From the NCBI RefSeq assembly GCF_026151205.1, contig NC_087074.1, positions 1,612,001 to 1,676,000 on the forward strand: a stretch of DNA of 64,000 nt. Direction: 5' to 3'. The stretch's first letter is position 1, and each line of letters begins with the position of its first letter. A program made the position numbers and the translations under genes. Below, piece after piece: positions 1 to 64,000 of this stretch. The notes beneath the pieces were generated by a model. It saw only the letters and a list, made by a program, of their open reading frames with translations, was not told the origin of the DNA and did no database searches. The DNA is from Bolinopsis microptera. Taxonomy: Eukaryota; Ctenophora; Tentaculata; Lobata; Bolinopsidae.

Positions 1-50
1 GGCACCTAGCAAAACAATTATCAGTACAACATCACTGTTGTGGTTCATCA

Positions 51-752
51 CTACAACATCACAATAGATATAATCGCTAAAATATCACCCAAAAGCAGTA
101 TTTTATTCACTGATGTGCTCAGAAGAAGTTGGCCATCCAGATATGATATCAGCCATATGTAATGCTCACTTCGATGGCCATGGCAAATTGAGTTAGTAGG
201 GACGCAACTCACTGATGACCCCAAGGCCAACCCTGACCGCAACCGGTACGAGAGGAATAAAGCCTTTCTTCTCACCTTCACGATCTCTGTTTCCGTTTTC
301 CTGATCATCCGCTTAACGAGAAACCATGCTCTATCTCCGACTGAAAGAATCTTGCAGTTACCATCAGCTGCATGATCACATGTGATATTAAGTGATATCT
401 TCGCTTGTTTATGGCCCTGGAGTCGCTAAAATCTTGACTGGGATGGCATTCGATCTCGCCCTCCATTGAGGCAAACCTCAACAGCCGTATCATGATGCAG
501 AGCATCACCATACACAGTTACTATTTTCGTCCATTCCTCTGATGAGTCAATATCCTCCACTTCCTCTTCTTCATCATCTGTTTCCGCTTCGTCACTCTCT
601 GCTCCGTCAGAAGATGATTGGAAAGCCTCTCCTTCAAAGTTACAGTGTTCTTGAAGGAGTTCTCTACCCCTTGAGACTCCCTTCTTCATAGCTTGTAACA
701 ATCTTGGGCATCTTGTTTCAGCATTTTGGACCATAATGTTGTAAACGCCCAT
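51..752 (-). other. Unidentified minus-strand open frames
   Basis: Three overlapping open frames lie on the minus strand (752-426, 511-305 and 308-51). The first encodes about 108 residues with a very acidic stretch of Glu, Asp and Ser (about residues 45-75). The last has a basic segment near its start. I recognise no domain. The frames could be pieces of one degraded or split gene, because frame changes would join them, but no splice sites are convincing. Coding status is doubtful. Confidence 0.15.
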
Positions 753-858
753 AAAAAACTGAATTTTGCAACTTTTCTGTTCAAAATTCAGATTATGTCT
801 CAGAATTATCCAAAGAATATTTGGATTTTGGTAGGAATACTTGAACTGTGCTCAAAAT

Positions 859-1393
859 AAGCAAAAAGTCATTTGTTTTGGAAAAATTTCTAGTTGGTTG
901 AAGGGGTTGTACAAGGCCCATACTTTTGATCAGCTTGTGAATGAATTGTAACAACTTTCAATAAACGTTGGTCTGTAATAATGTAACCTAGGAAAAACCT
1001 ATTGTGTGCCTGTATTCAGTAAAATTTCACTCACAAAATTACAATTGATTTTTTTATATTGCAGTAGCTAGACAGCAACAAATTATAACGTTTTTCAATC
1101 ATACTTTCGAGATTAAGTCTGCTCAACAGCATTCTGTTCGAAAATCAAATTAAGAGTGTGTCAGTTTTCAGTAAAAAGTCATTTTTAGGTCAAATTCATC
1201 ACGATTAAAAATTCAAAAGAAATGACTCTTTGCTGAATATTGGCACTATACAATTGTTGTCTGACAGCATAGGCAGGTTCATCAAGATGATTCTTTACAA
1301 AATCTAACGATATTGTGTGTTCTAATTCAGCAAAAAGTCATTTTATAAATAATATTTGTTGCTTAAAATCTTCATAGAAATGACTTTTTACTG
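859..1393. repeat. Paired inverted-repeat arms in AT-rich spacer
   Basis: The spacer 753-1,660 has no gene. It holds a 15-base word CAGYAAAAAGTCATT at 1,169-1,183 and 1,329-1,343, and a partial copy at 859-873. Each full copy is followed about 40 bases later by its inverted complement (1,221-1,235 and 1,379-1,393) and then by ATTGGCAC or a close variant. The two stem-loops are tandem copies of one design. They may be remains of a small foldback element. Confidence 0.5.
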
Positions 1394-1699
1394 ATTATTG
1401 GCACGATAAAGTAAAACAAATTTTAGTAAAACAAATTTTATTTTATACCCACAATCAATTCATATTTAGTTCAAATATTTAAAGTCAAAATAACCATTTC
1501 ACATAAGTGGTTATATTATAATAAAATAATTTGTGATAAATTAATAAATTAATTTACACTCAAAAATGAACAAAATGTACACAATTTTTACCTAGAGCAA
1601 CACTGGTTCAGCGCGCGGCTGATCGAAAAAGTTTGATTTGATTTACTAACTACAGTGTACAGCGTACATGAAAAAATTACTTACTGAATCTTTTAATAC

Positions 1700-2785
1700 T
1701 AGACACATTTTAATTCAGATGTTGTTCAATGAGTTAGCCACAAAAATGTTCAAATTATGTAGGAGGGTAAAGGACACAATTGCTAGTAGTGCTTCTTTGT
1801 GCCCGTTGACTACAATGAACATTTTGCGGAGTTTCTCCAGACGGCTTTTATCGGAGTGCGTGTTATTTACTTGGTTATGCACAAGCCAGGCCAACATTTT
1901 GTTTTTGTGTCAGCCGTGCTACCAGGTTGCAGAGTATCATAAACAATAAACAATTATACACTATACAAATTTGCTAACACAATATCATGCAGAGTCCGAT
2001 TTAGCTGCAAACGTCAGACACCACAGTTCAGCCGCCAAGTACCGTTTAAGTGAACACCGAAACACGAGGTTTAGGTGTCATTTTGTAAATCACTTTATGG
2101 ATGGATAATTCAGTAATTGTTGAAGAAAATTACAGTCACTGCCACCTATAGCGTTATGTCATGGGTCTGATTAACGGCCAAGAATAAACGTACGTGCGCA
2201 CTTAAGAAACCCGCGCAAATGTTGAGGTAGGGAGTAGCTGCGGCGCGCTTTTAACATATATTACGTATAGCGCCGTACGGAAACGGCAATATTTAAGTAA
2301 TTAAGTATTTGTTTACATAAATTCCACGTTTTTATCAATAATCTAGCATGGTCCAAAACTGTTAAAATTGTCATTATGCCACTCATTATCGAACCTGCTT
2401 TGGGCATCTAGAAGAGATCGGTTTAGCCTTGATTTGATTGAGTTACAGGATGTGTTCACAAAGTCAGGTTTATTCTGTGGATTGGAGTCCTTGAATTGAT
2501 TCCAAAGCCAAGAAGATTTATAAATAAAGTTATGGCTTGGCTTTGGTGGTATTAGACGGTCATCCCTCAGTTCAAACATGTTAAGTAAAGAGTAGAGAGA
2601 TATGGGTACCCTATATTTCACTATTTTAAAAAGTTCAGTTATAGTACGAAGTTTGTAAAGATTATGAACAGTAAGGAGTTTATGACTGTTAAATAATGGT
2701 TTGGTTGATTCCTTGGAATAGAATTCAGCTCCTAGTTTTTTGACAACATAAGGGTCTAACAAGTTTATTATGAACTACCGATATT
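1700..2785. repeat. Clean copy of 1.1-kb repeat R1
   Basis: This segment begins near TTCAGATGTTGTTCAATGAG and ends near ATTATGAACTACCGAT. It recurs with scattered indels at about 50,283-51,365, 55,665-56,735 and 61,012-62,095. On the minus strand it carries a LINE C-terminal coding piece followed by what would be that LINE's 3' untranslated region, so R1 is best read as the 3' end of a minus-strand LINE. A CG-rich patch with repeated GCGC words lies at about 2,190-2,280. Confidence 0.75.
2343..2762 (-). pseudogene. LINE C-terminal fragment
   Basis: The translation matches the C-terminal region that follows the RT domain in the other LINEs of this window. Shared words are KESTKPLFNSHKLLTVHNLY, then SLYSLLN and SSWLWNQF, which align with the 28.5-31.9 kb LINE. 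Neither RT nor endonuclease is present. The piece is a 3'-terminal remnant, as expected of 5'-truncated LINE insertion. Confidence 0.8.
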
Positions 2786-4093
2786 CTTGACCGTGGCATT
2801 CTCCTGAGGAAACTGGAAAATTATGGGGTTAGAGGTCTAGCTCTAGGACTTCTAAAAAGCTATTTATCCGATAGATCACAGTATGTTTCATTTCTCAACA
2901 CTACATCAGAGACTATGAATGTAAAATATGGAGTTCCCCAAGGTTCCATACTAGGCCCTCTACTTTTCTTATTATATATGAACGACATAATAAACTGTTA
3001 CAAAGGCGATGAATGCAAATTTGTGCTCTATGCTGATGACACAAATATATTTATCACTGGACCGTCCAAAGAAGCAACATACTTGAAGGCCAATAAAGTT
3101 CTTGATTTCGTATGCAAATTCATGAGAAGTAATCTCTTACATATAAATATGTCTAAATGCTGCTACATACATTTTCTACCTGCATACGAATCTGATGAAA
3201 CCTGCGCCAGGGTTAGGCCGTATGCCAATGAACATGACAAATCACAAGGAATATTTATAACTGGACACAAAATTGTCAAGGTTAGCAACACCAAATTTCT
3301 TGGTGTAGTAATTGATGAAAAACTTAGCTGGGGCCCACATATAGAATATCTAAGAAAAAAAACTAGATCCACTACAGGAGCACTTAACAGGATTAAACAT
3401 TCAGTTCCAGGGGAACACTACCAAAAAATATACTCTGCATTATTGGAATCACATCTTGCTTACGGAATAAGTGTTTGGGGCTCAGCTCTCAAAGACCAAC
3501 CAAACGATAAGCTGTTCATAACTCAGAAACGTTGTATAAGAATCCTTTTTGGAGACTTAAATGCATACCTCGACAAACATGCCACTTGTGCACGAGCCAG
3601 ACCTTATACAAAACAGAGGTTAGGAGCTGCTTTTTTCGAAAAAGAGCACACCAAGCCCATTTTTAATCGACTAAAATTGCTTACTGTTCAAAACTTGTAC
3701 AAATACCACTGTATATCTGAGATATTTCGAATTATGAAATTTCGCACTCCATACTCGTTGTATTGTACTATAGACTCATCAAAACGTGATACAAGCAATG
3801 TCATAATCCTCCCAAGAAAAACCAACACTTTTCTTTATATAGCCTCCAAATTGTGGAATAGCATACATAAACGGATTCTAAATGAGAATGGGGAAATCCT
3901 CACTACTTCTGTATCTTTGGTTAAATTACGCTGTAAAAGTATCATCCTGGGATCTCAATCCATCAACAATAATAACACCTGGACTTACCACAACTTTCAC
4001 ATCGCCCCTCACTCAATCACAGACCAAACCATCTCATCACTCACTCACCAAATTGCCGACCCAATATCTATTGAAGTGGCGAAAATTTTCTAG
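2783..4093 (+). pseudogene. 5'-truncated LINE reverse transcriptase
   Basis: Coding begins inside the RT domain, at a stretch ending LLRKLENYGVRGLALG. It continues through the conserved VPQGSILGPLLFLLYMNDI block, the catalytic VLYADDTNIFI block and FLGVVIDEKLSW. It then runs through the post-RT region with KRCIRILFGD, CARARPYTKQRLG and LLTVQNLYKYHC to a stop at 4,091-4,093. The first two thirds (endonuclease, N-terminal RT) are missing, so the element is dead on arrival. The frame is otherwise uninterrupted for about 435 codons, suggesting a fairly young insertion. Family: CR1/L2/Jockey-group non-LTR element, close to the LINE at 28.5 kb. It abuts R1 at about 2,785. Confidence 0.9.
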
Positions 4094-4241
4094 ACAAATG
4101 ATATTTCGATACTATTGCTGCAGCAGATACAAATACCAACATTATTATATTCCCAAACGTTTGAACCTTTAAATTAACTAGGAAAGTCAATCCTCAACTT
4201 GACTTTACTGTTTTAAACAGATATGATGATATTAACTTAAT

Positions 4242-4266
4242 TTATTATTATTATTATTATTTTTTT
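4242..4266 (+). repeat. TTA run, possible LINE tail
   Basis: A short (TTA)n run followed by a T tract lies 150 bases after the stop of the plus-strand LINE fragment. Simple-repeat tails are usual at the 3' end of CR1/L2-type LINEs, so this may mark the element's end. The rest of 4,267-5,298 is AT-rich. I see nothing more in it than short chance frames and one dispersed motif at 4,363. Confidence 0.4.
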
Positions 4267-4362
4267 TACATACTCCTTCTTAGTGTGGTGACTTGGGGTC
4301 CATAAATATAACAATACAAGCTGATAAACCAAAAAGAACAACTGGGGTAGGTAGGTAGCCCT

Positions 4363-4380
4363 GGTGGGTGCGTAAACTTT
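4363..4380 (+). repeat. Dispersed motif shared with 25,848
   Basis: The 18-mer GGTGGGTGCGTAAACTTT occurs here and at 25,848-25,865. In both places it is followed by a related GGTCTGC-CTCTCC stretch. The longer similarity (about 40 bases) suggests two copies of a short interspersed element. Confidence 0.4.
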
Positions 4381-5298
4381 ACGGTCTGCTCTCTCCAAGA
4401 TCAGCCTGCTTCTCCATTTTACCGTGAAGCCTAATTTCTAGTTTTTATAAAATATACAATGCAAGTGCAGGTTTACTAATCTTAATCTACTTAACATAGG
4501 CAGTGCGCCATCGACAATAAGACGCGCGCGCTGACCATTGAATGGTTTTTTAGCTCTTATTTCGGCCAGCACATTATTTTGGAAACAATCGAAAAGTTAT
4601 AATACTTCCCGTATAACAATTTTGTTGAAATTTGGTCAGCTTACGTAAACACTTATGTTCTACTGAACCTAATTTAGTTTAAGCAATTTCGATGGTCAGA
4701 ATTTGAGTTATCAACGAATTTATACCTATTAGGTCATTTTTAGACCTTTTAATCAAAGCCAATCTCTCCCAACTAAATTAGCTGTTCGGTAGTTAAGTAT
4801 GATTGGAAGGTTCTGACAAATTTTCAGCATGATTCATGTTCAGGAACCGAAGATATGACAGAATAATACGACAAAAATCAACGAATTTCGTCAAATTACG
4901 CGACTTTTACACCTAATTTTGCTCCAAAAGCCGCGCACCATCAAATATGGCACCTATGAGAAACTCACTGATCATTCCAAAAAGGTATAATAAATTTGGT
5001 ACTGTGAAAATTCTCACAGTCTCTAGAAAACGATGGTACAAAAATTTTGAAAATCCGAGCAAGTTTATTTTTATCGTGCACCGCCTACTTAACAACTCAA
5101 TAGCCCAAGTCACCATACCCGTAGTATATTCCATGGTAATAGAAGAGCTTTAAAGTTTTTCAAATTGTTGCTATAATTGATTTAAATAAAAATTTGTTGT
5201 TTTCTTGATTTAGAGCGGACACACTTTGCACATGGTTTAATACGTGGATTAACAGAGTTATTAACATTAGACTCATATTTACCCAGTATTTTACATTG

Positions 5299-5577
5299 AA
5301 TAGGTCTAGAACGAGCACATGTTTTGAATTTGTTTTGGTATGAGTTTGCATCTCCAAAAATTATTCTAATACATCTCTTCTGTGTTAAGAATACAGGGTT
5401 GATAACTTGGTTAGAGACACCACCCCATACTGAGATGGCGAACGTAAGGTGTGATTCAAATAGTGTGTGGTATATCTGCTTGTGCAGTTTTATAGGTAGA
5501 CAGTTTTTTATGCGGTAAATACGTCCACAAGCACTTCTTAGTTTCTTATTTAGTGATTCGATGTGAGGTTTCTGTTG
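5299..5577 (-). pseudogene. Internal LINE fragment (post-RT region)
   Basis: On the minus strand the frame matches the region after the RT catalytic core: KPHIESLNKKL, YHTLFESHLTFAISVWGG and FLTQKRCIRIIFGD, up to CARSRPI. It then switches to unrelated sequence. Both ends are truncated, so this is a fragment. It belongs to the same family as the LINEs at 2.8 and 28.5 kb. Confidence 0.8.
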
Positions 5578-5640
5578 TAGCGTGAGCGTAGAAATAAAAC
5601 AAGTTGTTAACACGTAATCATGGAGGCTAGGGAAGAACAA

Positions 5641-6154
5641 ATCGTTAATAACAAATTATGATAGCAATCAATGTTCAATATATATAACAATCTCCCTTCG
5701 GCAAGTTATAGCTAGTCGGCCGATACAACTAGCTGCGCTCGCGTTTAACACGAGGAGCTAGGCGCGCGCGCAAAATTGAGGTCAGGAGGACTGTCACTTT
5801 TTAGCGCTGACTAGCTTAACGTCGCCGCGCGTTCCATACATGTGGAACAACTTTTGTGACCAAACTGGTCTTTAACTTTAACTGTCAGAAAACAGACATA
5901 AAAAATACTTTCTCCCCACAGGTCGGGACAAAATTAGCAACATTTTGCTTCTTAAACGTTAAAAACTTGTAACTCATATTTCCATAAAATTGGATTAGCC
6001 ACGTTCTCTGTCGAATTATTAAAATACATAAGTTAAATCAGGAAATCTGTAAAATTTAAAATAATGAGTGACTCTAAAAATGTGATAAAAACAGCGGTTT
6101 GACAAATATTACAACATACGGGTTTACAATGATTTCAGTTCGTGATTACTCATT
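5641..6154. other. Non-coding spacer, CG-containing
   Basis: I find no gene in this stretch. It contains a GCGC-rich patch at about 5,715-5,835 resembling the CG-rich patches in LINE 3' regions of this window (compare 2,190-2,280 and 32,140-32,210). It may be a LINE 3' untranslated region, but this is not proven. Confidence 0.3.
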
Positions 6155-8625
6155 CTAACTCATGGTTTTCATTTTAGTGATAGCATCACTCTTAGCACTT
6201 CTGGTTGGTCTCAAACGCGGTTCAGGTAAGGGTGCACCACCTGTAGCTGTAGGTTTGGACAACTCAGACACCCGGACTTGTTTGTCGTTGGTTTTCAGGG
6301 GGGAAGCAACTTTCGGTTGAGGACGCTCAGTCACTTTAGACGGTGAGGTATCCCTGACTGGGGACGCTGGTTTCGCCACAGCCTCAAGTCTGTTGCCGTT
6401 CGGAACTCCTAGGTTTAGTGCATTCATTCTCCGTCTTTCCCTTGTTTCATGCAGCTTCTGGAACTTAATGTCAGAGCGAGCTATCTCTCTGGTTAACAGC
6501 GTTTTTTGCGGACTAGTGATTGCTTTTCGTTCCATCCTTATAACGGGGGTGTGTCGTGGTTTTATTGCGTCAGCGTGTTTCTTTACAATCCTGTCTCCGT
6601 GTTGGACCACGTAATTGTTCGAATTATCACCGAGTCTTTTGATTACTCTAGCTTGCTCCCAGTGGCTTTTGTCGTCCATTTTGGCGAAAATGAGCTGATT
6701 TTCCCGGAACTCTCGAGTTCTGGGGTGTTCGTTAATTGCAACTTGCAGTTTCTCAGATTGCAATTCCTGCTCCCTCATCCGATCGGTTGGTTTGATTTGG
6801 TGTAGTTTAGATCGCAGAGTTCTGTTGAACGCTAACACAGCTGGTGTTTGACCAGTAGACGAATGGGGTGTGTTGCGGTAAGTTAGCAGAAAATCGTTCA
6901 GATTCTTGCACACGTCCTTACTGGTTACAGACATCTTTTTCAGGGCGGATTTAAACGACTGAACAAGTCGTTCGCAGATTCCGTTTGATTTGGGAGAATA
7001 CGTCGGAACAGTCACGTGCTTTATACCACAGGATTTCAGATATCCCTCAGTTTCATCCGACACGAACTGTGGTCCGTTATCCGTTACCAGACAGATTGGG
7101 ATACCTGTACGAGAGAATATGGATCTAAAAGCACGTATTGTAGCACTAGATGTTGTATTTGTGTTCATTTGAACAACTTCAGGCCACTTGCTGTAAGAGT
7201 CTACTAATAATAGCCACATGCTGCCCAGGAATGGGCCCGCAAAGTCAGCGTGTACTCTTTGGAAAGGTGCACTGGTTTTAGCCCAGGGGTGGTCAACGAC
7301 TTTAGTCATGTTCTTACCATACTTGGCGCATGTCTCACACGTCCGAGCAGTATCCTCGATTTGTGTGTCAAGACGTGGCCAGTAAACGTAAGATCTGGCC
7401 AAGGATTTCATACCTGTTACTCCAATGTGAGTGGCGTGCAGAATATCCATTACAGTGCTTCTCAGTTTAGCGGGAATCACGACACGGGCTCCCCAAGTTA
7501 AACACCCAAGTTCATGGCTCAACTCGTCTCTTCTAGTCCAGAAAGCTTTGAGATCACCGTCACATTTCAGATTCTTCGGCCAACCATTCAGAGTGTATTC
7601 CAAAACTCTGCTCAGAATCGGGTCCTTACGAGTGTCGTTCGCCACTAACTCAGCATTGAGTAAAGTCTCGCTCATAGTCAGTGCGAACATATCACCAAAC
7701 TCGTCTCTCTCCCTCACAGGGTGTGTTACCGATTTTGGCAGCCTGGATAACATATCAGCGTTTGCATGATCCTTGGTATTACGATATTGAATGTCATACT
7801 GGTAATTCATAAGGAATAAAGCCCACCTAGTTAACCTACCGGCAGTCATCTCTGGAATTGGCTTATCGCCAAATATACGAACCAGCGCACGATGATCTGT
7901 CACCAAGGTAAACTGTCTCATATACAAGTAAATATGTAGGCGCTTTATGGCCCACACTATGGCCAGGGCCTCTTTGTCCACTTGAGCGTAATTCCTCTCG
8001 GCCGGTGACAGGGTCCGGGAGATGAACTCAATGGGGCGCTCATCCCCATTCAGCATAATGTGAGACAACACTGCGCCAATGCCACCGATTGAAGCATCAG
8101 TGTCCAGTTTAAGAGGAAGCTTGGGATTGTAAAAGGTCAATACACGGTTAGAAGCCAGCAGATTTTTCAATATTTTAAACGCTGTCTTTTCGGTGTTTGT
8201 CCACACCCACTTTACATTCTTAGCTCTCAGCCTTTCAATTGGAGCAATCACAGACGACAAGTTGGGCAAATAGCGCCTGTAATAATTCACAGCCCCCAAA
8301 AAACTAATTAGTTCGTCCACATTCCTAGGTTCTGGAGCCATCAGCATACTCTCGACCTTGCTTTTCACGGGTTTGATCCCTTCAGCAGACACCACATGAC
8401 CCAGATAGACAACTTCTTTTTGCATGAAAGAAGTTTTTTCGGTTTTACATTTAAAACCTCGCTGCTCCAACCTACTTATGACATTATTGAGGTTGATCAG
8501 ATGGTCACTCTCATTTCGACCAGAAACTAATATATCGTCAATTCTGCAGCACGTCATAGGCACACCCCACAGAGTGTCATCCATACATGACTGGAATATA
8601 GCCGATGCACTGCTGATTAGGGATC
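6155..8625 (-). pseudogene. pol: Ty3/gypsy pol relic (RT end, RNase H, integrase)
   Basis: This is one open frame of 809 residues (codon 1 at 8,584) with family-like residues extending a few codons further upstream. The order is: end of RT with RIDDILVSG (about residues 14-22) where the family has YxDD; YLGHVVSAEGI; RNase H with TDAS (D163), DKEALAI (E205) and VTDHRAL (D230); integrase HHCC finger (H383, H386, C416, C419); and integrase core D447, D502 and E538 in HADFAG, VTDNGPQF and ICERLVQSF. The C-terminus is a Lys/Arg/Pro-rich tail. Gag, protease and most of RT are absent, and I could not identify flanking LTRs. The element therefore cannot move by itself, although RNase H and integrase look intact. 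The call is secure. Confidence 0.95.
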
Positions 8626-8639
8626 GCCCATTTGAAAGT

Positions 8640-9556
8640 TAGGTCAAAATTTCGATTTGCCAGCACTGTCTGGCGATCACTCAGATCGTTATACAGCAGA
8701 TCTACTAAACTATAATTAACGAATTCCATGTTTAGGAACCTTAATGTTTCATTCATTTTTCCAATTTCTACACAAATGCGAGCGAGTACGCTCGTGCGCG
8801 GCACAAATTCCGCGCGAAATATGCAACACTTTCTATGATAGTTCACCACAGCGCCAGCCACGAAGTAATAAAACTATCGAATATGTCGGCCGTTTCCATG
8901 GTTGCTGACCATCCTTGGGGCTTGGTGCAACTGCAATGAAATATGGTTAGTTCGTATAATCAAGGTAGACAATGAAGACAACATTTTGTGGAAGTTATCC
9001 GTTGCATTGCAATGAAAAACTTTAAAAATTCTAATATATTAAATCTTATAACTACACAAATTTAAATTTAAAAACCCACATAAAATTGGGAAAAAAAATG
9101 TTCTCTCCCTTGTTATTAAAACTGGTACCGAAGCTGCCCAAAATCATTGTCATATCAAAGTTGAAAATAACCATGTTCTAAAGAAAATCTTGATTAGTAT
9201 TACACCACGGCGAGTGTTGTTAATCATTCCAACTATTTACTACTAATAAGGTAGCTAATCTCATCAATACTGTAGGAATAAACACTCAGGTTAACCTAGA
9301 AATACAATAAGACTGTTAAAACGAAAAGGCAACAACAAGGTTATCATTACAATTCTCGTCAAATACCGTGATTTTACCGTGAAATAAACGAGTACACAAC
9401 AAGAGAATCCAATAAATATATAGCGGAGCACGGATGGATCACAGTATAAAATTTCAATAACTTCAAAGTAGTTGGATATTATAGATATTTCCCTTAACTA
9501 GCTGCTTATCTATAAATTGAAACCCCATTTTAACTTAAATATGGTATTTTACAAAA
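8640..9556. other. AT-rich spacer without recognisable genes
   Basis: A 94-codon minus-strand frame overlaps the truncated start of the gypsy relic (8,861-8,577), but it shows no domain I recognise. The remainder is AT-rich non-coding sequence. Confidence 0.4.
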
Positions 9557-10308
9557 CTACTTTACAATTTTCTCTCCTCGTCCTGCAATAACTAACATAC
9601 CCTCGGCGCTCTGATTTACCCTACCACACACTCTCTTAGAAGCGTCGGTCGTCACTTTGACCAGCCGCTCCACAGATTGCGTGTGGCAAGGTAAATCAGA
9701 CTTAAACGGACTGCTCAGAAAAGAGAGTACATCTAAACCCTTAGTAAGGGGCGGTTCGGTAACATACACAAAATCTCCCTTAAATGACAAATAAACCCAA
9801 CGATCATTAACTTTACTCATCTTACATAAATCAGAATACACTTCAGCATCAAAATTAAGTCTAGGTAAGTAATAATTTAACTCCGTACACACTTCATCAA
9901 CACCCCTTAAGTCTAAAATCAAATCTACGGCCTTTTTCCTTAATACGTAATTCTTATCCCCTAACATTGCTATCAAAATATTATGTGGATGCGCAAAATA
10001 ACTGTTGACTTGAACACCATTTAAAATAAAATCTCTTTCAGACTTACTCTTAATAACCTTCTTAATAAAACTAATCTCCTGAAATAAATTTACGGAACCA
10101 TACACAATAGAATCATAGTATTTAATAAACATATGCATCGGAAAGTATATATTTACAACATATTCTGCTAATTTTCTTAATTTACCCATTACATTACCCG
10201 GGACTCCGCCAGACATGAATAATCTTAAGATTCTGCTCTGGAATGTTATCCACCTGGCGTGGCAGAGGGGGCCAATTTCTGTTCCTGCGAGCTTAAGTGG
10301 TAGTGCCC
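9557..10308 (-). CDS. Transposon-type protein, exon 2 (PCHTQ domain)
   Basis: This is the last exon of an uncharacterised protein type that I recall from many invertebrate genomes, often in transposon-like copies. Its function is unknown. Hallmarks are CHARWITFQSRILRLF near the start, a middle segment ending DLILDLRG, then PRLNFDAEVYSDL, EPPLTKG and PCHTQSVERLVKVTTDASK near the end. The acceptor reads TTTCCGCAG before GGGCAC. With the donor at 10,449 the codon phase closes exactly (1 + 2), giving AVQTG followed by ALPLKLAG across a 141-bp intron. Exon 2 holds 250 codons including the stop, with no internal stop. Intact splicing and frame argue against an old pseudogene, but the 5' part of the gene is missing or displaced by a LINE. 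Confidence 0.7.
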
Positions 10309-10449
10309 CTGCGGAAACAAGAATTTAGAAATTTCAATCCTATGAGTCAGTATTTAACAGCAATGGAACCAGAGCAGGCTTAGCAAGAGAGAGTTTTCGG
10401 AAGAGCTTGAACAAGCAGCGTATCAATGAATTAATTTAGAAACACTTAC

Positions 10450-10800
10450 CGGTTTGAACAGCTAAAACGTGGCGGTAGAGAACCTTCTGGTCCCAACTCA
10501 GTTTCTTGACAACACCATCAGGAAGAGGGGAGAAGGTGTGGGCTCTGAGTGGGACAAACTTCCTCGACGCCATCTGGTGAACCGGTCCAGCAGCAAGCTT
10601 CCCGATGGGGCCGGAGAAAGAATTAGGTCCGGTCGTGACTCCATCGAGCGAGGTGAAGAAATGCCGGAAGGGTAGTTCTATCCTGTGTAATGAGCAAACA
10701 CTTCTCTGCAGTTCCCTCCCCAGCTTCTTTTCCAAGAGGACGACAACTCCCGAATGTCTTCCTGTGTTAGTGCTCGTCCCATAGAAACCAGACTTGGTAC
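10450..10800 (-). CDS. Transposon-type protein, exon 1 (LPFRHFF domain)
   Basis: This exon belongs to the same protein as 9,557-10,308. Family-like words in order are TSTNTGRHSGVV, LLEKKLGRELQRSVCSLH, ELPFRHFFTSLDG and TTGPNSFSGPIGKL, then LSWDQKVLYRHVLAVQTG up to a GTAAGT donor at 10,449. The upstream edge is uncertain by some 20 bases, because a LINE reverse transcriptase frame runs into it without a stop. A potential acceptor (CACCACCAG) lies at the junction. The function of the family is unknown to me. The assignment rests on recalled motif patterns. Confidence 0.65.
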
Positions 10801-12568
10801 TTGCTGGTGGTGTACCATATTTGTACCAGTAATTAACAAAACCTGGTAGTATTGCTCTAAGACCCATTTTCTGTTTAACAAATAGTGTTTCTAGATGGGA
10901 TTTGGCAGCAAAACCCCAGACGAGGGAGCAGTAATTAAGGTGAGACTGCACAAAGCTGTGATATATTTGTAAACGTGCTTCCAGAGGCAAATATTTTTTA
11001 AGTTTGTACATGACTCCAATGTATCTGGCCATTTTCATTTTCATGGCAGAAATATGTTGCGACCAGTTCAGTTTGTTATCTATTATAACACCTAAGAAAC
11101 GGGCTTCTGTTTTTCTTTCGATTGTGACACCAGAAATTACTACATCGCGATAAATGAGGTTTCTTTGTCGAGAAAAGATCATATAATTCGTTTTTTTAAG
11201 ATTTAGAGCTAATCCGTTGTTATCCACCCATTTAACTAAGACATCGCTAAGAATTTTGAGCTTATCATAAACCTCGTTTATATTTTCTCCTGTTAGGAAA
11301 ATGTTTGCATCATCTGCGTACATGATGAAATTAGCTATTTCTGATATTTGAGGAAGATCGTTTATGTAGATTATAAAAAGGAGAGGTCCCAAAATTGAAC
11401 CTTGGGGTACACCGTAAATAATTGGATTGGCTGAGGATTCAGAGGATCCAATTGATACAAACTGGTTTCTGTTCATAAGATATGATTTAAACCAGTTTAA
11501 AGCTAGACCTCTTATGCCATAGTGCTCGAGCTTATTCAGGAGTATGGAGTGATCCACAAGGTCAAAGGCTTTGCTAAAGTCAATCAAAAGGAGCAAAGTA
11601 ACTTGCTTTTTAGACATTGAATTGAGGATTCTGTCTTTAGCATTAAGAAGTGCATGTTCACAAGACCTACCTGGGCGGAAGCCGTATTGATTTTCACAAA
11701 GTATATTGTAGGTATCCAAGAAATTTATGACTCGATTGTGCATAAGCTTTTCGTAGACTTTTGAGAAAGTGGCAAGTAGAGATATCGGTCTGTAATTTTT
11801 GATGTCAGTTTTAGATCCACCTTTATGTACAGGAACTACTTTTGCCGTTTTCAAGGCTTGGGGAAAGACCCCTTGTTCGAACGAGCTGTTAACAACGTGG
11901 GCCAATACAGTGGTAAAATTGTGACAGCTGTTGGCAATTTTGAGTGGTTGGATTTTGGTGTCAAGAGTAGCTTTATTCTTAAATAGGTTAATAACGTCTT
12001 GAACTTCGGTAGTTGTGACTGGTTTTATGTAGATACTATTTGGAGAAGGGTTACGTAGTGTCCCCTGGGCCCCACCAGGATCGAAAGTGGTCCTACTACT
12101 AATTTCAGATTTAATTTTTGGAGCGATGTTTGAGAAGTGATCATTAAATTTTTCTGCTACTGCTGCCGGAGTGCTGACTTGTCCGTTTTCGTCCGACAGT
12201 TTTATCGATGTAGGTTTGGCTGGTTTCCTATTCAGAAGTCCGTTAATCATCTGCCACTGCTTCTTAGAATTATCTTTGTGTTGTTCAAAGAATTTTTTGT
12301 AGTGTATGTTTTTGGCTTTGTCAACGTGTTTGGTGCAAAACTTTTTCAAACGGTCATATTTTAGCTGGTTCCTATCAACTGGTTCCTTAACAAAATCATG
12401 ATATGCCTGATTTTTACGTTCTATAGCTTCTTCAAGCCAGGGCAGTATCCATGGTTTGGGATTAACACGTTCATTTTGTCTGCGCTCGGACTGTCTTTTT
12501 GTCGGGTAGGCAGCGTTATAAATCCTGTTGTAATTAGAATTAGAATTAGAATCAAATTTACACAGCAA
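10785..12568 (-). pseudogene. LINE reverse transcriptase, truncated at both ends
   Basis: The frame of 710 codons (12,568-10,436) contains a LINE RT for roughly its first 590. Landmarks are NYRPISLLATFSKVYEKL, QYGFRPGRSCEHALL, LIDFSKAFDLVDHSIL, VPQGSILGPLLFIIYINDL and MYADDANIFL (catalytic YADD), then FLGVIIDNKLNWSQHI. The apurinic endonuclease expected upstream is missing. The 3' end is also missing: after PGFVNYWYKYGTPPASTK the frame passes into the neighbouring protein family (10,450-10,800). LINEs usually lose 5' sequence only, so loss of the 3' end points to later deletion or recombination. Confidence 0.9.
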
Positions 12569-12589
12569 TACAATAAGAATAAAAATAAT

Positions 12590-12981
12590 TTAAGAAGCTT
12601 CAATCTGCTGTGCAGGACATTCAAGTCAGTCGAAAACTGTTAGCAGAACACCCTTCTAGGGACATAAGGATATAGTATGTAAAACATAATGAGTAATAAA
12701 TTAATGAGTGATAAAATAAGATATGATTTAACAGTGAACTGTGGGCATGAAGGTAACAATTAAGATTACATAGATGCCCACTTTGGGATTACGTTAGTAA
12801 TGTTATTTACAGTTATATACAGAGAAGTATAGAACAATAATAGATTGGCAATGATAACAAATGGGAACGAATAAAGGAGATGTTTAAAGTTCTATACTTC
12901 TGGAAAAACCTAGGTCATATATAACGCAGGGGGCCTTTCCACCCGACAAAAACTCCAGCACCATAAAATTTGTTTCAGTTG
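12590..12981 (-). other. Probable LINE 3' untranslated region
   Basis: This AT-rich, gene-free stretch directly follows (on the minus strand) the stop of the LINE RT at 12,982. It is most simply that element's 3' untranslated region. The exact end of the element is not visible. Confidence 0.4.
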
Positions 12982-14847
12982 TCACATAGCTAGAGTGTAG
13001 AAATAGTCGAAACTATTGTTTATTTCATAGGATGAGACTCCTTGAATTACATCTGACATAAATTTAGATTTCATACATTGTGAGAATTTTACACTACATT
13101 CTATAGTCCTTATGTTCTCTGGAATTGTATTCCAACATTTTGCACCTAAATATGTAAAGGTTTTGTGTGTTCTGGATTTGTGAATATAAAGGTTGCACCT
13201 CTCAGCATCACGTGATCCTCCGGATACATAAGAAAATTTATCTGTGAATGATGATGGTGCAGCCTCATTAAGAATTTTATACATATACGTTGATAGATGG
13301 AGTTGTCTTCTTAAGTGTAAGGGTAACCACTTCATATTTCGATATACATTTACTGATGGTTCCTGCCAATGAACATCCAGAGCAATTTTTGCTACTTTCT
13401 TGTATAATATATCAAGAGAATTAAGTTTGGTTTTGGCAGCCCTACACCATATTATATCCAGGTAGTCAAATTGGGGGAGCATAAGAGCATTTACAAACAT
13501 TTTTCTATATTTCAGTGGAAGAAGATTTTTCGACCTGTATAATGCCCCTATTCTTTTAGCAATTTTTGATTTCACATAATCAATATGGTCTTGAAAGTTC
13601 AATAAATTGTCTATCATGAGACCTAAATATTTTTGAGATTTAGTTTCTTCTATAAATAGGCATTCTTTTTCCAAATCCAGAGGGATTGACAACGTGTCCA
13701 GATTAGGTGATCTATCAAATACAATGAATGAAGATTTTGCAGCATTTAGTCTTAGCTTGTTGATTCTAAGCCATTCATACACAATTTTCATATCCTTAAT
13801 TACATTCTCATATATGCCTCGGGAAATGTTATCAAAATATAGTGCACTATCATCTGCAAATAAGTAAACAGTAGATTGTGTGCAATTTCTACTGAGATCA
13901 TTTATGAATAAACTAAATAGAATTGGTCCTAATATGCTACCCTGTGGCACACCTGTTTTAACAGGGAGTGATGTGCTTACATTACCACGTATTTTGGTGT
14001 GTTGCTTTCTGTCCCCAAGGTAGCTTTTGAACCACTTTATGACAAAGCCATCAACTCCATAATACTTAAGTTTTTTTAATAAAATATTATGGCTTACTGT
14101 GTCAAAGGCCTTTTTGATATCTAAGAATACAATTGCAGGTTTCTTCTGTGATTCCTTAGACGTAAATATTTTATCAAATAGATTAAGCATTAGAAAAGTG
14201 GTGGAATGATCTTTTCTAAAACCATACTGATGGTTGGTAAGCAGTTTATTTGTTTCAACATACTCTGTAAGCTGTTGGTTAACAAAATATTCTATGCATT
14301 TTCCAAGTAGGGGGAGTATGGATATTGGCCGGTAGTTATTTGGATCATTAGGGTCACCAGTTTTAAGAATTGGAGTGACTGATGCAATTTTACATGCCAA
14401 CGGCATTGTTCCACTTTTCATACTAAGGTTTATAATATGAGCTACTGGATCGATGATTTGGGGAATAATATACTTATATATTTTAATGGGCATGATATCG
14501 TTAATCGATTTATCTGATGGTATACTGAGTATATATTCTTTTACTTGTTCAACAGTCACCTCTTCGAATACAGAGAGTTTACACTCTGTTGGAGGCGGCA
14601 TATATTCTAGGAAGTCGTCTGAATCCTTTTCCTTAATCGATTCTTGTATTATTGTACCAACTGTGGCAAAATGCAGGTTAACTCCGTTAACATTTAAGTT
14701 GCTTGGGGAAGAGCTACTTATTTTTCCAGGTAAGTTTGAAGCATGTTTGATAGTTTTCCAAATGCCTTTTAAATCGTTTTTTGCACTTTTCACAGTAAGG
14801 TCCTGAACAATATTTGTACGTCTGTTTTCTTTGGATAATTTTGTCAC
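12982..14847 (-). pseudogene. LINE reverse transcriptase, CR1/L2 type
   Basis: A 621-codon frame holds a full RT domain: SVTPILKTGDPNDPNNYRPI, HQYGFRKDHSTTFLML, VFLDIKKAFDTVSHNIL, TGVPQGSILGPILFSLFIND and VYLFADDSALYF (catalytic FADD), then YLGLMIDNLLNFQDH. A C-terminal region ends at TLAM. It is in a different frame from the endonuclease frame upstream (14,714-16,189) and overlaps it by about 130 bases. The linker normally found between the two domains also looks shortened, so a deletion with frame change inactivates this copy rather than a programmed frameshift. The RT itself has no stops, so the element is young. Confidence 0.9.
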
Positions 14848-16189
14848 AGTTTCTTTGGGGACGATAGTTATCCCACGAAGTAGAGCATTTCTTGTAAGCC
14901 GAATTTAAACAATCAAACTGCTGGTTAGCATCAGGGGTATTTGTTAGTATTACAGACCAATTTTCTTCCATTATTAAATCTCTAAATTTATGGTTGTTGG
15001 CCTCATTAAAACTACGTACGTTGGTTTGTGTTGGATTTTGATTATAAGATGCGGAGCGGTAACTGCTGGTGGATGTATTATCAAGATTAATTGTTGTAAC
15101 TATCGCTAAGTGATCCGACAGATCTGTCGTTAATACGTTGCAGCTTATTGTATCTTCAAGATTGTTCGTGTAGATATGATCAATAAGCGTGGCACTGTGG
15201 TCTGTTATGCGAGTTGGACGTGATACAATTTGGATGAAACCGTAAGAGGATGCAATATCTATAATGCTTTGACATGCCTGGTTGCTACTGTGCTTCAGTA
15301 AATTTAGATTAAAATCTCCATGTAACGTCATATGTTTGCGAGAGTGTCTTCCCAGGTTGTGAAGCGTACTTTTAAAAATTTCAAGAAATGCTTCAGGTTT
15401 TCTAGCGGGAGAGCGATAAACATTTCCAATTATCTTTGTTCTATTATATCCTTTACACTGGTGGATCTTGATAAATTGAAATTCGCCGCTAGTATTTGAG
15501 GGTTCAGGGTTGGGATTGAAAACATCAATTTTATCAGAGTCAGCTACACGTTTGTGTATGTATATGGCAAGCCCCCCACCTTTACCCGATGTGCGGATGG
15601 GATCTTGGATATACGGTTCATGGAATCCATTTAATGTGATGTCGTTTATTCCGTTAGGCAATTTTTCTAGTGTGCAGTTAGTTTCGTTAAAACACAATAC
15701 ATCATACTTATCATACATTTCTATATCTTCTCGTAGTTGATCAATATTTTTGAAAAGGGATCTGATATTCATGGAAAATGTTTTAAGTTGAGAGGATGTC
15801 GACCTTTTTATGTTACGTTGCTGTTTATACTGACAGTGAGTTAGGAAAGCCGAAATGTCACTCCATGTTGAATCATGGTGTTCTTCATTGGTCATGGCGT
15901 CTCCAATAAGATTACATCGACTATTTTGAGCGTATGGATTATAAATAGCGCAATTAAGCTTATTGTAGTCATCGTAAATTTCATAGTAAGTCGCGTAAAA
16001 TCCAGGAATAAGACTTTCACAACAGCTTGTACAACCTAAATTTTCCTTAAAACATTTGACGTGGACGTTGTTTTGGCACCATGAACAGCTGCGGATGTTT
16101 TTGGAAGAATAACACCAGCCGCTACAGCTACCACATTTTATTTTGATTTTATGACCAGAAGTATCAGTAACATTTCCATTCGCTGCCAT
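14714..16189 (-). pseudogene. LINE ORF2 N-terminus: zinc finger plus endonuclease
   Basis: This 491-codon frame starts with a cysteine-rich, PHD-like finger (C19, C22, C34, C37, then HVKCF, C52, C55 and C56). An exonuclease-endonuclease-phosphatase domain follows, with SMNIRSL, FNETNC (catalytic Glu), GKGGGLAIYI, GNVYRSP, HGDFNLNLL, LIDHIYTN and LSDHLAIV (catalytic Asp-His). In working LINEs this endonuclease nicks the target for target-primed reverse transcription. Only the link to the RT downstream (12,982-14,847) is broken. The finger-endonuclease-RT order is the same as in the plus-strand LINE at 28.5 kb. Confidence 0.9.
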
Positions 16190-16929
16190 TTTAAGTTTAC
16201 TCTTATGCTTGTGGAGGAATTAGAGAATAAAAAATGTATAAATTTATAAATAACGTAAAATATATCTATACTAGTGCAAATCAGATTCTTTCACGAGAAC
16301 CGGAGGTCCTGTATGCTACAGAATCGTGATCTGAGTCTTATCTACTTATTTGTTAAAAATATTCGCTAAATCAAATGTTACAATATAGTGCCCTTATCTC
16401 GATTTTCGGGCTTATCAGTATGATAATATGACTTTACCTAAAGTGTATATTAAGTCGTTGTGATTTGTATGTGTGAAATTGTTTCGTTGTGTAGTTTTGT
16501 GTGGTGATTTTTGCTATTTAGTTGTTTGTGAAGTTTTCGAAAATACTGTTGCACTGAACTTTGACTGAGGAAACGTGCTTGATGCTGATTTACCAGAGAA
16601 GCTTCTATAATTATTAAATAAAATGTGCACAGTTTTGTTTGGTAATGTGAAAATGTTTTAGGAAATGTATGGTGGGATGATAAGAGACAAAAATGCTTGA
16701 TAGTTAAAGAATGTTCATCAGTTCATCTGATAAGCTTAAGAAGATAAGCATTTTCGACCAATCAGATCATTTCTTCAAAAATCGATCGTGGTAGCAATCA
16801 AATGATGAATTTGGATGAGGAGTGAGGATGTACTGAAAAAGATATGAAAATACTTGACGATATGCTTAATTTAAGGGCTTGACAGAAAAGGTTGATTTTT
16901 ATATAATTAATTCATTTATGGATTAGTGC
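16190..16929. other. Spacer between LINE ORF2 and the AlkB-SGNH gene
   Basis: About 740 bases of AT-rich sequence without a gene. If the AlkB-SGNH frame were ORF1 of the LINE below it, this would be an unusually long inter-ORF gap. It could equally be the LINE's 5' untranslated region. Confidence 0.4.
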
Positions 16930-18069
16930 TCAACCACGGTGATATCTGAAAGGACTGTTAGGCTCATGGTGGTAGAGCCACGCACAGTTCCTGTGGCGTG
17001 GCAGTTCTGATCCACATAACTTGCCAACGCAGTTGACAAGTTCATATGCAACAGCCCTTCTGACATCGTGATGTAAATGGATGCCATGCTTATCATTGCG
17101 GTCCCATACGTAGTATGAATGAACCCGCTTGATAACGGCATGGGCATCGTAAAATGTCAGATTGGGAATCACCCTGGCGAGATTCACCATACATAGATTA
17201 AAATCATCAATTTCTCTGTTCAACCAACCAATTCTAGTTAAAGACAAAGCACAAAAAACAAACTGTGTGCTTTTGTTGCTCTTACAGCTTTCGACAAGGC
17301 GGGGACAAAAGTTATCAGCCAGACTCTTGGCAGATTTTCCATACCGTGAAAGATCGTTTATGCCACATGAGATGATCACAGTTTTGGCATGTTTGAGGTC
17401 ATGATCCAAAGAGTCTATGAGCTGGTAGTTCAAACGCTTCTGACAGCGGTGGCCGGGTATCTGATCGAACAACCATTCAGGTGTTTCACGATGAATAGAG
17501 TCATGTATGAATAGGACCCTGGAGTGACGAGACTGAGAGGAGGAGTTCTGAGCTGGAGGGGCAACAGGTGGTATCCGATGGAGAGCTGGAGGTGCAGGCA
17601 CAGTGCATGACTCTTGTTGTTTCAGTTTGCGGAAAGTCAGTGAAATGCGTGGAAACCTTACCGAGATATCGCGGTCAATGCCGTGGCGCCAGTTGTCCTG
17701 ATCTGCTCGTGACATGACGTAAAGTGAACCGTGCTCAAGTGGAATGTTATGCTCGACAAAGGGGCCTACTGTACTTGATATCCTAAGGTTTCTAGGTGCT
17801 CCAATCGACACTGTATAAATTTGACTATCCTCCATTATGCTAGGTTCGCTGTCATTATGCATCGGTATGCCGACCGATCCGTCCTTGTATAAAGTGCAAA
17901 GGCAAGTGTAGTTCGCTGGGGTTATGTCAGCGTCCAGTTTTTGCAGTTGCTCGTACACATGTTCCAGAGTGGGTGGAAGTGGCCCAACAGAGACAGGATG
18001 TGAGGTTCTGCCGTACGTGTAGGGGACGGAGCCATAATAAGTTGTGATACGGCCTCCAGGGTGGTGCAT
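16930..18069 (-). CDS. AlkB-type dioxygenase fused to SGNH/GDSL hydrolase
   Basis: An intact 379-codon frame from the ATG at 18,069. The frame stays open further upstream to 18,198, but that part is translated repeat DNA (FVRF words), so I prefer the later start; residue numbers below count from 18,198. Residues 44-190 are AlkB-like: iron ligands H114 and D116 in MHNDSEP, H172 in NWRHGI, and RISLTFR (R184-R190), which fits the RxNxTxR signature for 2-oxoglutarate binding with Ser replacing Asn. After a Pro/Ser-rich linker (195-222), an SGNH hydrolase follows: nucleophile S234 in FIHDSIHR, CGIND (N281), and D369 with H371 or H374 in NDKHGIHL. AlkB proteins demethylate nucleic acids, and SGNH domains are esterases that also occur in ORF1 of some CR1-type LINEs. 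I infer an ORF1-like protein of a retroelement. A captured host gene is the alternative. Confidence 0.85.
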   Translation of the reverse strand: MHHPGGRITTYYGSVPYTYGRTSHPVSVGPLPPTLEHVYEQLQKLDADITPANYTCLCTLYKDGSVGIPMHNDSEPSIMEDSQIYTVSIGAPRNLRISSTVGPFVEHNIPLEHGSLYVMSRADQDNWRHGIDRDISVRFPRISLTFRKLKQQESCTVPAPPALHRIPPVAPPAQNSSSQSRHSRVLFIHDSIHRETPEWLFDQIPGHRCQKRLNYQLIDSLDHDLKHAKTVIISCGINDLSRYGKSAKSLADNFCPRLVESCKSNKSTQFVFCALSLTRIGWLNREIDDFNLCMVNLARVIPNLTFYDAHAVIKRVHSYYVWDRNDKHGIHLHHDVRRAVAYELVNCVGKLCGSELPRHRNCAWLYHHEPNSPFRYHRG

Positions 18070-18126
18070 GTCAAAGTTTAGCTCACTTGAAACTTTATCA
18101 AAAGTTAACTCAAAACGGACAAACTC

Positions 18127-18201
18127 AAAACGGACAAAAAATAAAGCGGACAAAAACGGACAAAAACGGACAAAAAATAACAAAAATTGAAATAACATTT
18201 A

Positions 18202-18210
<9 letters not shown>
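18127..18210 (+). repeat. Leader repeat of ACGGACAAAA words, copy 1
   Basis: Repeated AAAACGGACAAAA words are followed by ATAACAAAAAT, GAAATAA, and ATTTAGATGCTTCC, running directly into the (TCC)n tract. The same block with only a few differences precedes the second (TCC)n tract at 18,937-19,024. Confidence 0.85.
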
Positions 18211-18233
<23 letters not shown>

Positions 18234-18896
18234 CTCCTCCTCCTCCTCCTCCTCCTCCTTCTCCTCCTCCTCCTCCTCCTCCTCCTCCTCCTCCTCCTCC
18301 TCCTCTTCCACCTTCTCCTCCTCCTCCTCCTCAGCCATCCTCCTCAGCCATCCTCCTCAGTCCTCCTCAGTCCTCCTCAGTCCTCCTCAGTCCTCCTCAG
18401 TCCTCCTCCTCTGCAGTCCTCATCATCCTCCTCAGTCCTCCTCCTCCTGGGTCCTCCTCCTCCTCTTCATCCTCCTCCTCTTCCTCCTCAGTCCTCAGTC
18501 CTTCTCCTTAGTCCTCCTCCTCATCCTTTTCGTCAGTACTCCTCCTCCTCAGTCCTCCCCCAGTCCCCCTCCTCCTCCTATTCAGTCCTCCTCCTCCTCC
18601 TCCTCAGTTCTCCTCCTTCTCATTCCTCCTTCTGAGTCCTCCTCATTCCTCCTTCTGAGTCCTCCTCTTCCTCCTCTTTCTCCTGAGTCCTCCTCCTGGG
18701 TCCTCTTTCTCCTCCTCCTTCTCAGTCCTCCTCCTCCTCCCTCTCAGTCATCCTCCTCAGTCATCCTCCTCAGCCATCCTCCTCAGCCATCCTCTTCAGC
18801 GATCCTCCTCAGTACTCCTCAGTCCTCCTCCTTCTCAGTCCTCCTCAGTCCTCCTCCTCAGTCATCCTTCTCCTCCTCCTCCTCCAGGGGGGATCC
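18203..18896 (+). repeat. (TCC)n-rich tract 1
   Basis: About 690 bases of almost pure pyrimidines on the plus strand: a perfect TCC run at the start, then interrupted TCC blocks with recurring CAGTCC words. Long polypurine-polypyrimidine tracts can form triplex (H-DNA) structures. Open frames across it (Leu/Pro/Ser on one strand, Glu on the other) are composition artefacts. Confidence 0.95.
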
Positions 18897-18936
18897 TGTT
18901 TTTTATCCGTTTTTTCCGTTCGGAACCCTATATTAT

Positions 18937-19024
18937 CAAAACGGACAAAAAATAGAGCGGACAAAAACGGACAAAAACGGACAAAAAATAACAAAAATGG
19001 AAATAATATTTAGATGCTTCCTCC
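18937..19024 (+). repeat. Leader repeat of ACGGACAAAA words, copy 2
   Basis: Nearly identical to 18,127-18,210, again ending in TTTAGATGCTTCC and running straight into a TCC tract. Upstream, at 18,903-18,930, short inverted TCCGT words and CCGTTCGGAACCC interrupt the pyrimidine tract. Confidence 0.85.
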
Positions 19025-21360
19025 TCCTCCTCAGTCTTCCTCAGTCATCCTCCTGAGTCCTCCTCCTGGGTCCTCCTCCTGGGACCTCCTCCTCTTGGGT
19101 CCACCTCCTCTTCATCCTCCTCCTCTTCCTCCTCAGTCCTCAGTTCTCCTCCTCAGCTCAGTCCTCCTCCTCAGTCCTCCTCCTCATCCTTTTCCTCAGT
19201 CCTCCTCCTCAGTCCTGCCCAGTCCCCCTCCTCCTCCTATTCACTCCTCCTCCTCCTCCTCCTCCTCCTCCTCCTCCTCCTCCTCAGTCCTCCTCCTCAG
19301 TCCTCCTCCTCCTCAGTCCTCCTCCTTCTCAGTCCTCCTCCTCCTCAGTCATCCTCCTCAGTCCTTCTCCTCCTCAGTCCTTCTCCTCTTCCTCCTCCTC
19401 CTCCTCAGTCTTCCTCATATTCCTCAGTCCTCCCCCAGTCACCCTCCTTCTCAGTCCTCCCCCAGTCACCCTCCTCCTCATCCTCATCCTCCTCATCAGT
19501 CCTCCTTCGCCTTCTCAGTCCTCCTCTTCAGTCCTCCTCCTCCTTTTCCTGGTTCCTCCTCCTCAGTCCGCATTCTCCTCCTCAGTCCTTCTCAGTCCTT
19601 TCCCCAGTCACCCTCCTCCTCATCCTCCTCATCAGTTCTCCTTCTCCTTAGTCCTCCTCCTCAGTCCTCCTCCTCCTCCTCCTGGGTTCTCCTCCTGGAT
19701 CCCTCTTCTCCTCCTCAGTCCTTCTCCTCCTCCTCAGTTATCCTCCTCCTCCTCCTTCTCCTCCTGGGTCCTCCTCCTTCTGCTCACCAGTCCTCCTCCT
19801 CACTCCTCAGTCCTCCTCATCCTCTTCATCCGCTTACTTCTCCTCCTCATCAGTCCTCATCAGTCCTCCTCCTCCCAAGTCATCCTCCTCCTCCTGGGGC
19901 CTTTTCCTGTGTCCTCCTCCTCCTGGGTCCTCCTCCTCAGTCCTCCTCCTCTTCCTTCTCCTCAGTCCTTCTCCTCCTCAGTCCTTCTCCTCTTCCTCCT
20001 CCTCAGTCTTCCTCCTCCTCAATCCTTTCCCCAGTCACCCTCCTCCTCATCCTCATCCTCCTCATCAGTCCTCCTTCTCCTTCTCAGTCCTCCTTCTCAG
20101 TCCTCCTCCTCCTCTTCTTCCTGGTTCCTCCTCCTGGGTCCTCCTTCTCCTCCTCAGTCCTCCTCCTCTTCCTCCTCCTCCTGGGTCCTCCTGATCCTCC
20201 TCAGTCTTCTTTCTCCTTCTACTCCTCAGTCCTCCTCCCCCTCAATCCTCCTCTTCCTCCTAAGTCCTCCCCTCCTCAGTCCTCCTAAGTCCTCCCATTC
20301 TCAGTCCTCCTCCTCATCAGTCCTCTTCACCAGTCCTCCTCCTCAGTCCTCCTTATCCTCATCCTTCATCTCCTTCCTTCATCTCCTTTCTCCTCCTCAT
20401 CCTCCTCATACACCTCCTCCTCATCAGTCCTCCTCCTCACTGCTCACTCCTTCTCCTCCTCCTCCTCCTCCTCCTCCTCCTCCTCCTCCTCGTCCTTAGT
20501 CCTCTTTATCAGTCCTCATCAGTCCTCATCAGTCCTCCTCCTCCCCAGTCCTCCTTTTGGGGCCTTTTCCTGGGTCCTCCTCCTGGGTCCTCCTCCTCTT
20601 GGGTCCTCCTCCTCTTGGGTCCTCCTCCTCATCCTTCTCCTTAGTCCTCCTCCTCCTCAGTCCTCCTCTTGAGTCCTTCTTCTCCTCCTCCTCCTATTCA
20701 TTCCTCCTCCTCAGTTCTCCTTCTCAGTCTCACTCCTCCTTCTCAGTCCTCCTCCTCCTCTTCTTCCTGGTTCCTCCTCTTGGGTCCTCCTTCTCCTCCT
20801 CAGTCCTCCTCCTCTTCCTGGGTCCTCCTGATCCTCCTCAGTCTTCTTCCTCCTTCTACTCCTCAGTCCTCCTCCTGCTCAATCCTCCTCTTCCTTCTAA
20901 GTCCTCCCCTCCTCAGTCCTCCTAAGTCCTCCCCTTCTCAGTCCTCCTCCTCATCAGTCCTCTTCACCAGTCCTCCTCCTCAGTCCTCCTTATCCTCATC
21001 CTTTATCTCCTTTCTCCTCCTCATCCTCCTCATACACCTCCTTCTCCTCATCAGTCCTCCTCCTCACTCCTCAGTCCTTCTCCTCCTCCTCCTCCTCCTC
21101 GTCCTTAGTCCTCTTTATCAGTCCTCATCAGTCCTCATCGGTCCTCCTCCTCCCCAGTCCTCCTCATGGGGCCTTTTCCTGGGTCCTCCTCCTCTTGGGT
21201 CCTCCTCCTCTTGAGTCCTTCTTCTCCTCCTCCTATTCATTCCTCCTCCTCAGTTCTCCTTCTCAGTCTCACTCCTCCTCAGCCCCCCTCCTCTCCCTCC
21301 TCAGTCCCTCCTCAGTCCCCCTCCTCAGTCCCCCCTCCTCCTTTTCCTCTCTTTCATCTC
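19014..21360 (+). repeat. (TCC)n-rich tract 2
   Basis: About 2.35 kb of TCC-based sequence. It contains at least one long internal duplication: the stretch around 20,090-20,560 recurs, slightly shorter, around 20,740-21,160, including GATCCTCCTCAGTCTTC, AAGTCCTCCC and CCTTAGTCCTCTTTATCAG. The array therefore grew both by slippage and by copying longer blocks. Long frames seen in it are not genes. Confidence 0.95.
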
Positions 21361-21678
21361 TCAATAATTTGTTCAATTTATAATTATTGTTGGTGTTATT
21401 GTTAACATAATTTATTGTTATATACTAAAATGTTTTTAAGCGCATTTGAGTCTGGCTCAAAATGTGCTCAAGAATCTTTGTGTTTAACAAAGTTTTACTC
21501 TCCAGTAATAAAACTTTTCATCCCTTTTTATGTTATTAAAAAATGTGTAGACTATTCTTTGTGCCTAATTGAAGATTAAAAGTTTGAGAAAGGACCATGG
21601 TCATTAACCGGGCTACCCATTTCTGCAGATAGCCTGTTACAAATTGTGGAGAAAATTTAAATCAAAAGTTACAATTTT

Positions 21679-21795
21679 TGTCCGTTTTTGTCCGTTTTTG
21701 TCCGTTTGGCAGCTATATTTTCAAAACGGACAAAAATTAACGGACAAAAACGGACAAAAACGGACAAAAAATAACATGAGCCCCCCCCCCCCCCC
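21679..21795. repeat. GTCCGTTTTT hairpin and C14 run
   Basis: Three TTTTTGTCCG words are followed, after about 20 bases including GGCAGCTATATTTT, by four inverted ACGGACAAAA words. This can fold into a stem of about 30 pairs. The same word makes up the leaders at 18,127 and 18,937, here in both orientations. A run of about 14 C follows at 21,781. Confidence 0.8.
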
Positions 21796-21842
21796 GAGGT
21801 ACAATCAATAATCCATGAGGTTTTATCACTAGTTCCAGACCA

Positions 21843-22221
21843 TAAACACTTTGAAAAGGAGCATACAAAACCCATTTTTAATAGATTACAAATTCTTACA
21901 GCTCAAAACTTGTACAAATATCACTGTATTTTAGAATTCTCTAAGGTTATCAAGTACCACTGCCCATACTCCCTTTATGAGGCTATCAACATTTCAAACC
22001 GTGCAACGAGTCTAATGGTTATTCTCCTAAATAAATCAAATACCTTTTTGTTTAATGCAGCCAAGCTTTGGAACGCTGTTCATAAAAAAATTTTAACTTC
22101 AAGCAATTGCTTAGAAACGTCCATTAGCTTGATAAAACTGAGAACCAAAGCACTATTAATACAAGCACAGGCAGCTGACTTAAAAGATACTTGGACTCCA
22201 AACAATTTTAAATTGCAGTAA
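21843..22221 (+). pseudogene. LINE C-terminal fragment
   Basis: The translation FEKEHTKPIFNRLQILTAQN, then LYKYHCILEF and LWNAVHKKIL, is a close relative of the C-terminus of the LINE at 2.8-4.1 kb. It ends in TAA at about 22,221. Only the last 120 codons remain. Confidence 0.85.
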
Positions 22222-22473
22222 TCAAATCTAATTGCAGCGGCACACACTTACTATTACTATCATGATTGTACTATAGACAGAAAATCTTTCAAATCGATTT
22301 TGGGCGCTTTTTAAACATTTGTTGTAATGTAAGGGGCACTATCCGTCGCGGAGTCGAGTCCGCGGCGGAGCCGCCGGACTCCGAGCGGACTCCGAGCGGA
22401 CTCCGGCGGAGCCGCCGGACTCCGAGCGGACTCCGGCGGAGCCGCCGGACTCCGAGCGGACTCCGGCGGTGCT

Positions 22474-22516
22474 CCGCCAAAATGTATTTACAGTGGACTC
22501 GAGTACATTTTGGCGG
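22474..22516. repeat. Conserved hairpin inside GC-rich terminus
   Basis: CCGCCAAAATGTA (22,474-22,486) and its exact complement TACATTTTGGCGG (22,504-22,516) flank a 17-base loop. The mirror copy is at 25,444-25,486. Degraded copies lie at about 46,985, 52,360, 57,733 and 63,075. Confidence 0.8.
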
Positions 22517-23799
22517 ACTCCGAGCGGAGCCGAGCGGAGCCGAGCGGAGCCGAGCGGACTCCGAGCGGACTTTAAAGTCCGCCGCGGACTCCGAGCGGCT
22601 CCGCGGCGGCTCGGCGGAGTGTCCGCCGCGGACTAAGCCACTAGGCGGACTCCGGTCCGCCGCGGACTCCGGCGGAGTGCTTGGCGGACTCCGCCGGACC
22701 TCTCCGCCAGACTTGAATCCGGCGGAGTCCGGCGGAGCTTGGCGGAGTCCGCCAGCTCGGCGGACTCCGCTCGGAGTCCGCCGGACTCCAACAGAGTCCA
22801 CTGACTTCCGACCTCCGTCTTCCGACCCTCGGCTAAATTTGTCACGTGACATACAACATAGCATTTTGCAATATTGTGGTCAGATGAAAAGGTCGCTAGT
22901 GATAAACCTTAACCATTACCCTCACATGAATGTCAATAGTGTACAACTCTAGTCCTAACTTTGACGCTATAATGTATAAACGTTGACCCTAACCCTCCAC
23001 CAAACCGTCCGCAGCGAAATATCAATGTCATTGACTGGTCACGTGACCAAAACAATTTTTGTCATATTATCTCATATGGGGAAGCGTTTTTAGCAAGCAA
23101 AAATACGTCGACCATCACAGGACGACGCCAGCACTCTCTACGCTCGTCGAGCTCCGATCGTCCTGTGACGAAGTAAGGACGAAGCCTGAGGTCCTCAGGT
23201 AACATCGACCACCGATTGAAAATTCAAAGATTTTTTGACAGAAAGGTCAAATGTAAAACTAAAATCTTGATGTTAATTGATTGACGACGTCAATTTTTGA
23301 GCACAGCGCGAGCGCATGCGGAAAAGGACCGCGTAGCTAGTCAAGATGTTGATAAATATTTGGCTTGTGGCGCGATGTGTTGCTTTAAGTCTAACTATAG
23401 CCCTTTCGCTTGCAGTAGCGCGCGACCGCCGGAGGCGGAAATGACCTGGTTAGCTAGGTAAACGCGATGTGCCTTGTAGGATGAAATCCTACTAGCTGAC
23501 GCCATTCGCAGCTGTGCTGCTCGCTGTACGTCAGCGATCGAAATTTATACGCGTATCCCCCGTTAAGATGTGCCACTCGACGCGCCACACAATTTTTCTC
23601 GTTGCTCGTCGCACGTCGACGAACAACGAAGCTCGTTGCGACGCGCAATGAGCTGCCAGGCTAGGACATCGTCCTGGTCCAACAAATTTTGGCGAGCGAT
23701 TTTCTCCAAAAATTTAATATATATATATTATTTATATATATAATGAGGGCGCCGACTTCCACTCTGGCTAGGTTTCTTGTTACCCAGCGCGCGTTCCTT

Positions 23800-24210
23800 A
23801 ATGGGATGAGGTAAAATTAGGTAAAAAGAATCCACTGACTTGGCCAGAGTGCTTTCATAAAACTCTATTACTAGCTTGGCGTTGTATGATTATATACTTT
23901 AATTTCGGATCGAGTGAAGCGAGTGATACACATTACTTTGATTAAACTCATGCTGATCACAATACAGTACAGGGAAGTGGGTAACACGGCTTGCAGTCGC
24001 AGCTGCAGCTCCTCGCTGGCGGTAATATTTCAATGAACAAGAATTAAGAAAAAGAGAATTTAAGAAAAAGAGAATTTTATTTGCCACAGAATAATCAATA
24101 CATATAATATACTTCAAAAACTTCAAAATATATTGTAACATGTAATAGTTCATCTATCGTTCATAAGATGGGGTACTCTCAATAATCAAGTATGAAGTAC
24201 ATGAGTACCC
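23800..24210. other. Unique spacer of the giant palindrome
   Basis: A single-copy spacer of about 410 bases between the arms. It holds only short frames (longest 84 codons, minus strand, 24,153-23,899) with no recognisable domain and a repeated AAGAAAAAGAGAATTT word at about 24,046-24,078. Confidence 0.5.
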
Positions 24211-25786
24211 GACCCGCCGCGCTGGGTAAGAAGAAACCTAGCCAGAGTGGAAGTCGGCGCCCTCATTAAATTTTTGGAGAAAATCGCTCGACAAAATTTG
24301 TTGGACCAGGACGATGTCCTAGCCTGGCAGCTCATTGCGCGGCGCGTCGCAACGAGCTTCGTTGTTCGTCGACGTGCGACGAGCAACGAGAAAAATTGTG
24401 TGGCGCGTCGAGTGGCACATCTTAACGGGGGATACGCGTATAAATTTCGATCGCTGACGTACAGCGAGCAGCACAGCTGCGAATGGCGTCAGCTAGTAGG
24501 ATTTCATCCTACAAGGCACATCGCGTTTACCTAGCTAACCAGGTCATTTCCGCCTCCGGCGGTCGCGCGCTACTGCAAGCGAGAGGGCTATAGTTAGAGC
24601 AACACATCGCGCCACAAGCCAAATATTTATCAACATCTTGACTAGCTACGCGGTCCTTTTCCGCATGCGCTCGCGCTGTGCTCAAAAATTGACGTCGTCA
24701 ATCAATCAACATCAAGATTTTAGTTTTACATTTGACCTTTATGTCAAAAAATCTTTGAATTTTCAATCGGTGGTCGATGTTACCTGAGGACCTCAGGCTT
24801 CGTCCTTACTTCGTCACAGGACGATCGGAGCTCGAAGAGCGTAGAGTGCTGGCGTCGTCCTGTGATGGTCGACGTATTTTTGCTTGCTAAAAACGCTTCC
24901 CCATATGAGATAATATGACAAAAATTGTTTTGGTCACGTGACCAGTCAATGACATTGATATTTCGCTGCGGACGGTTTGGTGGAGGGTTAGGGTCAACGT
25001 TTATACATTATAGCGTCAAAGTTAGGACTAGAGTTGTACACTATTGACATTCATGTGAGGGTAATGGTTAAGGTTTATCACTAGCGACCTTTTCATCTGA
25101 CCACAATATTGCAAAATGCTATGTTGTATGTCACGTGACAAATTTAGCCGAGGGTCGGAAGACGGAGGTCGGAAGTCAGTGGACTCTGTTGGAGTCCGGC
25201 GGACTCCGAGCGGAGTCCGCCGAGCTGGCGGACTCTGCCAAGCTCCGCCGGACTCCGCCGGATTCAAGTCTGGCGGAGAGGTCCGGCGGAGTCCGCCAAG
25301 CACTCCGCCGGAGTCCGCGGCGGACCGGAGTCCGCCTAGTGGCTTAGTCCGCGGCGGACACTCCGCCGAGCCGCCGCGGAGCCGCTCGGAGTCCGCGGCG
25401 GACTTTAAAGTCCGCTCGGAGTCCGCTCGGCTCCGCTCGGAGTCCGCCAAAATGTACTCGAGTCCACTGTAAATACATTTTGGCGGAGCACCGCCGGAGT
25501 CCGCTCGGAGTCCGGCGGCTCCGCCGGAGTCCGCTCGGAGTCCGCTCGGAGTCCGCTCGGAGTCCGGCGGCTCCGCCGCGGACTCGACTCCGCGACGGAT
25601 AGTGCCATGTTTTTAGATAAGTTAAATATCTAAATCTATAAAATTTTTTATCGGAATGAATTAATTGATATTTAATAATTTATTCGGTAGGTTTATCTGG
25701 TATTGATATTGATTATATTGATATTGTTATTATTGAACGAAGCTAACTCTAGACATAGTTAATACTACTTCTTTTAAGAAAGGGAC

Positions 25787-26195
25787 TTGGAGTATAAACG
25801 ACCAAGTTTGCATAAATTTCTACCCAACCAAGAACTCAGGAGGCAAAGGTGGGTGCGTAAACTTTTGGTCTGCACTCTCCGATCCTGTATCACCCTGGAT
25901 TCTTCTCGACGTATCTTTGTAAAAGTTATATACCTTTTAGTCAATCTCTTGCTACTCCAAGTCCCCTAAGATATCTGATCTAAAGTTCGTGCTAGTTATA
26001 TATATATGAAATATATTTTTGTCTGCTTTAATTGGTACTAAATAAAATTGTTGTTTTCTCCCGACTCACCGGGTAGTTGATACACCTTTCACAAGCAAGA
26101 GCCACTTTGGTCTACTTGCTGTGAGGTGTCTCAGCTACATGGGTTGGGGGTCCCCCCTTTTTTTAAAAAATAAATCAAATCAAATCAAAATATAA
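25787..26195 (+). repeat. Possible short interspersed element
   Basis: The stretch includes the motif shared with 4,363 (25,848-25,865). It ends in TTTTTTTAAAAAATAAATC followed by repeats of AAATC, a tail type seen at 3' ends of LINE-mobilised elements. I see no convincing RNA polymerase III boxes, so the SINE call is tentative. Confidence 0.3.
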
Positions 26196-26291
26196 TGACA
26201 CAAACATCATCACACATCATCAAAAATATATCTACTAAAGTTTTAAAAATATCTTAAATCTATTGGCCTAAACAACCAAGATAAAATGAAT

Positions 26292-28167
26292 CTAATTTAC
26301 ATACTTTCCACTACTATATAAGTTAATAAAGCGTTTCTTAGCAACATGAGGATGACACACAAGATATTCATTGTGCTTCTCTTTATTAGTAGCATAATTT
26401 AATCCCTCAATCTTTCCTAATACTTCGTCCGAAACATACCAAAAATGAATATCATTTACGGATCCGTTTAAAATAGTCTCTTTTTTGAAAGCCTCTAATC
26501 TTATTTTAAAACTTAACACAGTCCCACAATTCTTGACATCCGAGGGGAGTTTGTTCCAATAATGGTCTCACCCTCTCCGGAAGAAAAGAACTGTGGACTT
26601 TCTTCATTTTACTGCTACTTTTACTGCATCTACTGTTTGATACCACATTAAGACCAGATCTGCTCATACTGAACAAACCAGCTCCGTAATTGGCCAAACC
26701 ACTTATCATTTTAAAAGATTCAATGAGGTCCCCACGTATTCGCCGCTCTGCCAGCGTTGTCAAATTGAGGATTTCCAGTCGACGACTGTACAGTATGGAA
26801 GAGTACCCACCTCGTCAATCAGACGGGTAAACCGCCTCTGGACGCTCTCCAGCTCCAAGATGATCCCCCAACTTCCATGAGCCGCAACTGGACTCCACAA
26901 TTGAACACAATACTCTAAATGGGGTCTTATTAAAGCTTTGTAAATGGATATCATCACAGATTTTTCCCTGATAATCAGATTTCTAACAATCCAACATATC
27001 ATTCTGTTGGCTTTAGATATTGAAGCCGTAATCTGTTCATTCCAAAGCAGAGAGTTATGGGTTATAACTCCCAAGTCTTTTTCCTGTACAGATTCTGCCA
27101 ATGTAACTCCATTAAGAGAATAACTTGATCTTGGGTTATCGTTAACATCTAAATGCATTACTGTTCAACACTTAGTAGGATTAAACTTTAAAAGCCATTT
27201 ACTCTCCCACATCTCTAGTTCGTTCAGATCATTAGCTATAGTTTCATGCTCGGAGGCATTAGCTATAAGCTTAAGATCATCAGCAAATATTTTAACTTTA
27301 CTTTTAATGTTATCTGGTAAATCATTAATAAATAACACAAATAGTAATGGTCCAAGGACTGATCCCTGGGGAACTCCTGACCATACAATCTTCCACTCTG
27401 AAGTTTCACCTTCTACACACACTCTCATAGTTCTATTTGAGATAAAATCTGTAATTACATCTAAAACTTTACCAGTTATCCCTAGACTCTCTAGCTTGTT
27501 AATCAAGCGATAATGGGGAACATAATCGAAAGCTTTACTAAAATCAAAATAAAATAAGTCCACAGGAGCACCTTCATCTATTAAATTAAGTATAGTGTCG
27601 AAAGTCTCCAAAAGATTTGACAAACAAGATTTTCCTTTAACAAACCCATGTTGGTCCTTTGAAATACGGTCTTCTAAAAATTCTAACACATGGGATCTAA
27701 CAAACTGTTCATAAACTTTACAAAGAATACAAGTAAGAGAAACTGGTCTATAGTTAAGAGGGTCAGACTTAGAGCCCTTTTTAAAAAGTGCAACTACAGA
27801 TGCCGACTTCCATACCTCCGGAAGATTTCCAGTATCACTACAGGCACTAAATAATTTAGTAAGAGCTGTTACAAAACTAGCATCTCCAGCTAGGGACTTA
27901 AGCAGCTTTGGATGATGCCCATCTGGGCCAGTGCTTTTAAAAATATTAAGCTTTAATAGTTCCTTTTTAACATTATCAAAGGTAATAACAATATCAGATA
28001 TACTATTAGTATTCTTACTATAACTTCTAGGTAATGGGCCGAGTGGCTCATTAACAAACACAGAACTAAAGGCACTTGCAAGTACCTCTGCAGACTCCCC
28101 TGTACTAGTTGTCCTTGTACCGTCTTCCTTATCTAAACTTGGTACCGAAGCTTTAACCTTTCTCTAT
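26292..28167 (-). pseudogene. CR1-like LINE, RT half (split element)
   Basis: On the minus strand: KASVPSLDKEDGTRTTSTG, GPDGHHPKLLKSL, VVALFKKGSKSDPLNYRPVS, HGFVKGKSCLSNLLETF, YFDFSKAFDYVPHYRLINKL, SGVPQGSVLGPLLFVLFIND and KIFADDLKLIANA (catalytic FADD), up to a stop at 27,165. The C-terminal domain continues in shifted frames (27,158-26,760, 26,763-26,506, 26,519-26,292) with LIRPHLEYCVQLWSP and RRFTRLI. Several frame breaks make it inactive. Upstream coding stops at about 28,167, exactly where the plus-strand LINE begins. The missing 5' half with endonuclease is probably the minus-strand frame at 33.43-34.61 kb. Confidence 0.85.
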
Positions 28168-28189
28168 ACTTTAACAGTTTGATTCGATG

Positions 28190-28523
28190 TAGGCTGCTCC
28201 CGTCCAATTTTGGTGTCAGTTATGTGGATGGATTTGATGAGTTCTGTGATAGGGATGGTCTCCTTGACCGCTCTCTCTCTCGCGACCTCAACAAATACCA
28301 AAAACCGGACTTCCTTCACCTCAACTGGAGGGGACTAGCAAAGTTAGGTCAATTTATTCGTAACACTGTTCTTCTCAGGATTAACGGTGGTATCGACAAA
28401 AGGAAGAGGAGGTCCACAAGGGTAGACGATAGATCCTACAGGGATGCGACTGCTGGAAGAGAAACTGGTCCTGTTGTTCCTGCTGCTGCTAGTCAGGGTC
28501 ACGTGGATGGTTACCAACCATGA
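28190..28523 (+). pseudogene. LINE ORF1 C-terminal remnant (SGNH-like end)
   Basis: An open frame with KPDFLHLNWRGLAKLGQFIR resembles the last block of SGNH esterases (Asp-x-x-His followed by Leu-Asn). It then has a basic tail. The nucleophile half is absent because the element is truncated near 28,190. Its stop codon overlaps the start of ORF2 as ATGA at 28,520-28,523, a termination-reinitiation arrangement. Confidence 0.6.
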
Positions 28524-31500
28524 CTCCCCTCATTAAGGAGGTATGTCCTGTCTGTTCTAAGAACATAGTCATCGGCCAAACAATAGTTGAATGTTTTTAC
28601 TGTGACTGCATAATGCACCATAAATGCTATCGCAAATCAAATCCAAATAGCCAATCTAATGAGTTTTACTGTACTCGTTGTATCCATTTAGACAAGGTTA
28701 AATACAACCCATTTAAACTACTCACTGACAATGACGACGACGACAACAACCTAGACGAATACACAACCAAAATCTCAAATACTTTAAATGATTGTAACTC
28801 ATACACTGCATCTGACCTTACAAATATTCTCTGAAACCAAGTAAAGAAACAATCTTCTATTCTCTTTCAAAATATTGATGGAAATAAATCAAATTTTGAC
28901 AACCTTGCCATTGAAACCTGTAGGTACAAAACAAAATTCTCCGTAATAGCCCTAGCTGAAACCAACACTGGAAAAGAATTAAGCAATCTATTTCAGCTCG
29001 ACGGTTATAATAGTTACTATCAGGACACAGCACCTAACAAACAAAAGGGCACTGGAGTAGCCCTTTATGTTGACGATAGATTAAATGCTACAGTAATTGA
29101 AAATATATCACAAGTCACAGAACATCTAGAAATACTTGTCTTATCATTAAGTAACGAAGATCAACCTGTTAATGTAGGTGTTTTGTATCGTCCACCAAGT
29201 GGCTGTATTTCCCAAGCTCTAGTTGAACTTTCTAACCTTCTTGATCACATGCCGAAGTTTAGTTATCTAGCTGGAGACTTTAATATCGATCTTCATGATA
29301 AAGATAACAAAAATGTTCAAAAATATGAAGAAATATTATTCAGTAAAGGATTTTGTCCGTTAATATCTATTGTTACCCACGAAAAACCAGGCTGTAAAGC
29401 ATCCTGCATAGATAACATTATTACTAACGATATTGAGAATGTGATTACTTCAGGCACCCTAAAAGAACGAATAACTCATCACTCACCTATTTTTAACACA
29501 TTTAACTGGAATGTTGAAGGCAACTCTGAAAAAACTTCTTTTAAACAATATTACGACTTCTGTCAATCAAATGTTAACGGCTTCCTAGTGGATCTTGAAG
29601 ATGAGCTTAAAACTAAAACAATCCATAACTTTACTGAATTCCATGACACTTACAAAAACTGCGTCGAAAAATCGTTTAAACTAGAGACCCCGAAAACCTC
29701 TAAGAGAACTGTTCAGGTTAACCCTTGGATAACTCCCGGTCTCATTTGCTCAATTAATAATCAGCATAAACTGTACGAAAATTGGGTTGAGATAAGAAAT
29801 AGAAAATGTAAACTCGGGGAAACTGATAACAAGGGCGGCATTTGCCAGTGCCCTGAATGCTCACTAAAACGTAGTCGCTACCTTATCTACAAAGAATACA
29901 GAAAAGTCCTAAAGAAAACACGTCAAACTGTGAAAACAGAATACTTCTCTGGTAAATTTGCTGAAAATAGCGGTGATAGTAAAAAGACCTGGGAACTAAC
30001 AAATCGTATAAGAGGTAAACGGCGGCGTGAAATAAAGCCGCTGTTCACCATAGACAACGTTAAGATAACAAATAGAAGGATCATAGCAAACGAATTCAAT
30101 AAATATTTTGTATCATTAGCCTCTGACCTAAATACCGCTTACAATGATCTTGGACAAATTAACATAAACAGTATACCTAGTTTCTATGATTATCTACCGC
30201 TTTCAAACACTTCCAGCATTTACATGCATGACTGCACAACAGACGAGGTTAGCAAAATCATATCTGAACTTAAAAATGGCAAGGCAAGTGACATACCGAT
30301 TCATGTAATTAAGCAGTCCTCTAAAATAGTTACTCCTTTACTCACTGTACTGTATAACGAATGTATGAAAGATGGCATATTTCCAGATGACCTTAAAGTT
30401 GGAAGGATTAGTCCCATTTACAAGAAAGATAACCAGGAACTCCTTGAAAACTATAGACCTGTATCAACGCTAGCTGTGTTTGGTAAAATATTTGAAAAGA
30501 TTATATTCAATAGATTATACAGCTTCTTTCATTCACAGAACTCCTTATATGAAAACCAGTACGGATTCCGTAAAAATCACTCGACCAGTTATGCCCTAAA
30601 TTACTCAGTGAACCACGTAGAATCTTGCCTCAAGAAAAAACAACACGTTCTTGGAATATTTATTGATCTTAGTAAAGCCTTTGATACAATATCACATGAA
30701 AAGTTACTGCATAAGTTAGAAAATTATGGAATCCGTGGAAATGCAAATAACCTTATAGCAAGTTACCTGTCGAACAGATACCAGTATGTCTCGGTATTAG
30801 GTGAAGAATCCGAGAAACTTCCAGTAGTCTATGGAGTGCCGCAGGGGAGCTGTCTTGGTCCCTTACTTTTTATTATTTATATTAATGACATCCGTAACTC
30901 ATCAATTATAGGAAAGTTTATACTATTTGCCGACGACACTAACATATTTATAGAAGACACATGTGTCAAAAGACTATACGAAAAAGGAAATGAAGTTCTA
31001 TCATTTGTGTACAAGTATATGAAACTAAACTTATTACATATTAACATTAAGAAATGTTGTTTTATTCATTTTAAACCCTCACGGGCCAAAGAGGAAGTAG
31101 AAAATGACGAGAACATACTAACTTTAAATAATGTAGTTATTAAAAGAGTTCAAGAAGCTAAATTTCTAGGCGTTATTATTGACGACCAACTTAACTGGAA
31201 ATCACATACGCAGTCACTTAACTCAAAACTTAAATGCGAAGTAGGAAAGCTGTGCAGAATACGACACATTGTCCCAAAGCAGTATTATAAGGATTTATAT
31301 CATACTCTATTTGAATCACATTTAGGATTTGGAATATCTGTGTGGGGTGGTATTAGCAATAACCGACTTGAACCTATCTTTAAAACACAGAAAAAGTGTA
31401 TAAGAATTCTGTTTGGGGATAGAGAAGCTTACCTAGAGAAGTTTAAAACGTGTGCCCGAACACGACCTGTTGATAAGCAAAGACTGGGGGTGGACTTTTA

Positions 31501-31873
31501 CCAAAAAGAACACTCCAAGCCCTTGTTTAAAACCCACAGGTTGTTGACGGTCCACAATCTGTACAAGTACACTTGTCTCTTAGAACTATTCAAAATTAAT
31601 AAGTTAGAGGAACCATTATCACTGTACTCATCATTTAACAGGTCACCACGACGAGAGGATTATTTCATTACATCACAACCATCCTCACAATTCATCTACC
31701 AATCATCCTACATGTGGAACAGCTGTCGACAAACATCAAGTAAGATAAGTTTTAATACTCCGACAAACGGGTTTAAGAATATATTGAAAATTGCCTTACG
31801 AGAATTGCAATTCAAGCATGATACACTTGATTGGTGTGAGCTTAATTTTGCCACAAATGAGCTCAAGTTCTGA
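28520..31873 (+). pseudogene. Nearly intact LINE ORF2 with one in-frame TGA
   Basis: This frame of about 1,117 codons is broken only by TGA at 28,832-28,834. N-terminus: PHD-like finger with CPVC, CFYCDCIMHHKCY and CTRC. The endonuclease follows the stop: QNIDG, ALAETNTG (catalytic Glu), GTGVALYVDD, GVLYRPPSG, YLAGDFNIDLH, CIDNIITND and THHSPI (His). RT: NYRPVSTLAVFGKIFEKI, QYGFRKNHSTSYALNYSVNH, IFIDLSKAFDTISHEKLL, YGVPQGSCLGPLLFIIYIND and LFADDTNIFIED (FADD), then FLGVIIDDQLNWKSH. The C-terminal part has KCIRILFGDREAYLEKFKTC. The TGA lies between finger and endonuclease and is most simply a recent nonsense mutation. This is the youngest LINE here and the best reference for the broken copies. 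Confidence 0.92.
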
Positions 31874-33430
31874 TTTATTTGAGTTACTAAAATGACCATA
31901 TATCTTTTCTCATACATATAACCACTGCACTCCAACCAAAAACATTACTTACACCATACTCCACAAATGATATATATATATATACACAAACACACTAGTA
32001 CCGAGCAATCGCACTGTAAAACATGCTCACGATACACTCAAAATTGGAAATATTCAACGGCTTGTATATGAAACTTACACTTACACTCAGTGTACACCCA
32101 GTGTTAACTAGTATTACACACTGGTAAACTCTACGTAACGCGCGAAAATAATAATTCTATGGCGTTTTCATTGTCACATCTCACGTCGACGGGATTAAAC
32201 GCGCGCGCGTAACGTCATATCTTGCTGCTATCTCAACGAATAAACACACGACGACTTTGACAATTGACCGACGACTTAACGATTGTGAGTTATGCATATG
32301 ACGGACTTAACTGTTTGGGTCAACTACTAAAACTGCATTGTATACTATCTTAATCACTATACTGGACATGAGATGACGAAGTATCTTGAGCAGCACTTTA
32401 TACCTCCACTTAGAACTTGATTAGTCACGAACAATAGAATCATTATAAATCAATACAATAAAACATCTTGATCAATAAATGCCTAGCAGCACCAGACAGC
32501 AGCCGTGTACCTTTTTCGACTCCACGGAGTCCCTGATGGACTTTTGTTTACTTTTGTTAATAATTTGACCGCAACCTTTCTTTCTCGAAACACAAATCCT
32601 ACTGTACTTCATTACAGTATTAAGATAATATAAAGCAAATCATGTGAATATATGACTACGAAATAGATCTATAGACTTGTCCATAATATTTAATACCGTA
32701 TTGATGGTTTTGAATTTTGTATATTGAATTTTAATGTGAAGCGTTTACTCTTCCCCCTCGGCAATTAATTAGAAAGTTAGATTAATGACAACAATTGCCA
32801 AATGACGTAGTAGATATAGATGTTCAATGTTGTAGAGTGATTTCAAGAGTAGTGGTCCACAGGGGCCCGAAAAAGCCGTACAGGCACTTGGGTCCTTATC
32901 CTTGTCACTAGTCCCAATTGGATTCACTTTACACAAAACATGAACGTTTACAATTTAGACGTACACATTGGCACGATATTTATTAGAAAGCAAACAGTAT
33001 AAAATAATACGTGCGTGCGCGGCTTGAGCCGCGCCGCATAACAATTTATGCGTTTAGGGGCTGGAGTACGCGTGTTTACAAATTAATGAATTGTTGCATT
33101 GTAAATATTTAAAGTTGACGATATATTATGATTTAATAGTAAATTTTTCAAAGCTGGCTTTGGACTTAGGTAAAATTATAATTTATTTATTTAAAAGAAA
33201 AAACCACGGATAGTTTTAAATTTACATAGTCGTATAACTATAATCAAGTTAATCCTGTTTTCAAGAATGCGCGGCTTTGGCGGCCAGTTATTGACTTGTA
33301 CATAAAATTGAATTTTAAATAGAATTGTGAATGTATTAAAATTTAAAACTTTCAAAACGGAGGCTTATAAATATTATTATATTATGATTGTAAAATAAAG
33401 GATAAAATTTTAAATTTGTTTCACTAAAAT
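31874..33430 (+). other. Probable 3' untranslated region of the plus-strand LINE
   Basis: About 1.55 kb without a gene between the ORF2 stop and the resumption of the minus-strand LINE. It includes a TA run at about 31,970-31,984 and a CGCG-rich patch at 32,140-32,210. The far end carries a duplicated AAATTTGTTTCACT word (33,411-33,440). Confidence 0.45.
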
Positions 33431-33431
33431 T

Positions 33432-34610
33432 TGTTTCACTCTTATTTCTCAAATAAGAATAAAATGATTTACAATTGATCTTTAAATCAGAAGTTATCTT
33501 CTTCTCATATCTTATCTTTGCTTTCACTTCCTCATTCTCATAGATGAGCTGTTTACTACTTGCATGACTAAGATTAACACTAGAAGGTTCAATATCAAAT
33601 GCAGTCCATGCTTTATCTTTGTTCTTTCTCATGCGCTTCAATGAGGATGTGTCCCATGGCAGCTTCACAGGTCTGTTGTTTTTATAGACCGAATTAGTCG
33701 GTACTATCCCAGCAACAGTCGTAAGTTTGCCATGTAACTCATCCCACATAAGCTGAACATCATTAGAGCAACTAAAATCCCAGTTAATATTTTCAATACT
33801 AAACTTTAAAATATCATCATTAGTTATTTTACCCCATGATGGTTTCAGAATCTTCTCTTTACATTTAATTGAATCTACAGAAACACTTAGATCGACTACC
33901 ACACTGACATGATCACTTTTGCCAATCGGGGACAGCACTGTGCATTTATTAATAAGTGCATCATTGGTGGAAAGTACTTGATCCAGCAGACTCTCTTGGA
34001 GTCTATCCTTTACAACCCGCCGCCTTGTTATTTCAGTAGTAAAATACCAGGACAACCCTGCTTCGTTAAACATATCAATATAGATTTCTTGATTCAAGAA
34101 TGACTTATTAGTGCTGACCAAACCTCCATTTACACAACCAGTCTCCCAAGAGACATCTGGTAAATTAAAGTCTCCTACCAGGAGTGTTTCAAAATCATTA
34201 TTAAAATTACAAATATTTTTAAGAAAAGAAATTAATTTTAAATTTTGGTCAGAATTTAAAGATGGTGATCTATAAATACATCCAATACAAAGTTTACCAC
34301 TTGCAGTATCTATTAACACAGCTAAAGAATCAAGTGCATTACAACTTTCTTTTACTAATGATGAATTAATATAATTCTTAACATAAATGATGGACCCTCC
34401 TCCAGAACTAATATCCTTTTTAGAAGATTCAATTTTAAAGTCACGGTCTTTTCTAAAAATTGTGTAACCGTCAATTTGAACTTCAGCATCTAAAATATCA
34501 TTATCAAAATGTGTCTCTGTGACACATATAATATCAATGTTCTTGTTTAGCATCAATAAACATTTTACTTCATCTATTTTGTTAAAGAATCTACTAGCAT
34601 TAGTATACAA
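33432..34610 (-). pseudogene. CR1-like LINE, endonuclease half (split element)
   Basis: Minus-strand frame with YTNASRFFNKIDEVKCLL, VTETHFDND (catalytic Glu), GGGSIIYVKNYI, GCIYRSPS, LVGDFNLPDVSWE and GKSDHVSVVVDL (Asp-His), then the linker LPWDTSSLKRMRKNKDKAW and FYSYLRNKSETN. The last 26 or so codons of the frame lie in the inserted plus-strand element. The linker should be followed by sequence like that at 28,167 and below, so the plus-strand LINE split this element. Upstream the frame overlaps the end of the frame at 34,616-34,951. Confidence 0.85.
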
Positions 34611-34615
34611 TATGC

Positions 34616-34951
34616 TTATTCCTTTGCAACTGTAGCTTCCTTCTCTTCGATCTTCTGACTCTTCTCTGTGTTCTTCTGCTTTTTCCTCTTCTCTGCTTCC
34701 TCCCGTGCTTGAAAATTTGCCTTACGGTCAGCTCTGCACAAATCTTCGTTTATCCAATGACCACTTTTTGACCGGATTCCTCTCCCTCCATTCGTGTAGT
34801 ACTTTACGTCTTCTATGTCATAGAGTTTGACAATAAGGGGCCTGCAGTACTCTGGTATGTCTTTATTGACTTTGCCAGCTCTCGAGTACTGGTATAGTAC
34901 TTCAAATGGTAGCATTGATTCTGTGTTTTGATAGGGTAGAAAATGGATCAC
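34616..34951 (-). pseudogene. Frame upstream of the split LINE, ORF1-like end
   Basis: This open frame ends six bases before the endonuclease frame and overlaps it in another phase. It contains LPYQNTESMLPFEVLYQYSR, DIEDVKYYTNGGRG and GHWINEDLCRADRKANFQAR, then a Lys/Glu-rich tail likely to be helical. I do not recognise the fold. It continues in frame past the 681-bp insertion: removing that insertion and one target copy gives QSISAQIKRLVIHFLPY. It is therefore the C-terminal end of an ORF1-like or fused exon of the same LINE. Confidence 0.55.
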
Positions 34952-34968
34952 AAGTCTTTTTATTTGGG

Positions 34969-35649
34969 CCCAGTGACATAAAGTGAGGAATCTAAGAATC
35001 TAATTCCTAGCCATATTAATTTCCATAGCCACGCCGACTAATTTTTGTCAACAAAATTATTAAATCAACTTTAAAATAGTCGCTCTCGGTTGTTACACAC
35101 TGTAACGCCGCGCACTGTACTTTAATTCTATATTTATCCGAGAAGATGTTCGAATCGAGCGCAAATGCCAGATTCCTGTCAGGATCCTAGTTCTTGCGCT
35201 TAACTTGCGCGTTACCAAATAATCCAAGATATTTCTGTCAGGATCCAAGATTTTCCTACTACCAGTATGGTAGTATGGACTGTTTGGTAGTATGGTAGTA
35301 TGGTAGTTGCAGGAACGCGCGAAGACCTATATGTAAATATTACAAAAGCGTACATGAAATCGTAGCCTAGTTGATTAATCCATCGTTACTACATTAGCAG
35401 ATCGCGAGTTCGAGACCCGGAAAGGAATTCTTTCACAATCTTTTGGCAATTATGAATAACTATACTAATGAATTAATAACTATACTAATGAATAACTAAA
35501 CCTCTGTAATATAACTAGCAAAGTAAAATGAAATCGTTCCGGCCGCGGAGCGGCCGAAAAATTTATGGTAGTCGTTTTAAAAATATATGGTAGCCGTTTT
35601 TTCTTTCCAGACTGGATTCCTAGTCCCTTTTTAAATTTATGTCACTGGG
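34969..35649. mobile_element. 681-bp TIR element with 8-bp target duplication
   Basis: Perfect 14-base terminal inverted repeats, CCCAGTGACATAAA at 34,969-34,982 and its complement at 35,636-35,649, are flanked by the direct repeat TATTTGGG at 34,961-34,968 and 35,650-35,657. It encodes no protein, so it is a non-autonomous element. Eight-base duplications are typical of the hAT superfamily, but family assignment needs a related autonomous copy. Inside are repeats of TAGTATGG (35,271-35,302), a 17-base direct repeat near 35,465 and an A/B-box-like pair at 35,363-35,418. It is inserted in the minus-strand LINE. Confidence 0.9.
35363..35418 (+). promoter_or_regulatory. tRNA-like A and B boxes
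   Basis: TAGCCTAGTTGA (35,363-35,374) resembles an RNA polymerase III A box, and GAGTTCGAGACCC (35,406-35,418) resembles a B box, at a tRNA-like spacing. I cannot fold a full tRNA cloverleaf. It may be a tRNA-derived SINE head carried inside the TIR element. Confidence 0.35.
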
Positions 35650-35954
35650 TATTTGGGCAGATATGGACTGCTATAAATTGATGTTTTGGAGAAAGCAAAG
35701 TTTGTTTCAATAACCATCGAGAACCAGTGGCCTTTGGTAGCTGCTTTTTCAACCTCAGTTTCATTTTGAAACGTCGAGTGACTGGTCAAATATTTTGTTC
35801 TATGAACATTGATTCTAGTATTTTGAAGTGTAGCAAGTGTTTAAATTTTTAATTCCATACTAAATTATTGATGTTTCAAGCGTTTTAATGGAGTATAATT
35901 TGTAAGGAGGGCATTTAAAATTAGTCTGTTGGAAATTTAAGTTTTTGATCTCTT

Positions 35955-36245
35955 CTATTTATTGTTAATAAAATGCTCGGTGTAGCCAGTTATTTTCAAA
36001 ATTTTCACCATCATCATTTTGGGCAGCGTTGGTGAAAGATCTTCCACATATGGATGATAACGCTCTCTCCTCCTTCGCATTAGTACTTTGAGTCGCTGTA
36101 AAATGTTGAACAACCCAAATCCTTAAGGCAAAAGAACACTGTACTCCTTCAATCTTTTAGATGTCTGAGATTTTTCTGGTATTCCACAGAGGGCAGCAGT
36201 ACTCTAAATGACTACGGACTAGAAACTTGTATATTGTCAACATTG
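35955..36245 (-). pseudogene. Degraded LINE C-terminal relic
   Basis: Minus-strand translation gives TIYKFLVRSHLEYCCPLW and NTRKISDI, and in a shifted frame RRRERYHPYVEDLS and KILKITGYTEHFINNK. These match the C-terminal domain after RT in CR1-type LINEs. Stops and frame shifts show it is old. Confidence 0.6.
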
Positions 36246-36558
36246 TGACTCTATTTCTGCATCTGAATGCACTGAGTACCCGGCTGCAACTGTTTTAGCT
36301 CTTGATGCCATGTAGCTGTCATGATGTGACATGTCTGTATAGAAACAGGAAAGAGAGGAAAGAAGAGATTACATTTTTTTAAAAGTAGTCTTAGTGTACC
36401 TACTTATACTGACATTGCTCTAATGGTATTAAGTTTAACAGCTGTTATAGTACTCGTTGAATACAATCTTGAATCTTTTATCTAAATATCATCTTGTGAC
36501 TTTTAATTTGTGGATAATATCATATGTCATTATCATTGATGATGTTAACTGATTATAG

Positions 36559-36727
36559 ACTTCGATAGAATTAGTGTCGGCAATGGTGATATGAGTAATG
36601 ACATTCAAGCAGTGTGGCACACATACATCAATTCTCAGAAGAACGATAGCCTAAAAAGAAATAAGAATTTAGAGCAATTTCTGAAATGTTATCAGGACCT
36701 TTATCAGTCTTCCAAGTGTACTCTTTT
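36559..36727 (+). CDS. Host gene exon A
   Basis: Encodes a segment with MSNDIQAVWHTYINSQKND and LEQFLKCYQDLYQSSKC. The donor is GTAAGT. The acceptor (GATTATAG) is weak, so this may instead be the first coding exon starting at the ATG at 36,591. Confidence 0.65.
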
Positions 36728-39700
36728 GTAAGTATACATCTTCATAATATTCATATTTTTAAAGTTGCACTATTAAAATTCAAATCAACAGAAATTTGCT
36801 ATTAATCCTGTTATCATAAATATTTAAACTTGTTACAGGGATCTGGCCAGTGTCCAGAGTGTGCTCATGGAGCACTTTATAACCGATATCATGGGCCTTT
36901 GTGACGAAAATTCGAAGGAGAGTGTCCTGGAGGAATACCTTTTGAGCCAGCATGGGACACTTCTTATTGAAACATTATCTTTGCTCACCAAACAAGTAGG
37001 ATATTATATTACATTGGTCTATTAACTGTGGTTGTGCTGGTGAAATTATTTGATGTGTTCTTAACGTTTATTGATGATTCAATGAAAGGATAAAGGAGAT
37101 AAATAGTGTTTTACTTTCAGTCAGAGCCTACAACCCACATCAGTGAACTAGCTCCTTTGGTATTGAGTCTCATAGACTTTATCATGAACTGGAATACAAA
37201 TGTTGTCATCAGTACAGGTAGGAGCTCAGTTTTACTTAAACCAGGTTCCTCTCCACAGTCGAACTAACGTTTGCACATTTCCAAATTAGTTGCATCATCC
37301 TGTAGGGGTTGATAATGCACATGGTAGGGTTATTGTTTATAATGCCCTGGCCATTGTAAGTGGATCTGTAATCCAATTCAATTAGTGAACACAAATGTAG
37401 ATCACATGTTTAATACATGAGCATAAGATAGGATTACACTTCCAAAGCTGCTAAGCATAATAATTTATAAATAAATGTTAATCAAATTAACCCCAGATCT
37501 CTTTTCAACGTGCTCTTTGGACAAGTGTTTTGGTGATGAACCAGTGTTGATTGTGAATACTACAAACACAGAAATACAGACAACAATGAATGAAGCAGAG
37601 AATATAACAGCTGGGAAAATCGTGGAAGAGAAAGAATCCAAGAGTAACGATACAGAAAAAGATCCTAAAATAGACCCAGAAAGTGAGGCTCAACAGCGAG
37701 GATCACTCTACTTGTCCTTGTCACATCTCCTTAACCTTGCCAACAACTTGGGTTGTGTCCAAAGATGTACTTCAATTCCTGAAAACAAGGTTTTTGTAGC
37801 TCGATTGATTTACCTTTCATCATGTGAAACAAATTTTAGAAGAATCAAAGTTTGATGTTTAGAAAATTTCTTTTGTACCTATATAACTTATCTGCAATGT
37901 AAATGTTAAACTCATTAATGACCATGTATCATTGACAACACAATTTTTATAAATATTCAACAATAATTTAATTTGAATTTAACTAGAATACGTCAGGTCT
38001 CAATAATAATTCTAGCTCACTTGATTGGAGTTCTGGGTCAGCAGTGTTCGGAGCAAACTGAAAAGGAGCCACCTAGAAGTCCTGTCTGTAGTGTGTTTGT
38101 AAAGCGGTCCCTACTCCTAACCATCCTCTCTATTGCTAATTCTATCCTTGTGTCAGTCTTCCATATTTACCATTAATTTTAAATGCGATCTAATCTGATG
38201 TGCAATATTTCGTACATAATTAATATTTGAAATGATTCTTATGGGTAGTTGATGCTTCGAAATTAAAATTAACAACTTCGAGTTTGGAAGTTTTGCTCGA
38301 AATATAATTAATCCAATTAATAACATCAGTAAAGATGTGCTGTTGCTGGCTCAGAGTCAGTTTATGGATCAGATGATCGCTCTTGCTGACACTTGTTCTG
38401 ATGCTAACATCAAATCTACTCTTTTAACTGGTAAGGGTGGGGATTATACATTATATATATATAATATATATTAATGCTTTTCATACAAAGTTATAACGAA
38501 TTCTTCATGTCGTGCATCTGGGTTTGGACAGGATATGCCCGCTCAATAAATGTAAAAGATTTGTAGTGTTGTAATTAGTTTTACATTTGTCATGTTTAAT
38601 TAGGTAAAGTTTTGAAAATATTGAAAAAATATTGAAAAACATTTATTACAAAAGGGATAATTTTACTGATTGTCTGTTTTCAGGACTCCTAATCCTGCTG
38701 GAAAAGAGTCTGAATCTCCCTGGCAACGACATTACAGGATTCTCTACCTTCTTTGCTCAATTCTTCCTCCTGGGGTTCAAACAGTGTGCCAATACACTCT
38801 GCAACTGCGGCGAGGTGGCTGTCTTTATATATCTTATCTGACTTGTCGACTTGATCTATCTGACTTGATCCATTTAATCGATTTACGTACCATAGTTTCA
38901 ATCGTCATGAGACTATTACTGTAACTACTGTTACCATGACAACACTACTGTTACCTGTTACAATCGTTACTAAAGGATGCTCAGTAGATTGATGAAGCCT
39001 TTAAATCTATTTCAGGTGATGTGTGAAAAAGAAGACGACTTACTTAAAGCCAGTTCGGAGACACTGATAACACATCTAGCTTCACTGCACGGTGCTATCG
39101 AGATGAGCGAGAAGTAAGACAATACGTCACAATCTTTCTCTTTAGTTTGTGTGGTGTTTAGTATACCCTTATATGGGCATCACGTGTGGTGTTTGGTATA
39201 CCCTTACATACACGTGATGCCCTTATATGGGCATCACGTGTTTAGATAGCGGTTATTATTGCGACAGTATTCGAATAAAAGACAATTTTGATGATAGTTG
39301 TTAGTACAAATATCAATTATTTGCTACCAGCGTATCACTACTGACTAGTAGGAATAGTCTCAGTAAGTCTCACTGCCCCCCCCCTCACCCCCTCACCCCC
39401 TCACCCCCTCACCCCACAGATCAGGATTAACAGAATACATAGAACAAAACAGAATTATTGGAGACTCTGTTGACAGCACTTCCACCCCTGGCTCAGCTCT
39501 CTTCTTTACATTCGCCCTCTCCAATTCCGTCTTTTTACAGGTATGTACCCGACTTTTCATTAATTTGTTTGAGAATATTTTATGGTTTTTCTTAGGTGTA
39601 TAAGATGGCTTTTAAATTGAGGTAGAGCTGATTTATAGTTAAAAACTATTTTGTTGACCATGATCCTAAAATGTCTAGTTAAAGATAATTCTTACCCAAT

Positions 39701-42700
39701 GTTCGTGACGGAATTATGTAACCTGAATATGTTATAATAATACCGTATACTATTTACATTTAATAAACAACTTCATGAATGATAATATAAGTTATGAATA
39801 ATGTAACAAACAAAATGTAACAGTGTTACGATTATGTAAGTTATGTCAATATCATATTGTGTAGTATTATGTAAATATGTGTAATGATTGTTTTTTTCAG
39901 GAGTGTGTGTTGGATAGTTGCCTGGAACACGGTGTAGTGTGTAATGTGTCTCTTAAACAGGTAACTATGGGAACCCTGGTAACCCTGGTAACCCCGGTAA
40001 CCCTGGTAACCCTGGTAACCAGTATAATGTGTCTCTTAAACAGGTAACTATGGAAACCCTGGTAACTATGGTAACCCGGGTAGTGGTAACTATGGTAACC
40101 CTGGTAACTATGGTAACCCTGGTAACTATGGTAATCCTGGTAACCCTGGTAACCCTGGTAACGGATTATTCTCACCCGCATTTTGGGGCCGTCTCAATAT
40201 TCATTACTTATCCGGGTCGTGATTCTGAGACCGGATAAGCTTTTAGTTATTTTTGGTCTGATTGGTCCTTGTGCAATGGGGCTGATAGGCGGGCCCCCTT
40301 ACTTAGATAATATCGCCTTTATGTTAATATGATTTTTATGCTCACTCACAAAAAGCACTTTTATGATGTCAAAGATGGTTGAATTATAAAATATGTAAAA
40401 AGTAATGTATTTTATGGATTGTGGTATAACACACTCTTTTTCTCTTCAGACGTTCACATTGTTGCTGTGGAACTACAAGCAGCGTCCTGAACACGTACAG
40501 TGTAAAGTGCTGTCCGGACTTGAAAAGGTTTGTTAACAGTGTGTTGGACACGTGCCAATACTTTAGTAGTGTGTTCGACACGTGCCAATCCTTAACAGTG
40601 TGTTGGACACGTGCCAATACTTTAACAGTGTGTTGGACACGTGCCAATACTTTAACAGTGTGTTGGACACGTGCCAATACTTTAGTAGTGTGTTGGACAC
40701 GTGCCAATACTTTAGTAGTGTGTTGGACACGTGCCAATACTTTAACAGTGTGTTGGACACGTGCCAATACTTTAACAGTGTGTTGGACACGTGCCAATAC
40801 TTTAACAGTGTGTTGGACACGTGCCAATACTTTAACAGTGTGTTGGACACGTGCCAATACTTTAGTAGTGTGTTGGACACGTGCCAATACTTTAACAGTG
40901 TGTTGGACACGTGCCAATACTTTAGTAGTGTGTTGGACACGTGCCAATACTTTAACAGTGTGTTGGACACGTGCCAATACTTTAACAGTGTGTTGGACAC
41001 GTGCCAATACTTTAGTAGTGTGTTGGACACGTGCCAATACTTTAGTAGTGTGTTGGACACGTGCCAATACTTAAGTAGTGTGTTGGACACGTGCCAATAC
41101 TTTAACAGTGTGTTGGACACGTGCCAATACTTTAACAGTGTGTTGGACACGTGTCAATACTTTAACAGTGTGTTGGACACGTGCCAATACTTTAGTAGTG
41201 TGTTGGACACGTGCCAATACTTTAGTAGTGTGTTGGACACGTGCCAATACTTTAGTAGTGTGTTGGACACGTGTCAATACTTTAACAGTGTGTTGGACAC
41301 GTGCCAATACTTTAACAGTGTGTTGGACACGTGCCAATACTTTAACAGTGTGTTGGACACGTGCCAATACTTTAACAGTGTGTTGGACACGTGCCAATAC
41401 TTTAACAGTGTGTTGGACACGTGCCAATACTTTAGTAGTGTGTTGGACACGTGCCAATACTTTAACAGTGTGTTGGACACGTGCCAATACTTTAACAGTG
41501 TGTTGGACACGTGCCAATACTTTAGTAGTGTGTTGGACACGTGCCAATACTTTAACAGTGTGTTGGACACGTGCCAATACTTTAACAGTGTGTTGGACAC
41601 GTGCCAATACTTTAACAGTGTGTTGGACACGTGCCAATACTTTAACAGTGTGTTGGACACGTGCCAATACTTTAGTAGTGTGTTGGACACGTGCCAATAC
41701 TTTAGTAGTGTGTTGGACACGTGCCAATACTTTAACAGTGTGTTGGACACGTGCCAATACTTTAACAGTGTGTTGGACACGTGCCAATACTTTAACAGTG
41801 TGTTGGACACGTGCCAATACTTTAACAGTGTGTTGGACACGTGCCAATACTTTAACAGTGTGTTGGACACGTGCCAATACTTTAGTAGTGTGTTGGACAC
41901 GTGCCAATACTTTAACAGTGTGTTGGACACGTGCCAATACTTTAACAGTGTGTTGGACACGTGCCAATACTTTAGTAGTGTGTTGGACACGTGTCAATAC
42001 TTTAACAGTGTGTTGGACACGTGCCAATACTTTAACAGTGTGTTGGACACGTGTCAATACTTTAACAGTGTGTTGGACACGTGCCAATACTTTAGTAGTG
42101 TGTTGGACACGTGCCAATACTTTAACAGTGTGTTGGACACGTGCCAATACTTTAGTAGTGTGTTGGACACGTGCCAATACTTTAACAGTGTGTTGGACAC
42201 GTGCCAATACTTTAGTAGTGTGTTGGACACGTGCCAATACTTTAGTAGTGTGTTGGACACGTGCCAATACTTTAACAGTGTGTTGGACACGTGTCAATAC
42301 TTAAACAGTGTGTTGGACACGTGCCAATACTTTAACAGTGTGTTGGACACGTGTCAATACTTTAACAGTGTGTTGGACACGTGCCAATACTTTAGTAGTG
42401 TGTACAGACTGTTCATATCTTTAGTGATTTGACTAAAAATGGTCGACATATCTTGCTCTTTATCAAAGTATCAATGTATATTGCTCCTTTAAAATAATAG
42501 CCCCTTTTTTTGTAATGTGACCCATCTTTGTGACCAGTGTATTTATTGTAAATTAGATTACACGATAGTTCTTGTTGAACATTCTCTACTCAGCTCAGCA
42601 TCTCTCCTGGAAATATCCCTTTTTTCTGAGAAATAACCCACTTTTTTGTGAAGTTTGGGATAAAATATCATCCCGCAAGTTATATTAGAGCGCCACCACC

Positions 42701-45700
42701 GTCAATTAATAACACTCTAATTTCACTGTTGTTCTCTTTAACAGGCAGTACTCACTATAATGACTGTGTCCTATTACAGGTATTACTGACAGCTCCCTTT
42801 TAACAGGTAGTACTGACTGCTGATAAGTATGAGTTTCTCTTCCCTACCTCTCCCTCCTCCTCTCCACAATACCAAGCTGCTGACTTCAAGGAACGATTCA
42901 TGAACTTCTCTAATGATTTGTTTGAGAAGCGGAAGAAGCAGCAAAATGCAAATAAATCTATCTCCGATCATTGGTCCTGCTTGTCTGACTACTGCCAGGT
43001 TAGCTTAGTTAGTTTAGTTAGCTTAGTTAGCTTAGTAAAATTAGTTAGCTTAGTTAGCTTAGTTAGCTTCAGTAAGCTTAGTTAAGTTTAGTTAGCTTAG
43101 CCAGCTTAGTTAGCTTAGTTAGCTTAGTTAGCTTTAGTAAGTTTAGTTAGCTTAGTTAAATTAGTTAGCTTAGTTAGCTTAGTTAGCTTAGTTAGCTTAG
43201 TTAGTTTAGTTAGCTTAGTTAGCTTAGTTAGCTTAGTTAGCTTAGTTAGCTTAGTTAGCTTAGTTAACTTTAGTTAACTTTAGTTAGCTTAGTTAGCTTA
43301 GTTAACTTAGTTAACTTAGTTAGTTTAGTTAACTTAGTTAGCTTAGTTAGCTTAATGAGTTGAGTTAGCTCAGTTAGCTTAGTTAGCTTAGTTAGCTTAG
43401 TTAGCTTAGTTAGCTTAGTTAGCTTCAGTTTCACTTACTATAGATAAGTACTGTCTTATTGCAAAGGAACTGGTTGGTTTTGTTATTCAATAACTTAATT
43501 GTTTCTAAAAACCGCTATATTTAAACCTGGTCAGGTGTTACGAGACAGTAACGAAACACTGATCACAACATTGGGAGAACACCTCAGCTCACTTTGTAGT
43601 AAAGGAAGTCAACAACTCAGAACTAAACTACTTAAATACTTGTTCCTAAAAGAGGTATGTTTGTTTATACATACCCTTATATGGGCATCACGTGTTTAGT
43701 ATACCCTTATATGGGCATCACGTGTTTATTGTTTACATATTATATTATTTTCATAGTTAACCGTTAAATTACCACTTCCATTCCATACACTGTGTCTCTT
43801 ACTATCTTTACACGACGAGAAGTAAACTATCGTATTCTTATTATAAGATATTAATTAAAGTTACGTAGTGCAGTAAGTTACGTAATCCTTTTACTCTTTT
43901 TATCATTTAAGTACTTAGTAGGAAAGCCGCCTTGACACGGGTAATTAATATTTCTTAACAATATAATATATTGTCGATAAGAGTAATACAGTAAAACCCC
44001 GATTTACCGCGGAGTTTGGGGAAAGGAAACATCCGCGGTAAATCGGGGTTCGCGGTAAATCGGGTTTTTGTTCGTTTACACTTTACATTATGCACGTTAA
44101 GCCATATCTTGGGGAAAGGAGATTGCGGTAAATCGGGGCGCGGTAAATCGGGGTTTTACTGTATCTTGTTACATATAATTTCATATTTTGCGTTAATAAA
44201 TAGTTTGCTCATCCTATTTATATTTCCCGGCATTGTTTAACTGAACTATATCATTGTTTACCGTTGTGTGCAAATCTTGCAGATGCGTGATATTGGAAAC
44301 TATTTCGCGCTACACTACACGAAAAACAGCAGTCTCAGCAGACAGCAGCACATGTCCAATATAGGTTAGTGCCCTTCTCCGACCCTTGTTAAAATAAATT
44401 CAGTTGTTTTGTACTATTCATCTTTCTACGGTCTACGTCATGTGTATTCAGCATCTTCTGACGTCACACTCTCCCTCACGTGACGTCACACTCTCCCTCA
44501 CGTGACGTCACACTCTCCCTCACGTGACGTCACACTACAACGTCACTATTTTAACAGCATGACGTCACAACTTAACTCACGTGACGTCACTATTTTAACA
44601 GGTATAAGCACGATGATTCTGTACCGAGACCTCTGCACTCCCGAACTAATTGTCACTACAATAATGCCCTCGCTGCTGCACCTTCTGGACGACGCGGACA
44701 GGAAGCTTCTCTTTCACAGCGGTAAGTTGCGAAAATTTGCCTACATTCCTAACTTCCTGTTTCATTTGTCCTTGTCTCTTCCAACCGGATATTATCCAAC
44801 TATCGGCAGCTGTATCAATAGTATTATATAAAGTGGTTACGTTCGAATCTTTTACCATACACTGTGTGACGATAAAGGAACCAGTTGATTGTTGAATTAT
44901 AAATAGAGCCGAATTGTTGTAAAGTACTCAGCTGGAGTGGTCTCAGTGGTCTCTGTAGTCTCAGTGGTCTCTGTAGTCTCAGTGGTCTCAGTGGTCTCAG
45001 TGGTCTCTGTAGTCTCAGTGGTCTCAGTGGTCTCTGTAGTCTCTGTAGTCTCAGTGATCTCAGTGGTCTCTGTAGTCTCAGTGGTCTCAGTGGTCTCAGT
45101 GGTCTCTGTAGTCTCAGTGGTCTCAGTGGTCTCAGTGGTCTCTGTAGTCTCAGTGGTCTCTGTAGTCTCAGTGATCTATGTAGTCTCAGTGGTCTCTGTA
45201 GTCTCAGTGGTCTCTGTAGTCTCAGTGGTCTCTGTAGTCTCAGTGGTCTCTGTGGTCTCTGTAGTCTCAGTGGTAATCTCTGTGGTCTCAGTGGTCTTGC
45301 GAAATATCAACCTCCCTCCCCCAGTGGGTCTCTGTGGTATCAAGTACAAAATACTCACTATCACCACTCCTCTGTAACCTTAATCACGGTGTACATTATT
45401 ATATTACATGTAATGTATATCGTATTCTCGTAATAGTTTCAATTAAATCGGGCTTCCTTATAATCCCCTCAAGTGTGTAATTTAGTTGTATTATCTGCAC
45501 TCAGTCATAATTCATATCATTGCGTTTTCCATATTATTGAACTTGTCGAACCATTTATAAAGTATCCTGTAGCGCGTGCAAATAGTGATAATGTAGCACG
45601 TGCAAATAGTGATAATCACGCTACTCATCTGATACACCTTGTTTCATTTCTGATTTCTCAATGTTTCTAGAAATCTAATAACACTGAGTTCTATCAATAC

Positions 45701-46618
45701 AGCCGAGCTTGAGAGCTTGAGAGATGAGTATGTACCTACCTTGTCAGATGAAATTGGTGTCTGGGGTCGCAGTGTAGACTGCTAGTTCTAGAGTTTCTGT
45801 AAGGAGATTGTGATAAACCACGTGGTGCCCATATAAGGGTATACTCAACACTCGTGTTACCTGCGGACAATAATTGTCACGGTATATCTACTGTACATAG
45901 CTGTGTTGGGAAGTTAATCATGCCTTGCAAACAAAAGGCTGGTTGAAAATACTGATTTGATGGTTCTAAGCCCTGCCCGAACCTGACCAATGGGCAGGTC
46001 GTAGTTGAAAGTTACCTTGTGATGCCCATATAAGGGTATACTAAACACGTGATGCCCATATAAGGGTATACTCAACACGATACTATAGAGTTGTAAGTTA
46101 CTGAGAGACCTGCACTGAATACAATACTGGAAGGCTATGTAATGGGCTCCATTATCTTATTGATATTGTAATTGCAGCTCAGCAAGGGAGGGATTACCTA
46201 ATATGGTCTGGAACATTACCTAATAATAATATGGTCTGGAACATTACCTAATATGGTCTGGAACTGATCGTGTTGCTCAAGTACCTTAAGTTTGTGTGTT
46301 TCATTACTCGATAAGTGATAATGACTGTTGACCACAAACATTGTTCACCTCGGAGCTGATAGATTTGAAAATTATCCTTCTATAAGTACCTGCAATTTTA
46401 TTTGTTAATTCGACTTAACCATTAACTAATTAATTGAATCTCCAATTAACTAATTAACTAATTAACTAAATCTCTAATTAACTAATTAACCCATTATCGC
46501 AGAGTCGGGCGTGGATAGTCTGCAGTATCTGATCCACCACAAGCTGACACGAACTCACGTGCTCCAGCTTTACCAGCTTCTCATCTCCGGGGATCAGGGA
46601 CCTCCCGAGCTTATTCCG
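36559..46618 (+). CDS. Host gene, 14 exons, helical HEAT/ARM-like protein
   Basis: Fourteen exons with consensus GT-AG borders and matching codon phases are visible between 36,559 and 46,618 (listed separately), giving about 480 codons. The gene is open at both ends: the true first exon may lie upstream, and coding continues beyond 46,618, where an array of repeats begins. Exon sequence is GC-balanced and regular in codon use, unlike the AT-rich introns. The protein is leucine-rich and amphipathic throughout with no transmembrane or signal segment, like HEAT/ARM-type helical repeat proteins. Exons at 39,016 and 43,535 start alike (VMCEKEDD and VLRDSNET, each followed by TLIT-L). I cannot name the family; large scaffold proteins are candidates only by style. 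Introns are loaded with tandem repeats. Confidence 0.75.
36839..36995 (+). CDS. Host gene exon B
   Basis: Acceptor TTGTTACAG and donor GTAGGA. Encodes LASVQSVLMEHFITDIMGLC and LEEYLLSQHGTLLIETLSLL. Phase joins exactly with exons A and C. Confidence 0.8.
37121..37217 (+). CDS. Host gene exon C
   Basis: Acceptor TTACTTTCAG and donor GTAGGA. Encodes HISELAPLVLSLIDFIMNW. Ends in phase 1, matching exon D. Confidence 0.8.
37497..37789 (+). CDS. Host gene exon D (acidic linker plus helix)
   Basis: The longest exon. A Lys/Glu/Asp-rich, probably disordered stretch (VEEKESKSNDTEKDPKIDPE) is followed by LYLSLSHLLNLANNLGCVQR. Acceptor TTAACCCCAG and donor GTTTTT. A Ser/Asn-rich phase-0 stretch after an AG at 37,981 (NTSGLNNNSSSLDW) could be an extra exon but lacks a clear donor. 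Confidence 0.8.
38283..38430 (+). CDS. Host gene exon E
   Basis: Encodes FARNIINPINNISKDVLLLA and QFMDQMIALADTCSDANIKS. Donor GTAAGG is good. The acceptor before TTTGGAAG is poor in pyrimidines, so the exact start is uncertain. Confidence 0.7.
38684..38814 (+). CDS. Host gene exon F
   Basis: Acceptor TCTGTTTTCAG and donor GTGGCT. Encodes LLILLEKSLNLPGNDITGF and STFFAQFFLLGFKQCANTLC. Phase agrees with both neighbours. Confidence 0.8.
39016..39113 (+). CDS. Host gene exon G
   Basis: Acceptor TCTATTTCAG and donor GTAAGA. Encodes EKEDDLLKASSETLITHLAS. Similar in pattern to exon L. Ends in phase 2. Confidence 0.8.
39161..39240. promoter_or_regulatory. CArG box plus E-box repeat (two copies)
   Basis: The word CCTTATATGG, a perfect CArG box, is followed by GCATCACGTG, which contains the E-box CACGTG, at 39,167-39,186 and again at 39,221-39,240. 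The second copy is preceded by CACGTGATGC, so 39,211-39,240 is a 30-base palindrome with one mismatched pair at the centre. Other copies lie at 43,670-43,729, 45,816-45,850 and 46,019-46,078. Regulatory use is inferred only from the motifs. Confidence 0.6.
39376..39419 (+). repeat. C-rich tandem repeat at an acceptor
   Basis: Four to five CTCACCCC units follow a C9 run and end in the CACAG acceptor of exon H. The repeat supplies the polypyrimidine tract. Confidence 0.85.
39420..39540 (+). CDS. Host gene exon H
   Basis: The acceptor CCCCACAG sits at the end of a C-rich tandem repeat. Donor GTATGT. Encodes SGLTEYIEQNRIIGDSVDS and ALFFTFALSNSVFLQ. Confidence 0.8.
39901..39960 (+). CDS. Host gene exon I
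   Basis: A 60-base exon with acceptor TGTTTTTTTCAG, encoding ECVLDSCLEHGVVCNVSLKQ. Its last 19 bases plus the donor are duplicated at 40,025-40,043, inside the following tandem repeat. Confidence 0.75.
39961..40160 (+). repeat. GGTAACCCT tandem repeat starting at a donor
   Basis: Units of 9 bases (GGTAACCCT and GGTAACTAT) begin at the donor of exon I. Embedded at 40,025-40,053 is a second copy of the exon end and donor, identical over 29 bases to 39,942-39,970. Confidence 0.9.
40450..40527 (+). CDS. Host gene exon J
   Basis: Acceptor TTTCTCTTCAG. Encodes TFTLLLWNYKQRPEHVQCKV and LSGLEK. The donor GTTTGT is immediately followed by the 30-bp minisatellite. Confidence 0.75.
40528..42410 (+). 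repeat. 30-bp minisatellite, about 63 units
   Basis: Near-perfect 30-base units built from GTGTTGGACACGTGCCAATA and a variable TTTAACA or TTTAGTA segment. About one third are the second type. A few units have GTGTCAATAC. The array starts at the donor of exon J. It has no stop in most frames on either strand, which creates long artefactual open frames. Each unit carries CACGTG, and the first type carries CTTTAACAG, like this gene's acceptors. Confidence 0.97.
42744..42820 (+). repeat. Three near-copies of an acceptor junction
   Basis: TTTAACAG/GCAGTACTCACT, ATTACAG/GTATTACTGACAG and TTTTAACAG/GTAGTACTGACTG follow each other within 77 bases. The last is taken as the acceptor of exon K because it leaves the frame open. 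Confidence 0.7.
42807..42998 (+). CDS. Host gene exon K
   Basis: Encodes VVLTADKYEFLFPTSPSSSP, DFKERFMNFSNDLFEKRKKQ and ISDHWSCLSDYCQ. The acceptor (CCTTTTAACAG) is the third of three near-copies of an acceptor plus exon-start word. The donor CAG/GTTAGC opens straight into a 9-bp tandem repeat. Confidence 0.75.
42999..43425 (+). repeat. 9-bp tandem repeat starting at a donor
   Basis: About 45 units of GTTAGCTTA with variants (GTTAGTTTA, GTTAACTTA). The first unit is the donor of exon K itself. Confidence 0.95.
43535..43654 (+). CDS. Host gene exon L
   Basis: Acceptor AACCTGGTCAG and donor GTATGT. Encodes VLRDSNETLITTLGEHLSSL and QQLRTKLLKYLFLKE, a clear amphipathic helix pair. Confidence 0.8.
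43670..43729 (+). promoter_or_regulatory. CArG box plus E-box repeat (tandem pair)
   Basis: Two direct copies of the 30-base unit containing CCTTATATGG and CACGTG, as at 39,161. Confidence 0.6.
43989..44161. mobile_element. Pogo/Tigger-like MITE
   Basis: A 173-base element with perfect 23-base terminal inverted repeats starting CAGTAAAACCCCGATTTACC, flanked by TA on both sides (43,987-43,988 and 44,162-44,163). Further GCGGTAAATCGGG words lie just inside both ends. The CAGT start and TA target fit pogo-type Tc1/mariner elements. It has no coding capacity. Confidence 0.88.
44283..44364 (+). CDS. Host gene exon M
   Basis: Acceptor AAATCTTGCAG and donor GTTAGT. Encodes MRDIGNYFALHYTKNSSLSR and QQHMSNI. 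Ends in phase 1. Confidence 0.75.
44459..44600 (+). repeat. GACGTCACACTCTCCCTCACGT repeat before an acceptor
   Basis: Three direct units of about 22 bases with GACGTCACACTCTCCC, then two copies of CGTCACTATTTTAACAG. The second is the acceptor of exon N. Each unit carries TGACGTCA-like and CACGTG words. Confidence 0.85.
44602..44721 (+). CDS. Host gene exon N
   Basis: Acceptor ATTTTAACAG and donor GTAAGT. Encodes MILYRDLCTPELIVTTIMPS and LLHLLDDADRKLLFHS. The acceptor word is duplicated about 40 bases upstream. Confidence 0.8.
44936..45296 (+). repeat. Tandem repeat of GTCTCAGTG/GTCTCTGTA
   Basis: Roughly forty 9-base units alternate between GTCTCAGTG and GTCTCTGTA. The Val-Ser open frame across it is an artefact. 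Confidence 0.95.
45566..45618 (+). repeat. Short direct duplications in the same intron
   Basis: GTAGCRCGTGCAAATAGTGA is present twice in tandem. Further down the same intron a 22-base ACCTAATATGGTCTGGAAC-type word is repeated three times (46,195-46,265), and TAATTAAC words are repeated at 46,425-46,490, just before the acceptor of exon O. Confidence 0.75.
45816..46078 (-). promoter_or_regulatory. CArG box plus E-box repeats, reverse orientation
   Basis: Three inverted copies of the 30-base unit (one at 45,816-45,850, with CACGTG shifted to CCACGTGG, and two at 46,019-46,078), each with CCATATAAGG. Confidence 0.6.
46503..46618 (+). CDS. Host gene exon O (last visible)
   Basis: Acceptor ATTATCGCAG and donor GTTAGT. 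Encodes GVDSLQYLIHHKLTRTHVLQ and LYQLLISGDQGPPELIP. Phase matches exon N. The next exon must lie beyond the repeat array that begins about 20 bases into the intron. Confidence 0.8.
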
Positions 46619-46915
46619 GTTAGTTCCCTTAGAGGTTACTCTTATCTTGTATATAATATGGGTCATATAATAAAGTAGCTGCTTCGATTTCCCGATTAAT
46701 TTAGTGAAAAGTTGTTTATTATTCATGTTACGTAATTTTAAAATTTTTTGGATCGAAAATAATTTTATAATTTTTGAATATTTGTTTAATAACTTGATTT
46801 AACTAATAATTAATTATCAAATCAATGGTGTACAGATAAAATGTTGTCTCTTTCCTGTTTTGAAACAATCAGTTTATTCTAGAACTTTCTAAGACATCAG
46901 AAGTCGTTTTTATTG

Positions 46916-47320
46916 GCACTTTCCGTCGCGGAGTAAGAGTCCGCGGCGTGTGCCGCCGGACTCCGACGCGGAATAAGGCGGATGCTCCGCTAAAATGTAT
47001 TTACACTGGAACCTGAGTACATTTTTGGCGGTCTTCCGAGCGGAGCGAAGCGGGACTCCGAGCGGAATCCGAGGGACTTTAAAGGTCCGCGCGGACTCCG
47101 AGCGGCCCGCGGCGGCTCGGCAGAGTGTCCGCCGCAGAGTAAGCACCTAGGCGGAATCGGTTCCGTGAGGACTCCGGCGGAGTGCTTTGGCGGGGACTCC
47201 GCCGGAACTTCAGCAGACTTGAACGCCGGATGTCCGCTGCTCGGCGGAATCCGCTCGGAGGTCCGCGGACTCCAACAGAGTCCACTGACTTCCGACCTCC
47301 GACTTCCGACCCTCAGAGCA
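46916..47320. repeat. GC-rich terminus, array copy 1
   Basis: Degraded copy of the outer arm of the giant palindrome, from GGCACTTTCCGTCGCGGAGT to the CACGTGACATACAAC word. It retains the AAAATGTATTTACA loop region. Confidence 0.85.
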
Positions 47321-47504
47321 TAAATTAGTCACGTGACATACAACATGGCATTTTGCAATATTGTGGTCAGAGATGAAAAGGTGTAGTGATAAACCTTAAC
47401 CATTACCCTCACAATGTCAATAGGTACAACACTTAGTCTAACTTTGACCCTTATTGGCATAAAACGTTGACCCTAACACACCTCCACCAAAACGTCGCAG
47501 CGAT

Positions 47505-48900
47505 AATACTAGCATCTGATATTCTCAGGCTTTACTGTTTCTTCCAGTAGCAAGGATTATTATATGAAATCATTATGGCTTCAGAAAAAATCATTCGACA
47601 AGCCATGCACTTAATTCTCTGTCGGACTAAATTGAAAAAACACTAAGAGATAAAAATCTGTAATAGGCATCTTCATTGATTTAAGTAAAGCTTTTGATAC
47701 AATTGTCATGTAAACTGCTTAAAAAACTGAAATGATTATGGAATTCGAGGGATCTGCAAATAAATTAATAGCAGTTACCTCTTAATAGGCAGCAATAGTT
47801 TCAGTACTTGGAGAAGAATCCGAAAAAATGTCTGTAATATTTGGTGTGCCTCAGGGGGACAGTATTAGGTTCCTTTGCTTTTCATTATCTAATCAATGAT
47901 ATATATAGAGTATCAAGACTAGGTAAGTTTTTACTTTTTGCGATGACTCCAAACAATTGTTGTAGATAATGTTTAAAAACTCTTTACTGCAAACGCTTAA
48001 AAAATTCTCTAAACTTGTTCATCATATATGAAGAGTTAACTTGCCTGCATATCAACACAAGAAATGTTGTTTTATCCACTTTAAGCCGAACTGTAGAAAT
48101 GAACCAGATTCAAACACTAATGAATTAGATACGGACACTGAATAATATATAATTAACAAAGGTAGAGGAAACTAAGTGTCTTGGACGTCATTATTGACCA
48201 AAAACTGAACTGGGTTGCTTGTGGGTTCACTTGAGAGCGTTAAATCGTAAATTGAAAGTGACATTGGTCAGACTATGTGGAATCAGACGCTGTGTACTAA
48301 AACACTCTATAAGGGACTGTACCACACCCTTTTGAATCACACCTATGTTATGGAATTTCTGTTTCTGTTTGGAGGAGGTGTTATCACAATAATAAACTAG
48401 ATGCCATAGTTAAACACAAAAGAAATGGCATAGAATTCTCTTTGGTGATAATGTGCAGTACTTCAATATGTTCAAAAAAATGTGCCAGAGTAAGGCCTAT
48501 CACTAGGGATAAGACCGGTAAAGTTATCAGCAGATGTTAGCGCAAAGATTTCTTTGAACTAGAACACAGTAAACCAATCTGTAACGTGTATATACTTCCT
48601 GTCTGTCCACAATCTTTCATAAGTTGCACACTGTTTACTGGAACTGTTTTAAATTTAATAAGTTCCAATCACCAGTCTCAATGTTTCTTTTTCAACAGGT
48701 CACCAATACGAGTCAACTACCTCATCCCACCACTCCGTCATCACTAATCATCTACATATCAACAGCTATTTGGATTCACTGCGTACGTCTACGAGTGAAA
48801 TAGGACTTCTCCACTCTATAAGTATATTCAAAGAATAATCTGAAGAAAGCTTTGTTTGAGAACACAATCTAAATATGACAGTCAACTATGGTGCTCGTTA
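47505..48900 (+). pseudogene. LINE RT fragment, array copy 1
   Basis: Across frame changes one reads QYGF-KNHS, GIFIDLSKAFDT, SVLGEESEKMSVIFGVPQG and LLFIIY-IND, then a post-RT region. All are close to the LINE at 28.5-31.9 kb. The endonuclease is missing. Frame breaks are mostly single-base indels and may be sequencing errors. Confidence 0.8.
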
Positions 48901-48959
48901 CAACTTTGGGCAAATGAATTATCATTGGAAAATAGGTTAATTAACTAACTTTATCTATG

Positions 48960-50282
48960 AGTAAAACCACGGTGTTATTGCAAAGAACCATGGACAAGGG
49001 ATCATGACCTATATATTAATCTAGAGCGAAACAAAACGAATATCATTCAACAAATTTTAAAAGCCTGCGCTCAGGATCCTGTTGTTTTCCTACTCTGCCT
49101 ATCCCAAAAACCCTCTCCTTCCCTTCCTTCAGGTTTAGTCTTCCCTCAAGTTTTAAATTAGTATAGCTGATAATATTTTCTTCGAATTAGTTCTGGGCAT
49201 TATACATTATTTGGTATCGTATGTATGTGTGTTAGTAGTTTGCTATCTAGGTATGTGCTGTATATTTGAAGGAATTTTGAGGCATCTCCGACGTCATCGT
49301 CCCATGGGTTGAGTTGTAAGCTGAGTATATGTTCAAACTCGCCTTACTTCGTATGGTGAAACATCGACAGGTTTGCCTTGACACTTTCGGTCGAATGTGT
49401 TTGACCCGGGTTTCAAGAAAAATTTGATCCACCATGAACATTACTTTGACACGTGAAAGTATCAAACGACTGTAATGATTCATTAAATTTTTTAGTATAT
49501 TTTAGCTAGTTTATAGTAGAGACACAAGATCACAGAATAGAAAAGAGCACAATTGGCTTTGTTCTGCGACCGTGTTTCCTCAGGTGGCGACAGGTTTTTG
49601 TTGTTTTTGTAGTGTGCTGGGGAAAAACACGCTTTAAATATCTAATGAATTAAATAAGTTAATTGACATTAGTGCCTCAGTTTGTGGTAAAAAACAAATT
49701 TATGGTCAAAAGCTATATATCGTAGATGGGCATGATTTACACCACACACTAAGCATCTGGATGGATAATTAGCACACAAGGATAAACTGACCTTTAAAAA
49801 TGACAACCACTATACCACTTAATCATAGCTCCAAAATAAATTATAGATATACATATGTAACATCTGGCCATGATTTATCACATGTGGTCACCCTGGGGTT
49901 CGGTAAAGCCCTTTCTGCAACTGGGTCCTTTTACCAGCCATCAATAAATAAGTCCATGCACCAGTACTGTCATAAACTGTAACATAATATTTAAAAATAA
50001 GATTATCTTTTGCTAGAATTTAACCATTTTACGCCATAGTGCAATCTTCTCATTTTAAATTTAAAAATAACATTTACCCTACTATGATGTTGGTGGCATT
50101 TCATAATTAACTAAAATTCAACTGTTGAAACGTCATTAGATTTTTAGGTCACAAACAATATTATAGTTTAAGCATCCTTTTAGCATTGTGTTTCCATTAT
50201 TAGAATTTATGATATGTATTGATTGAATATTTGGTAATAATTTTAACTTCTGTTCTTACTTACCTTTTGTTTTATTAATTCG
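48960..50282. other. AT-rich spacer of the array unit
   Basis: No gene. It recurs in units 2 and 3 at about 54,300-55,660 and 59,640-61,010 with words such as TTTGGTATCGTATGTATG and ATCTGGATGGATAA. It is probably the LINE's 3' untranslated region plus older repeat. Confidence 0.5.
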
Positions 50283-51365
50283 ATGTTGTTCAATGAGTTC
50301 GCCACAAAATGTTTCAAAGTATGAGGAGGGTAAAGGACACAATGCTAGTAGTTGCTTCTTTGTGCCCGTGGACTCAATGAACCCATTTTGCGGAGTTTCT
50401 CCAGACATCCCGGCTTTTATCTGGCCCGTGCGTGTTTTTTTACTTGGTTACTGCACAAGCCAGGACAACATTTGTTTTTGTGTTAGCCGTGCTAAGGTTG
50501 CAGAGTGATTATAAACACTAAACAATTATACCACTTACAAATTTGCTAATACAATATCATGCAGAAGTCCGATTTGCTGCAAACGTCGAAACCACAGTTC
50601 AGCCGCCAGTAAGTTTAAGTGAACACGAAACACGAGGTTTACGGTGTCATTTTGTAAACTCACTTTATGGATGGTAGATTCCAGTAATTGTTGAAAGTAA
50701 ATTACAGTCACTGCCACCTATAGCGTTTATGTCACGGGTCTGATTAACGGCCAAGAATAATACGTTACGTGCGCGATAAGAAAACCGCGCAAAATGTTGA
50801 GGTAGGGATTAGCTGCGCGCGCTTTTAACATATTATTACGTTATGCGCCGTACGGGAAAACGGCAATATTTAGTAATTAAGTATTTGTTTACATAAATTT
50901 CCACGTTTTTATCAATAATCTCAAGCATGGTCCAAAAACTGTTAAAGTTGTCATCTATGCAAACCTCCATTATCGAAACTGCTTTGGGCATCTAGAAGAG
51001 ATCGGTTTAGACTGATTTGATGAGTTACAGGATGTGTTCACAATGTCAGGTTCTTTTTTCTGTGGTTCTGGGGAGTCCTTGAATTGAATTGATTCCAAAG
51101 CCAAGAAGCATTTAATAAATAAAGGTTATGGGCTTGGCTTTGGTGGTATAGACGGTAATCCCTAAGTTCAGACATGTTAAGTAAAGAGTAGAGAGTATGG
51201 GTACCCATTTATTTCACTATTTTAAAAAGTTCAGTTATAGTACGAAGTTTTGTAAAGATTATGGAACCAGTAAGGAGTTTTGGCATGTTAAATAATGGTT
51301 TGGTTGATTCCTTGGTATAGACATTCTGCTCCTAGTTTTTGGTCTTACATAAGGGTCTAAAAAAG
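50283..51365 (-). repeat. R1 copy with LINE C-terminus, array copy 1
   Basis: Indel-ridden copy of 1,700-2,785, including the minus-strand LINE C-terminal coding piece at about 50,925-51,355. Confidence 0.8.
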
Positions 51366-51404
51366 TTTTATTATGAAATACGATTTAGACTCACCCTAAT
51401 ATTG

Positions 51405-52010
51405 GAGGCACGTAAACACGATACTGCTGTGCCACGCTTTCACTGGATCAGACACCACAGGTTGGATCCACGGAATTGGTAAGGATCGGCTTTTCAGAAC
51501 GATCGATTCTATCGATGGAAAAGTGTAATAATAGATGCTTTTTATTCGGCAAATTCTACACCAGCAACCATTAAAGCATGTCGGAGAAACTTTTGATGCT
51601 GACAGTTGATTTCATCACAATCGAGATGACTAGATGAAGATAGACTTTCAGTTCTTGAACAGAAGTCGCAATCTTCAACAGCAGACATCAAGTGGGAACA
51701 GCTCACGCATCATCTGGGGACAGCTGAACAAAACATTATAATCTTGTTTACCATCAAGCTGCAGGGTAAGATAATATAACCTAGATCCGATCAAGCTGAG
51801 GATTGAAAGAAGATTAACTGGGGCGCATGTACAGTGACCACTCTTATGAATCACAGCTCGAAAAAGTCATTTAAAACATCAGTTGCAACTGTTTAATGTC
51901 AGGTTGTGGACAATGCTTGTTCATGCAGAACAAGCAGGAATACATTGTGGATCAAACATGATTAAATGTCAGGTAAGTTGCACAATGTGCAGCTGAGGAC
52001 TTCATAGTAA
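51405..52010 (+). pseudogene. Relic of HAFTGxDTT / Cys-rich protein, copy 1
   Basis: Across frame shifts the three array copies share HAFTGSDTT, SIDESVNRCFLF, KACRRTFDAAVDFIT, WEQLPPTFG and a tail with GCGNACSCRKGGIHCGST, then CxxC-type cysteines. This combination (HAFTGCDT motif, LPPT motif, Cys-rich end) recalls a transposon-associated protein type found in many invertebrates. The function is unknown to me. This is the C-terminal part only. Confidence 0.55.
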
Positions 52011-52292
52011 GACTCTTATCTCTGTTTATAATATGGGTCCATATATAAAGTACTGCTTCGATTTACCGATTAATTTAGTGAAAAGTTGATTTATTATTCA
52101 GGCATACGTAATTTTTAAAATATTTTGACTCGTAAAATAATTTTATAGTTTGAATATTTGTTTAATATTGATTATCATATTAATGAAGTATATAATCAAA
52201 TGGTTGTCAGTTAATTAGTATGTTCTCTTTCCTTGTTTGAACACATCAGTTTAATCTAGAACTTCTAAGACATCAGAAGTCGTTTTTAATTG

Positions 52293-52715
52293 GCAATATC
52301 CGTCGGCGGTGTAGAGTCCGCGGCGGCCAGCCGCAGGAATCCGAGCGGACTCCGGCGGTGCTCCGCCTAAAATGTATTTTATACCCCCACTGGACTCGAG
52401 GTACATTTTGGAGGACATCCGAGCGGAGCCGTGACGGGACTCCGAGCGGACTCCGAGCGGTACTTTAAAGTCCGCAGACGGACTCCGAGCGGCTCCGCGG
52501 CGGATCGGCAGAGAGTGTCCGTCCGCAGAGTAAGCCACTAGGCGGACTCGGTTCCCCCCCACTGCGGACTCCGGCGGAGTGTCTGGCGGACTCGCCAGGA
52601 CATCTCCGCCAGATTTGAATCCGCCGGAAGTCGCCAGCTCGGCGGACTCGCTCGGAGTCCGCCGGACTCCAACAGAGTCCACTGATTCCGTACTTCCGAC
52701 TTCCGACCCTAGGCA
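52293..52715. repeat. GC-rich terminus, array copy 2
   Basis: As copy 1, with homopolymer C insertions at about 52,386 and 52,556 that look like sequencing artefacts. Confidence 0.85.
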
Positions 52716-52914
52716 TAATTTGTCACGTGACATACAAAAATAGCATTTTGCAATATTGTGGTCAGATGAAAAGGTCGCTAGTGATAAAAACCTTAACTTA
52801 CCCTCAACTATGTCAATGTGTTACAAAACTCTGCTCCTAACTTTGGACCCTTTAATGTATTAAACGTTGACCCTAACCTCACAAACCGCTCCGCAGCTGA
52901 ATATATCAATGTCA

Positions 52915-54260
52915 TTGATATTCTCCAGGCTTTACAGTTTCTCAGTATGCAAGGATTTTTATATGAAAATCAATATGGCTTCAGAAAAAATCAATTAGGA
53001 ACAAGCCATGCACTTAACTTCTTGGCGACTAATGAAAATCACTAAGAGATAAAAATCATGTGTACTAGGCTCTTCATTGATTTAAAGTAAAGCTTTTGTA
53101 CATCTGTCATAGATAAATGCTTAAAAAAACTGAATGAATTATGGACATTCGAGGGATTAAAATTAAATTAATAGCCAGTTGAACTCTCCTAATAGGCAGC
53201 AATTGTTTCAGTAATTGGAGAAGAATCCGAATAACTGTCTGTAATACTGGTGGTGCCTCAGGGGGTCAGTAATAGGTCCTTGCTTTTCATTTTCTACATA
53301 ATGAAATATATAGAGTATCAGACCTACGGAAGTTTATACTTTTGCCCGATGACACCTACATATATGTGTAGATAAAATGTATAAAAACACTTTACTGCAA
53401 AGCTAACAACAATTCTTAAACTTGTTCATCAATTATATGAAGAGTAACTTGCTGCATATCAACACAAAGAAATGTTGTTATATCCACTTTGATAGCCGAA
53501 CTGTAGAAATGAACAGATTCAAAAACTAATGAATTAGAACTGACATGATTATATAATAATAAAAGGTAGCAGGAAAAACTAAAGTTTCTTGGAGTCCATT
53601 ATTGACCAAAGAAAACTGACTTGGATGCTCACTTGAGAGCGTCTAAATCGTAATTGAAATGTGAGTTTGTTGACTATAGTGAAATCAGACGCTGTGTACA
53701 TAAAAACTTATAAGGCCCTGTTCCTCACCGTTTTGAATCACACCTATGCTTATGGAATATCTGTTTGGGAGGTGTATCATATAATAAAACTAGAAGCAAT
53801 ATTAATAAACCAAAAGGTAATGCATAAGAATTCTCTTTGGTATAACTGATCGTACTTCAAATAAGTTACAAAAACTTGTGCCAGTGTAAGCCTACTCACT
53901 AGGGATAAGACCGGTAAGTTATCAAGCAGATGTTAGGCAAAGATTTCTTGAACTAGAAACAGTAATCCAACTGTCAAGAGTTAACGTCCTGACTGTCCAC
54001 AATCTTCATAAGTTGCACTGTTACTGGGAAAATGTTTAAAATTAATAAGTTCAATCACCAGTCTCAATGTTTCTCTTTATTCAAAGGTCACATAGACGAG
54101 GGACAATCCTCATCACCAACACTCCGTCCTCACTATTCTTCTACCAATAAACCAGTTATTTGGAATCACTGCGTAGTCACGGGGAAATAGACTTCTCCAC
54201 TCCTATCTGTATATTTCAAGAATAATTTAAGAGAGCTTTGTTGAAACTACAATCTAAATA
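52915..54260 (+). pseudogene. LINE RT fragment, array copy 2
   Basis: Readable segments include FLYENQYGFRKNQ, LFIDL-KAF and the post-RT NHTYAYGISVWE near 53,735. Frames break every 20-60 codons. Confidence 0.8.
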
Positions 54261-55664
54261 TGACAGACAAAACTTGGATGCAGTTAAATCTTGATGCAAA
54301 TGAATTATCATTGAAATAGGTTATTTAACAAACTTAATTCATATGAGTAAACCACGGTGTTATTGCAAAGGAAACCATGACAGGTATCAGGACCTATATT
54401 TTTATCTATGAGACCGAGACAAAACGAATTTCATTACAAACAAATTTTAAAATCATGTGGCAAAGGATCCTGTTGTTTTCCTACTCTGCCTATCCCAAAC
54501 CCCTCTCCTTCCCATTTCTTCAGTTTATTCTTCAATTTTTTAAATTAGATAGCTGATATATTTTCTTCGAATTAGTTATGGCATATAATTATTTGGTATC
54601 GTATGTATGTGTGTTTAGTGTTTGCTAACTAGGGTATTGTGCACTGTTTATTTTGAAGAATTTTGAGGCTCACGACCGTCTCGTAATGGGTGAGTTGTAA
54701 GCTGAGTATATGTTCAAATCGCCTTATTCGGATGGTGAAACATTCGACAGGTTTGACCTGACCTTTCGGACGTGTGTTGGCCAAAGGGATCAAAAAAATT
54801 TGATCACTTGAACATTACTTTGACACGTGAAACTATCAAAAGACTGTATGTTTCCATTATATTTTTCTTAGTATATTTAGCTAGTTTATAGTAGAATACA
54901 CAAGAATACAGATAGAAGAGCTACAATTGGGCTCTTTGTTCTGCGTCCGTGTTTCTCGGTGGGCCGGACAGGTTTTTGTTGGGTAGTAGTGATGGGGAAA
55001 ACAAGCTTTAAATTTCAATGAATGTAATATTGTTAATTGAACATTTGTTGCAACCAAGGGTGTTTATGTGGTAAAAACAAATTTATGGTCAAACATTATA
55101 TATCGTAGAAGGGCATGTTTACCCACATGACACTAAGCATCTGGATGGATAATTTGCACCCAGTTAAAACTGACCTTTTAACTGTAACACAGCATTTACC
55201 CACGTAATCATAGCTCCAAAATAATAAATTGCTCTACATAGGAAAATTCGGACTGATTTACAAATTGTGGTCCCTGGAGGTTCGGTAAAGCATTACAGGA
55301 AACTGGGTCCTTTTTTTTTTCTACCAGCCCACAATAAAACTAGTCATGCCATGTACTGTCATACAACTGTACCAACTATTTAAAATAAGATTTCTTTTGC
55401 TTAGAATTTTTACATTTTATAGCCATTGAGCAATTACTCAATATTTAAAATTTAAAATTAAACATTTTACACTTTCTTTGATGGGTGCATTTCATACTTA
55501 ACTAAATTCAACTTTGAAAGTCAATAGATTATTAGGCACAACAAATATTCTATTGTTTATGACTCCATTTTGAATTGTGTACTTATTAGATTTTATGTTA
55601 TGTATTGATTGAATATTTGGTAATTACAAATGTTTACTTTTGTTTTATTTTCTTTTGTTTTTTT

Positions 55665-56735
55665 ATTAGATGTGTTATATGGAGTTCCGACACAAATTGT
55701 TCATATTATGTAGGTGGGTAATGGACACATTTGTGCTAGGTGTGTTCTTTGTGCCGTTGACTACATTGAAATTTTGCACGGACGTTTCTCCTGTCTGCTT
55801 TTTTCGGTTGTGCGGTGTTATTTATCTTGGTTTGCACAAGCCAGGCCAACATTTTGTTTTTGTGTTAGCGTGCTACCAGGTTGCAGAGTATATATAAAAT
55901 AAAACAATTATAAACACTTTACAAATTTGTTACTACATTATCATGCAGAGTCGATCCTAGATGCAAACGTCAGACCACACAGTCAGCCGCCAGTAACGTT
56001 TAAGTGCAACACACGAAAACACAGGTTTAGGTGTAATTTTGTAAATCACTTTATGGATGGATAATTCAGTAATTGTTGTAGAAATTTACAGTCACTGCCA
56101 CATATAGCGGTTATGTTCAAGGGTTCTGATTAACGGCCAAGAATAAACGTACGTTTGCGCGCATAACGAAACCCGCGCAAAATGTTTGAGGTAGGAGTAG
56201 CTGCGTAGAGCGCTTTAACATATATTTCGTATAGCGCCGTACGGACTGGCATTTATTTATGTAATTAAGGATTTGTTGACGTATATTCCACGTTTTTATC
56301 AATAATTAGCATGGTCCAAAACTGTTTAAAGTTGTCATTATTGCACTCATTTTCGACCTGCTTTGGGCATCTAGAAAGAGATCGGTTTTGCCTTGATTTG
56401 ATTGAGTTACAGGATGTGTTCACAAAGTCAGGTTTATCTGTGGATTGGAGTCTTGAATTGATTCAAGCCAAGAAGATTGTTTAATAAAGTTATGGCTTGG
56501 GCTTTGGTTGGTATTTGACGGTCATCCTCATTTTCAGAATGTTATGTAAAGAGTATTGAGAGATATGGGTACCTATAATTTCCACTATTTTTAAAAAAGT
56601 TCAGTTATGTACGAGTTTGTAATGATTATGAACAGTAAGGAGTTTATGACTGTTAAATTAATGGTTTGGTTGATTACCTTGGAATAGAATTCAGCTCTAG
56701 TTTTTTGACAAATCTACTGGGTATACAAGATTATT
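55665..56735 (-). repeat. R1 copy, array copy 2
   Basis: Second array copy of R1. The LINE C-terminal coding piece (minus strand) lies at about 56,310-56,715. Confidence 0.8.
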
Positions 56736-56771
56736 ATGAACTACCGATTTGACTCCCCCCTTAAACTTGGA

Positions 56772-57372
56772 GGCTCGTAAACACGATACTGCTGTGTTCC
56801 ACGCTTTCACTGGATCAGACAAAACCACGTTGGATCACCACGAATTGGTAAGTGATCGGCTATTCAAGAACGATCGCATCTATCGATGATAGTGTAAATA
56901 GATGCTTTTTATTCCGGCAAATTATACACAGCAACCTAAATGCATGTCGGAGAACTTTTGATGCTGCAGTTGATTTCATCACAATAGAGATGATAGATGA
57001 AGTAGGACTTTCAGTTCTTGATCAGAAGCTCGCAATCTCAAACAGCAGAAATCAAGTCGGGAACAGCTCCCGCCACATATGGGACAGCTGAAAACATCTA
57101 TCTTGTTTACCCATCAGCCGCAAGCGTAAGATAATAATCACCTGATCCATAAGCTGAGGATGAAAGAGAGATAATGGCGCATGTTTACCAGTGACCACTC
57201 TTATGAATACAGCTCCGAAAAAGCCTCATTATAAAACATCCTGTTGCAACTGTTAAAAGTCAGGTTGTGGCAGTATGCTTGTTCATGCAGAAAAGGCGGA
57301 ATACATTGTGGATCAACCTGACTTAAAATGTCAGGAACATTGCACCAAATGTGCCAGCTGAGACTTCATAAG
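56772..57372 (+). pseudogene. Relic of HAFTGxDTT / Cys-rich protein, copy 2
   Basis: The best-reading copy. The frame at 56,852-57,091 gives TIASIDDSVNRCFLFRQI and RRTFDAAVDFITIEMIDEVG without interruption. The Cys-rich tail follows at about 57,245-57,350. Confidence 0.55.
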
Positions 57373-57652
57373 TAAGGAATCTTATCTAGTATATAATTTG
57401 GTCATATATAAAGTACTGTTCGATTTCCGATTAATTTAGTGAAAAAGTTCGTTATATTATTCATGTTACGTAATTTTAAAATATTTTGATCGAAAATAAT
57501 TTTATAATTTTTTGATATTTGTTTAATCAAGTGATTAATAATTAATTAATTATCTAATCAATGGTTGTCAGATAAAAAGTTGTTCTCTTTCCTGTTTTGA
57601 AACCATCAGTTTAATATAGAACTGTTCTATGACTTCGAAGTCGTTTTTATTG

Positions 57653-58070
57653 GCACTATCCGTCGCGGAGTAGAGTCCGCACCCAAGGCGGAGCCGCGGA
57701 ATCCGTGCGGACTCCGGGCCGGTGCTCCCGCTTAAAATGTAGTTAAACTGGATCGAGTCATTTTGGGCGGACTCGAGCGGAGCCGAGCGGGGACTCCAGA
57801 GCGGACTCCGAGCGGGACTTTAAAGTCAGCCGCGGCTCCAGAGCAGGCTCCGCGGAGGATACCGGCAGAGTGTCCGCCGCCTGAGTAAGCCTCTTGGCGG
57901 ACTCGGTCCGATGCGGACTCCGGCGTGTGTTGGCGGACTCCGCGGTACCCTCTCCGCCAGACTTGAATCCAGCCGGAGTCCGCCAGCTCCGGCGGACTCC
58001 GCTCGGAGTCCGCCAGGACTCAAACAGAGTCCACTGACTTCCGACCTCCGCTTCCGTCCCTCGGCTAAAT
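57653..58070. repeat. GC-rich terminus, array copy 3
   Basis: Starts GGCACTATCCGTCGCGGAGT and ends before CACGTGACATACC. Closest of the array copies to the clean palindrome arm at its first 20 bases. Confidence 0.85.
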
Positions 58071-58254
58071 TTGTCACGTGACATACCAAAATGCATTTTG
58101 CAATATTGTGGTCAGATGAAAAGGTCGCTAGTGATACCCTTAACCATTACCCTCACAATGTCAATAGTGTACAACTCTAGTCCTAACTTTGACCCTATAA
58201 TGTATTACGTTGAACCTAAACTCCTCACTCACAAACAGGTCCGCTGCGAAATTT

Positions 58255-59600
58255 CAAATGTCAGGAAATTATCCAGGGCTTACAGGTTTCTTCAAGTCGA
58301 AGGATTATTATATGAAAATACAATATGGTTCAGCAAAAATCTTCGACAAGCCATGCACTTAACATACATCTGTCGATTAATTGAAATATAACTAAGAGTT
58401 AAAAATCTTGGACTAGGCATCTTCATTGATTTAAGTTAAGCTTTTGATACAATCTGTCATGATAAACTGCTTATAAACTGAATGAATTATGGATTCGTGG
58501 ACTGCAAATATTTATTAGCCAGTTAACTCTCTATTAGGCAGCCAATATGTTTCAGTACTTGGAGAAGAATCGAAAAACTGTCTGTATATTTGGGGTGCCT
58601 CAGGGTCAGTTTTATGGTCACCTTGACTTTTCTTTTTGCTCACATCAATCAATATCATAGAGTATCAGACCTAGGTAAGTTTATACTTTTTGCGATGACT
58701 CCAAAATATTTGTTGTAGATAAATGTTAAAAACACTTTTCTGCCAACAATCCGCTACAAAATTCTTAAACTTGTTCATCAATTATGAAGTGTAAACTTGC
58801 TGCATATCAAACACAAAGAAATGTTGTTATATCCACTTTAAGCCGAACGGTAGAAATGAACCAGATTCAAACACTTAAATGAATTAGAATTGACTCTGAA
58901 TATTATAATAATTAAAGGTAGAGAGGAAACTAGTTTCTGGAGTCATTATTGACCCAAAAACTGAACTGGGATGGCTCACTTGAGAGCGTTAAATCGTAAA
59001 TTGAAATGTGAGATTGGTAGACTATGTGGAATCAGCGCTGTGTACCTAAAACATTCTATAAGGACACTGTACCCACAACCTTTTTGCAATCACCACCTAT
59101 GTTATGGATTATCTGTTTGGGGAGGTGCTATCAAATAATTAAACTAGAAGCCAATTTAAAAAAACACAATGAAAAGCTTAAGAATTCTCTTTGGTGAATA
59201 ATGTTGCGTCATCAATAAGTTCATAACTATGTGCCAGCGTACGGACTATAACTAGGGATAAGACGGGTAAAGTTATCAAGCTGATGTTAGGCAAGAGTTC
59301 TTTGAAACTAGAACACAGTAAACCAATCTGTATCGAGTATAACTTCCTGACTGTCCACAATCTTAATAAGTTGCACTGTTTAATGGTAATGTTTAAAATT
59401 AATAAGTTCCAATAACCAGTTCAATGTCTCTTTTATTCAACAGGTCACAAGTCGAGACAACTACATATAACACCCACTCGGTCCCTCACTATTCTTCTTA
59501 CAATTCAACCAGTATTTGGAATCACTGCCGTAAGTAACGAGTGAAAATTGACTTCTCCACTCCTATCTGTATTTTCAAGAATAACTTAGAAAGCTTTGTT
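58255..59600 (+). pseudogene. LINE RT fragment, array copy 3
   Basis: Same fragment as copies 1 and 2, again with RT words such as GIFIDL and a post-RT tail broken by scattered indels. Confidence 0.8.
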
Positions 59601-61011
59601 AGAACTACAATTCTTATATGACAGACACTATGGTGCAAGTTACAACTTGATGCAAATGAATTATCATTGATATAGGTTAATAACTAAAACTTAATCATAT
59701 GAGTATCCACGGTGTCTATTGCAAAGAACATGACAAGGGTATAGTCCTATATAAGAATTAAGTGACGAACACAAAACGAATCTTCACTACGACTAATTTT
59801 AAAATCCTGCGGCCAGGATCCTGTTGTTTTCCTACTCTGCTCTACCTAACCCCTATACCTTCCCTTTTCTTCAGGTTTATTCTTCAATTTTTTAAATTAG
59901 ATAGCGATATAATTTTCTTTCGAATTAGTATGGCATTATACATTATTTGGTATCGTATGTATGTTGTGTTTAGGTTTGCTATATCTAGGTTATGTGCTGT
60001 ATATTGTTGAAGATTTTTGAGGCTCAGACGTATCGTCCCTTGGGTTGAGTTGTAAGCGGGTTATATGTTCCAATCGCTCTTACTTCGTATGGTGAAAAAT
60101 CGACAGGTGTGCCTTGACCTTTCGGCGAGTGTTTGCCCACCGGGGTTCAAAAATTATGAATCCATGACATTACTTTGACTCAGTGAACTTATCAAACGTC
60201 TGTACTGATTCATTAAATTTTCTTAGTTTATTTAAGCTAGATTATTGTAGATACACACGATCAATGAATAGCAAGAGCACAATTGGGACTCTTTGTTCTG
60301 CGACCGTGTTTCATCGGTAGGGCCGACGGTTTTTGGGTTGTGTTGTGTGCTGGGGAAAATACAACGCTTGAAAGATTATGTAATGTAAATATTGTTAATT
60401 GACATTAGTGCCACAGTTTATGTGGTAAACAAATTTATGGTCAAACTTTTATATATAGTGGAAAGGGCATGTTTTACCACATCAATATGCAATGGATGGA
60501 TAAGTTGCCACACAAGGAATAAACTGACTTTAAACATGACCAACAGCCTTTACACGTAATCATAGCTCCTAATAAATAATTGATATACATGAAACATCTG
60601 GCCTGATCATTTTCACATTGTGGTCCCACACGGGGTTCGGTAAAGACCTTACAGGCAACTGGTCCTTTTTCAGCCACAATAAAAATAGTCATGCCTGTAC
60701 TGTCATCATCTGTAACCAACTATTAAAAAATAATATATCTTTTGCTAGTAATTTACATTTTAAGCCTAGGCATTACTTCTCAAATTTTAAATTTATAATT
60801 TAACTTTTACTAATAACTATGATGTTGGTGGGGCGTTTATTACTTAACTAAATTCAATTTGAAGTCAATAGATTATTAGTCACAACAAAATTATAGTTTA
60901 AGAACATCCATTTTGCATTGTGTTCCATTATTAGAATTTATGATGGTATTGATTGAATTATTGGTAATAATTTAAATTTTGTGTTTATTAAACTTTTGTT
61001 AATCTAATTCA

Positions 61012-62095
61012 GATGTTGTTCAATGAGTTGCCACTAAAATGTTCTAAATTATGTAGGAGGTTAAGGACACAATTGCTAGTAGTGCTTCTTGTGCCCGTTG
61101 ACTTGACTACAATGAAATTTTGCCGGAGTTTTTCTGTCGGCTTTTATCGGATGTGCGTTGTCTATTTACTTGGTTTTGCCAAAGCAGGCAAATAATTTTG
61201 TTTTTGTGGTTAGCCGTGATAACTGGTTTGCAGAGTATTTAAACACTAAACAATGATACACTATACAAATTGCTTATACATTTATCAGGCAGAGTCGATT
61301 GGCTGCAAACGTCAGACACCACAGTTCAGCGCCAAAGTAACGTTTTAGGACACCGAACACGTAGGTTATAGGTGTCATTTTGTAAATCACTTTATGGATG
61401 GGACTCCTAAAGTCAGTATTTGTTGAAGCATATTAGTGTCAACTGCCATCCTTATAGCGTTATGGTAATGGTCTGATTAACGGCCAAGAATAACGTACGT
61501 GCGCGGCTTAAGGAAACCCGAGCAAATGTTTGAGATAGGTGTAGCTGCGGCGCGCTTTTAAACATATATACGTATAAGCGCCGTACGGATGAAACGCAAT
61601 ATTTAAAGTAATTAAGCTAATTTGTTTACTTATATTCACGTTTTTAATCATAATATAGCATGGTCAATATACTGTTAAAGTTGTCATTATGATCTCATTA
61701 TCGAACCTGCTTTTTTTTGGGCTATAGAAGAGATCGGTTTAGCCTTGATTTGGATTGAGTTACAGGTGTGTTTTCCACAAAGGCAGGTTTATTCTGGGAT
61801 GGTAAGCTCCTTGAGTTGTTTCCAAAGCCGAGAAGATTTTTTAAATAAAAGTTATGGCTTCGCTTTCGGTGGTATTAGACGGTAATCCCTCTGTTCAGTC
61901 CTGTTAAGTAACGAAGTAGTGAGATATGGGTACCCTATATTTCAACTATTTTAAAAGTTCAGTTATAGTACGAAAGTTTGTAAAGATTATACACAGTAAG
62001 GAGTTTTTGACTGTTAAATAATGTTTGTTGATTCCTGAGTAGAATTCAGCTCTAGTTTTTGACAAATATGGGCTCTACAAGTTTATTTATGGAAC
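61012..62095 (-). repeat. R1 copy, array copy 3
   Basis: Third array copy of R1, LINE C-terminal piece on minus at about 61,660-62,085. Confidence 0.8.
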
Positions 62096-62125
62096 TACCG
62101 ATTTAGACTCCCTAACTTGGAGGCA

Positions 62126-62725
62126 CGTAAACACGTACTGCTGTGCACGCTTTTCCATGGAATCTGACACCACTATGTGGGATCCACGGAAATTGGTAAG
62201 GCATCGGCTATTAGATACGATCGAATCTATACGATGAAAGTGTAAATAGATGCTTTTTTATTCGGCAAATTCTACACCAGCAACCATTAAAGCATGTCGG
62301 GAACTTTTGATGCTGCAGTTGATTTCATCAACAATCGAGATTGACTAGATGAAGCTAGACTTTCAGTTCTTGAACCAGAAGTCGCAATCTTCAACAGCAG
62401 GAATCAAGTGGGAACAGCTCCCGCCAACTTTGGGACAGCTGAACAACATTCTAATCTTGGTTTACCATCAGCTGCAGGTTAAGTAAATAATAACCTAGAT
62501 CCGATAAGATGAGGATGAAAGCAAGAATAATGGGGCGCATTGTACCAGTGAACAACTCTTATGGCATTACAGCTCGAAAAGCTCATTTTAAACATCAGTT
62601 GCAACTGTGTAAAGTCAGGTTGTGGCAATGCTTGTTCATGCAGAAAAGGCATGAAATACATTGTGGATCAACAGCCTTAACTGTAGGACAATTTGCACAA
62701 ATGCTTGCAAGCTGAGGACTTCATA
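62126..62725 (+). pseudogene. Relic of HAFTGxDTT / Cys-rich protein, copy 3
   Basis: Third copy, fragmented by indels. The Cys-rich tail region is at about 62,600-62,715. Confidence 0.5.
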
Positions 62726-63005
62726 AGTAAGATCTTTATATAGTATATAATATGGTATATATAAAGTACTGCTTAGATTTCACGATTTATTTTAGTGAAA
62801 AGTTGTTTTATTTTATGTTACGTAATTTTAAAATATTTTTTGATCGAAAAGAATGTTTTATATTTTGAATATTTGTTTATAATTGATTAAATACATTAAG
62901 TAATTATCTAATCAAATGGTTGTCAGTTAAAAAGGTTGTTCTTTTCCTGTTTGTGAACACATCAGGTTTAATCTAGAAACTTTCTAAGAATCAGAAGTCG
63001 TTTTT

Positions 63006-63415
63006 TTTGCACTATCCGTCGACGGAGTAGAAGTAAGCGGCGGAGACGCGGACTCGAGCGGACTCCGCGGTTGCTCCGCTAAAATGTATTTTAAATGGAC
63101 TCGAGGACTTTTTGGCGGACTCCGAGCGGAAAAGCCGAGCGGACTCCGAGCGGTACTCCGTGCGGACTTTAATGTCCGCGCGGATCCGTGCGGCTCGCGG
63201 AGGCTCGGCTGAGTGTCCGCGAAGAGTAAGCCTATAGGCGGACTCGGGTCCGCTGCGGACTCCGGCGGATGTCGCAAGGGTAGGCGGGACTCCGACTGAC
63301 TCTCCGCCCAGACTTGAATCAGCCGAGTCCGCCTGGCTCGGCGGGACTCGCTCGGGTACGGCCGGGACTCCAACAGAGTCCACTGAACTTCACGACCTCG
63401 ACTTCCGACCCTCGG
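63006..63415. repeat. GC-rich terminus, array copy 4
   Basis: Fourth array copy, from GCACTATCCGTCG to the word before GTCAGTGACATTAAAAAC. Confidence 0.85.
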
Positions 63416-63604
63416 CTAACTTGTCAGTGACATTAAAAACATAGCATTTTGCAATATTGTGGTCAGATGAAAGGTCGCTAGTGATAATCTTAACCATTAC
63501 CCCTCACAATGCTTCAATAGTGTACCAACTCGAGTCCTAACTTTGACACATAATGTATTAACGTTGACCTTACCCTCTCACCAACCGTCCGCAGCGAAAT
63601 ATCA

Positions 63605-64000
63605 TTGTCTATTGATATTCTCAGGCTTTACAGTTTCTTCAGTCGCCAAGGATTTATATATGAAAATCATATGGCTTCAGAGAAATCATTCGACAAGCCA
63701 TGCACTTAATTCTTCTGTCGGACTACATTAAAAACCAACTTAAGAGATAAAAATCATGTACTAGGCATCTTCATTGGATTTAAGTAAAGCTTTTGATACA
63801 ATATGTTCTGATAACTGCTAAAAAAACTGAATGATTATCGGTATTCGAGGGACTGCCAAATAAATAATAGGCCAGATTACCTCTCTATTAGGCAGAAATA
63901 AGTTTCAGTACTTGGAGAAGAATTCGACAAAACTGTCGTATTTTTGGTGTGTGCATCAGGGTCAGTATTTAGGTCCATTGCTTTTCATTATCTACATTCA
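63605..64000 (+). pseudogene. LINE RT fragment, array copy 4 (cut by window end)
   Basis: Begins like the other array copies and reaches the VPQG-like region when the window ends. Confidence 0.75.

Follow-up and report, generated by a model that had tools for sequence, protein, structure and literature searches.

Why should tandem repeats lie on the splice junctions of a gene? The question is raised by a gene on the plus strand of a 64-kb window of the Bolinopsis microptera genome (contig C3, positions 1612001-1676000; the genome searched comprises 264.65 Mb in 232 contigs). The modelled part of this gene extends over approximately 36839-46618 of the window, and 15 exons were modelled from the sequence and its open frames. 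Exons 5-15 comprise 406 codons without a stop and with consistent phases, and exons 1-4 comprise 233 codons without a stop; the exon borders were set by the open reading frame, and the intron joining exons 4 and 5 (38150-38330) is uncertain. Three exons are of special interest here: exon I (39901-39960, open frame ECVLDSCLEHGVVCNVSLKQ), exon J (40450-40527) and exon K (42807-42998). Their borders were also obtained with our gene finder, an agreement that is not independent, since the finder was trained partly on the window gene itself. The product shows only weak HEAT-repeat similarity: the Pfam profile RRP12_HEAT was matched with E values of 0.0046 (333 aa) and 0.016 (639 aa), below the curated cut-off, and searches of Pfam and of solved structures revealed neither a matching structure nor a clear family.

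Other repetitive sequences are present in the window. At 18208-21340 one strand carries pyrimidine repeats rich in TCC over some 3.1 kb, and GC-rich blocks of the type CGGACTCCGAGCGGAGTCC recur at 22363-22790, 25028-25612, 46920-47330, 52251-52820, 57758-58111 and 62984-63415. Within the introns of the gene the short dispersed word CCCTTATATGGGCATCACGTG is present several times in both orientations (39166-39240, 43674-43724 and 46021-46066), and the intron after exon 43535-43654 contains at 43989-44165 the inverted repeat GTAAAACCCCGATTTACCGCGG with its complement, which by eye resembles the end pair of a small transposon.

According to the original prediction, a different tandem array begins on the donor base in each of the three consecutive introns I, J and K. 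Tandem Repeats Finder (TRF) and the sequence place the array starts at the donor or at most 5 bases from it. In intron K (donor CAG|GTTAGC at 42999) the first base of the array is the first intron base; this plus-strand array (42999-43430) consists of 47.3 copies of the 9-bp unit GTTAGCTTA. In intron I (donor CAG|GTAACT at 39961) the 9-bp array of GGTAACCCT at 39960-40162 (plus strand) starts one base early and thus includes the last exon base. In intron J (donor AAG|GTTTGT at 40528) TRF lets the 30-bp array of 62.4 copies (40533-42403, plus strand) begin 5 bases past the donor. Apart from these small shifts, the predicted positions are correct. Intron J, with 2279 bases, consists of array over 1871 bases, and intron K, with 536 bases, over 432, so that the arrays account for the length of both introns, in line with the idea that duplication has lengthened them.

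The original prediction also has repeats that end at acceptors, and this is the case in three introns of the gene: the arrays detected there by TRF, all on the plus strand, stop at most 6 bases away from the acceptor. The 8-bp array of CCCCCTCA at 39380-39415 ends 4 bases short of the intron end at 39419. Two 22-bp arrays (44459-44536 and 44540-44601), in which the word ACTATTTTAACAG is present twice, together cover 44459-44601 and reach the acceptor. The 8-bp array of ATTAACTA, given by TRF as two overlapping rows at 46421-46496, ends 6 bases short of the intron end at 46502. A counter-example is the 18-bp array at 44940-45297 (plus strand), which is located at a distance from both ends of its intron (44722-46502). 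Altogether the 14 introns of the gene contain 16 arrays, and six of these introns have none.

When the arrays were shuffled within their introns, 0.44 donor and 0.44 acceptor contacts were expected within 6 bases, as compared to the three and three observed (P 5e-5); within 10 bases, 6 of the 16 arrays were near a junction, with 0.69 expected per side (P 0.0007). Since shuffling whole arrays in introns forbids straddling of a junction, we also used a stricter null model, called seed null below, in which each array is collapsed and a single seed unit is placed anywhere overlapping the intron. It yields a weaker result for the window gene (6 arrays within 10 bases, 2.7 expected, P 0.04). All these P values are after the fact, because the gene was picked for its repeats.

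Do the arrays consist of splice-site DNA, as was proposed, and do they keep spare splice sites? For intron I the answer to both questions is positive. A segment of 22 exon bases, the donor and the adjacent intron sequence (39939-39999, plus strand) is repeated 83 bases downstream at 40022-40082 with 56 of 61 bases identical; the donor word is identical over 20 bases, so that a second, identical donor is located at 40044. The duplicated acceptor and donor words of the original prediction were recovered at two further places on the plus strand: the acceptor word of intron J (TTTAACAG|GTAGTACTGACT) is present in three diverged forms at 42737, 42774 and 42799 (42737-42816; best match 16/20), and a duplicated word at 44553-44600 was noticed by eye. 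The donor arrays of introns J and K, on the other hand, contain no copy of the exon tail, the last 12 exon bases being matched at most 8/12 and 6/12, respectively. In donor scoring, the exon-proximal donor was the best among the 304 GT sites of intron J (score 6.7) and among the 59 of intron K (7.1), while the best sites inside the arrays reached 3.3 and 2.3; in intron I it ties with its own copy at 40044. Thus, spare donors are a fact of the sequence in intron I, not in J or K.

These scores also bear on the possibility of misplaced exon borders, in which case the arrays would be coding in part or situated at other places of the introns. It is true that the borders were modelled from sequence rather than from transcripts, that the one at 38150-38330 is uncertain, and that both the 30-bp array and the array at 44940-45297 are open in several frames. 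However, the long open frame of exons 5-15 with its consistent phases and the rank of the donors of J and K in their own introns, together with the tie in intron I, speak against such an error, as does a dynein intron described below, which carries an array at its donor and is flanked on both sides by matches to the dynein profile. We consider misplaced borders very unlikely.

A survey of other introns had been proposed as a check of the junction pattern. We defined introns outside the window in two ways. Exon-wise matches to the profiles of dynein (PF12774) and myosin (PF00063) resolved 50 introns, of which 46 were kept; they belong to 11 dynein loci and a part of one myosin gene, which were chosen for several exon matches before repeats were seen. 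Another 71 introns were obtained with a home-made gene finder at helicase loci detected with PF00271, the same loci being used for its training, resulting in 117 introns in total. The four homology introns left out showed length deviations of more than 3 residues; pairs with profile ends that do not meet and one unresolved exon pair were also omitted. In the myosin gene of locus L063 (813-1286), two successive exons of related sequence encode one motor segment, as in mutually exclusive exons, and only one of these alternatives was used. Gene-finder introns were discarded if they were 4 kb or longer, if the gene score was below 40 or if a flanking exon scored below 5. Four short loci inside longer ones were left out, as was L050, a near copy of L043; these two helicase gene parts are about 290 kb apart on contig C1, and their predicted peptides are nearly identical. 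Locus L028, with an 8-bp array directly behind a helicase exon, was not counted because the next exon was not found. Arrays with period 1, with less than 24 bases or with less than half of their length inside the intron were ignored, and 'near' includes arrays beginning inside an exon. The first two versions of the gene finder were rejected because they mistook tandem arrays for exons; in the third, arrays were masked in training, and exons consisting at least half of array were rejected. The homology set is the safer one, since it does without this rejection, which might give an advantage to exons that border directly on an array.

Arrays were present in 20 of the 117 introns (26 arrays). Eight of them were within 10 bases of a junction, while shuffled positions predict 1.5 (P 0.0002): four on the donor side, three of which begin inside the exon (0.77 expected, P 0.0044), and four on the acceptor side (0.73 expected, P 0.0058). 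The excess was found in the homology introns alone (5 of 18 arrays, 46 introns, P 0.0014) and in the gene-finder introns alone (3 of 8 arrays, 71 introns, P 0.0088). At 6 bases or less, two donor-side arrays and no acceptor-side array remain in the homology introns alone, which is not significant (P 0.12). A smaller earlier set of 82 introns, superseded by the present one, had also contained arrays near junctions. Within this sample, the ends of introns are occupied by arrays more frequently than shuffling predicts, in favour of the original prediction.

How much of this excess could be coincidence? In a repeat-rich genome arrays may arise anywhere, and short introns and tolerant junctions could bring them into contact with splice sites without any process specific to junctions. 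In line with this, 18 of the 26 outside arrays are more than 10 bases away from either junction, and the seed null alone covers 3.2 (1.59 per side) of the 8 outside contacts within 10 bases and 5.8 of the 14 contacts among all 42 arrays in 131 introns, window gene included. At this distance either side by itself is weak outside the window (P 0.06), and at 6 bases or less the outside excess is gone (4 arrays, 2.7 expected, P 0.29). Arrays of the GTAACC type likewise show no donor bias: genome-wide, AAG or CAG precedes the GT at the start of 10 of 34, with approximately 9 expected from base composition in a calculation by hand. Against coincidence, the seed null leaves P values of 0.009 for the outside introns and 0.0017 for all arrays within 10 bases, and outside P values of 0.007 at 15 bases or less and 0.02 at 20 bases or less. 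The junction excess is thus modest, roughly 2.4-fold under the seed null, and the sample is small. The words at the junctions themselves also speak against coincidence: 3 of 131 donor 20-mers recur, each with 20/20 identity, further along in the same intron and within its first 600 bases, as compared to 0.08 expected from swapped introns, and acceptor words recur in 1 of 131 introns, as compared to 0.03. Around the donors, the profile of such words is without a sharp peak, since repetition was observed in 3 of 117 cases right at the junction and in 1-4 of 117 at adjacent offsets. Taken together, coincidence is a serious competitor, to which we give a minor share of the probability.

The clearest cases are found among the arrays that span a donor. 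TRF detected three of them outside the window and none spanning an acceptor. In a dynein gene on contig C2 (L061) the unit of 62-65 bases includes the donor GTTAGT and, in front of it, roughly 51 bases of the exon tail, resulting in 12 donors; the exon tail ...LFRPVAMTLPDFGLIIE continues past the intron as VILFSEGF, and it is here that the dynein profile is matched on both sides. In a DEAD-box helicase gene on C1 (L047) the exon end ...CEIIVATP with the donor GTAAGT is followed by copies which give 17 donors, 13 of the 16 steps between them being 29 bases. In another dynein gene on C1 (L057) there are two donors 55 bases apart, the second belonging to a second copy of the exon end plus GT. Together with intron I of the window gene, four introns therefore harbour a repeated unit with exon tail and donor, and the proposed duplication of splice-site DNA is directly visible in them, whereas the donor arrays of introns J and K lack it. 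The spare donors are identical over 20 bases in intron I, L061 and L047. In L057 and L061, which are different dynein genes, the duplications seem to follow one and the same codon (LFR.VAM..PD.....), and the starts of their units, measured from the donor, differ by no more than 2 bases.

Could the spare donors be the reason why the arrays are kept? Selection might retain arrays as splicing aids, which provide additional donors, pyrimidine-rich runs at acceptors or looping out of introns. The identical donors mentioned above and the second exon end with GT in L057 would fit this explanation, and the acceptor array at 39380-39415 is pyrimidine-rich. However, no site in the arrays of J and K scores near the real donor, and the offset to the second donor is 83 bases in intron I and 62, 43 and 55 bases in the three other genes. 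Since none of these is a multiple of three, use of the second donor would shift the frame in all four measured cases, and splicing probably proceeds from the exon-proximal donor. A role as splicing aids is accordingly improbable.

The units of the arrays were also searched for elsewhere in the genome. All 32 matches to the 30-mer of intron J fall inside its own array. The 9-bp unit of intron I represents a motif present at dozens of places (40 scored of 99 candidates), and the 9-mer of intron K recurs in similar arrays at at least eight other places. The starts of eight other GTTAGCTTA arrays were read for an exon ending there, and seven of them looked promising by eye. As L068 and L069 are copies of each other, they were counted as one, resulting in seven independent loci: L066 and the pair L068/L069 showed a well-scoring exon ending at the array start (P 0.03 each in comparison to random positions), the exon-end scores of the other five gave P 0.16-0.34 in the same comparison, and Fisher's method over the seven loci gave P 0.011. 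Judgement by eye was thus too favourable. In the pair, one exon followed by a GTTAG array is found on contig C13 at two sites about 225 kb apart and in opposite orientation. Six peptides from the GTTAGCTTA array-start loci were tested in Pfam without any match. Counts of GTTAG array-start patterns (2, 1 and 8, with G before GT in 2 of the 8) were too small to be used.

Such recurrence would be expected from introner-like mobile elements which insert at splice sites and are then amplified in tandem, and the units of introns I and K as well as the short dispersed words in neighbouring introns may be counted in favour of them. An introner-like element should be present at many junctions; here, the 9-mers recur and a strong exon end was found at two of the seven independent GTTAG starts, and the 30-mer was found at one place. 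Units which span a donor consist of the sequence of the very exon they adjoin. In our view, mobile elements have a slim chance of being the source. The evidence falls short of one mechanism for all arrays: the 30-mer is found only here, the 9-mers recur, and the GTAACC starts are without donor excess.

In our opinion the arrays are best read as junction-born minisatellites resembling the 'mirages' of lancelets (see below), a reading to which we assign, from the sequence comparisons described here, a probability of roughly 0.6. A short segment at a splice junction may become duplicated through DNA polymerase slippage or microhomology-mediated repair. Any copy that falls behind the original donor would be intronic from birth and could persist, because it leaves the protein as it was; with further slippage it could grow into an array and lengthen the intron. 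Local tandem duplication at a junction would be tolerated because the exon-proximal donor still works. This evidence does not extend to most of the junction-touching arrays, since they are without exon sequence; those of J and K, like those at acceptors, may be intron arrays of the usual kind whose growth has reached a constrained exon edge. One may go further and propose that splice donors are the birth sites of minisatellites in this genome: short matches shared by donor words such as GTTAGT and GTAAGT with nearby exon or intron sequence would lead to frequent slippage, which would go unpunished because the copies fall into the intron, and a directional mutational process would lengthen introns from their 5' ends. 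This extension is tentative, and we regard it as rather unlikely to hold in this general form.

Mirages were described in lancelets (amphioxus) as minisatellite-like tandem duplications which contain an intron/exon boundary on the donor or acceptor side. They are reported from the globin, Adh3 and troponin C genes and in imperfect form from PGBD5, the AG/GT signals exist in many copies, and splicing was normal according to RT-PCR (PMC3087553, PMC3902484). Instability of the copy number between haplotypes is taken as a further trait of lancelet mirages. The same structure, exon and intron sequence across one boundary in tandem copies, is seen in intron I (two copies), L061, L047 and L057, with splice signals repeated as 2 identical, 12, 17 and 2 donors, respectively; it is absent from the donor arrays of introns J and K. 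In contrast to the lancelet cases, ours are in the ctenophore lineage, and the likeness was read from the sequence of one assembly. In addition, the donor side leads here, with three donor-spanning and no acceptor-spanning arrays detected by TRF outside the window, and many arrays merely abut the junction without exon sequence.

Related phenomena can be delimited from the present one. In the human gene IFI6 (6-16) a minisatellite is located at a donor, and its tandem units are themselves able to act as donors (PMC4526556); downstream units are reported to be used there and to yield different isoforms, whereas in our measured cases a later donor would shift the frame. With the duplications treated in PMC4974935 our arrays share the tandem duplication across an intron-exon boundary, and the likeness stops short of intron gain. 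Intron gain by tandem duplication takes the donor and the acceptor from two copies of one exon segment. In L061 and L057 the copies lie behind the donor of the intron. For ctenophores, we found no report of such arrays among the matches listed in a search of titles and abstract starts in the open-access literature.

The lengthening of introns is mostly credited to transposons. Arrays which start at a junction and carry exon sequence point to a different process of intron lengthening, and the unchanged adjacent exon hints at the reason for its tolerance. Should the excess persist across the full annotated genome, the pattern reported from lancelets would extend to a distant lineage of animals, and the rate of intron growth could be measured through copy-number variation at these sites.
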